This document shows positions 1 through 44,955 of a stretch of 44,955 nt of DNA, in pieces. The position numbers were made by a program, and so were the translations under genes. The DNA comes from Melioribacter roseus (GTDB lineage: Bacteria > Bacteroidota > Ignavibacteria > Ignavibacteriales > Melioribacteraceae). The notes beneath the pieces are model-generated. The model was not told where the DNA came from. It did not search any database and saw only the letters and a program-made list of their open reading frames with translations. The stretch is taken from assembly GCA_020722085.1 (NCBI GenBank), contig DYLN01000014.1, forward strand, positions 1 to 44,955. The letters run 5' to 3'. How positions within the stretch are numbered: position 1 is the first letter of the stretch; every line of letters starts with the position of its first letter.

Positions 1-46
1 TTGGTCACCCTTGATATTTGAAATGAATTATTTTCTACAATAATAT

Positions 47-139
47 GACCTCTACGAGGTCGGTAGAAAAAACTTCGTAGAAGTTTTATTATAGTAGTAT
101 AAGTTTAACACCACAAACCAAACATCCTTGTAGAGGATG
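47..139. repeat. Cluster of three short hairpin repeats sharing a GTA (or TAC on the other strand) loop
   Basis: GACCTC-TAC-GAGGTC (47-61), AAAACTTC-GTA-GAAGTTTT (69-87), CATCCTT-GTA-GAGGATG (123-139); each has a 3-nt loop, and the flanks resemble each other (ATTATnGTAG-like). Confidence 0.6.
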
Positions 140-337
140 AATTATAACAATTCTAAATTGTGTTAATCCCAAATAATTACAACAGTTATACGTACTGGGC
201 AGCAATTGAACCTTAGTAAGACTGCATTACCTTCCTAAAACCCGACCTTATTACCTTATGGATAGAAGGACAAATAAAGCCAAAAATAGAACTAATTAAT
301 TTTGTTATTAATGCTATATTATGATTTACGCACTTAT

Positions 338-382
338 CCCGATGTGTGTCCCGATGTTTTTAATCGGGGCTTTTTATCGGGG
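338..382. repeat. Nested inverted repeats CCCGAT..CCCGAT..ATCGGG..ATCGGGG
   Basis: CCCGAT at 338-343 and 350-355, ATCGGG at 363-368 and ATCGGGG at 376-382. Confidence 0.5.
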
Positions 383-438
383 TTAGAAAGGTAAGAATCT
401 GATTTCTGTTTTTCTTTTATAAGGACACAGTTACTTTC

Positions 439-457
439 CCCCGACAAGATGTCGGGG
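439..457. repeat. Perfect 7-bp hairpin CCCCGAC-AAGAT-GTCGGGG (REP-like)
   Basis: Direct inspection. Same CCGACA..TGTCGG theme as a hairpin inside the 185-bp repeat. Confidence 0.5.
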
Positions 458-606
458 ACGAGTTTCGAATCCTATTGCATAATTTGGGATTAAAAACAAA
501 TAAACAAACTACACTTTTTGTAATTGCTAACGACGTAGTTGTTGAATTTTAGGGAATGAATGGATAAGTTATACAAGAATAAAATAGGTACAACGATGGA
601 ACAACA

Positions 607-813
607 ATGTCACTCGATCAAGTGCTGGACAATGCGTCAAAGTTGCCGCTCGATGAGCAATTAATGCTTGCCGAAATAATTAAAAAGAGAGTAATTGAAC
701 AGAGGAGAAGAGAAATTGCAAGCTCTGTAAAAGAAAGAGTGGAAAAATATAAAAGCGGCAAAGCTAAGACCGGTTCAATCAATGATCTTATAAGAGAACT
801 AGAAGACGAATAA
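607..813 (+). CDS. Type II toxin-antitoxin antitoxin, putative addiction-module component family
   Basis: Short 68-aa helical/charged ORF ('LPLDEQLMLAEII'), overlapping the start of a RelE/ParE-like ORF. Confidence 0.7.
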   Translation: MSLDQVLDNASKLPLDEQLMLAEIIKKRVIEQRRREIASSVKERVEKYKSGKAKTGSINDLIRELEDE

Positions 814-1076
814 TGAATATTTACTGGACTTCTTCTTTTAAGAGAGGCTACAAAAAAGTTATCAATAAATATACGCAGCATAAAAAGGATGTTTTAAAGA
901 CTCTTCGAGAATTAAGGGGAAATCCATTTTCACCGAATCTTAAAACCCACAAACTGAAAGGTGTATTAGAAGGCAGCTATGCTTGTTCGGTTGAATATAA
1001 TTTGAGGATTGTTTTTAACCTGGCACAAAATCCAAATTCATATTCTACTACAAACTCAAAAATTTCTGTTGTTTGA
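813..1076 (+). CDS. RelE/ParE-family toxin, probably C-terminally frameshifted
   Basis: 'YWTSSFKRGYKK...HKLKGVLEGSYACSVEYNLRIVFNL' matches the RelE/YafQ-like toxin pattern. The family-typical 'ILLLDIGTHDEVY' end is absent in frame but a similar 'FLLFDIV' lies in the +1 frame. Confidence 0.65.
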   Translation: MNIYWTSSFKRGYKKVINKYTQHKKDVLKTLRELRGNPFSPNLKTHKLKGVLEGSYACSVEYNLRIVFNLAQNPNSYSTTNSKISVV

Positions 1077-1135
1077 TATCGTTATATTTTTGACGATTTT
1101 TTGATAAATTAAAATTGCACTTTGAAAACTATCGG

Positions 1136-4057
1136 ATGAAATTTCTTTTTAAGCCGAATATAACGCCTAAAATTCTCACCGGAATAATCGTGCTTTATTT
1201 TATTCCTTTAATTTTATTTGCACAGCAACAAAGCGAAGTAGAAAGTTTTAAAAGAATTGCACTCCAGCATATACAGGCAGGGCGCTACGGAGAAGCCATT
1301 GATCAGCTTAATAAATATATTTCTGCAAGACCCCGGGAAGCCGAAGGGTATAATTTAAGAGCTCGATGTTATGAAAAACGTTCCCAGTACGAAAACGCTG
1401 TAGTAGATTACAGAAGAGCAATTGCACTTGAATCTGAAGCAGGCAGAAAAGCTGAGTACGAAAACAATCTTAGACGCGTTCAAGAAGTATGGTATGCACT
1501 CCTTCAAAAAAAAATTGAAGGGCATCTCCGCGAAATTGCAATCAATCCTAACAACCCCGTTAATTATTTGGAAATAGGAAAATCATACAGAAATATGGAA
1601 ATATGGGATAAGGCGGAGGAATGGTATGATAAATACTTAGAAAAAGATAACAATGCATCTCCCGACGAAATTATTCGTTACACGGAAATTTTAGCCAAGA
1701 CAGGTCACATACAAAAAGGAGAAAAAATATTAAAGACTTACGTCGAAAAATATCCTGAGGACTGGCGGCTCTGGAGTCGTTACGGGTATTTTACTCTCTG
1801 GCTTGCTAAATATCAAATCGCAAAAAAAGCATTTGAAACAGCACTTAGTTTTAAACCGTTTTTTCAGGAAGCGCAAGATGGACTGGATATTGTAAACAAA
1901 GAAGCTTATGTAACACTTCAAAACCCGCGTGCTTTTGAAAAAGTTTACCCCATCGACCGCTATTACAATATCTTAAAAAGAAAACCCGATGATATAAATA
2001 CAAGATACAAGTTAATAGATGAACTACTTAAAAGTGGAAGATATCAGGAAGCATATCAGCAAATTAATTTAATTGGAATTACGAACAGCGGCGACCCGAA
2101 ATATCAGGAGACTTATGATAAAGTAACAAAGCTGCGCGACCAGTTTATTCAAGAGAAAATTGAAGAGTACAAAAAAATTCTTGAGAAAAATCCCGATGAT
2201 AAAAAAGCTCTTGACCAGATTGCGGTTTATTATGATGAACTTCAGCAGTACGAAGATGCTCTCGATTATTTGAATAAATATTTTGAAAAATATCCCGATG
2301 AAAAAGATCCGCAGCTTCTGTACCGTTATGCAAAAGTTCTAGCTTGGAACCGCAATTTTGATCAGTCCCTTCGTGTAGCCGATAAACTTTTGCAGGATTA
2401 TCCGACAAATGCCGACTACCAGCTTCTTCGAGCGCAGGTTTCTGTATGGACGGGTCAGGATATTGATCTTGCGAATAAATTATTGGCTGAGATAATTAAG
2501 AAACAGCCAAACAATCTCGACGCTTTGATTGCTATGGGTTCATTAAAATTAATTCAAAGAGATTTTGCAGCAGCCCAGGATTATGCAAATAAAGCAAAAA
2601 CATTGGCACCCGGAAATCCCGATGCTGCTAAGCTGCAATCTAATATCGATTGGCAGAAATTGCGTGCAGAAGAAGAAAAGCTTTATTCTATTCTGGAAGA
2701 CGGCAGAAGAAAAGTTTTGGATCACGACTGTGAGGCAGCACTTCCTTATTACGAAGAATACATGTCAAAAGCCGAACCGAATGTTTTGATTCAAAAAGAA
2801 TACGGCGATGTTCTCTTCTGTGCAAAACACTATCAAAAAGCTCTGGATGTATACAACAATGTTCTTTCCCACGGCTACAATTTTGATGCTGCTATGCAGC
2901 GCGCCAAATTGTATTATGCTATGGGTGATTCTTTAGCAGCCGTGCGCGAATTCAAAGACTTGGTGAAAGAAGATTCTTCCAGCTTTGACGCAAATCTTTA
3001 TCTTGCCGATTCATACGCTAAAGCCGGCGAATATGATTCAGCCCGAACAATTTACAATACAATGCTTCGTACGTGGGATCTCGATTCAACGGAAACGAAA
3101 ATGATTACGGATCGTAAAGGGTGGCTGCCCGTTACCGGACTTGCAGCAATTTTTGAAACATTTCCTAATTATGTCGGTCTGGCCCCTATCTCGCAGTATT
3201 ATGCTGATAATGAAAGTTTGAGATTGACAAATTTCGGCAGCAGACTGGAATTGGGGCTGACCAATTTTATCACCTTGGGGGTTTCTTATGTTAAGACATT
3301 TGTTAAAGCAAATCCCGTCGTTCTGGATCAAAACGTAATTAATTCAATTTATTATACAGGTAGTAGAAGATTCACCACTTTCAAAGGGCATGTATTTTTT
3401 AAATTTTCTCCTTATATAACAGCCGGTGCTGGTTTCGGATCTGCAAATTCAGAAGGTTATTTTATACGCGATGATAAAGACGCATTTTTTAGATATGAAA
3501 GAAAGGATACTGCATCACTAACATTTAATTATCAAAACTCGGACGCGGCAATAATTCTTTATTCACCCTACTTAACCGACATTCGTTACTATGCAAGTTT
3601 GTACAGAGCAGGTGGCTACTTTATTCATCGTGAAGGACTTAAACTGGAAGGTTCGTTTCAGTATGTTTCTGTGACGGATAATAACGAAGGAAATGATCTT
3701 TATTTGAGAATCGGTTATTATTTTTATAAAAATCTGATAGTTGGATATGAATACTATTACACAAATTATAAATTCAAGTCGTCTTTTTATTATTCACCGA
3801 AAAATTTTGAATCACATAGTATCTTTGTCGATAATGAACTCGAAAAGAAAAAAGATTTAAGGGTAACACTTGGCGGCAAGCTGGGATTTATTCCACAAAA
3901 CAGTTTTGTCGCACTTGAAGGGCATGTGGAAGTATATTATCAGCCGATTAGAAATTTTACATTCAGCGGAAGAATTGGGGCGGGAAGCACTTCAAGATAC
4001 GATTCGAGCTACAGATATTTTTCGGGTCAATTGACCGCGTACTGGACAATCTTTTAA
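1136..4057 (+). CDS. Large TPR-repeat protein with C-terminal outer-membrane beta-barrel
   Basis: Signal-peptide-like N-terminus, many TPR-like repeats (e.g. 'AGRYGEAIDQLNKYISARPREAEGYNLRARCYEKRSQYENAVVDYRRAI'), and a C-terminal aromatic/alternating strand region ending in F. The ORF track starts at TTG 1115; ATG 1136 is preferred. Confidence 0.75.
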   Translation: MKFLFKPNITPKILTGIIVLYFIPLILFAQQQSEVESFKRIALQHIQAGRYGEAIDQLNKYISARPREAEGYNLRARCYEKRSQYENAVVDYRRAIALESEAGRKAEYENNLRRVQEVWYALLQKKIEGHLREIAINPNNPVNYLEIGKSYRNMEIWDKAEEWYDKYLEKDNNASPDEIIRYTEILAKTGHIQKGEKILKTYVEKYPEDWRLWSRYGYFTLWLAKYQIAKKAFETALSFKPFFQEAQDGLDIVNKEAYVTLQNPRAFEKVYPIDRYYNILKRKPDDINTRYKLIDELLKSGRYQEAYQQINLIGITNSGDPKYQETYDKVTKLRDQFIQEKIEEYKKILEKNPDDKKALDQIAVYYDELQQYEDALDYLNKYFEKYPDEKDPQLLYRYAKVLAWNRNFDQSLRVADKLLQDYPTNADYQLLRAQVSVWTGQDIDLANKLLAEIIKKQPNNLDALIAMGSLKLIQRDFAAAQDYANKAKTLAPGNPDAAKLQSNIDWQKLRAEEEKLYSILEDGRRKVLDHDCEAALPYYEEYMSKAEPNVLIQKEYGDVLFCAKHYQKALDVYNNVLSHGYNFDAAMQRAKLYYAMGDSLAAVREFKDLVKEDSSSFDANLYLADSYAKAGEYDSARTIYNTMLRTWDLDSTETKMITDRKGWLPVTGLAAIFETFPNYVGLAPISQYYADNESLRLTNFGSRLELGLTNFITLGVSYVKTFVKANPVVLDQNVINSIYYTGSRRFTTFKGHVFFKFSPYITAGAGFGSANSEGYFIRDDKDAFFRYERKDTASLTFNYQNSDAAIILYSPYLTDIRYYASLYRAGGYFIHREGLKLEGSFQYVSVTDNNEGNDLYLRIGYYFYKNLIVGYEYYYTNYKFKSSFYYSPKNFESHSIFVDNELEKKKDLRVTLGGKLGFIPQNSFVALEGHVEVYYQPIRNFTFSGRIGAGSTSRYDSSYRYFSGQLTAYWTIF

Positions 4058-4086
4058 CAATTTTACAAACAAACAATGTTGCTGTC

Positions 4087-4926
4087 ATGAAATCAAAAAT
4101 TTCATTCCTATTTATTTTGTTTTTTTTGTGTCTTTCTTTCCACGAGGTGAGTTCTCATATATATCCGCAAGAAATTAAGTTGATCGGCAAAGCTGAACCC
4201 GGCGGAGTTTTGATTGGCGAAGCAAAAAATATTAAGTCTGTTCTGTTAGATGGCGACGAAATCGGTTTTGACGAGCGCGGTTATTTCTTAGTCGGATTTG
4301 ACAGAGACGCAAAAGGTACACATACAATTAGAGTAATTTTTAATGATGGGGAATCAGAAATAAAAAAAATAACTCTTGCAAAACGAAAGTATGTTATTCA
4401 AAGATTAAAAATTGCAGAGAAGTATGTAACGCCGCCTTCTTCTGAACTTCCGAGAATTGAAGAAGAAGCCGAAAGAATGAAAGAGGCGAGAAAGAAAATT
4501 GGAATTATTGATACTGCATTTTATGCAAGCGGCTTTGTGCGTCCCGTTGAAGGGGGAAGAATTACAAGTATTTTTGGGAGTCAAAGAATATTGAATGGTG
4601 TACCGAAAAGCCCGCATAACGGAATTGACTTTGCAGTTGACGAAGGTACGCCTGTGCTTGCTGCTGCTGACGGCATTGTGACAATTGCCGGCAATAATTT
4701 TTATTACAATGGGAATTTTGTTTTGCTTGATCACGGACAAGGATTGAATACAGTATATTTACATATGAGTAAGCTGAATGTGCAAACCGGAACTAAAGTA
4801 AAAAAAGGAGAGATAATCGGCTGGGTCGGCTCGACCGGCAGGGCGACCGGTTCACATTTGCACTGGGGCGCACAATGGTTTACAAAAAGAATCGACCCGA
4901 TGGTTTTGTTGAATCTGAAATTTTAA
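4087..4926 (+). CDS. M23 family metallopeptidase (LytM/peptidoglycan endopeptidase)
   Basis: 'PHNGIDFAVDEGTPVLAAADGIVTIAGNNFYYNGNFVLLDHGQGLNTVYLHMSKLNVQTGTKVKKGEIIGWVGSTGRATGSHLHWG' has the Hx(n)D and HxH motifs of M23. Confidence 0.93.
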   Translation: MKSKISFLFILFFLCLSFHEVSSHIYPQEIKLIGKAEPGGVLIGEAKNIKSVLLDGDEIGFDERGYFLVGFDRDAKGTHTIRVIFNDGESEIKKITLAKRKYVIQRLKIAEKYVTPPSSELPRIEEEAERMKEARKKIGIIDTAFYASGFVRPVEGGRITSIFGSQRILNGVPKSPHNGIDFAVDEGTPVLAAADGIVTIAGNNFYYNGNFVLLDHGQGLNTVYLHMSKLNVQTGTKVKKGEIIGWVGSTGRATGSHLHWGAQWFTKRIDPMVLLNLKF

Positions 4927-5183
4927 AGATAAGCCGCGAATGCGCGAATTTTATTTTGTTAGTTTTATAGATATGCTCGAGAAAATTTATTGCAGTGAGC
5001 GCTAATAGGGTAGAAGAGTTGTCTATTCTAATAATGAGATAATTCAAAAGTATTCAGCGTTTGAATAATGGTCTTTTCCGAATAAGGCTGCGCAAATTTT
5101 TCAGCTAATGGTATTTGACTTTTTTAATTGATATCAACTATTCAGAGGTTTCAACTCATAATTTAGAATAAATTTAAAAACTT

Positions 5184-5368
5184 ACATTACGCAGAATGTT
5201 AATTGGAATTGCCACGAGCTTTAGCTCGTGGATTAATGAACACCCAAAAGACGGCTTTAGCCACATTAATTACGAAAAATGGTGCTAAAGCACGAAATTT
5301 TGTCTTAATTTGGTTCCCGACATAAATGTCGGCGCTATTAAATAACTACCATTGCGTAAGGTGAGTTA
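5184..5368. repeat. 185-bp MITE/REP-like multi-hairpin element, copy 1
   Basis: Identical except for one base to 39137-39321. Contains palindromes CCACGAGCTTTAGCTCGTGG (5212-5231), GGCTTTAGCC (5253-5262), GTGCTAAAGCAC (5282-5293), CCGACATAAATGTCGG (5317-5332), and imperfect terminal inverted repeats around TTACGCA/TGCGTAA. Confidence 0.9.
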
Positions 5369-5380
5369 AAAAAATATTTC

Positions 5381-5920
5381 TCAAATTTTATCAGAAGTTG
5401 TGATTACTGCACCAGCTTTTTCCATTTCTAAAAATGCATTTTCAACGTCATTCTTGTGTTGATAAATTCCCTCGACAGCATCTTTAATAACAAAAGTTTT
5501 AAATCCATTTTTAATTGCATCAAGTACAGTCTGCTTAACGCAATATTCAGCTGTCAATCCTGTTATATAGAGCATATCAACACTATTCAGTCTTAAATAT
5601 TCTGAAAGGTTTTCATTTGTGGCTTCGAATGCTGAGTAGCCATCATCTTTATTTCCAGTTCCCTTTAGAAAAACTTTGTTAATCTTCTCTGAATTTAGCT
5701 CTTTCGGGAATTCAGCTCCATTAGTTCCTTGTACGCAATGTACTGGCCATTTTTCAAAGTGAACTGTTTTTTCAGGGTGCCAATCTTTTGATGCTAACAC
5801 AAAATCGAATTTATCCATAATTTTATTTAATATCGGTATAATGATATTGCCTTTCGGAGTCGGTAATGCTCCCTGAGGCAGGAAATCGTTTTGTAAATCT
5901 ACTATGAATAATGCTTTCAT
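5381..5920 (-). CDS. pncA: Nicotinamidase / isochorismatase-family cysteine hydrolase
   Basis: 'MKALFIVDLQNDFLPQGALP..' plus '..GLTAEYCVKQTVLDA' catalytic Cys context; sits immediately downstream of a nicotinate phosphoribosyltransferase. Confidence 0.85.
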   Translation of the reverse strand: MKALFIVDLQNDFLPQGALPTPKGNIIIPILNKIMDKFDFVLASKDWHPEKTVHFEKWPVHCVQGTNGAEFPKELNSEKINKVFLKGTGNKDDGYSAFEATNENLSEYLRLNSVDMLYITGLTAEYCVKQTVLDAIKNGFKTFVIKDAVEGIYQHKNDVENAFLEMEKAGAVITTSDKI

Positions 5921-5933
5921 TTTATATCTCCTT

Positions 5934-7343
5934 TCATTTGTTCATAACTAATTCGTCTCTTAAGTTCATTAGTTTTTTACTTATTCCGACCTTGTAAATA
6001 TGTGGAAACTCAAATCTTTTGTGTTCATCTGGAAGCTGAGAAAATCGAAATTGTAAGTAATCAGAAATTTCCTTAATTGATTTTTGTTTAAATTTTACTC
6101 TGCCATCTTCAAAAACTTCTGAAATGATTTTTTCTTTCTTAAAACTTGCTACCGAGCATTTTTTATTGGGATTGTGTGGATGAAAAATTATATTAATCTC
6201 ATCATCAACTTCATCTTCAAGAGCAATAGCGTCGGCATAAAATTTATCTTCTCCATTAAAGTATCTTATAATTTTTTTCTTTCCGGGAAGTGTAACTTTA
6301 GCTAAATCTTCGGATAATTTAATTGTTGGTTTATTATCGATAGAAGTAATTTTATAAACGCCGTCAAGTGCAGCGTCTTTTTGCCCGGTAATCAAATTTG
6401 TTCCAACGCCGAAAGCATCGATTGGAGCTCCTTGTTCAATAAGACTTTTTATTAAATACTCATCAAGTTGATTTGAGGCGATAATTTTCACATAGTTCAG
6501 TCCGGCATCGTCGAGCATTTTTCTTGCTTTTTTAGAAAGATAAGCTAAGTCGCCGCTGTCTAATCTAATTGCCGATAATTTATAACCTTTTCGTTCCATT
6601 TCTTTTGCAACGGTTATTGCATTTGGAACACCACTTTTTAATGTGTCGTACGTATCAACTAGCAAAACACAATTATTTGGATACAGTTCAGCAAATTTTC
6701 TAAAAGCGGTAAGTTCACTTTCAAAACTTTGTATCCATGAGTGAGCCTGTGTACCCGTTGGAATTAAATTGTATAAAAAAGCGCTGTATACGTTTGAAGT
6801 ATTATCCATTCCTCCAATAACGGCAGCTCTACTTGCATAGATTGCTGCTAGTCCTTGAGCCCTTCTTAAACCAAAATCGGCTAATTTTTTTTCTTTAGCT
6901 GAATATCTTAATCTCCGAGCTTTTGTTGCAATAAGTGATTCAAAATTAATTACATTCAATAAAATGGATTCGAGCAGTTGAGTTTCAATTAGATTTCCCT
7001 CGACTCGCATAACTGGTTCGTAAGGGAAAACACATTCACCTTCATTAACTGAATAAATGTTTCCAGAGAACTCAAAATTTTTTAAATAATCAAGAAATTC
7101 GGATTTGAATCCAAGCTTTTTTAGATAATCAATTGATTGTTCACTGAATTTAAAGTTGCTTATTAATTCAAGAAGGTCTTGCAATCCAGCAAAAACAGTA
7201 TACCCAGAATCAAACGGATTTTTTCTGAAAAAATAATCGAAGTTAGCAAAAACATTATTTCTTCCGCTCAAAAAATAGCCTTGAGCCATTATTAGTTCGT
7301 AATAATCGAGATATAGTCCAAGATTTTCATTTACTTTGATCAT
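5934..7343 (-). CDS. pncB: Nicotinate phosphoribosyltransferase
   Basis: 469 aa; 'FGLRRAQG', 'GTQAHSWIQSF', 'IRLDSGDLAYLSKKARKMLDDAG', 'IDAFGVGTNL'. Confidence 0.93.
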   Translation of the reverse strand: MIKVNENLGLYLDYYELIMAQGYFLSGRNNVFANFDYFFRKNPFDSGYTVFAGLQDLLELISNFKFSEQSIDYLKKLGFKSEFLDYLKNFEFSGNIYSVNEGECVFPYEPVMRVEGNLIETQLLESILLNVINFESLIATKARRLRYSAKEKKLADFGLRRAQGLAAIYASRAAVIGGMDNTSNVYSAFLYNLIPTGTQAHSWIQSFESELTAFRKFAELYPNNCVLLVDTYDTLKSGVPNAITVAKEMERKGYKLSAIRLDSGDLAYLSKKARKMLDDAGLNYVKIIASNQLDEYLIKSLIEQGAPIDAFGVGTNLITGQKDAALDGVYKITSIDNKPTIKLSEDLAKVTLPGKKKIIRYFNGEDKFYADAIALEDEVDDEINIIFHPHNPNKKCSVASFKKEKIISEVFEDGRVKFKQKSIKEISDYLQFRFSQLPDEHKRFEFPHIYKVGISKKLMNLRDELVMNK

Positions 7344-7537
7344 AGAGAATTTTTTTTATTAAACTTATAAAATTTTATGATTTTTGTACTACACTATTGA
7401 TAATTTAGAAACTTGCTTCATATAAGCAAATGGTCTTTTCCAAAGTATGCTTTGCACAATTTTGTTTCTAACTACTGTGAGCAGTAACCTTCGGAAAAAC
7501 TTCTTCTGTCAGCTATTTCCTCTTCTATCAGCTTTTT

Positions 7538-9058
7538 TTAAGGGTTAGCCTCTTGGATTGGGCTTAACTTTTCAAATAGCAGTTCCGTAAATATAAAATC
7601 CGGTGAATTGGGAACTTCAAAAGTCATTCTTTTTACTTTGCCGGAAAAATCGAGGCCAAACTTTACGTAGCCGCGGGTTAAAAATTCGTCTTCCCAATCG
7701 ATGTAAAATGTATCGTACTGGTAATGATGCAGCACGCCTCCGAATGTTGGTGTATGTACAAATTGTAGATATAAACTGTCGTTTTTTATTGAAACTTCAG
7801 CATTGCCATACATTTTATCTCGGTAAGTTCCAGTATAATCTTTCAGCGGAAGAGACGGTTTGCTTTCTTTGTTTCTAATTTTATCTCTTCTTTTAATTTC
7901 ATCTGCATATCTTTGCAGACGTTTATTCCAGAGCTCGTGATAAATTTGATTCCAATCTTTTTGATCGCCGCCTAAAAATAAATCGAGTATTTTATTTTTT
8001 ATTGCAGAAACCATTCCGGTTTCCAAATTGCTGAAGATTACAAAGCCGAGTTTTTCTTCCGGTACTAAAGTTACATTTGAAATGTATCCTGGCATTCCGC
8101 CTCCGTGATCTAAAATTTTTTTGCCTTTGTAATAATTTATGAACCAACCCAAACCGTAATTTGAATTTCCAAAGGCGAATTGGTTTGCCCACATATCGTT
8201 TGAACGATCGGTGCTGAAAACCTGTACGCCGTTATATTTGCCTTTATTAAGCTGCAGCCGTATCCAGTGTGTCATATCGTTAATGCATGAATTAATTCCG
8301 AGTGCGCCTTGAGCATTGTCGCCTTGAATTTCGGCGTAAATTTTGATTTGTCCGTTTTTTAAATAATGACCTCGTGAGCGGTCATCAGTTTTATAAAACT
8401 GTTCGTATCTTGTGTTGGTATGTGTCATTCCGATTTTGTTTAGAATGTGAGCTTGAATAAAATCCCCCCAGGATGTATCGGTAACCGCCTTAATTATTTC
8501 TGCTGCAGTGATGTACATTAAATTTTGGTAGCCGTATTTTGTTCTGAAACTTGAAACCGGCTTCAGATAGCGGATTCTTTTTATGATATCTTTTCTTGAA
8601 TAGGTAGAATTAATCCAAAGGAAGTCCCCACTAAATGTGGCAAGTCCGCTTCTGTGAGTGAGTAAATCCCGGATATTAATTTCTTTCGTTACCCACGGAT
8701 CGTACATCTGAAAATCCGGCAGGTATTTCGTTACAGGGTCGTCCCAGTTAATTTTTCCTTCATCAACCAAAATTGAGAGAGCAGTAGTTGTAAAGGCTTT
8801 GCTGCATGAAGCAATTACAAATAAGGTGTTCTCGTCCACGGGTTCGGTTTTTTCGATTTCGCGTACACCGTAAGCTTTGGAAAAAACAACCGAATCATTT
8901 TTTACAATCGCAACTGCAAAACCCGGCATTTGCCAATCTTTCATGGCATTTTCAATGTATGTATCGAGAGTTTTTAAATTCGGGTTCTGTGCATAGGAAA
9001 TAAAACCGAAAAGAAGAACACATAAAAAAGTGTAAACAGGTAAAAAGAATTTTTTCAT
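7538..9058 (-). CDS. Secreted serine hydrolase, beta-lactamase class C / PBP-like family
   Basis: Signal peptide; SxxK motif 'SCSK', 'YGYQN', 'GLGWFINYYKGKKILDHGGGMPGY'. Confidence 0.9.
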   Translation of the reverse strand: MKKFFLPVYTFLCVLLFGFISYAQNPNLKTLDTYIENAMKDWQMPGFAVAIVKNDSVVFSKAYGVREIEKTEPVDENTLFVIASCSKAFTTTALSILVDEGKINWDDPVTKYLPDFQMYDPWVTKEINIRDLLTHRSGLATFSGDFLWINSTYSRKDIIKRIRYLKPVSSFRTKYGYQNLMYITAAEIIKAVTDTSWGDFIQAHILNKIGMTHTNTRYEQFYKTDDRSRGHYLKNGQIKIYAEIQGDNAQGALGINSCINDMTHWIRLQLNKGKYNGVQVFSTDRSNDMWANQFAFGNSNYGLGWFINYYKGKKILDHGGGMPGYISNVTLVPEEKLGFVIFSNLETGMVSAIKNKILDLFLGGDQKDWNQIYHELWNKRLQRYADEIKRRDKIRNKESKPSLPLKDYTGTYRDKMYGNAEVSIKNDSLYLQFVHTPTFGGVLHHYQYDTFYIDWEDEFLTRGYVKFGLDFSGKVKRMTFEVPNSPDFIFTELLFEKLSPIQEANP

Positions 9059-9205
9059 GAGGCACCTTTTTGTTATTCTTTGTGTCTAGCGATCAGACCT
9101 CGAACGAACCCTGTCGGGAGTCTCTCGACCCAGGCGAGTAGACCCAGCCCTTACAACCTATCCTTTTATATTTCCAGAGTTAAACGTACAAGGTGGTCGT
9201 GTTCC

Positions 9206-9823
9206 TTATCTTGATCTTTTATATGTACCCATCAATTCTGTTTTCTCAATAATATGATTTTTCATTGCATCCAACAACATTTTTTTTGTTGCAGATGAAT
9301 TGAGAGCCAAAACTGTATCGAGAGCATATAGTTTAAAGAAGTAACGATGGGTACCTGAAGGCGGACACGGACCGCCGTAGCCAACGGAGCGGAAATCAGT
9401 TGTGCCCTGTTTAATTCCATCTGCCGGCTCCTTGCTTTTTAGAATTCCCTCTTTCAATTGTGTTGCATTCGGGGGAATGAAATAAACAACCCAATGTACC
9501 CAATCGCCGGCAGGTGCGTCGGGGTCATCGCAGATTAAAGCTAATGATTTTGTTCCTTCAGGAACTCCTTCCCATTTTAGTGGCGGAGAAATGTTTATTC
9601 CGTCGCACGTATATTTGGAAGGAATTGGTTCGCCGTGCTTAAAAGCAGAGCTGGTAATTTGAAATTTCATTTTTGTCCCTTTTGTTTTTTTCTGTGCAAA
9701 AAAATTTTCTCCAAAGGGGAAAGTTCCGATTGACATTAAAATTATTATTAAGAGAAATTTTATTAGATACTTTCTCCGCTCCAAGTGAGTCGATTCGGAA
9801 AAGAATAAATTTCTATTATTCAT
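9206..9823 (-). CDS. YbhB/YbcL family Raf-kinase-inhibitor-like (PEBP) protein
   Basis: 'SKYTCDGINISPPLKWEGVPEGTKSLALICDDPDAPAGDWVHWVVYFIPP...GYGGPCPPSGTHRYFFKLYALD'. Confidence 0.93.
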   Translation of the reverse strand: MNNRNLFFSESTHLERRKYLIKFLLIIILMSIGTFPFGENFFAQKKTKGTKMKFQITSSAFKHGEPIPSKYTCDGINISPPLKWEGVPEGTKSLALICDDPDAPAGDWVHWVVYFIPPNATQLKEGILKSKEPADGIKQGTTDFRSVGYGGPCPPSGTHRYFFKLYALDTVLALNSSATKKMLLDAMKNHIIEKTELMGTYKRSR

Positions 9824-9836
9824 CTTTTCGCCCCGG

Positions 9837-10574
9837 TTATTTGTTAATTGTTTGGAAAGAATTAGCCTTAAAAAATTGTGGAAATCTTTTTATTATACAA
9901 TGCCCTATCATCTCGGCGATTTCGGCAGAAGTAAGCATGTTTGTATTAATTACTGCGTGATACAGAAGAGGATCATCAATATCTTTGTGGAAATAAGTTT
10001 TAATAAATTTTTTTCTTGCAGTATCTTCTTTTTTTATAAATTCTTCTGCGCTTTTTCTGTTTAAATTGTAAAGTTTCATGGCGGTTTCTATTCTGTAATT
10101 TAATGGTGCTATTAACCTAAGGTGAAAAGTATTTTTTAATTTTGCAGTAATAATATTTGCACCCCTTCCTACGATTATTACATTTCCCATTTCGGCAAGA
10201 CTCATAATTGTTTTCGAAATTCTTCTTATCAAAGAAAGTTTTGACGGACTTAAACCGAGTAGTTCCGAAAACCACGAATCCATTTTCATCGGTTTATCTT
10301 CGTCAATCATATCGCGGAAATGTGGAGGGAGTCTGCGATCTTCCATAATTTTTTCTATTAATTCCCGATCGAAGTAAATCCAATCGGAGTACTCTTCGTC
10401 AGCATAACTGTTAAGATACTCAACTAAATTTTCGCAGATACTTGCCGCACCTACTCCCGTTTCTCTTGAAAGTGTAATTACTGCTCTGCCTTTTCTTTTT
10501 TTTACCGAAGCTGGTTCTTGGGAATGCTGCTCAATGTAAATGCGGGCTTTTTCGTAAGAGCCAAGAACTTTCAT
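9837..10574 (-). CDS. Cytidylate kinase-like family protein
   Basis: 'AVITLSRETGVGAASICENLVEYL...WIYFDRELIEKI...GNVIIVGRGANII...FHLRLIAPLNYRI' matches the cytidylate kinase-like NTPase pattern. Confidence 0.75.
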   Translation of the reverse strand: MKVLGSYEKARIYIEQHSQEPASVKKRKGRAVITLSRETGVGAASICENLVEYLNSYADEEYSDWIYFDRELIEKIMEDRRLPPHFRDMIDEDKPMKMDSWFSELLGLSPSKLSLIRRISKTIMSLAEMGNVIIVGRGANIITAKLKNTFHLRLIAPLNYRIETAMKLYNLNRKSAEEFIKKEDTARKKFIKTYFHKDIDDPLLYHAVINTNMLTSAEIAEMIGHCIIKRFPQFFKANSFQTINK

Positions 10575-10741
10575 CTTAACCTCCGCGGCATATTAAGAAT
10601 TGACAAAAGAGGAAAGAACTTAATCCAAAACTACACTAACACTTTCTGATTATCAAGAGTGTGTTTAAAGAGCGTGTTCTTTGTGGAAATCCTTTTTATG
10701 CATGTAATTTTTACGACTTAGCGATACATCTAATAGAAAGT

Positions 10742-10799
10742 TAGGTTGGGACAGGCATGTCTGCTGAAGTATCTTCATGAAAGCGAATGTCCCAACCTA
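10742..10799. repeat. 12-bp perfect inverted repeat with an internal hairpin, directly 3' of the class I aldolase gene (terminator or REP-like)
   Basis: TAGGTTGGGACA (10742-10753) / TGTCCCAACCTA (10788-10799); the inner TGAAG-TAT-CTTCA can also pair. Confidence 0.65.
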
Positions 10800-10804
10800 C
10801 TAAA

Positions 10805-11866
10805 TTATGCAACAGTAACTTCCTTGCTCAAATAAACATCCTGAATTGCATTGAGAAGTTTTATCCCTTCTGTCATTGGTCTCTGGAAGGCTTTGCGTCC
10901 GGAAATCAATCCCATTCCTCCGGCACGTTTATTTATAACTGCTGTTTTTGTCGCCTCGGCGAAATCATTTTCTCCCGAAGCACCGCCGCTGTTTATTAAG
11001 CCTGCCCTGCCCAAATAATTGTTAATTACCTGATAGCGGCACAAATCAATTGGATGATCAGAAGTCAATTCGCTGTAAACTCTTTTGTCGATTTTGCCGT
11101 AGGATGAGTTACCCATGTTCAAAGCAGTGTAGCCGCCGTTGTTTTCAGGAAGTTTTTGTTTAATTATATCCGCTTCAATAGTTACGCCGAGGTGATTTGC
11201 CTGACCGGTTAAATCGGCTGAAACATGATAATCTTTGTCTTTTTTGAAAGCAGAATTTCTTAAGTAACACCAAAGTATTGTCGCCATTCCGAGTTCATGT
11301 GCATACTGAAATGCTTCGCTGATTTCGATAATCTGGCGTGAACTCTCTTCAGAGCCGAAATAAATTGTGGCACCTACTGCTGCAGCACCCATATCCCAGG
11401 CTTGTTCTACTCCTGCAAATAAAATTTGGTCGAACTTGTTTGGGTATGTTAAAAGTTCGTTGTGGTTTATTTTAAGAATAAATGGAATTTTATGTGAATA
11501 TTTTCTTGATACCGAGCCGAGAACGCCAAGTGTTGAAGCAACAGCATTGCATCCTCCTTCAATTGCAAGCTTTATAATGTTTTCTGGATCAAAATAATCC
11601 GGGTTCTTTGCGAATGATGCACCCGCAGAATGTTCAATACCCTGATCAACAGGAAGTATTGATAAATATCCGGTTCCAGCTAACCTGCCTGTGTTAAACA
11701 TCCATTGCAGATTTCTAAGAACGTACTGATTTCTATCCGAGTGGTAAAAGATCCTATCAACAAAATCCGGACCCGGCAGATGAAGTTTTTCTTTTGGAAA
11801 TTTTGCTTTGTAAGTCAAAAGATTATCGGCATCCTTTCCAAGATACTCTTTTATTTTGTCAATCAT
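10805..11866 (-). CDS. fbaB: Class I fructose-bisphosphate aldolase (DhnA/FbaB type)
   Basis: '[50 protein letters not shown]...[13 protein letters not shown]...[13 protein letters not shown]...NSGGASG'. Confidence 0.9.
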
Positions 11867-12102
11867 GATTTAAGCACCTTTCTTTTATTTGTTGTGATCA
11901 ATTTTCATTTATTTTCTTTTTGCAAAATTAACAAAACAGTTTTTGAATTTTAAAAAATGAGGCTGAGCAGAAAGTAATTTTTTTATAGAACAATAACCGC
12001 GAATTGCGCCAATGCTTCGTAAACTCAGCACAGGTTTTACGAATTATTTTATTGATTCTTACTTTCTTGTCACTCTCATTTAGAGGAGGCTTGTGATTTT
12101 TT

Positions 12103-13095
12103 TTATGCTTTATTAGCACTTCCCAGCACGTTAATAATTTTATGTTTATATAACTCCTTTAATGCTTCTCGTGCAGGACCTAAATATTTTCTCGGGTCGA
12201 ACTCTGCTGGATTTTCAACAAATACTTTACGTACTGCAGCGGTCATTGCTAGTCTTCCATCCGAATCGATATTAATTTTGCAGACGGCGGAAGCAGCAGC
12301 GCGGCGCAGTTGATCTTCGGGAATTCCAACAGCGTCTTTTAATTTACCGCCGTTCGAGTTAATAATTTTCACAAGCTCAGCCGGCACCGATGAAGCGCCG
12401 TGAAGTACAATTGGAAAGCCAGGAATTCTTTTTTCGCACTCTTCAAGGATGTCAAATCTAAGCGGCGGAGGAATCAGTATTCCATCGTCTGTCCTTTTGC
12501 ATTGTGCAGGAGTAAATTTATTTGCACCGTGTGAAGTTCCAATTGAAATTGCCAGCGAATCGACGCCGGTTTTCTTTACAAAATCCTCCACTTCTTCAGG
12601 TTTTGTGTAGTGAGTAACCTCACTTGATACTTCATCTTCAATACCTGCTAAAACTCCCAGTTCACCTTCAACACTGACATCATATTTGTGAGCATATTTC
12701 ACAACCTGTGCAGTCAGTTCAACATTTTTTTCATAAGGATGATGCGATCCATCAATCATCACTGAAGAAAATCCCGATTCAATACAGGATTTGCAAAGCT
12801 CGAAAGTATCGCCGTGATCGAGATGTAAAACTATAGGTATAGCGTAACCAAGTTCCTTAGCATATTCGACAGCACCTTTTGCGAGGTGTGTTAATAAAGT
12901 TTGGTTAGCATATTTACGCGCACCGCTGGAGACCTGTAGAATAACAGGAGATTTTGTTTCTACACATGCACCTATAATTGCCTGAAGCTGTTCAAGATTG
13001 TTGAAATTGAAAGCCGGAATTGCATAGCCGCCTTTTACTGCTTTCTGAAAAAGTTCTTTTGAATTTACTAATCCAAGTTCTTTGTAGCTTATCAT
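12103..13095 (-). CDS. fba: Class II fructose-bisphosphate aldolase
   Basis: 'YAIPAFNFNNLEQLQAIIGACVETKSPVILQVSSG...VLHLDHGDTFELCKSCIESGFSSVMIDGSHHPYEKNVELT...GTSHGANKF...LHGASSVP'. Confidence 0.95.
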   Translation of the reverse strand: MISYKELGLVNSKELFQKAVKGGYAIPAFNFNNLEQLQAIIGACVETKSPVILQVSSGARKYANQTLLTHLAKGAVEYAKELGYAIPIVLHLDHGDTFELCKSCIESGFSSVMIDGSHHPYEKNVELTAQVVKYAHKYDVSVEGELGVLAGIEDEVSSEVTHYTKPEEVEDFVKKTGVDSLAISIGTSHGANKFTPAQCKRTDDGILIPPPLRFDILEECEKRIPGFPIVLHGASSVPAELVKIINSNGGKLKDAVGIPEDQLRRAAASAVCKINIDSDGRLAMTAAVRKVFVENPAEFDPRKYLGPAREALKELYKHKIINVLGSANKA

Positions 13096-13197
13096 TTTGT
13101 TTATCCTGTTTATGAAAAAGTAAGTAATCTAATCATGAGTTAAAATTTCGGATGCAAATATACGAAAAAGTGAGTTGTAAAAGGCGGAGCGGTTTAT

Positions 13198-13800
13198 TCA
13201 ATTGAAGTTAACATTTTTAAGATAGGCTCTTAAAAGCAGTTGTTCGAATTTTTTAAATGATATTTCTTTCGCACCGAACATCTTAAGATGGGGTGTTTGA
13301 TACTGCACGTCAAGCAAAACAAATCCTTTTTGGTTCAGCCGTTCAATTAATTTTACGAGCGCTGTTTTTGAAGCTTGACTTACCTTTGAAAACATAGACT
13401 CTCCAAAGAAAGCACCTTTGTAAGTAACGCCATATAATCCGCCCACCAGTTTTTCACCGCTGTATACTTCTACAGAATGCACGTGGTTGAGTGCAATCAA
13501 ATTTTTGTACGCCTCAATCAATTCATTTGAAATCCATGTTCTTTCTCTATCGGCACAGCTCTTAATTACTTCGAGAGTTTTTTTGTCGTACTTATATTCA
13601 AAGCCGGATTTTTCCATGAACTTCCTTAACGAGCGGGGGATATTGAAATTTTCCAGTGGAATAATTGTTCTTATTTCAGGCATGTACCAATCTATTTTAC
13701 CCGTATCATCAGCCATTGGAAATGCACCTCGCGCATAAAGCAGAATCATATTTTCCGGTTTTAATAGGTCTTTTTGTAATAGGTATTTATTCTCACTCAT
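13198..13800 (-). CDS. aat: Leucyl/phenylalanyl-tRNA--protein transferase
   Basis: 'ARGAFPMADDTGKIDWYMPEIRTIIPL...TWISNELIEAYKNL...HSVEVYSGEKLVGGLYGVTYKGAFFGESMFSKVSQASKTAL..LLDVQYQTPHLKMFGA'. Confidence 0.95.
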   Translation of the reverse strand: MSENKYLLQKDLLKPENMILLYARGAFPMADDTGKIDWYMPEIRTIIPLENFNIPRSLRKFMEKSGFEYKYDKKTLEVIKSCADRERTWISNELIEAYKNLIALNHVHSVEVYSGEKLVGGLYGVTYKGAFFGESMFSKVSQASKTALVKLIERLNQKGFVLLDVQYQTPHLKMFGAKEISFKKFEQLLLRAYLKNVNFN

Positions 13801-14281
13801 CGGCTTTAACTTCGTAAGTAATTATTTCATAGCCTTTATAAGTTTCCATTCCAGCAAACACTACACCAAATAAAACGAAAACCATTCCCAAAAGAAATGA
13901 AGAAAGAATTAGTATATTTAAATTGGCAGAGGTAAAGAAAGAAAACCCCAACAGAAAGGAGGTAATTACGAATAAGGCAACGGCGGTTGTATACGACAAA
14001 ACAGAGCTTCGGACGAGGTAAACTCTGTAAACTAATTTTTGCAGTTGAATTGCTATGCTTTCGAGCCTAATATTATCTTGAGGCGAAAGAGGATTTTCTC
14101 CCGCTCGCAAAAACAATCTTCTCTTTTCTTCGTTTAGTAGTCTAATTCTATTAACAACAAGAGAGTATTTATTGTTGGTTCCGAGCAGCAGAAGTCCGCA
14201 CGCACTTATCATTACTGCGGGTGCAAGCATTAATTGAATTATTTGAACAGCAGTAATATGAGCATCAACTGGTATGTTCAT
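13793..14281 (-). CDS. DUF2721-like membrane protein
   Basis: 'IQLMLAPAVMISACGLLLLGTNNKYSLVVNRIRLLNEEKR' plus later TM helices; overlaps the aat start by 8 bp. Confidence 0.7.
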   Translation of the reverse strand: MNIPVDAHITAVQIIQLMLAPAVMISACGLLLLGTNNKYSLVVNRIRLLNEEKRRLFLRAGENPLSPQDNIRLESIAIQLQKLVYRVYLVRSSVLSYTTAVALFVITSFLLGFSFFTSANLNILILSSFLLGMVFVLFGVVFAGMETYKGYEIITYEVKADE

Positions 14282-14398
14282 TATCAGACCTCATCCACAC
14301 TTAGAGTTATCTCGATTAGAAAATTTTTTTTGTTCATCGAAAATTTGCTAATCAATTTATTATTGTCAATCTTAGGTTAAAAAGAAGGTTTGTCCGAT

Positions 14399-15006
14399 TT
14401 AGTGAAGCCCAATTTTTGTGCCGTAGTCTGGAGCAGATTTTAACGGCCGGTTGACAGCCTCATCAAAAGGTTCTACCCCAAGCTTAAAAGTTTTTGTGTG
14501 GATAGGAATAAAATGCCTTGCTTTTATTTTGTCTGCCATTTGAAGAGTTTCTTCGGAATTGCAGTGATTTCTTCTCCATGGATTATATGCTCCAATCGGC
14601 ATAATTGCAATTTTAACACCGCTGTTTTTTAACGGATTTAATTTATCTGTTAAAGCGGTATCCCCGCCAAAAAGAATTTTATTGTTGTTCTACTCAATTA
14701 GGTAGGCGTAGTAACTGTGTCAGTCTTTCATATAACCGCGTGAACGGTCGCGTTCCCACGGAAATCTCCAGCCGAAATGTTTTACTACGTAAGTGGTAGA
14801 TTTGACATCCGAAAAAATTTATTAATATTGTTGAATGACCAATCCATGCAAGCGAAATTGCGGTGTTTTTCCATTTCTCGGGTTCAGGCTTGTAGTTTAG
14901 TTTAAATGGAGGTTCAGCTTTAATTTCTGTACGTAGGAATGACGGAATAAAAAAAATGCTCCAGCTGAAAACAAAGATTTTTTATGAATTTTCTTCTTGA
15001 TGTCAT
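14399..15006 (-). pseudogene. Degraded MBL-fold metallo-hydrolase (UlaG/NAPE-PLD-like), internally deleted
   Basis: Minus-strand reading gives 'MTSRRKFIKN...PPFKLNYKPEPEKWKNTAISLAWIGHSTILINFF' then a jump to 'KSTTYVVKHFGWRFPWERDRSRGYMKD*HSYYAYLIE*NNNKILFGGDTALTDKLNPLKNSGVKIAIMPIGAYNPWRRNHCNSEETLQMADKIKARHFIPIHTKTF'. The HxHxDH segment is missing and there are two in-frame stops. Confidence 0.85.
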
Positions 15007-15045
15007 GGTTAAATAAATTTTGTTATGTGGCAAAAATGGGAGCAG

Positions 15046-15501
15046 CTAAATTTCTACTTTATTGCTAAGCTCGTTTGTATCGTCCGGTTTTAAGGGGAAA
15101 TGCATGCCCAATATGTTTCCAACCTGTTCAATGCCGTTTACCAATCCTTCTGTAAAATTTCCATTTCTAAATCTATGTTCAATATCATCGCGGATTTTCT
15201 CCCACGTGTTTTTTTGAACTTTTGCGTTTATGCCTTCATCAGCAAGTATGTAAAATTGCCTTTCTCTTAAAAGTAAATAAAGAAGTATTCCGGTCTTATC
15301 GCGGGTTGCGTGCATGTTTAAACGAACGAATTCTTTTTCAGCTAACCCTCTTACAGACTTTCGTTTTTGTAATGCCGGTTTTCTTTCTTTTATGCTGACT
15401 TTAATTTCTCCAGATGAAAGTTTTTCCATCTCTTTTATTTTATTGGAGATGTGAAGGAAGTCATCGTCGGTGAAGAAATGATATATTAATTCGCTGTGCA
15501 T
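15046..15501 (-). CDS. TPM-domain protein
   Basis: 'EMEKLSSGEIKVSIKER...TRDKTGILLYLLLRERQFYILADEGINAKVQKNTWEKIRDDIEHRFRNGNFTEGLVNGIEQVGNIL'. Confidence 0.85.
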   Translation of the reverse strand: MHSELIYHFFTDDDFLHISNKIKEMEKLSSGEIKVSIKERKPALQKRKSVRGLAEKEFVRLNMHATRDKTGILLYLLLRERQFYILADEGINAKVQKNTWEKIRDDIEHRFRNGNFTEGLVNGIEQVGNILGMHFPLKPDDTNELSNKVEI

Positions 15502-15697
15502 TTTATCTTATAATTTAGGCTCAAAATAAAAATTATATTGTGAAAATCAAAAAGGAACCTGTACTGTTAGGTAGTTAAATAATGCAGAAGAAAGATCGTA
15601 ATAATAGAGAGATAAGGAGATTGACATAATTACAATTATTTTGCGAGTTATTGTTGTATTTCTGTATAGAAAATTTCTAATGTTGTATATCAAAGGA

Positions 15698-16795
15698 ATG
15701 GTGGTAATGATTAAAAAAATATTTTTAACAGCAGCGGCAAGTATTTTACCAATACTTGGTTCTTGCAACAGCAACCCGATTGTTCCGCCGGAAGATAAAC
15801 CCGGAAGAAGGGATTATACGTGGACAGTAGACACACTTAATATGCCGATGAACTGGGTAACTTCTGTTTGGGGTTCGTCCCCGCAAAATTTATGGGCCGT
15901 TGGTGGCGGGGGAACAGGATACGACCGGTTACAGCATTATGACGGCATTAAATGGTCAGCCTATACCAAAGAATGGATTAATATTGGTGGAGAAACACTG
16001 TATGGATTTAGTGAAAATGATATATGGATGGGTGGCAGCGGGGGCTGGGGTGATGGGTCTGCTGCTGCCATTTGGCATTATAATGGCAGTAAGTGGTCTA
16101 AAAATTTTATCTATAAAGTAGAAGGAGCCCGGAGTAGTGCAGATGTAGTCGATATTTGGGGAGATCGTCCAGACGATATTTACGCCTGCGGAACCATAGG
16201 TTATTTAATAGATGGAAAAGATATATGGCGGGGATTTGTCCTTTATTATGATGGTTCGGACTGGAAAGAAGTTATCAAAGCGGATTTTAATTCCCAATTT
16301 GTGGGAATTAGAAAAGACATATATAACATTAATTTTTTTCCTAATAACGCTTATGTCTTTTCATATGAACCAAGTTATGTTAGCAGTGATAGTGATAGAT
16401 TTGCATTCTATCAGGTAAGTGATAGGCAACTAAGTCAAATATATGCGAATATTGAAAAAAATATAACTTGGGCAAGTTTTAATGTTATTAAAGGCGACCT
16501 ATATTTCTTAATAGATAAGGATGCATACCTATATAGGAACAAAACTTTTGTGAAACAATTTTCAGTCGATAAACCTAACTTATGGTATCTTATCACAGGA
16601 AGGAATTCCAAAGATATTTTTTTATCTATGAGTGATGGTTTGGTTCATTATGATGGAACTGATTTCCAGTATTTATACTACTTTCATGTGCCATATATAC
16701 ATATACTTAGTTCAATATTATTTGAGAAAGACGTTTTTTTCGGTATGATTTATGGAGATAAAAACCTAATTCTACACGGTAAACTAAAAGAGTAA
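15698..16795 (+). CDS. Lipoprotein with beta-propeller-like repeats
   Basis: Lipobox-like 'ILPILGSC'; repeated 'VWGSSPQNLWAVGGGG..LQHYDGIKWSAY', 'GFSENDIWMGGSGG..IWHYNGSKWS', 'IWGDRPDDIYACG'. Start moved from ORF-track 15641 to ATG 15698 (or 15707). Confidence 0.7.
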   Translation: MVVMIKKIFLTAAASILPILGSCNSNPIVPPEDKPGRRDYTWTVDTLNMPMNWVTSVWGSSPQNLWAVGGGGTGYDRLQHYDGIKWSAYTKEWINIGGETLYGFSENDIWMGGSGGWGDGSAAAIWHYNGSKWSKNFIYKVEGARSSADVVDIWGDRPDDIYACGTIGYLIDGKDIWRGFVLYYDGSDWKEVIKADFNSQFVGIRKDIYNINFFPNNAYVFSYEPSYVSSDSDRFAFYQVSDRQLSQIYANIEKNITWASFNVIKGDLYFLIDKDAYLYRNKTFVKQFSVDKPNLWYLITGRNSKDIFLSMSDGLVHYDGTDFQYLYYFHVPYIHILSSILFEKDVFFGMIYGDKNLILHGKLKE

Positions 16796-16942
16796 GAGGG
16801 AAAGCCAAAGAAAAGGACAGCGTTCCTACCACTCCCCTCTTGTAACAAAGAATAGCTCGATTTGGTTGGCTTTCTAATAAACAGTTTTACTGTTACAGCA
16901 TTCTTTTAAAAAGAACATTTTTTAAACAAAAGGAGAATAGTT

Positions 16943-19569
16943 ATGAAAAAATTAATCGTACTCTTTTCTTTATTTACTTTTTTATCGGGTGATATTTTTG
17001 CCCAGTTATGGGTATACCGTTCTACAAATTTATCCACCGCAGGTGAGCAAATCGAAAAAGTTGACAATAATAATTTTAGCTATGGTTTTTATGCAATAGG
17101 AAAAGGTACCGATACTACACATCAGGTAAATGTTTACAGAACATATTTTGAACTTAGCCTTAATTCAATTCCCACAAATGCAACTATTGATACTGTTGTT
17201 GTAAATTATTTTAATGGCGGAAGCGGTTATACTCTTAAACTCACACAAGTTGCAACCGTCAGCCCGTCAGACCTTGCAGCAAATTGGGCGGCAATTGGTA
17301 ATGGAAATTCACTCCTACAGGCTTAGCTTATAATGGTCTTAGTTTTCAGTCTAATCCAATTAAAACTGCTATTCAAAATTCACGCGCCGGTAGAAAAATT
17401 ATAATTGGTGCTTTGTCTGAAAGTGAGGGTACAAGAGGTTCTCAATCAAGCATGACTTTAAACCTTGATGTTTATTACAAATACCCTGCTGCACAGCTAA
17501 GTATTATAGTGCGCAATGACTTACACGGTAAAGACGGCGGGAATGTAGGTGTTGGTATTTATCCTGCTGCTGCGACTTCACACCCAAGTCCTTACACAGT
17601 ACCAAATGTTTATGAAACTCAACGGCTTAATCTTGCTGCTTATGACAACCAAACTGTTAACGGTAAGGTTTGGTTTTTTAATGATACTGAGTATCCTGAT
17701 CCGAATAGACAAAGTAAGTGGCAGAGAGTTAAACTTGATTTGCATACTTTCCTTAGTGAAAACGCGTTATTTACAACAAACTCGCTAACTACCGATGATA
17801 ACGGAGCTTCTTTTACGGCTTACTTAGAAACAACATCATTTACAACAAGCGGCACACTTTCAGAAAATGAAACCTGGTAGGTGGATGTTACCTTAACCGG
17901 CAATGTTACAGTACCTTCCGGTATTACTTTAACAGTAACGCCGGGCGTTAATATTAATTTCAATGGTTACGGTATCTTGCTTGACGGCGGCACTGTAAAC
18001 TTTGAAGGCGGTGACCCAAACTGTGTTTACCTAAAACGAAGCGGTACGTTAAACGGCTACTTCGGTGCTATTCAACCGGCAATTAATTATGCTGGCTCCG
18101 GTCAAACAGTGGAACTACAGGCAAGAACTTACAATGAAAGTCCAAGCTTTAGCAGCAAGTCTAATGTCACTCTTTTAGGTCAAGGAGAAGGAAGTACTAC
18201 GTTAAATGGAGGAATCTCTGTCATAAATTCGAGTTACATAACGGTTTCAAACCTAACAATGAGTGGGGCATTGAGTCTGAACAACAATGATCATACATGG
18301 TTCTCTAATGCAACTGTGACTGGCAGTACACTTGCCAACGATTATGGCGGTACGGTGAACGAGCTATACCGTGTTACCGCAAGCAACATAGGTGCATCTT
18401 TTGGTCTTAATGCTTACGGTGGTACAGGAGATTTGATTGAATCTTCTATCTCCAATGGTGACTGTGCAGTTTATCTTTCAAATGATGCATCTTACAATAT
18501 AGGTACAAACAACACTTTTTGTAGTAATGGGGCAGATATCGATGCAGAGAATGGCGCTTACGCTTATGCAATAAGCAACACTTACAGCCGTTCTCCATAT
18601 CCAGTTTATGGCAATGTGTTTTAACCGGAGTCAATGATGTCTGTGGAATGGGAAAGTTATCAATAACCGAAAGAACAGTAGAATCAAACCCAATCGATTC
18701 AAAACCTCTCAAAGACGCAGATGAAAAATATCTTGCTCTGCTCAGAAAAATTAGTGAAGATACTAAAACCGCTAAATATGATAAGAATAAATATGCGAAT
18801 GATTTTGCGGATTTAATTGAAGATTATAAAAACATAGTCAACACGGAAAAGGAAAAGCAGATTGTTAAAGCAGCATTATCCAAACTGAATCATTTGTATA
18901 AGGGAAAAGAAGACAAAAATTCGTTCGATGATTACTTAACACAATTATCAAATAGAAAAGAGTATGAAGAAATTCTTCCATACGTACACCGCTACTTCAT
19001 CTGGGATTATGTAGATAAAAAAGACTATGAAAATTCAATAGCAATAGCCGATGATATTATTAAAGCAGCCACCAATGATGAAGACTTAACATGTGAAATG
19101 CTTTACGAAAAAGGATTGATTTACAAATATTATTTAGACAATAAAAACAAAGCGGAAGAAAACTTTACAGAAATAATTACAAAACATTCGCAGAGTATAT
19201 TAGCTGAATTGGCAGCAAAAGAAATGGGAGTAGAATTACAAAAATCAGAAAAGTATACCACAGCAATTGACAAACAAGAAGAAGGCTACGGCCTTTATAA
19301 TTACCCTAATCTCGACAGAGTTCGCCGAAGTCTGGCGACCGTTTAACCCCACAACTCAAATTAAGTTTACAATTCCAGAGGCTGCATTTGTCATATTAAA
19401 GGTTTACAACACACTTGGACAGGAAGTAGCAGTACTTGTTAATGAAAAGAAGGAAGCGGGAACTTACCAAGTTAGTTTCGATGCTTCTCACCTGGCAAGC
19501 GGAATATATTTGTATACTCTTACTTCTGGTAAAGTGACTATTTCGAAAAAAATGTTACTTGTTAAATAA
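16943..19569 (+). pseudogene. Broken secreted T9SS-cargo-like protein (beta-helix-like middle, helical region, type A C-terminal sorting domain)
   Basis: Four lesions: frameshift near 17315, in-frame TAG 17878-17880, frameshift near 18618-18624, 28-bp insertion 19311-19338. ORFs 16943-17326, 17413-17880, 17881-18624, 18648-19346 and 19267-19569 read as one protein when repaired. Confidence 0.85.
19311..19338. repeat. 28-bp palindromic insertion in the T9SS linker
   Basis: CTCGACAGAGTTCGCCGAAGTCTGGCGA; 19312-19338 folds as 10 of 12 pairs around a GCC loop. Removing it joins 'YPN' to 'PFNPTTQIKF' in frame. Confidence 0.85.
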
Positions 19570-19608
19570 GGACATTTGAAGCAGCAAAAATCTGTAAACA
19601 AATAATAA

Positions 19609-19647
19609 GGGATGCTATCTTTTTTGAAAGATGGCATCTCTTTTATT
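19609..19647 (+). terminator. Rho-independent-like terminator after the T9SS cargo pseudogene
   Basis: GGGATGCTATCTTTTTTGAAAGATGGCATCTCTTTTATTTT: stem with few mismatches followed by a T-rich tract. Confidence 0.65.
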
Positions 19648-19734
19648 TTCAAGGGAATTATGAGTAAACCAGTTTACCGTTTGATCTGATCGAAAGCATA
19701 CTGTTCTGTTTCTCACTTTTCGAGTTATCCTCAG

Positions 19735-19917
19735 AACAGGTTTAAATTTACTAATGAATTTCTGCAAATAGGCAGTCATGCTTCTTAAATTTTTAGAAGC
19801 TTTTGCAATTTGCTGAATACCGGAAGTCGATTCCAGAATAATGTTAGAAATCCAGTCTATACTTTTGCGTATCTGTTTGGAAGCGGAAGATTGTTCAATA
19901 GTTATTGCTATGATTAG
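19735..19917 (-). pseudogene. C-terminal remnant of a methyl-accepting chemotaxis protein
   Basis: Minus-strand translation '..IIAITIEQSSASKQIRKSIDWISNIILESTSGIQQIAKASKNLRSMTAYLQKFISKFK' is the MCP distal heptad/C-terminal pattern, with no upstream signalling domain. Confidence 0.75.
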
Positions 19918-20037
19918 TCCAACCCTCTATGAAATTGATAATTTCATTATAAAAGGACTTCGTGTCTAAGATGGGCTTGTATATAAAGGATTTTCTTATA
20001 TTTGCAGAAATTTTTTAACAATCTACGGTGAGATAAA

Positions 20038-20784
20038 ATGCATAAAGTAGTTTTATTGAGACACGGAGAAAGCGAATGGAATAAGTTGAATTTATTTACG
20101 GGTTGGACAGACGTTGACCTTTCGGAAAAGGGGATCCAAGAGGCTCATCAAGCCGGTAAAACTCTGTTTTCGGAAAAATTTAAGTTCGATATCGCATTTA
20201 CATCTGTTCTTAAAAGAGCAATTAGGACACTTGATATAGTTTTGAGTGAAATGGATTTGATGTGGATTCCTGTTGTCAAATCATGGCGGTTAAATGAAAG
20301 AATGTATGGAGCGCTGCAAGGTTTAAATAAAGCCGAGACCGCAGAAAAATACGGGAAGGAAAAAGTATTATTGTGGAGAAGAAGTTATGATGTTCCGCCG
20401 CCGGCTCTTGATGAAAATGATGAAAGATATCCCGGTAACGATCCCCGCTACGCTAAATTGGATAAAAAAGAAATACCTCTAACGGAAAGTTTGAAACTGA
20501 CTGTGGATAGATTCTTACCTTACTGGCATGATACTATTGCGCCGGCAATCAAAGAAGGGGAAAAAGTAATTATAGTAGCTCACGGTAATAGTCTAAGAGC
20601 CTTGGTAAAATATCTCGATAATGTTTCCGACCAGGAAATTGTGGAGCTAAATATTCCAACGGGAATACCGCTGGTTTATGAACTTGATGATAATTTAAAG
20701 CCGTTAAAACATTATTATCTGGGAGATCAAGCCGCTATCGAAGCAGCGATTAATTCGGTAGCAAAACAGACAGAAAAGAAATAG
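20038..20784 (+). CDS. gpmA: 2,3-bisphosphoglycerate-dependent phosphoglycerate mutase
   Basis: '[29 protein letters not shown]...[11 protein letters not shown]...[25 protein letters not shown]...[10 protein letters not shown]'. Confidence 0.96.
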
Positions 20785-20910
20785 AAACCTTCCCAATATT
20801 TATTATTAAAATTTCATTGCATAGAAAGACAAGAAGAATTATTATTGTATTAAGAATAGGAGAAAGAATATAGTATTTGATACTACAACCAAACCAAAGG
20901 AATTTTTGTT

Positions 20911-21942
20911 ATGAAAAAGTTATGCATGTCAGTATTCTTTCTTCTTTTATCTTTTGCCACACTTCGTTCTCAAACAGTAATTGGAAAATATGCGGGAGAA
21001 TTTTTAGCAATTGGTGTCGGCGGAAGAGCTTTGGGAATGGGAAGTGCACAGACCGCCCTTGTTAATGACGTCACAGCAGGTTACTGGAATCCCGCCGGAT
21101 TGGCTAGAATTAATTACCCTCAAATCTCTTTGATGCACGAAGAACATTTCGGAAGCCTTGTAAATTACAATTACGGAGCTGTCGCAATTCCCTATGGAGC
21201 GGATATGAGTTTCGGAGTCAGCCTGATGCGGTTAAGCATTGACGGAATTCCCGATACTAGGAATGCTCTTTATGATGCAAACGGTGACGGCATCCTTGAT
21301 ATTCATAACGACATGCTTGACTATTCAAAAATAACCGAATTCAGCAATACAGACTGGGCGCTTTATTTTACTTTTGCAAAACGTGCTTCAGAAAATATTT
21401 ACTGGGGCGCAAATGTAAAGTTAATTAAAAGAGAACTTGCCGAATATAGTGCTACCGGAATCGGTTTTGATGTTGGCGCAGTTTACAATCTCGGGGATAA
21501 TTTAATGCTCGGCGCAAATGTTCAGGATATTACCACTACCTTGGTTGCGTGGAACACAGGAAGAAATGAACTGATTTCACCAACCGCAAAATTAGGTGCC
21601 GCTTATGTTGTTGAAATCTTAGGCGGAAAAGTAACTCCCGCGCTTGATGTAGATATGCGTTTTGAAAACAGACAGTTTGCATCCACTTTTAATTTGGGTC
21701 CGGTCAGCTTTGATGTTCACGGCGGCTTTGAATATAATTTTAAAAATGTATTAGCCGTGCGTGCCGGTTATAATGACGTAAAAGAATTCACAATTGGTGC
21801 CGGGTTATATTTGCCGAAAATCACTATTGACTATTCATTCGCAAGGTTCAGTCAATCCGAAGCTGACAGGCTGCCGGATTCTCACAGAATTTCTTTGATG
21901 CTTACTCTCGATGAGCCAAAATTTTTGAGAAGCAGTCAATAA
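20911..21942 (+). CDS. PorV/PorQ family outer-membrane protein
   Basis: 'IGKYAGEFLAIGVGGRALGMGSAQTALVNDVTAGYWNPAGLARINYPQISLMHEEHFGSLVNYNYGAVAIPYG'. Confidence 0.88.
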   Translation: MKKLCMSVFFLLLSFATLRSQTVIGKYAGEFLAIGVGGRALGMGSAQTALVNDVTAGYWNPAGLARINYPQISLMHEEHFGSLVNYNYGAVAIPYGADMSFGVSLMRLSIDGIPDTRNALYDANGDGILDIHNDMLDYSKITEFSNTDWALYFTFAKRASENIYWGANVKLIKRELAEYSATGIGFDVGAVYNLGDNLMLGANVQDITTTLVAWNTGRNELISPTAKLGAAYVVEILGGKVTPALDVDMRFENRQFASTFNLGPVSFDVHGGFEYNFKNVLAVRAGYNDVKEFTIGAGLYLPKITIDYSFARFSQSEADRLPDSHRISLMLTLDEPKFLRSSQ

Positions 21943-21975
21943 AATTTTCTTTCAATCTGGTTCTTACATCTTTTA

Positions 21976-22650
21976 ATGTTTTGGAAATTGAATAAATTTA
22001 AAAAGGAGGGTAACCAGAAAGTAACTTTCACCACTACCCCTCGTTCCGAAACCCTGTTTGGAAGCGAAACTGGTTGTTTTTTTGTTAGCCTCGTTGGGAT
22101 GGGCATTTTTTTAATTCTTCTTTCCGCATGTGCTTCATCAACTTCAACTTCTATCTATAATTTTGATTACCCGCTCACAAACCAAACAGTACAATCGCAA
22201 TACATGGATTTATCTGTAAACGTTCCTCTGAATTGGTTTGCAGTTGAAGATAATGAATGTGACTGTATTGATCTTCTGCTTATTAATAAAGAGCGAAACA
22301 CATCTATAAAATTCATCCCAATCAATATAGATTCTACGGCAGCCGGAATGAATGAAAAATTAACTTTGAAAGATGTGCTGGGAATAAGCAAAAAATTTAG
22401 GCAAGCTGCACTTGGAAATAAGTTTCATCTAATAGGCGATGATGAATTTTTTGAAGTCAATTCTTTTAGTGCCGCCTCTTACAAGTACGCAGATGAAAAT
22501 GGAATAATAAAAAGAATTGTGGTATTCCTTTGCAGCGGAAAATATTTTGAATCAATTGCAGGTTATTTGACTAAAGAATCCAATTCATCCGAAGAAGCTC
22601 TTAAAGAACTTTTCAGAATACAAAACTCTGTATTGAATTCCGTAAAATAA
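21976..22650 (+). CDS. Hypothetical lipoprotein (start uncertain, possibly 22099)
   Basis: 'MGIFLILLSACASSTS' lipobox-like from ATG 22099. The upstream N-terminal extension overlaps a palindromic DNA element. Confidence 0.6.
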   Translation: MFWKLNKFKKEGNQKVTFTTTPRSETLFGSETGCFFVSLVGMGIFLILLSACASSTSTSIYNFDYPLTNQTVQSQYMDLSVNVPLNWFAVEDNECDCIDLLLINKERNTSIKFIPINIDSTAAGMNEKLTLKDVLGISKKFRQAALGNKFHLIGDDEFFEVNSFSAASYKYADENGIIKRIVVFLCSGKYFESIAGYLTKESNSSEEALKELFRIQNSVLNSVK

Positions 22651-22950
22651 ATTTTCACTGCGGCAACTTTTAGGCTGTTAAATCATCTTTATAATTAAAG
22701 TCTGGATAACATAAAAAATAAGAACAGTATTCAATTTTTACTTTTTAAGTCAGTGCGCAATGAAATTTACGGCTATTTTAGAGCAAGAAATATTAGAATG
22801 GATCGGTTTAATATGGAAGATGCCGATGAACTGGAAATTCCTTCAACAGTTGTATTTCACGAAGAAATCGAAAACATAGAAAAAATATTACCCACGAAGT
22901 AATAAGTTGTTAGTTGAATTCCGAAAAAAGATTGCATTTTTGCACTCTTT

Positions 22951-24771
22951 TCAATACCCCGTAAGACTGTATTTAATTCCAGCGGTGATCCATCTGCCTG
23001 GCAAAACCACTCTGGGAAAATCTTTATGTAATTTATTAAAAAGATTTGTTGCACGTAAAAAAAGAGCAAAGTCTTTAAGGTGAGTGCTGATTTGTGTGTC
23101 AACCGTAAACTGTGATTCAAAATTCACTCTACTTCTTAGAATAAATGACCAGTTTTGTTTTAATCCGAAAGGTAACTTGTTGTCAACGTTGAGGATTAGC
23201 TGATGGCGTAAATTATCGAGAAGGTATTTGGATTCGTAGACGCCAGTGCTTCTTTCAACAGAAAGGTAAGTGTAATTTATTTTAAGTTTTGTAAAAGGAA
23301 GCAAGTAAAGAAGTTCTTGCGGAAAAAGTGTTAAACTGAATTCCGAGCCGATGGTTTTGACATTTGTTACATTTTCAACCCTCCATGGTTCAGAAGCAGA
23401 AGCACGAGCCCAATCGATAATATTTTTTCCGTCTTTGTAGAAAATACTTATATTGCTTTCAAAGAATGTCCTGCTGATGTTGAAACCGGTTTCATAATTG
23501 GTTGTTGTTTCATAAGTAAGATTAGGATTTCCAAGATTAGCCGGACCAACGTAATATAAGTCCGTATAAGTCGGAATTCGAAATGCTTTTCCGTAAGAAA
23601 CAAAAATTTTCGTATCCTTTGAAATTTTGTAAGCAGCGTCAAAACCGGGCCAAAATTTCCATCCTGTATTGGAATAATTATAGGCAAAGAAGCCGAGTGA
23701 AACTGAGAGAAAGTCTATCGGTTCAAAAAATTGTTCCCCGAATATGCCGCTTTTTAACCGCGAATGACTGCCCAAGTTTCTACTATTTATTTCTTCCTTA
23801 TTTATTTCACCTCCCAAAGTTGTAGTACCGAAATTTGTTTTTATTGACGATTGTAGTTCACCGCCGTACGAGTATGTTTTATGAATGTTGTGATAAAAAT
23901 CAGGGCGTGAGTAATCAAGAATATAATTGTCGTCGTTCCTTCGCCAGAAAATTTTGGGCGATACAATGAATTTATCTTTTCCGAATCCGGCTGCAACATT
24001 TAACATTTTTGTTGTTGTGTGTTCCCATTGGTTGGGAAAAAGGTCGGAATAGTAATTATTAGCGCCGAATTTTTTGTCGATATAACCGAAAAAAATATTG
24101 ACAGTATGTTCGGTTAATGAAACGTTCTGGCTCAATGAAAAGGTAGTGATATCAAAATTTGTGTTATGCCTGTATCCATCCGATTTCTTTTTCGAAAAAG
24201 AAAAATTATTGCCGAAGATTCCCACGGGATACGAAGAGGTAAAAGCGAGATTGTACAAATTATGTTCTCCTGCTAATAAAGATAATTGAAGAGAAGATCC
24301 CTTCTCTTTTCTTGTAATTATATTTACAGCTCCGCCGAAAGCATTGGGTCCAAACACCCTTGAGCCTTGCCCTTTCAAAATTTCTATTCGTTCAATATTA
24401 TCCGGTATTAGTGGTAGATTTAAATTGTGGTGCCCCGTCTGCGGGTCGCTGATTTTAACCCCGTCGATCATTATTAAAGTTTCTTCGAATGTTCCTCCTC
24501 GTATTCCGGCATCAGCCTGAACGCCTTCGGTGCCGCGTGTTTTCAAATCCAGTGCATTAACGTACTTCAATAAATCCTGAATATTATCTGCAGGGAGCGA
24601 CTGAATATCTGTTGAATCTAAAACAGTTACAGTTCGTGCGAGATCGGAAAACAAAACAGGTATTCTTTCTGCGGTAACAACAATTTCGTTAAGTTTATAT
24701 TCTTTCTCTTGAGCATAAATTGGAAGAATAGATAAACAAAATAATAGAAAAAGATATACTGATTTACTCAT
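22951..24771 (-). CDS. TonB-dependent receptor (BtuB-like)
   Basis: 'YKLNEIVVTAERIPVLFSDLARTVTVLDSTDIQSLPADNIQDLLKYVNALDLKTRGTEGVQADAGIRGGTFEETLIMIDGVKISDPQTGHHNLNLPLIPDNIERIEILKGQGSRVFGPNAFGGAVNIITR' plug domain and barrel. Confidence 0.95.
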   Translation of the reverse strand: MSKSVYLFLLFCLSILPIYAQEKEYKLNEIVVTAERIPVLFSDLARTVTVLDSTDIQSLPADNIQDLLKYVNALDLKTRGTEGVQADAGIRGGTFEETLIMIDGVKISDPQTGHHNLNLPLIPDNIERIEILKGQGSRVFGPNAFGGAVNIITRKEKGSSLQLSLLAGEHNLYNLAFTSSYPVGIFGNNFSFSKKKSDGYRHNTNFDITTFSLSQNVSLTEHTVNIFFGYIDKKFGANNYYSDLFPNQWEHTTTKMLNVAAGFGKDKFIVSPKIFWRRNDDNYILDYSRPDFYHNIHKTYSYGGELQSSIKTNFGTTTLGGEINKEEINSRNLGSHSRLKSGIFGEQFFEPIDFLSVSLGFFAYNYSNTGWKFWPGFDAAYKISKDTKIFVSYGKAFRIPTYTDLYYVGPANLGNPNLTYETTTNYETGFNISRTFFESNISIFYKDGKNIIDWARASASEPWRVENVTNVKTIGSEFSLTLFPQELLYLLPFTKLKINYTYLSVERSTGVYESKYLLDNLRHQLILNVDNKLPFGLKQNWSFILRSRVNFESQFTVDTQISTHLKDFALFLRATNLFNKLHKDFPRVVLPGRWITAGIKYSLTGY

Positions 24772-24838
24772 GGCTAATTTCCTTGCTTTTTGATAAAGGT
24801 TAAAGGAGTAAGTGCCGGCTCATTTACTCTGAGATGAA

Positions 24839-26194
24839 TTATAGACTGATAATATCACTATAAATTATAAATGCCATCAGTAAAAGAAGAATTACAAAAC
24901 CGGTATTTTGAATTGCAATTTTAACTCTAACGGGAAGTTCCTTTCTAAAAATTCCTTCTAAAAATATAATTACGAAATGCCCTCCGTCTAAAACCGGGAA
25001 AGGCAGGATATTTATTATGGCTAAGCTTAAACTCAGCATAGCCAGAAAGTAAAGAAAAGAAATTGCACCGGTATCTGCGGAGCGTGCAGCATACTGAGCA
25101 ATTTTAACCGGACCGCCGAAAGCCTGGTTAAATGCAATCTTTCCGGTAATCACGTTTTTCAGCATGCTTAGCGTTAGATAAGTGTATTGCCCTATGTTTT
25201 TTACAGCCTGAACCAATGAGCCTGCAGCCCCGTAAGTTTTGTATTCATAGTCGCCAGTGTAAGTGTTTGTTATTATTATACCGATTTTACCATCTGCACC
25301 AGGTCTAACAAATGTTTTTAACGTATCTTGACCGCGTAAATAGATTAAGGAAATATTTTCCCCTTTATGCGTAGAAATAACATCAACGACCTGCTGCTGG
25401 TCATTGACAGGGGTTCCGTTTATGAAAAGGAAAATATCACCCGATTTAATGCCTGCCGAATCCGCCGGTGAATTCTTTAAGACATCCTGAATTATAGGCT
25501 GCGTTGGATAAGGAAAAAGCAAGATCCCTTCGTGAGAGGATTCTGTAAGCAGCGATCTCGGTATATTTAATTCAACATTTTTTCCGTTCCTTTCAACAAT
25601 TACGGAAGCGTTTTTTGAAACGTTACTGACAAAAAGGTAGTTGAAAATGTCGTCCCAATTTTTGATTGGATTGTTATTTATCGAAAGAATTTTATCGTAA
25701 GATTGGAAGCCCGCTTTATCGGCAAAGCTATTATTAACGATTCTGCTTATTGTAGTTGATTTAAAAATTTGTTTCCCCTTGAAGAAATTTATACCCCAGA
25801 ATACGCCAAGGGTAAGAGTCAAATTCATCATTACACCGGCAGTAATTACAAACAATTTTTGAAAAGTTGGTTTCGATCTAAATTCATAAGGCTGAGGTTC
25901 TTTGTCGGCAAACTGTGTGTCGAAGCTTTCATCGACCATGCCGGCGATTTTTACATAGCCGCCTAAGGGGAGCAGACTTAATCTGTAATCTGTGTTTCCC
26001 TGAGTGTCAAAATCTTTAGGCAAATCGCCGAAAGTAAAGCCGGTTAATTTATTCCATCCGAATAATCTTTTACCGAAGCCGATTGCAAACACATCAACTC
26101 TCATCTTCGAGATTTTTGCGGCTGCAAAATGTCCGAATTCATGTACAAATACTAAAACACCAATTGTAATTATAAAATAGATAATATATTCCAT
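24839..26194 (-). CDS. rseP: RIP metalloprotease RseP (site-2 protease)
   Basis: 'VFVHEFGHFAAAKISKMRVDVFAIGFG', PDZ-like segments, 'NILPFPVLDGGHFVI'. Confidence 0.95.
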   Translation of the reverse strand: MEYIIYFIITIGVLVFVHEFGHFAAAKISKMRVDVFAIGFGKRLFGWNKLTGFTFGDLPKDFDTQGNTDYRLSLLPLGGYVKIAGMVDESFDTQFADKEPQPYEFRSKPTFQKLFVITAGVMMNLTLTLGVFWGINFFKGKQIFKSTTISRIVNNSFADKAGFQSYDKILSINNNPIKNWDDIFNYLFVSNVSKNASVIVERNGKNVELNIPRSLLTESSHEGILLFPYPTQPIIQDVLKNSPADSAGIKSGDIFLFINGTPVNDQQQVVDVISTHKGENISLIYLRGQDTLKTFVRPGADGKIGIIITNTYTGDYEYKTYGAAGSLVQAVKNIGQYTYLTLSMLKNVITGKIAFNQAFGGPVKIAQYAARSADTGAISFLYFLAMLSLSLAIINILPFPVLDGGHFVIIFLEGIFRKELPVRVKIAIQNTGFVILLLLMAFIIYSDIISL

Positions 26195-26207
26195 TAAGAA
26201 TTTCCTG

Positions 26208-27353
26208 TTAGTTGTATTTATTTAATAAATATTTTCTTGTTTTAATATCGCTTTCAAAAATTGTTTCAATGTCGGTCGATTTTTTACTCTCAATTTTCTC
26301 TAGTGCATCCTTAATCAATAATGGAATTTGTAAAAATTTAATTTTGCCCAAAAGGAAGTTATTTACCGCAATTTCATTAGCTGCATTCATGATGCAAGGT
26401 TTTGTTCCTCCCTCATCAATTGCATCATAGGCTAATTTTAGGCACTCAAATTTATTAAAATCCGGTTCGAAAAACGTCAGTTCCTTAATTTTTTTAAAAT
26501 CTGTATTAATTTGATTAAAAACAAACCTTTCCGGGTAACTAAAAGCATATAAAATTGGAAGTTTCATGTCCGGTTTACTTAGCTGGGCTTTTATTGAGCC
26601 GTCAATAAACTCAACCATTGAATGAATTATTGACTGGGGGTGAATAAGCACCTCAATATTTTTTCGGTGTAAATTAAAGAGCCAATGAGCCTCAATAACT
26701 TCGAGACCTTTGTTCATCATTGTTGCCGAATCAATCGTAATTTTGTTTCCCATTTTCCAGTTGGGATGTTTAAGTGCTTCTTCAACAGTGACCGAAATTA
26801 ATTCGTTTATTTTTTTATTTAGGAATGGTCCACCGGAAGCCGTAAGGATTAATTTCTTTACATAATTTTCTTTTTCTCCGCTCAGACACTGAAAAACTGC
26901 ACTGTGCTCGGAATCTACTGGTATTAATTGTGAATTATATTTTTTGCAAAGGTCGATTATCAGCTCACCGGCGGCAACTAATGTTTCTTTGTTTGCAAGT
27001 GCAATTCTTTTCCCTTTTTTAATTGCTTCAATTGTTGGAGCTAAACCGGCAAAACCGACAAGCGATGAAAGGAAAATATCATAGTCCGCCGATGCACTTA
27101 ATTCTAATAGTCCCGACTCGCCCTCGAGAATTTTACATTTATTTCCGATTCTTTTTCTCAGTTCTTTAGCTTTTGCCTCATCTTTAACGCAGACTGCTTC
27201 CGGCTTAAATTCATCAATTTGTTTTTCGATCAGGTCGATATTTTTGTTTACGGAAAGAGCAGCCACTTTGAACTTATCCTTAAACTCACGAATCACTTCA
27301 AGAGCATTTCTTCCGATAGAGCCTGACGAGCCGAGTATTAAAATTTTTTTCAT
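26208..27353 (-). CDS. dxr: 1-deoxy-D-xylulose-5-phosphate reductoisomerase
   Basis: 'ILGSSGSIGRNALEVI', 'ALANKETLVAAGELI', 'PVDSEHSAVFQCL', 'LTASGGPF', 'HPNWKMGNKITIDSATMMNKGLEVIEAHWLF'. Confidence 0.97.
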   Translation of the reverse strand: MKKILILGSSGSIGRNALEVIREFKDKFKVAALSVNKNIDLIEKQIDEFKPEAVCVKDEAKAKELRKRIGNKCKILEGESGLLELSASADYDIFLSSLVGFAGLAPTIEAIKKGKRIALANKETLVAAGELIIDLCKKYNSQLIPVDSEHSAVFQCLSGEKENYVKKLILTASGGPFLNKKINELISVTVEEALKHPNWKMGNKITIDSATMMNKGLEVIEAHWLFNLHRKNIEVLIHPQSIIHSMVEFIDGSIKAQLSKPDMKLPILYAFSYPERFVFNQINTDFKKIKELTFFEPDFNKFECLKLAYDAIDEGGTKPCIMNAANEIAVNNFLLGKIKFLQIPLLIKDALEKIESKKSTDIETIFESDIKTRKYLLNKYN

Positions 27354-27399
27354 AAAATATTTTGTGAATTATTCCATACAAAAATTCGAACATAATTAA

Positions 27400-27891
27400 T
27401 TAACTAAAGTAGTAATGTGTAATTGCCAGAACAAAATTTATAATTACAAGAATGTTTAACGTCATAGCTGTCTTGTAAAGTGCAGAAAGATTCTTGTAAC
27501 CTTCTTCGGAAATCGGGTCTGACGTCTCAAGATCCGTTCCAATGTTAATTCTTAGTTTTTTAGCCTGAGGAATTATTTTGACAAAAATTATCAGCAAAAT
27601 AATAACCATAATTATTTGTTTAGCAGTAAGCCAGTGGTTAGCTGTCATTTGGAAAAACGAAAAACCGGGATTTACCAGAACCATAAATATACCGGTAACC
27701 AGAATTCCTACTGAACCGATCATGCCTATCATATTTAAAATTCCGATGTAAAGTATAATTAACTTTTTTTCGCCTTCTTTTCCTTTGTTTGCAGAAATTA
27801 AATTTTGGAAATAGCTGTCCATTATAAAATTTACCAGCCAGATGCCCGCAAAAATTATATGCAGTGTTTTTATTGTAGGATAAAATTCCAT
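27400..27891 (-). CDS. Small integral membrane protein (DUF2269/CopD-like)
   Basis: Four hydrophobic helices; 'TIKTLHIIFAGIWLVNFIMDSYF'. Confidence 0.55.
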   Translation of the reverse strand: MEFYPTIKTLHIIFAGIWLVNFIMDSYFQNLISANKGKEGEKKLIILYIGILNMIGMIGSVGILVTGIFMVLVNPGFSFFQMTANHWLTAKQIIMVIILLIIFVKIIPQAKKLRINIGTDLETSDPISEEGYKNLSALYKTAMTLNILVIINFVLAITHYYFS

Positions 27892-28109
27892 AAGTAAGAC
27901 CTTTCTTTTAATTTTGACTTAAAAATAAAGAAAACAAGGATAACATTTATTCATGGCTATTAAATTTTCAGTTATCTATATTTTAGTGAAAAGTTTGTTA
28001 GTACGTTAATAAATGAGCCTGGTTTAATAACTACATCGTTAGATTCGGCTCATAAATATAAAAAGAAGCTGTGAGTTAAGTAAACTTCAATAAAAAATAG
28101 GGGAACGTT

Positions 28110-29225
28110 ATGAAATACACTAATCTGATTTATCTTCTTATAACTCTTTTGGGAGTTAATGAAATTTATTCTCTGCCGAGATATGCATTAAGACAAAAAG
28201 ACAATAGATGTATAAGCTGCCATTATAATCCCACAGGCGGATTAATAAGAAATGAAGACGGCTTTTTCTTTGGCAAAAATGTTGTCAGTATGATGTCGCC
28301 GCGCAAACAGGATTTTACTCTTAATCCGAAGATCACAGAAAATATACAAATCGGATTAGATTACAGGACACAATTGCTTTATGCTCAAGCTTTAAACAGA
28401 GCCGATTTCCAGGATATGAGCGGAAGTTTGTATTTGAATGTAGGGCTATCGGACAAAATAAATGTAACATCGCGCTACGATTTTGTCCAGCAGATATGGG
28501 AGGCATTTGTAACGGGGTCAATTCTTCCTAATAACAGTTACATAAAAGCCGGAACATTTGTGCCGGATTACGGTATCCGCATTGATGACCACACTGCATA
28601 CACACGCGGAGGCGACTTTGCTTTAATAACACCCGGCAGAGCTCCCAATGGATTAATTTTTTCACCATACTTTACTGAAATCGGCATCGAAGCGGGTGCA
28701 AATTTTTCGGATGCTGTAACTTTAACTGCAAGTGTGGGAAGGAATAAACTAAATGCAATGTTCTTAAACGATCCGATGGTTGCTGCCAAACTTCAAATTA
28801 CGCCGGCAATTGAGAGCAAACTTGGAATTATGTTTGGCGGTTCTGCAGCTTCTTTTACTACGCGTCTTGGAGGAACTAAATTGCGAACAACAATGTTCGG
28901 TGGATTTGGCGGAATCGGGTACGATAGATTTTCACTGCTCGGCGAGTTTGATGTTGCGAATGATTATCAAGGCACCGATATAACAACTAATGCTTTGATG
29001 ATAGAAGCAGCCTACAAAATAATGGTAGGTCTTGAAGCTGTTGTTCGTTACGATCGATTTGACCCGAACACAAATTTTCCCGATAACGAGTTTTCACACG
29101 TAATTTTAGGCTTCGATTTTTATCCTTACAGTTTTATTGAAGTAATTCCGCAGTACAGAATTTATACTGAAAATCCGGCTGCGGATAATAATTCGCTTGT
29201 TTTGCAGTTGCATTTGTGGTATTGA
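28110..29225 (+). CDS. Outer-membrane beta-barrel-like protein with one N-terminal CxxCH haem-binding motif
   Basis: Signal peptide, then 'DNRCISCHYNPTGGLIRNEDG', then alternating-strand porin-like sequence ending 'LVLQLHLWY'. Confidence 0.7.
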   Translation: MKYTNLIYLLITLLGVNEIYSLPRYALRQKDNRCISCHYNPTGGLIRNEDGFFFGKNVVSMMSPRKQDFTLNPKITENIQIGLDYRTQLLYAQALNRADFQDMSGSLYLNVGLSDKINVTSRYDFVQQIWEAFVTGSILPNNSYIKAGTFVPDYGIRIDDHTAYTRGGDFALITPGRAPNGLIFSPYFTEIGIEAGANFSDAVTLTASVGRNKLNAMFLNDPMVAAKLQITPAIESKLGIMFGGSAASFTTRLGGTKLRTTMFGGFGGIGYDRFSLLGEFDVANDYQGTDITTNALMIEAAYKIMVGLEAVVRYDRFDPNTNFPDNEFSHVILGFDFYPYSFIEVIPQYRIYTENPAADNNSLVLQLHLWY

Positions 29226-29649
29226 AAATCTATGAGCTGATCAACTAGAATCGACTATTCACTAATCCTAACCGCTACTGTGTAGAGGGTGTATTCTGAT
29301 TGGTCAGCTTAAAAAATGCCGAGCCACTACTTGATTAGTAGTATGTGCATTCGTTCAATGCATTACAATTTAAACTCCGATTTATCATATCACTTCCTTT
29401 ATTCAGTTTATCAGACTTAACGGTTTTCAAATTTTCTGCTGCTGTATAGCCGGCTTCGTTAACAAACTCACTTCCGTTTTTTGCTGCAATTATCATTCTG
29501 CCGTCGTTTGAACCGTCAGCACTATTAGATTTTTGCAAATAGTTGAATGAATAGCTTACTTGAATCAGAGGGTAAAATTGAGAGACATTATTGTTGAAAA
29601 TTGCAGCTTTAATTCCATCAAAATTGTATCCGTTGCTTATTAGGTTTAT

Positions 29650-30594
29650 TCAAAACGTAAGAGTTATTCCCACTTTAAAAATTTCGTAAGTGAAAGGGGT
29701 TTCGGTGTTAAACGGCCAATTCATTTTATCTTTTTTCAATAAATGCCAGCCGTATGAATAAGCATTTTTCAGAACGAAATTTACTACCGGGGCAGCCGCC
29801 GGCGTTGAATCGAGTATTTCATTAATAAAATAATCGAGAGAAGAACTGCCAATGCTTTCAAGAATAAAACTGCCGGATTGTTTCCAGAATAAATGACGCG
29901 GAAAAATTACTGCTGATTCGTAAGCAGCATTAAACGAAACGAAGGATGAAATATCCAATCTAACTCCTGCTTCGGCTAAAGTTCCGAAGCGGGTTTGTTT
30001 GTTATATCTGTCGAGTATTTGCGAGTCGTTTAAAACTTCGGGCGGAAAATAGCTGCTTTCAGGAGGTATTAAACGATCCGGATAATTACTTCTGTCAATG
30101 TCGAATTGCGACCATACAAAACCGGTTTCATGATAAGGCAAAATAGAAACTCTGCCGAGGTCATAACCATAGCCGTTACGCTTTGCAAATCCTATTCTGA
30201 ATAAATTGGTTTTTACTTCCTTCGTATCGTTGTTTGTTGAATAGATATCTGACGAAATCCGTGATCCAAAAATAAAACGTTCATTAATTTCAAGAATGTT
30301 TTCACCGTGAATTTTGTCGGTAGAATTAAATCCGAGTTTTATTTCGGCGATGCCGGTTTTAGCAAAAGATGAATAAAATTCTTTTTGTTCGGGTTCTCCA
30401 AAGCCGTAATTCAACTCGATAAACGGATTTTCATCTTCCCAGTTCCAACTCCATTTCCATTTGAACCACTCGTGATTATTACATTTGTCTTCTGTTGTGT
30501 CTTGCTGATGTGTCTGAGCGTTAAGGTAATTCCCGCCGACAAGTAAGAGAATAAAAAGCACTATTGTGATTTTTTTTAACATAGTTATGTCCAT
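29650..30594 (-). CDS. Hypothetical envelope / outer-membrane protein
   Basis: Signal peptide ('IVLFILLLVGGNYLNAQ') and beta-rich sequence ending 'YEIFKVGITLTF'. Confidence 0.6.
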   Translation of the reverse strand: MDITMLKKITIVLFILLLVGGNYLNAQTHQQDTTEDKCNNHEWFKWKWSWNWEDENPFIELNYGFGEPEQKEFYSSFAKTGIAEIKLGFNSTDKIHGENILEINERFIFGSRISSDIYSTNNDTKEVKTNLFRIGFAKRNGYGYDLGRVSILPYHETGFVWSQFDIDRSNYPDRLIPPESSYFPPEVLNDSQILDRYNKQTRFGTLAEAGVRLDISSFVSFNAAYESAVIFPRHLFWKQSGSFILESIGSSSLDYFINEILDSTPAAAPVVNFVLKNAYSYGWHLLKKDKMNWPFNTETPFTYEIFKVGITLTF

Positions 30595-30663
30595 TAAGTG
30601 TTTAAAGTTGTTTGCTCTTTAGACGAAGCGGTTTTGAAAATAGTTACAGGGAAGAAGTTGAAC

Positions 30664-31074
30664 TTAATTTATTTTTATACCGCTTTTTCTTTCAAGAGTA
30701 GAAATTAGTGCTTCCATCAATACTTCGTTAGGTGCAGGTTTGGTAAGAAAAACATCGACTCCGGCTTTGTAGGCATTGTCCTTGTCCTGCTGAAATGCAT
30801 GTGCAGATAAACCAACTACGGGTATGTTTTTAAATAGCGGGTCATTTCTTATTTCTTTTGTTAATTGCAGTCCGTCCTTTTTGCCACGAAGGGAGATATC
30901 CATCAAAATAATATCGAATTTTTCCTTATCCATTTTTTGGTAAAAACTTTCCTCGGAATCGCAAACTTCCAGGTCGAATTTTCTTTTTAAGAAGATTTCG
31001 AGGAATCTCTGATTTTCATAATCGTCTTCAACAATTAATAATTTAGGTTTCTTTTTTTCTTCTACGGCTGTCAT
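30664..31074 (-). CDS. Stand-alone response-regulator receiver protein
   Basis: 'KLLIVEDDYENQRFLEIFLK...DIILMDISLRGKKDGLQLTKEIR...VGLSAHAF...VFLTKPAPNEVL'; no output domain. Confidence 0.92.
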   Translation of the reverse strand: MTAVEEKKKPKLLIVEDDYENQRFLEIFLKRKFDLEVCDSEESFYQKMDKEKFDIILMDISLRGKKDGLQLTKEIRNDPLFKNIPVVGLSAHAFQQDKDNAYKAGVDVFLTKPAPNEVLMEALISTLERKSGIKIN

Positions 31075-31141
31075 CTTTCCAGTTATAAAATTCTTGTACG
31101 AAAAATAAGAATTGGTTATTTAAATAGGAAATTTTGTTTTA

Positions 31142-34100
31142 TTAAAATCTGTGGTCATATTCGTTCCAGCTTTTGATTTTAAGTTCTTCCAATTTTTTAT
31201 TTGTAAGCGCCTCTGCCAGTCTCATAGCAAGCTGCCTGTTTGTTATCAGCGGTACTTTGTAGTCTACTGCTGTTCTTCTAATAAGGTAATCGTTTGTGAG
31301 TTCCTTTTCCTGTAAATTTTTAGGTATATTAATTACAAGGTCAATTTTGCCCTGTTTAATGTAATCTGTTGCTGAAGGACTTCCGCTCTCAAGCGGCCAG
31401 AATAAAGGTTCGACTGGAATGTTATTCGATTTCATAAATTTGGCAGTGCCGTGTGTTGCATAAAATTTAATTCCGAGTCTTAAAAAAAGTCTGCACGTTT
31501 CAAGCAGTTCGGCTTTGGATTCGATACTTCCGGATGAGATTAAAATTGACTTTAAAGGAAATCTATAGCCGACAGAAATTAATGCTTTTAAGAATGCCTC
31601 GTCAAAATCATCTCCTAAACATGCAACTTCGCCGGTTGACGCCATTTCTACTCCGGTTGTAGGGTCGGCTCCTTCCAATCTTGTAAACGAAAATTCCGGT
31701 GCTTTTACACCCACATAGTCGTAATCAAAATTAATTCCGTTGCTTATTTGAACTTTCTTTCCCATTATAACGTTTGTAGCAATTTCAATAAAATTTCGTT
31801 TTAAGGTTTTTGATACAAACGGAAAGCTTCTTGAAGCACGCAGGTTGCATTCAATAACTTTCACTTTATTGTCTTTTGCTATGTATTGGATGTTAAATGG
31901 TCCGTTGATGTTTAATGATTTTGCGATATTCGAAGAAATTGCTCTTATCTGCCGCATTGTTTCAAGATAAGTTCTTTGCGGCGGAAGAACAAGAGTGGCA
32001 TCTCCTGAGTGAACGCCGGCGTTTTCAATATGTTCCGAGATGGCAGAGCAAACGATATTGCCGTTTTGTGCAACTGCATCGAATTCCAGTTCTTTAGCGT
32101 TGACTAAAAATTTACTGATAACGACAGGGTGTTCGGGCGAAACGTCGACTGCCTTGTGCAGGAATTTACTCAACTCCTCATCGTTGCCTGCAATAGCCAT
32201 TGCAGCACCGCTTAATACATACGAAGGACGAACGAGTACGGGATAACCAACTTTATTGGCAAACTCAACAGCTTCGGCAATAGTACTCATCTGACTCCAT
32301 TCAGGCTGTTCTACGCCTAGCTCATCCAGCAGTGCTGAAAATTTACTTCTGTTTTCTGCGTTATCAATTGATTGAGGAGCGGTGCCTAAGATTTTGACTC
32401 CAACATTATTAAGCTTCATGGCAATGTTGTTTGGAGTTTGTCCTCCCATCGATACTATAACACCGATCGGTTTTATTGCCCGGTAGATTTCATAAATAGT
32501 TTCTATAGTTAACTCTTCGAAGAAAAGAGCGTCGGATTCATCATAGTCTGTGCTGACTGTTTCCGGGTTGCAGTTGATCATAACTGTTTTGTAACCAAGT
32601 TCACGCAAGGTCTTGCCGGTAACAACACAACACCAGTCAAATTCAACAGAGCTGCCAATTCTATAAGGGCCCGAACCGAGAACGACAGCCGATTTTTTCA
32701 AGTCAAGTTCGGAGTCGTTTTGCGAAGCGTTGTAAGTAAGATACAGATAATTTGTTTTTGCGGGGTATTCGGCAGCAAGTGTATCAATATGTTCTATAAA
32801 TGGTTTTATTTTGTATCTGTTTCTGAGAAGGAAAATGTCGTGTGCATCCACATTTATAATGTTTGCAATTTGCCTGTCTGAAAATCCTGCTTGTTTTGCT
32901 TTGAGAAGAAGTTCCTTCGGGAATTTTTTTATTGATGTGTTTGAAATTTCTTTTTCGATATTGATAATATTTTGGATTTTATACAAAAACCATTTGTTAA
33001 TATTTGTTAGACTGTGGATTTGTTCAACAGAGTATCCGGATTTGAATGCATGTACAACTGCGAAGATTCTTTCTTCGGTCGGTTCTTTTAAAGCCGTTTC
33101 AAGATTATCAAATTCGATTTTCGTTCTGCTGGCAGTAATCCCGTCCATGCTGATATCGAGCATTCTCATTGCTTTTTGAAATGCTTCTTCAAACTTTCTG
33201 CCGATTGCCATTACTTCGCCCACCGACTTCATGGACGAGCCAATTTTTCTTTTTACAAGACGGAATTTTTTTAGGTCCCATCGTGGAACTTTTATAACAA
33301 TATAATCCAGCGCAGGCTCAAAAAAAGCCGTTGTTGTTTTTGTTATTGAATTCTGAATTTCGTGCAGTCCGTATCCAAGAGCCAACTTGGCAGCAACAAA
33401 AGCAAGCGGATAGCCTGTGGCTTTGGAAGCAAGAGCAGAACTGCGGGAGAGTCTTGCGTTTACTTCAATCACCCGGTAATCTTCAGAATTAGGATCGAGG
33501 GCATATTGAATATTGCACTCACCAACAATTCCAAGATGACGAATTGTTTTGATTGCAAGCTGCCGCAGTTTATGATATTCGTTATTTGTTAATGTTTGAC
33601 TTGGTGCAACAACAATACTTTCACCCGTATGAATTCCCATCGGGTCCACGTTTTCCATATTGCATACGGTAATGCAGTTATCGTATTTGTCTCTTACAAC
33701 TTCGTACTCAATTTCTTTCCAGCCTTCAAGGTATTCTTCAACTAAAATTTGTGACGAATATGAAAGAGCTTTTGAAGCAAGTTTTTTTAATTCGCGGGAA
33801 TTCCGGCATATCCCTGATCCTAATCCTCCGAGTGCAAAAGCTATTCTTACAATAACAGGATAGCCGATTTTAGCCGCATATTCAACGGCATCTTCTACCT
33901 TGTTGACCGCTTTGCTTTTTGGAAATTTTACATCGATCTCACTCAATTTTTCACAGAACTTTTGTCTGTCTTCTGTGTTTTCAATTGCGTCTATCTGTGT
34001 TCCGAGAACCTGAATGTTGTATTTCTCAAGAATTCCTTCCCGTTGAAGTGCAAGTCCGCAGTTTAGTGCGGTTTGACCGCCGAATCCCAACAAAATTCCG

Positions 34101-34345
34101 TCTGGCTTTTCTTTTTGAATTATTTTTTCGACGAAATGCGTTGTGATTGGCAGAAGATAAACTTTATCGGCTAAGTAGTCAGAAGTTTGGATTGTAGCGA
34201 TGTTGGGATTAATTAATATTGTGTAGATACCTTCTTCTTTTAATGCCTTTATTGCCTGCGAGCCGGAGTAATCGAATTCGCCGGCTTCACCAATTTTTAG
34301 TGCAGAGCTTCCAATAATTAAAGCTTTTTTAATTTTTTTATTCAC
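31142..34345 (-). CDS. carB: Carbamoyl-phosphate synthase large subunit
   Basis: 1067 aa with duplicated ATP-grasp halves; 'LIIGSSALKIGEAGEFDYSGSQA', 'VVLGSGPYRIGSSVEFDWCCV', C-terminal MGS-like region. Confidence 0.97.
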   Translation of the reverse strand: MNKKIKKALIIGSSALKIGEAGEFDYSGSQAIKALKEEGIYTILINPNIATIQTSDYLADKVYLLPITTHFVEKIIQKEKPDGILLGFGGQTALNCGLALQREGILEKYNIQVLGTQIDAIENTEDRQKFCEKLSEIDVKFPKSKAVNKVEDAVEYAAKIGYPVIVRIAFALGGLGSGICRNSRELKKLASKALSYSSQILVEEYLEGWKEIEYEVVRDKYDNCITVCNMENVDPMGIHTGESIVVAPSQTLTNNEYHKLRQLAIKTIRHLGIVGECNIQYALDPNSEDYRVIEVNARLSRSSALASKATGYPLAFVAAKLALGYGLHEIQNSITKTTTAFFEPALDYIVIKVPRWDLKKFRLVKRKIGSSMKSVGEVMAIGRKFEEAFQKAMRMLDISMDGITASRTKIEFDNLETALKEPTEERIFAVVHAFKSGYSVEQIHSLTNINKWFLYKIQNIINIEKEISNTSIKKFPKELLLKAKQAGFSDRQIANIINVDAHDIFLLRNRYKIKPFIEHIDTLAAEYPAKTNYLYLTYNASQNDSELDLKKSAVVLGSGPYRIGSSVEFDWCCVVTGKTLRELGYKTVMINCNPETVSTDYDESDALFFEELTIETIYEIYRAIKPIGVIVSMGGQTPNNIAMKLNNVGVKILGTAPQSIDNAENRSKFSALLDELGVEQPEWSQMSTIAEAVEFANKVGYPVLVRPSYVLSGAAMAIAGNDEELSKFLHKAVDVSPEHPVVISKFLVNAKELEFDAVAQNGNIVCSAISEHIENAGVHSGDATLVLPPQRTYLETMRQIRAISSNIAKSLNINGPFNIQYIAKDNKVKVIECNLRASRSFPFVSKTLKRNFIEIATNVIMGKKVQISNGINFDYDYVGVKAPEFSFTRLEGADPTTGVEMASTGEVACLGDDFDEAFLKALISVGYRFPLKSILISSGSIESKAELLETCRLFLRLGIKFYATHGTAKFMKSNNIPVEPLFWPLESGSPSATDYIKQGKIDLVINIPKNLQEKELTNDYLIRRTAVDYKVPLITNRQLAMRLAEALTNKKLEELKIKSWNEYDHRF

Positions 34346-35427
34346 TTGACATCCTTCAAAAACTCATCAAATATAAACGAAGTATCGACTGGACCGGGTG
34401 CAGCTTCAGGGTGAAACTGAACGCTTTTGAATGGCAGTTTTTTGTGACGGAGTCCTTCGTTTGTGCCGTCATTTAAATTTTGGAACCAGACGTCCCAGCC
34501 GCCGGGTAATTTTTTAGAATTGACTGCAAAGCTGTGATTTTGAGAAGTAACATAACATTTACTACTGCTTGTTTCTTTAACGGGCTGGTTTTGTCCCCGA
34601 TGACCATATTTTAATTTGAATGTTTTTGCACCGGCAGCAAGTGCAAGTATTTGATGCCCCATGCAAATGCCGAGTACCGGAACTTGTTTTTGAAGCAGAG
34701 TTTTGGTCGATTTCACAAGCTTCTTATAGACGGCAGGATTGCCTGGACCGTTTGATAGTACGACGCCGTCATAATCTTCTTTTTCAAAATCATAATCATA
34801 AGGTACACGCGCTACCCGGACATCTCTTTGAAGCAAATTTGATATGATACTTCTTTTGCATCCGCAGTCGACAAGCATTATTTTTCTTTTCCCGGTACCG
34901 TATGTTTCCGGCTGGGGGATAGTAACTTTTGCAATAAGATTGTCAATATCGGGATTGTAAAACTCTACAAATTCATTTTCAATCTGAATTTTTCCCAGCA
35001 TTGTACCGCGCTCACGCAAAAGCTTAGTTAGTCTTCGTGTATCAACCCTGCTTAAACCCGGAACCTTAAATTTGTTTAACCAGTTTGAAAGACTCTCAAA
35101 AGCATTCCAATGGCTGAACACGAGAGAATTTTCTGAAACAACCAAAGCCTCGATCTGGATTTTTTCTGATTCAAAATTTTCGGGAAGATCATCCGTTTCG
35201 TTGAAAGGGGGAATGCCGTAATTTCCGATAAGGGGGTAAGTTAAAACGAGAATCTGTCCTTTGTACGACGGGTCAGTTAGTGTTTCCGGATAACCAACCA
35301 TTCCCGTATTAAAAACGACTTCGCCGGCAACAGATTTATGGTAACCGAACAACTCACCTTCAAAAATATTTTTATCTTCGAGTATTAGTTTTGCTTTGTA
35401 AGCAGGTCCGCTGTTTTTCCTCTTCAA
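34342..35427 (-). CDS. carA: Carbamoyl-phosphate synthase small subunit
   Basis: 'GEVVFNTGMVGYPETLTDPSYKGQILVLTYPLIGNYG', class I GATase 'VLGICMGHQILALAAGAKTFKLKYGHRGQNQPV', 'VQFHPEA'; overlaps carB by 4 bp. Confidence 0.97.
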   Translation of the reverse strand: MKRKNSGPAYKAKLILEDKNIFEGELFGYHKSVAGEVVFNTGMVGYPETLTDPSYKGQILVLTYPLIGNYGIPPFNETDDLPENFESEKIQIEALVVSENSLVFSHWNAFESLSNWLNKFKVPGLSRVDTRRLTKLLRERGTMLGKIQIENEFVEFYNPDIDNLIAKVTIPQPETYGTGKRKIMLVDCGCKRSIISNLLQRDVRVARVPYDYDFEKEDYDGVVLSNGPGNPAVYKKLVKSTKTLLQKQVPVLGICMGHQILALAAGAKTFKLKYGHRGQNQPVKETSSSKCYVTSQNHSFAVNSKKLPGGWDVWFQNLNDGTNEGLRHKKLPFKSVQFHPEAAPGPVDTSFIFDEFLKDVK

Positions 35428-35665
35428 TTTATTCCTTTCCGTTGTAATATGGAGGGCATGCGAGGTATAGTTTCAAAAATGCCCGTACAAGCTAAAAATT
35501 TTTTCTAACTAATAAAAATTTTTAATGAAAAAACATGCACACGGCGGGATTATTTATGAAATAAAAATTAAAAGAGGGAATATTTTTTGCACAGACGGCA
35601 GGTAAAATTGCAATAACGGGCAGTACTGCATATAAGGTCGAAAATTTTTATTTTTTGCAGCAGCT

Positions 35666-35700
35666 TTTATAGAGTACCCTGGCTGGTGGTAATCTATAAA
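35666..35700. other. Long imperfect hairpin preceding a terminator (candidate RNA structure)
   Basis: TTTATAGAGTACCCTGGCTGGTGGTAATCTATAAA: 8-bp stem, one mismatch, 4 further pairs. Confidence 0.6.
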
Positions 35701-35701
35701 T

Positions 35702-35729
35702 AAAAGGGAGCAACTGTAAGCTCCCTTTT
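35702..35729. terminator. Intrinsic-terminator-like hairpin in a divergent intergenic region
   Basis: AAAAGGGAGC-AACTGTAA-GCTCCCTTTT, perfect 10-bp stem, T-rich tract on both sides (usable in either direction). Confidence 0.8.
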
Positions 35730-35811
35730 GTATTTTGTAATATACTTTCTTCTGTTAGTTGAAATTTTAGTGTTCTTTATTTTGAAGAAGATTGAATTGC
35801 CGAATAACTGT

Positions 35812-36339
35812 ATGAAAGAAAACTTTACATTTTTTATCAACCATTTCCCATTCTCCAAAGGTTGGAAGCTAAGCTACACTAAGTTTAAGTATATCTTAGC
35901 ACTCTGTTTTATATCCATTTTTATTTATTCGTGTGTACCCGCACCGAAATTTACCGCACGCAGCGGAGAAGCCCACGAAAATGAAAACAAAGAAAGCAAA
36001 GATGAAAATTATCGCAATCCGCCTAATCTTATAAGCGTAACCGGCATTGCATCTTATTATGCAGATGAATTTAACGGACGCGTAACATACAGCGGCGAAG
36101 TTTATAATATGTATGGTTTGTCGGCTGCCCATCCCGAATATCCAATGGGTACAAAATTAAGAGTAACAAATTTGTCAAACCTTAAAAGCATTGATTTGAT
36201 TGTAAACGATAGGATGCCGTACAATCCTAACAGAATAATTGATCTTTCTTACGGCGCAGCAGTGAAATTAGGAATGGTAAAAGACGGACTTGCAGAAGTT
36301 AAAATTGAAGTTTTAAAGTGGGGAACAGGTAAAAGATAA
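35812..36339 (+). CDS. RlpA-like double-psi beta-barrel lipoprotein
   Basis: 'ISIFIYSCVPAP' lipobox-like; 'GIASYYADEFNGRVTYSGEVYNMYGLSAAHPEYPMGTKLRVTNLSNLKSIDLIVNDRMPYNPNRIIDLSYGAAVKLGM'. ORF-track start 35728 falls in a terminator T-tract; ATG 35812 preferred. Confidence 0.85.
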   Translation: MKENFTFFINHFPFSKGWKLSYTKFKYILALCFISIFIYSCVPAPKFTARSGEAHENENKESKDENYRNPPNLISVTGIASYYADEFNGRVTYSGEVYNMYGLSAAHPEYPMGTKLRVTNLSNLKSIDLIVNDRMPYNPNRIIDLSYGAAVKLGMVKDGLAEVKIEVLKWGTGKR

Positions 36340-36413
36340 AAACACATTCATAACAGCCAACCTTGAATTGAGAAAAAGCCCTCAAAGTACATACTTAGAG
36401 GGCTCAAGAATCG

Positions 36414-37202
36414 TTACCTAACAAACTTCCACCAATAGAAATATTTGTTTTCAAGGTCGGTTTCCGAAGGCATTGGGAAGAATTTCAGTTCATCGCCGGC
36501 TGCGAACCAAAAACCGTGGCGCAGAAATTTGTAGGAAATATCCCTCAACAAACTGCCGAGACTAATTGTTTTGGTCAATTTTTCAGGATGCTTTTTCAAG
36601 ATCATAATACAGTCATAAAACCTGTAAGGATTAACTGCAGGGAGTTCGATGTTAAATATCTCTTTGTTTTTGTTTGATTCAAGAAATTTTTCGATGTCAA
36701 ACTCAATTTGCGTAAAGCAGATTTTCGGCGCTCCTTTTGCTTTTTGACTTGTAATAAATTTTCCGAATTCACGCTGGTCTTTTGTTGATGCAACGAGTGT
36801 TTCAAGTGGTGAAACTTCCTGATAAATTCTAATTAAACCGGGCTGATTATATGCAGTATATTCTGCCGGTTCGATCGGCAAAACTTTACCGTTAGTTGTA
36901 ACGAGAAAAAGTTTTTCGATTGCCTTCAAGTCAACATGTTCCAGTACATTATAAGAACAGATAAATTTTGTCTTTTTGGGTAGACCATCTTCGTGGGGGA
37001 CTGTCAGTTTTAAATACTCGTCAATTTCAAAATATGGATTTCTAAAATTGATATTTAATTCCGCAAAAATCACCTTTCCGCTGAAATGTTTTGCACTGCC
37101 GAGGGTATAATGTTCACCGAATTTTTCAGGATCTAACTGTGAAGCAACAAGCGCATTAATCGGGAATACAATCATATAAAGATGTTTTTCATATTCAGGC
37201 AT
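36414..37202 (-). CDS. Hypothetical protein
   Basis: 262-aa intact ORF with no recognised family motif. Confidence 0.6.
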   Translation of the reverse strand: MPEYEKHLYMIVFPINALVASQLDPEKFGEHYTLGSAKHFSGKVIFAELNINFRNPYFEIDEYLKLTVPHEDGLPKKTKFICSYNVLEHVDLKAIEKLFLVTTNGKVLPIEPAEYTAYNQPGLIRIYQEVSPLETLVASTKDQREFGKFITSQKAKGAPKICFTQIEFDIEKFLESNKNKEIFNIELPAVNPYRFYDCIMILKKHPEKLTKTISLGSLLRDISYKFLRHGFWFAAGDELKFFPMPSETDLENKYFYWWKFVR

Positions 37203-37333
37203 TTTTTCTCCGAAATAGTTAAATTTTCTTCATTCAAACCTATCAAAAGAGACATTGAAGAGCAAGAAACTCATGAATCTTTATTGTAAAAAGAACATCA
37301 AACATAACAAGAATTAATAAATTTGAGGCAGAA

Positions 37334-37996
37334 ATGTTTATTGACGAACAGTTGAAAAGCGAACTCAGCAAAATACTTTCGGTGCTTAAGAAAAATGTCA
37401 AGCTGATATTTTTTCATCAGGAATTGGAATGCCAATATTGTAAAGAAACAAAGCAAATCTTAAGTGAATTAGTTGAAATTTCTGACAAACTTTCTTTAGA
37501 AGTTAAAAACTTTGTGATAGATAAAACAGAAGCGGAAAAATATGGGATTGATAAAATACCGGCGACAGTTATTTTAGATGAAAACGATACCGATTACGGA
37601 ATAAAATTTTACGGTATTCCCAGCGGTTATGAGTTTTCTTCTTTGCTTGAAGATATTAAAATGCTCGGCACCGGAAATTCCGGCTTGCCAAAAGCTGTAG
37701 AAGATGAAGTAAAAAAAATTGATTCCGAAGTGCACATGCAGGTATTTGTTACGCCTACATGTCCGTATTGTCCCACAGCAGTTTTGGCAGCACATAAATT
37801 TGCATTTGTTAACAGCAAAATAAAAAGTGATATGGTAGAAGCGACCGAATTTCCTTATCTGTCACAAAAATATAACGTGCGCGGCGTGCCGAGAACAGTT
37901 ATAAACGAAACAACTTATCTTGAAGGAGCAGCGCCGGAACAAATGTTTCTTCAAAAAGTTAAAGAGGCAATTACTCAGGAAATTAAAACCGTATGA
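37334..37996 (+). CDS. Protein disulfide oxidoreductase / glutaredoxin-like protein with two thioredoxin folds
   Basis: Two CxxC motifs, 'LECQYCKETKQ' and 'TPTCPYCPTAVLAAHKFA', each in a thioredoxin-like context ('IDKIPATVI', 'VRGVPRTVI'). Confidence 0.88.
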   Translation: MFIDEQLKSELSKILSVLKKNVKLIFFHQELECQYCKETKQILSELVEISDKLSLEVKNFVIDKTEAEKYGIDKIPATVILDENDTDYGIKFYGIPSGYEFSSLLEDIKMLGTGNSGLPKAVEDEVKKIDSEVHMQVFVTPTCPYCPTAVLAAHKFAFVNSKIKSDMVEATEFPYLSQKYNVRGVPRTVINETTYLEGAAPEQMFLQKVKEAITQEIKTV

Positions 37997-38229
37997 AATT
38001 AGATAAAATTTTTTTTGCAAAAAGAATTTTGCCGGTTGCAGCCGGAGCTGCAATAGGTTATGCGTATTATTATTTTATAGGATGTTATAACGGTCAATGC
38101 CCGATCTCCGGCAACCCATACATAGCCACTTTATATGGTGCAGTTGTCGGTGCGGTTTTAGCATTCCCAGGCTTTAATAAAAAATCAAAAAAAGTTGAAG
38201 ATGAAAAAAGTAATAACAAAGGAAATTGA
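37993..38229 (+). CDS. Small membrane protein, DUF6132-like
   Basis: 'VAAGAAIGYAYYYFIGCYNGQCPISGNPYIATLYGAVVGAVLAF'; 4-bp overlap with the upstream CDS. Confidence 0.7.
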   Translation: MKLDKIFFAKRILPVAAGAAIGYAYYYFIGCYNGQCPISGNPYIATLYGAVVGAVLAFPGFNKKSKKVEDEKSNNKGN

Positions 38230-38425
38230 GATCGAAGATTTGGTTGCACAACTTCCGTCTTCTGTAACTTATTTAATGGAAAAGGGAATTAGATGTTTAG
38301 TATGCGGCGAGCCTATTTGGGGCACACTTGAAAATGCTGCCAAAGAAAAGAATTTTTCGGAGGCGGAAATAAATACCTTTGTCGAAGAATTAAATAAATT
38401 ATATATTGAAAGCGAAAAAAGTTAA
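38201..38425 (+). CDS. DUF1858-like small protein with CxxC
   Basis: 'LVAQLPSSVTYLMEKGIRCLVCGEPIWGTLENAAKEKNFSEAEINTFVEELN'; overlaps the upstream CDS. ORF-track start is 38195. Confidence 0.7.
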   Translation: MKKVITKEIEIEDLVAQLPSSVTYLMEKGIRCLVCGEPIWGTLENAAKEKNFSEAEINTFVEELNKLYIESEKS

Positions 38426-38457
38426 CTGATTATCTCAATAAGAAAGCAGGAATAAAA

Positions 38458-39066
38458 ATGGCTCAAAAAAATAATAGGAATAATGCAGGTAAAATAGAGC
38501 AGAAAACTGGTTTGACAAAAAAACAGAGAGGTTATATCTATACTGGCATTTTCATCGGGCTGGTTGTGCTTCTCTTTATTTTTAATAATACAAATTCCGA
38601 ACCTCAGCAAGGTCCTTATCCGCCGAATTATGTCCCCGCTGATGTACAGCAAAAAACTGTTTTAGCGCCGGACTTTATGCTGCCGACTACCGACGGTAAA
38701 ACTCTTAAACTTTCCGACTTAAAAGGAAAAGTTGTAATAATAGATTTCTGGGCTACCTGGTGCCCGCCGTGCCGGAAAGGAATTCCCGATTTGGTTGACT
38801 TAAAGAAAAAGTTCGGCAAAAAGGGGTTAGAAATTGTCGGCGTTTCTGTTGATCAGGATACTAAAGATCAGGTCGTTCCTTTTATGAAAGAATATGGAAT
38901 AAATTATCCAATTGTTTACGGCAATACAAATGTTTACCGCGCTTACGGCGGTATTGAGGCAATTCCCACTACCTTTATTGTAGACAAAACAGGCAAGATA
39001 GTTGCGGGTTATCAAGGCTTGACTTCAAAATCGGTCTATGAAGCTCACATTAATAAGTTATTGTGA
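38458..39066 (+). CDS. TlpA-family membrane-anchored thiol:disulfide oxidoreductase
   Basis: N-terminal TM helix; 'APDFMLPTTDGKTLKLSDLKGKVVIIDFWATWCPPCRKGIPDL...GIEAIPTTFIVDKTGKIV'. Confidence 0.93.
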   Translation: MAQKNNRNNAGKIEQKTGLTKKQRGYIYTGIFIGLVVLLFIFNNTNSEPQQGPYPPNYVPADVQQKTVLAPDFMLPTTDGKTLKLSDLKGKVVIIDFWATWCPPCRKGIPDLVDLKKKFGKKGLEIVGVSVDQDTKDQVVPFMKEYGINYPIVYGNTNVYRAYGGIEAIPTTFIVDKTGKIVAGYQGLTSKSVYEAHINKLL

Positions 39067-39136
39067 AAGAAAAGCTGTGTAATTTGCATATAGGTAAACC
39101 GCAAGAACGCGAAGAGAAATAAAAAATTAGTAATTC

Positions 39137-39321
39137 ACATTACGCAGAATGTTAATTGGAATTGCCACGAGCTTTAGCTCGTGGATTAATGAACACCCAA
39201 AAGACGGCTTTAGCCACATTAATTACGAAAAATGGTGCTAAAGCCCGAAATTTTGTCTTAATTTGGTTCCCGACATAAATGTCGGCGCTATTAAATAACT
39301 ACCATTGCGTAAGGTGAGTTA
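39137..39321. repeat. 185-bp MITE/REP-like multi-hairpin element, copy 2
   Basis: Matches 5184-5368 with no indels and one mismatch (39245 C versus 5292 A). TIR-like TAATTCACATTACGCA (39131) against TGCGTAAGGTGAGTTA (39306-39321). Confidence 0.9.
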
Positions 39322-39390
39322 GTAAAAACTTGGCGTGCTTGCGGTAAAAAATAAAAATTTAGTTATGCAGCCTGCTGCCCATAAACTTTT

Positions 39391-39741
39391 TTAATGATGA
39401 TGCTCAAAATCCTGATGCAGATTTCCTTTCACATCAAGATATTCGCCTAACCGAAGCAATAGATCCCACGAATAAATTCCATGGTCGTGTCCGTCTTTCC
39501 ATTTTATCTGTATTGCATAATTTCCGACTTGTTCAATTTTTTCGATTTCGTATTTACCGGCTTTATCAGCGCCGGCTGGCGGGGGATCATAATGTTTCCA
39601 TAGAATTGTTTCGCCCTTATTGCCTGCGTCGGGAGATTCATCTCTCAAAAACTTTAACGGATATTTATGAATTTTACCGTCATCCCAAAATATTTCGAGA
39701 TACTCTTGTTTGTGTAATTTTATTTTTTTGGGTAAAGCCAT
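39391..39741 (-). CDS. DUF971-like protein
   Basis: 'LEIFWDDGKIHKYPLKFLRDESP...IEKIEQVGNYAIQIKWKDGHDHGIYSWDLLLRLG'. Confidence 0.85.
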   Translation of the reverse strand: MALPKKIKLHKQEYLEIFWDDGKIHKYPLKFLRDESPDAGNKGETILWKHYDPPPAGADKAGKYEIEKIEQVGNYAIQIKWKDGHDHGIYSWDLLLRLGEYLDVKGNLHQDFEHHH

Positions 39742-39789
39742 AATTTTTTTCTTGCTGCTGTATTTGATAAAAACCAGTATTCAAAATTA

Positions 39790-40656
39790 TTAATTACCAA
39801 GGATAATTGGCAGTCCTTCTTTGCCGGAACCAATCACAATTATTTTGGAATTCTGTGAACTTGCAAGTTTTTCTGTCGCTTCAATTCCTTTCCATTTTAA
39901 GAGCTGCTCGCTTATACCTTTAGAAACAATATCCTGAAAATCGGCGATGCCTTTTGCTTCAATTCTTTTGCGGTCTGCTTCCTGAGTTTCTTTTTTCAAA
40001 ACAAATTCCATTCTTTGACTTTCCTGTTCTGCTTTCAATTTTTCTTCGATTGAAGCAGTTAAACCTTCGGGCAGAATAATCTGGCGCAGCGGTGCAGATT
40101 CAATTAAAATTCCTCTTGGTCCTACGAGTTTTTCCAATTCGTCTTTCATTTCATGTGCAAGCTGCTCACGCGAAGCAGTATATAGGGCTTTCGCTTCATA
40201 TCTTGCTGTTATTCCCCTTACGACAGAACGGAACTGTGGGGTCAATATTATTTCACCATAATTTTCTCCCACCGTTTTATAAATCTTTGAAGCATTTTCC
40301 GGATCGAGGCTGTAGAGCAGACTTATCTCAAGTTGTATACTCAAACCTTCTTTTGACGGCACCGTCATTACTTCCTTAATTTCCTGTGTTTTGATGCTAA
40401 ATTTAACAACATTTGCCATAGGGTTTACAAAATTAACGCCCGACTTCAAGGTGTTATCACTCACCATTCCCAGAAAATCTACTACACCTACATTTCCTGC
40501 TGGAATCACAGTAAAAAACTGGATAAGCGCAACAACTCCGCCAGCCACGATGCCGATTAATGAAAATCTGGCTTCAGGGAATCTTCCTTTTCTTCTGGAA
40601 TCCCTGTAAACAAAAAAAGAAACAAGCACAATAATTAATGCAATGATAAATAACAT
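39790..40656 (-). CDS. Prohibitin/SPFH (Band 7) family protein
   Basis: N-terminal TM; 'VVDFLGMVSDNTLKSGVNFVNPMANVVKFSIKTQEI...ITARYEAKALYTASREQLAHEMKDELEKLVGPRGILIESAPLRQIILPEGLTASIEEKLKAEQESQRMEFVL'. Confidence 0.92.
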   Translation of the reverse strand: MLFIIALIIVLVSFFVYRDSRRKGRFPEARFSLIGIVAGGVVALIQFFTVIPAGNVGVVDFLGMVSDNTLKSGVNFVNPMANVVKFSIKTQEIKEVMTVPSKEGLSIQLEISLLYSLDPENASKIYKTVGENYGEIILTPQFRSVVRGITARYEAKALYTASREQLAHEMKDELEKLVGPRGILIESAPLRQIILPEGLTASIEEKLKAEQESQRMEFVLKKETQEADRKRIEAKGIADFQDIVSKGISEQLLKWKGIEATEKLASSQNSKIIVIGSGKEGLPIILGN

Positions 40657-40730
40657 ATTTCCTCCACCTATTTAATCGTAATAAAATTTACCTAAAAGAT
40701 ATAAAAGAAGATAACGCAATTCTAAACATA

Positions 40731-41471
40731 TCAGAACTGTTCAACTTGTGTTTTAGATATTGTTCGTTTTAAAATAGAACCGATGGCAGTGAGTATTAAA
40801 ATTTCACCAAGAGAAAAAAGATACCAATTAAAAAATTCCGGTTTATAATTTGAAATAATTTTCAAAAAACGCTCGTTCTTTGCAAGCGAAAAGAAGTTTG
40901 GTAAGAATCCTCCGTCAATAATAATAACCATAAAATCCCAGATGTAAGTACAAAAAATTATAAAAGCACCGCCGATAAACATTATCCAATCATATTTTTT
41001 TATTTTTATTTGATAACTGCTTTCCTGAAAATAGACTAAGATAACAGCAAAAAGAATCATTGTTATTGAATTAATTACAGGTGCAAGAACTGGTCCAAGC
41101 CATGTAACGGGGATCAGGAATAAAACATCCCACGTAAGAAATGATGGGGGCCAGTTTAAAAAAAGTTTTAGTCCTGTATAATAAAAAATATCCCACACGC
41201 CGAAGCAGAAAAGAAAATAGGCAAATCTTTGGAGAGAATTTTTGCCGGCAATAATACCAATCGAAATGAGCATGACAATTGTAGAAGCCTCTCTTATCAA
41301 TTCAATTGAGAACAAGTTTTCGGGAAACATAGCCAGAGGAAAATGAAAACCGTCAGGATAGTAAAGTGCTCTTATGTACACAACAACAATTGCTTCTAAT
41401 AGTCCCATTGCAATTGAGAAAATTACTGTCCAGAAAAAAAGGTGATATGATTTTGTTATAAAACGATTCAT
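40731..41471 (-). CDS. Polytopic membrane protein of unknown function
   Basis: Several hydrophobic segments ('WTVIFSIAMGLLEAIVVVYIRALYY...'). Confidence 0.65.
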   Translation of the reverse strand: MNRFITKSYHLFFWTVIFSIAMGLLEAIVVVYIRALYYPDGFHFPLAMFPENLFSIELIREASTIVMLISIGIIAGKNSLQRFAYFLFCFGVWDIFYYTGLKLFLNWPPSFLTWDVLFLIPVTWLGPVLAPVINSITMILFAVILVYFQESSYQIKIKKYDWIMFIGGAFIIFCTYIWDFMVIIIDGGFLPNFFSLAKNERFLKIISNYKPEFFNWYLFSLGEILILTAIGSILKRTISKTQVEQF

Positions 41472-41586
41472 GTACCAAACAGTTTTTTGCTGTGAATTTT
41501 TTCCAAGAGACCTTTCTTGTGAAATAATATACTCAAGTTGTTATGTAAAAAAGTCAAGAGCTTGAGTAAATCGAAGTAAAAGGAAG

Positions 41587-42897
41587 TCATACTACCATCT
41601 TAACCGCTTTAATTAATTTTGGTTTTTCGGGCTTAGCTGCAGATAATTTAACCGCATGAGTAATGCGTTTTTTAACTTCTTCGAGCTTTCCTTTTTTGTC
41701 GGTAAATATTTCGGCAATTTTATCGCCTTTATTTAATTTGTCGCCGATCTTCGGATAAAAAATTATTCCCGCTTTCGGATCTATCTTATCTGTTTTTGTA
41801 AAACGTCCCGCACCCAATTCAACAGAAGCAATTCCAATTTCATAATTGTTTACTTCGAATAAATAGCCGTTTCTTTCAGCAGTAATAACTTCGCTGTATT
41901 TCGGTTTAGGATATTTATCAGGCTTTTTAAGAAAAGAAACATTGCTGCCCTGCAGTTTTGCAATCTGCAAAAACTTATCAAATGCTTTTCCGCTTTTAAT
42001 CATTTCTTCTGAGATTTCAATTCCTTCTTTGAGCGAGCCGGCTTTGTTGCCGAGAAAAATCATTGCTCCGGATAAATTGAGAGTTAATTCGAGAAGGTCT
42101 TCTACTTTTTCGCCCTGCAATACTTTTATCGATTCATACACCTCGAGCCAGTTGCCGATGTAGTTCCCGAGAGGTTGACTCATATCGGTAATAAATGCAA
42201 TTACTTTTTTGTTGAATGAAACGGCAGTGTTAATTAGCGAGCCTGCTAATTCCTTTGCGTCGGAAAATTTTTTCATGAATGCACCTGAGCCGGTTTTTAC
42301 ATCAAGCACCAAAGCGTCAATTCCTTCAGCGAGTTTTTTGCTCATTATGCTTGCAGTAATTAACGGAATTGATTCTACAGTTGCAGTTACATCCCGCAAA
42401 GCGTAGATTAATTTGTCTGCCGGTGCGATATCTTTTGTCTGTCCGATTAAGACCGCACCGCATTTTTTAAGAACCGATTTGTATTCGCGCAGGTTAAGAT
42501 TAGTTCTGAATCCCGGAACAGCTTCAAGCTTATCTAAAGTTCCGCCGGTGTGACCCAATCCACGACCGCTTATCATCGGCACTTTTACTCCTGCTGCAGC
42601 AGCAATCGGAGCTAAGATCAAAGATGTTTTATCGCCTACACCCCCTGTAGAATGCTTGTCAACTTTTAATCCTGGAATTTCCGAAAGACTTAAAACCTTT
42701 CCGCTGTAGAGCATCGCTTTTGTTAAAGCAGAGGTTTCCTGTTTATCCAATCCGTTAATAAAAGCTGCCATTAAAAAGGCGGAGAATTGATAATCGGGAA
42801 TTTTTCCTTTGGTATAGCCCGAGACTAGAAAATCAATTTCTTCGTATGAGAGTTTTTCGGCTTCTCTTTTTTTGCGGATAAGTTCAACAGTGTTCAT
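41587..42897 (-). CDS. deoA: Pyrimidine-nucleoside / thymidine phosphorylase
   Basis: 'LKVDKHSTGGVGDKTSLILAPIAAAAGVKVPMISGRGLGHTGGTLDKLEAVPGF' signature. Confidence 0.95.
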   Translation of the reverse strand: MNTVELIRKKREAEKLSYEEIDFLVSGYTKGKIPDYQFSAFLMAAFINGLDKQETSALTKAMLYSGKVLSLSEIPGLKVDKHSTGGVGDKTSLILAPIAAAAGVKVPMISGRGLGHTGGTLDKLEAVPGFRTNLNLREYKSVLKKCGAVLIGQTKDIAPADKLIYALRDVTATVESIPLITASIMSKKLAEGIDALVLDVKTGSGAFMKKFSDAKELAGSLINTAVSFNKKVIAFITDMSQPLGNYIGNWLEVYESIKVLQGEKVEDLLELTLNLSGAMIFLGNKAGSLKEGIEISEEMIKSGKAFDKFLQIAKLQGSNVSFLKKPDKYPKPKYSEVITAERNGYLFEVNNYEIGIASVELGAGRFTKTDKIDPKAGIIFYPKIGDKLNKGDKIAEIFTDKKGKLEEVKKRITHAVKLSAAKPEKPKLIKAVKMVV

Positions 42898-43046
42898 ATA
42901 CTTTAGTCTTGTGAGTGATTATTTTTTTGCAAAATAAAATTAAAGAATATTTATCAGACTGTAGAAATGAATTAATTGAATTTAAGAACCTATTTCCATA
43001 TTATTCTTAAGAAGATTATACATTCACTTAATTAAACGAGGGAATT

Positions 43047-44300
43047 ATGTTTGATTCCAATTACAGATTTACTTGTGTAGACCGTTTCCTAAAATATGTT
43101 AAATATCATACAACATCTCTTGAGGATTCACCAACTTTCCCCAGCGACCCAAAGCAGCTTGAGCTTTCTAGAGTATTAACCGAAGAATTAAAGGAAATTG
43201 GTTTGAAAGATGCCGAAATGGATCAATATGGTTATGTTATGGCAACACTTCCTTCAAACTCAGATAAAAAGAATGTTCCTGTCATCGGATTTATTGCTCA
43301 TGTTGATACTTCACCGGCAGTAACCGGCGCTGGCGTAAATCCGGTTATTCACAAGAATTATCAGGGCGGGGATATTGTTCTTCCCAGAGACAAATCAAAA
43401 GTTATTGATGCTGCGGGCAACCCTGAGCTTAAAGACATGATTGGTTTCGACATTATAACTACGGACGGTACAACTCTTTTAGGAGCTGATGATAAAGCTG
43501 GTGTAGCGGAGATTATGGATGCGGTAAATTATTTGATGAAACATCCGGAAGTAAAACACGGCACAATAAGGATTTGTTTTACACCCGATGAAGAAGTCGG
43601 CAGAGGAACCGAAAAATTTGACGTGCAGAAGTTTGGTGCAAAATATGCCTACACAATAGATGGTTCATCACTTGGAGAAGTAGAAACGGAGACTTTTAGT
43701 GCGGATGCAGTTGTTGTAAAATTTCACGGGAAGAATGTTCATCCGGGTTACGCAAAGGGTAAGATGGTAAATGCAATGAAAATTGCTGCACACTTTATTG
43801 AAATGCTTCCTAAAGATAAATTATCTCCCGAAACAACTGAAAAGCGCGAAGGGTATGTTCATCCTGTTTCATTGGAAGGAAATGAAACATTGACAACAGT
43901 TAAATTTATTATCAGAGATTTTGAAGCAGAAAAATTAAAAGAGTATGAAAATTTCCTTAAAAATTTGGTTGATAAAGCCGTAAAAGATTACCCGGGCTCT
44001 TCATTTGAATTTGAGATAATAGAACAATACAGAAATATGAAATATGTTTTAGATCAGCATCCTCAGGTAGAAGCTTATGCAATTGAAGCTCTGAACAGAC
44101 TAAATATAAAACCGATTAAATCTTCTATCCGCGGTGGCACTGACGGATCAAGATTAAGTTACATGGGTCTACCTACGCCAAATCTTTTTGCCGGCGGTCA
44201 TAATTTTCATGCTTATACAGAATATGTAGCAGTTCAGGATATGGAAATGGCTGTTAAAATGATTGTAACACTTGCCCAGGTTTGGGAAGAGAAATCGTAA
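43047..44300 (+). CDS. pepT: Peptidase T (tripeptide aminopeptidase, M20B)
   Basis: 'IGFIAHVDTSPAVTG', 'TTLLGADDKAGVAEIM', 'CFTPDEEVGRGTEKFDV', 'RGGTDGSRLSYMGLPTPNLFAGGHNFHAYTEYV'. Confidence 0.96.
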   Translation: MFDSNYRFTCVDRFLKYVKYHTTSLEDSPTFPSDPKQLELSRVLTEELKEIGLKDAEMDQYGYVMATLPSNSDKKNVPVIGFIAHVDTSPAVTGAGVNPVIHKNYQGGDIVLPRDKSKVIDAAGNPELKDMIGFDIITTDGTTLLGADDKAGVAEIMDAVNYLMKHPEVKHGTIRICFTPDEEVGRGTEKFDVQKFGAKYAYTIDGSSLGEVETETFSADAVVVKFHGKNVHPGYAKGKMVNAMKIAAHFIEMLPKDKLSPETTEKREGYVHPVSLEGNETLTTVKFIIRDFEAEKLKEYENFLKNLVDKAVKDYPGSSFEFEIIEQYRNMKYVLDQHPQVEAYAIEALNRLNIKPIKSSIRGGTDGSRLSYMGLPTPNLFAGGHNFHAYTEYVAVQDMEMAVKMIVTLAQVWEEKS

Positions 44301-44306
44301 GCCATT

Positions 44307-44723
44307 TTAATCAAAATTAACAGCCGCCTTTTTTTTGCGGGCATTATCAAGACTCCAAATGCCGGCTCCGTGTGCTGCCATGAACAAAAACGTAAAACAA
44401 TAGAAAACGGCAAGTTCTCCTCCGTTATTGATAGGGAAAAATCCGCGTGTTGCATGTTGTGTAAAATAGGCAACAGCCATTTCTCCACTTGAGATAAATG
44501 CTGCCCAGTTGGTTTGCCATCCTATAATTATCATCAATCCTGCTATTGTTTCAATTACAGCGGCAAATAGAAGAAGAAAATTATCTGTTGGCATAGCACC
44601 TGTGAGCATAGCGTTGGCTTTTTGAATTCCATGACTTATGAACAGAATACCGACAACAATTCTCATAACGGCATAAATTTCATTAATATATTTTGAAAGT
44701 GCCTGAAATTTCATAACTGCCAC
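44307..44723 (-). CDS. DoxX family membrane protein
   Basis: 'VMRIVVGILFISHGIQKANAM...LLLFAAVIETIAGLMIIIGWQTNWAAFISSGEMAVAYFTQHATRGFFPINNGGELAVFYCFTFLFMAAHGAGIWSLD'. Confidence 0.92.
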   Translation of the reverse strand: MAVMKFQALSKYINEIYAVMRIVVGILFISHGIQKANAMLTGAMPTDNFLLLFAAVIETIAGLMIIIGWQTNWAAFISSGEMAVAYFTQHATRGFFPINNGGELAVFYCFTFLFMAAHGAGIWSLDNARKKKAAVNFD

Positions 44724-44829
44724 CTTTCTTTTTGATGATACGATAGATTGTCATAAGTACATTTTAAATATAAATTACCCAACGAATTTTAGTAAAGGCA
44801 ATTAGTTGAACCCATAAGCGAATTTACGC

Positions 44830-44955
44830 TTATTTCAGCAAGCTCAGTTTCGGATCGTAATCCAAATGAAAATGAAATGAAGGAAATTTACCGGGGAGGT
44901 GAGTGATTTGATAAACAAGTACGCCGATTGAAATTCTATCTATCCAAGATGAAAG
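44830..44955 (-). CDS. C-terminal part of a CDS running off the window
   Basis: Open minus-strand frame '...SSWIDRISIGVLVYQITHLPGKFPSFHFHLDYDPKLSLLK*' continuing to the window edge. Confidence 0.4.
   Translation of the reverse strand, partial: LSSWIDRISIGVLVYQITHLPGKFPSFHFHLDYDPKLSLLK

Follow-up and report, generated by a model that had tools for sequence, protein, structure and literature searches.

A repeat search of the window, the whole 44,955-nucleotide stretch of DNA analysed here, identified as its longest repeat two collinear copies of 205 nt at 96% identity with a spacing of 33953, in agreement with the constant offset noted in an earlier sequence-only reading. That reading had placed the repeat, which is real, at 5184-5368 and 39137-39321; reading of the flanks located the true ends of both copies three bases further left, at 5181-5365 and 39134-39318, each 185 bp in length. 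Its count of a single difference holds for its own coordinates, whereas over the true ends the copies differ at three positions: two fall in the left terminal repeat, where CTTAC stands against TTCAC, and the third is an A/C difference near 5291. Furthermore, an exact 7-bp target duplication, a feature that the reading had proposed to look for, borders each copy (TTAAAAA at copy 1, TTAGTAA at copy 2). The features are as follows.

5174..5180, no strand: left 7-bp target duplication TTAAAAA, copy 1
5181..5365, + strand: predicted MITE copy 1, 185 bp core
5181..5193, + strand: left terminal inverted repeat CTTACATTACGCA, typed like the ends of the IS701-family elements L159/L164
5206..5339, + strand: inner three-hairpin unit (Y1-element-like cargo) GAATTGCC...GGCGCTATT, conserved with compensatory changes over 17 aligned units
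5212..5231, + strand: hairpin 1 CCACGAGCTTTAGCTCGTGG
5253..5292, + strand: central hairpin GGCTTTAGCC ... GGTGCTAAAGCA, whose arms flank the Y1 gene in gene-bearing relatives
5317..5332, + strand: hairpin 3 CCGACATAAATGTCGG
5353..5365, - strand: right terminal inverted repeat CTCACCTTACGCA (minus-strand reading)
5366..5372, no strand: right 7-bp target duplication TTAAAAA, copy 1
39127..39133, no strand: left 7-bp target duplication TTAGTAA, copy 2
39134..39318, + strand: predicted MITE copy 2, 185 bp core, absent from the orthologous locus of the same-genus relative G001
39319..39325, no strand: right 7-bp target duplication TTAGTAA, copy 2

Folded as a single strand, the element reached -31.8 kcal/mol (z = -5.0), a stability attained by none of 200 shuffles, which bears out the palindromes described earlier. 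Likewise, no ORF of 90 aa or more was found within it, as had been stated, and no Rfam family matched at gathering score in the window. The TIR-like ends also proved real, although the 16-bp consensus first given for them combines a 13-bp terminal inverted repeat (TIR) with three bases belonging to the duplicated target.

The genome, a draft of 338 contigs, yielded 29 matches to the element in a genome search, of which about 12 were near-complete. The remainder were partial, many being located at the end of a contig, and contigs are broken at many copies. At the site orthologous to that of copy 2 in G001, the flanking matches lie 89 bp apart and the element is absent, which supplies the empty site that the sequence-only reading had suggested seeking. 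Homologous elements occur in other genera, and a search of plasmids and phages for DNA related to the element returned none.

Copies retaining both ends carry 13-bp inverted repeats of the CTCACMTTACGCA type. Among the loci read in this genome and its relatives, exact 7-bp duplications bordered 43 of 160 candidate end pairs, compared with 3.6 expected from re-dealing the right flanks, the 43 being a floor because, in many of the 160 candidates, neighbouring ends were wrongly paired; a further 10 pairs matched at six of the seven duplication positions. The duplicated target is AT-rich with the consensus TTANTAA. A 5-bp core repeat is contained within the 7-bp repeat, and we favour the 7-bp reading because targets whose outer base departs from T...A (TTACAAT, TTATTAG and AATATAA, the last on contig C257) are still duplicated. 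Matches to the TIR were present in 79 of 97 relatives, at 40-80 per genome in about ten and as a few chance-level hits in most others. CTGATG-type and CTCACC-type ends were found on one MITE (L064, L065), which suggests some tolerance of minor variation in this segment of the repeat. MITEs with identical ends and quite different cores also exist, and IS701-type ends look as if they regularly capture palindromes. Judged by sequence, the shell is a MITE of the IS701 family, ISAba11 group.

Screening of transposase genes for flanking ends of this type recovered elements of 1.1-1.2 kb in the relatives G057, G062, G052, G048 and G076 and on contig C257 of the same genome as the window; IS701-family elements with matching ends, the autonomous transposase sought in the earlier reading, thus exist in relatives. 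The encoded protein is an IS701-family transposase (NCBIfam IS701_2, NF049921; 325 and 304 bits, cut-off 250). The G057 elements (L159/L162) end in CTCACATTACGCA/CTCACCTTACGCA, identical to the CTCACMTTACGCA of the MITE, that of G062 (L164) carries CTCACGTTACGCA at both sides, and that of G076 (L175) is another autonomous element with ends of this type. The full G057 copy has unequal flanks (TTACTAA/TGATTAA). The C257 element has CTGAAGTTACGCA at both sides and the duplication AATATAA; three of the 13 positions in its ends deviate from those of the MITE, and compared with L159 its reading frame stops about 35 residues early. Given that the transposase was found in only 10 of the 97 relatives, against TIR matches in 79, many of them single and at chance level, several families may be stranded. 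Contigs C3, C98 and C200 of the window's genome end 34-39 bases inside an element starting CTCACATTACGCGTGCGCCAAGCAAAGC, which hints at what is possibly the missing autonomous copy with CTCAC ends, left unassembled. Among the closest plasmid homologues, one bears the annotation 'group ISAba11'. Six homologues were inspected: three show CTGAYSTTACGCAG ends with the 7-bp repeats TTACTAA, TTATTTA and TATTTAA, and for the other three (L240, L242, L243) a simple search returned no ends. A search of solved structures with the transposase gave no match. A 799-bp TIR pair on contig C46 of G002 was rejected as an autonomous element, as it consists of MITE ends enclosing a 2Fe-2S gene.

The core of the element is a conserved unit of ~134 bp with three hairpins: hairpin 1 with the foot AATTG, a central hairpin with the arms GGCTTTAGCC and GGCTAAAGCC, and hairpin 3 with the foot CAATT. 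This unit recurs inside IS701 ends in many genera, is also found without them in G071, G064, G062 and G035, and lies beside a different repeat pair, GCGTCAACTTAA/TTAAGTTGACGC, in G086 and G060. Alignment of 17 units from this genome and relatives, hand-picked from search hits in a manner that favours structure somewhat, showed 95.2% of pair cells paired and nine pairs changed on both sides, with a covariation score reached by none of 500 shuffles; slid controls stayed low. Moreover, a near-constant distance of 12-13 bp separates the left TIR from the unit in several genera, pointing to a single composite of old date and not to recurrent capture.

Several Y1 genes of the order are bracketed by the halves of this unit, in the order hairpin - GGCTTTAGCC - gene - GGCTAAAGCC - hairpin. 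The motif GGCTNNAGCC occurs within 300 bp of the Y1 gene in nine loci, in eight of them on both sides, and near the gene in none of the remaining 17 scanned Y1 loci; its background in more distant flanks is 1 per 35 kb. The nine bracketed loci clustered together in a quick tree, several inner branches of which are weakly supported. Under simple-rule hairpin and ORF scans, strong hairpins were present at both sides of 11 of 26 Y1 loci compared with 0 of 64 control ORFs. The bracketed proteins are about 145 aa long, and most display the motifs DH[IV]H, WQ and Y---Q--HH, by which subclass 1.2 is characterised (PMC6006769); the enzymes of this clade score above the IS200 cut-off and below the REP_Tyr cut-off. 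The genome of the window yielded no Y1 gene belonging to the matching clade; its own two Y1 genes (C46, C81) were rejected as partners because they fall outside the hairpin clade.

Because its halves bracket Y1-clade genes in relatives, the inner unit reads as two Y1-element ends from which the gene has been deleted, that is, as a putative PATE-type gene-less unit sharing its terminal hairpins with a Y1 transposase element. A canonical REP with a RAYT (TnpA_REP) was rejected, since the feet are AATTG/CAATT and not GTAG/GTGG and the enzymes fall below the REP_Tyr cut-off. Of the proposal that a Y1 or REP system was involved, the part concerning the hairpins holds, in that they correspond to the end structures of a Y1 clade, but the enzyme is IS200-like and lies below the cut-off of the REP/RAYT model.

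Collectively, we consider it highly probable that the element is a nested, doubly non-autonomous transposon, an IS701-type MITE carrying a gene-less Y1-type element. The initial suggestion of a MITE, or alternatively of a RAYT/Y1-mobilised REP, is in this sense supported on both sides, the two being nested with the IS701/ISAba11-group ends and 7-bp duplications on the outside. An IS701-family (ISAba11-group) DDE transposase would move the MITE in trans via its 13-bp CTCACMTTACGCA ends and would duplicate a 7-bp AT-rich target, TTANTAA, on insertion. The inner unit would represent two joined ends of a Y1 (HuH) single-strand transposon that lost its gene; the MITE may have captured this Y1-type unit long ago, the unit having travelled inside it since. 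We infer that the MITE is moved in trans, and likewise the order in which the layers became nested. Since the genome yielded no matching-clade Y1 gene, the copies here most probably spread by the DDE route.

We weighed this nested reading against mobilisation of the whole 185-bp element as a REP/REPIN by a Y1/RAYT enzyme, with the outer repeats incidental. The hairpins do match those flanking the Y1 clade, and the unit occurs in relatives also without IS701 ends. Nevertheless, the exact 7-bp duplications at fixed ends argue against such a route, as IS200/IS605-type Y1 elements make none (PMC7290912); the lack of a matching-clade Y1 gene in the genome and the quite different cores of same-ended MITEs point the same way. 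For the outer element this explanation is largely refuted, and we regard it as very improbable.

Alternatively, the hairpin core could be kept as an RNA or as a bidirectional transcription terminator for the neighbouring genes, with mobility secondary. In favour of this, the stems are stable and compensated, the neighbouring genes converge on both window copies, and no called ORF is interrupted by any of 42 insertions. Across 39 scored sites, however, the flanking genes were tandem at 21, convergent at 9 and divergent at 9; a terminator role drawn from gene orientation was rejected in view of this lack of bias. T runs are absent after hairpins 1 and 3, and the lack of any Rfam match speaks against the conserved RNA gene that the sequence-only reading had named as a possible refutation; we give this explanation very little credence. 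The other refutation named in that reading was that only two copies exist and the assembly contains a mis-join. Many copies do coincide with contig breaks, as an assembly mis-join or segmental duplication might predict, but copies are numerous, each has its own unique flanks and its own target duplication, the orthologous locus of G001 lacks the element, and homologues occur in other genera. Because the target duplications are independent, this possibility is refuted and retains practically no weight. The element is neither an RNA gene nor a mis-join.

Insertion sequences of the IS701/ISAba11 group resemble the candidate partners in transposase family (NF049921), size (1.1-1.2 kb), CTSAYVTTACGCA-type ends and AT-rich target. 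ISAba11 was described with the 5-bp repeats ATTTA and TATAG (PMC7885321), whereas our data favour 7 bp (TTANTAA), as do the three plasmid homologues; we propose a 7-bp TTANTAA target rule for this ISAba11-group branch. MITEAba12 of ISAba12 (PMC6382973), a non-autonomous derivative with shared ends, is comparable in principle, but the core here resembles another mobile element and not the IS interior. The literature available contained nothing relevant on MITEs of the IS701 family or of Ignavibacteria. PATEs of IS200/IS605 (PMC7290912) and REPINs are similarly gene-less, with hairpin ends only, and are presumably moved in trans by Y1 enzymes; the present unit differs from them in its three hairpins of conserved layout, in the absence of a GTAG foot and in its enclosure within a DDE-type MITE.

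For TnpA_Y1 subclass 1.2, neither REPs nor, as a rule, terminal hairpins have been reported (PMC6006769); these transposases are also reported as not behaving like insertion sequences. The enzymes here are like this subclass in length, motifs and IS200-like character, whereas one clade of them has hairpins on both sides and dispersed gene-less units. On balance, we favour the broader idea that subclass 1.2 Y1 (HuH) transposases own cognate terminal hairpins and gene-less mobile units, which would persist order-wide inside DDE-transposon MITEs as a two-transposase nested parasite. The nested arrangement, which is widespread in one bacterial order, brings together within a single 185-bp element two transposition systems that are unrelated, and it offers subclass 1.2 HuH enzymes, whose cognate repeats were previously unreported, a concrete candidate substrate. 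The pairing looks old, because the nested layout with compensated stems recurs in several genera.

Several loci showed further rearrangements. In several copies of the window's genome (L008, L010, L012, L014, L024), hairpin 3 is swapped at or near its boundaries for a longer palindromic element with GAGGSTGACYAAAAAGTA ends, while in L025 hairpin 1, not hairpin 3, is swapped for such an element; in L009 (G000:C337:176-462), hairpin 3 holds in its loop a different palindromic element, GAGGGTGTGTGAAAAT...ATTATCACACGCCCTC, accompanied by a TAAA duplication. IS701-ended MITEs of relatives in other genera (L056, L061, L067, L119, L066) have different palindromic cores, of the GTCATTCCC..GGGAATC type and others. 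One repeat family appears to be a frequent target, since several copies (L007, L017, L021, L006, L013, L015, L019) are embedded in a further repeat (..TTAATACTTATCATTTAACAAGTTATGTTACTAA.. and ..AAATTTATCAATAACATATT..). MITEs are densely clustered on contigs C3 and C11 of G079, with six in about 12 kb (L056), and two adjacent copies with one common target repeat were observed in G079 (L059) and also in G016 (L120, L121).
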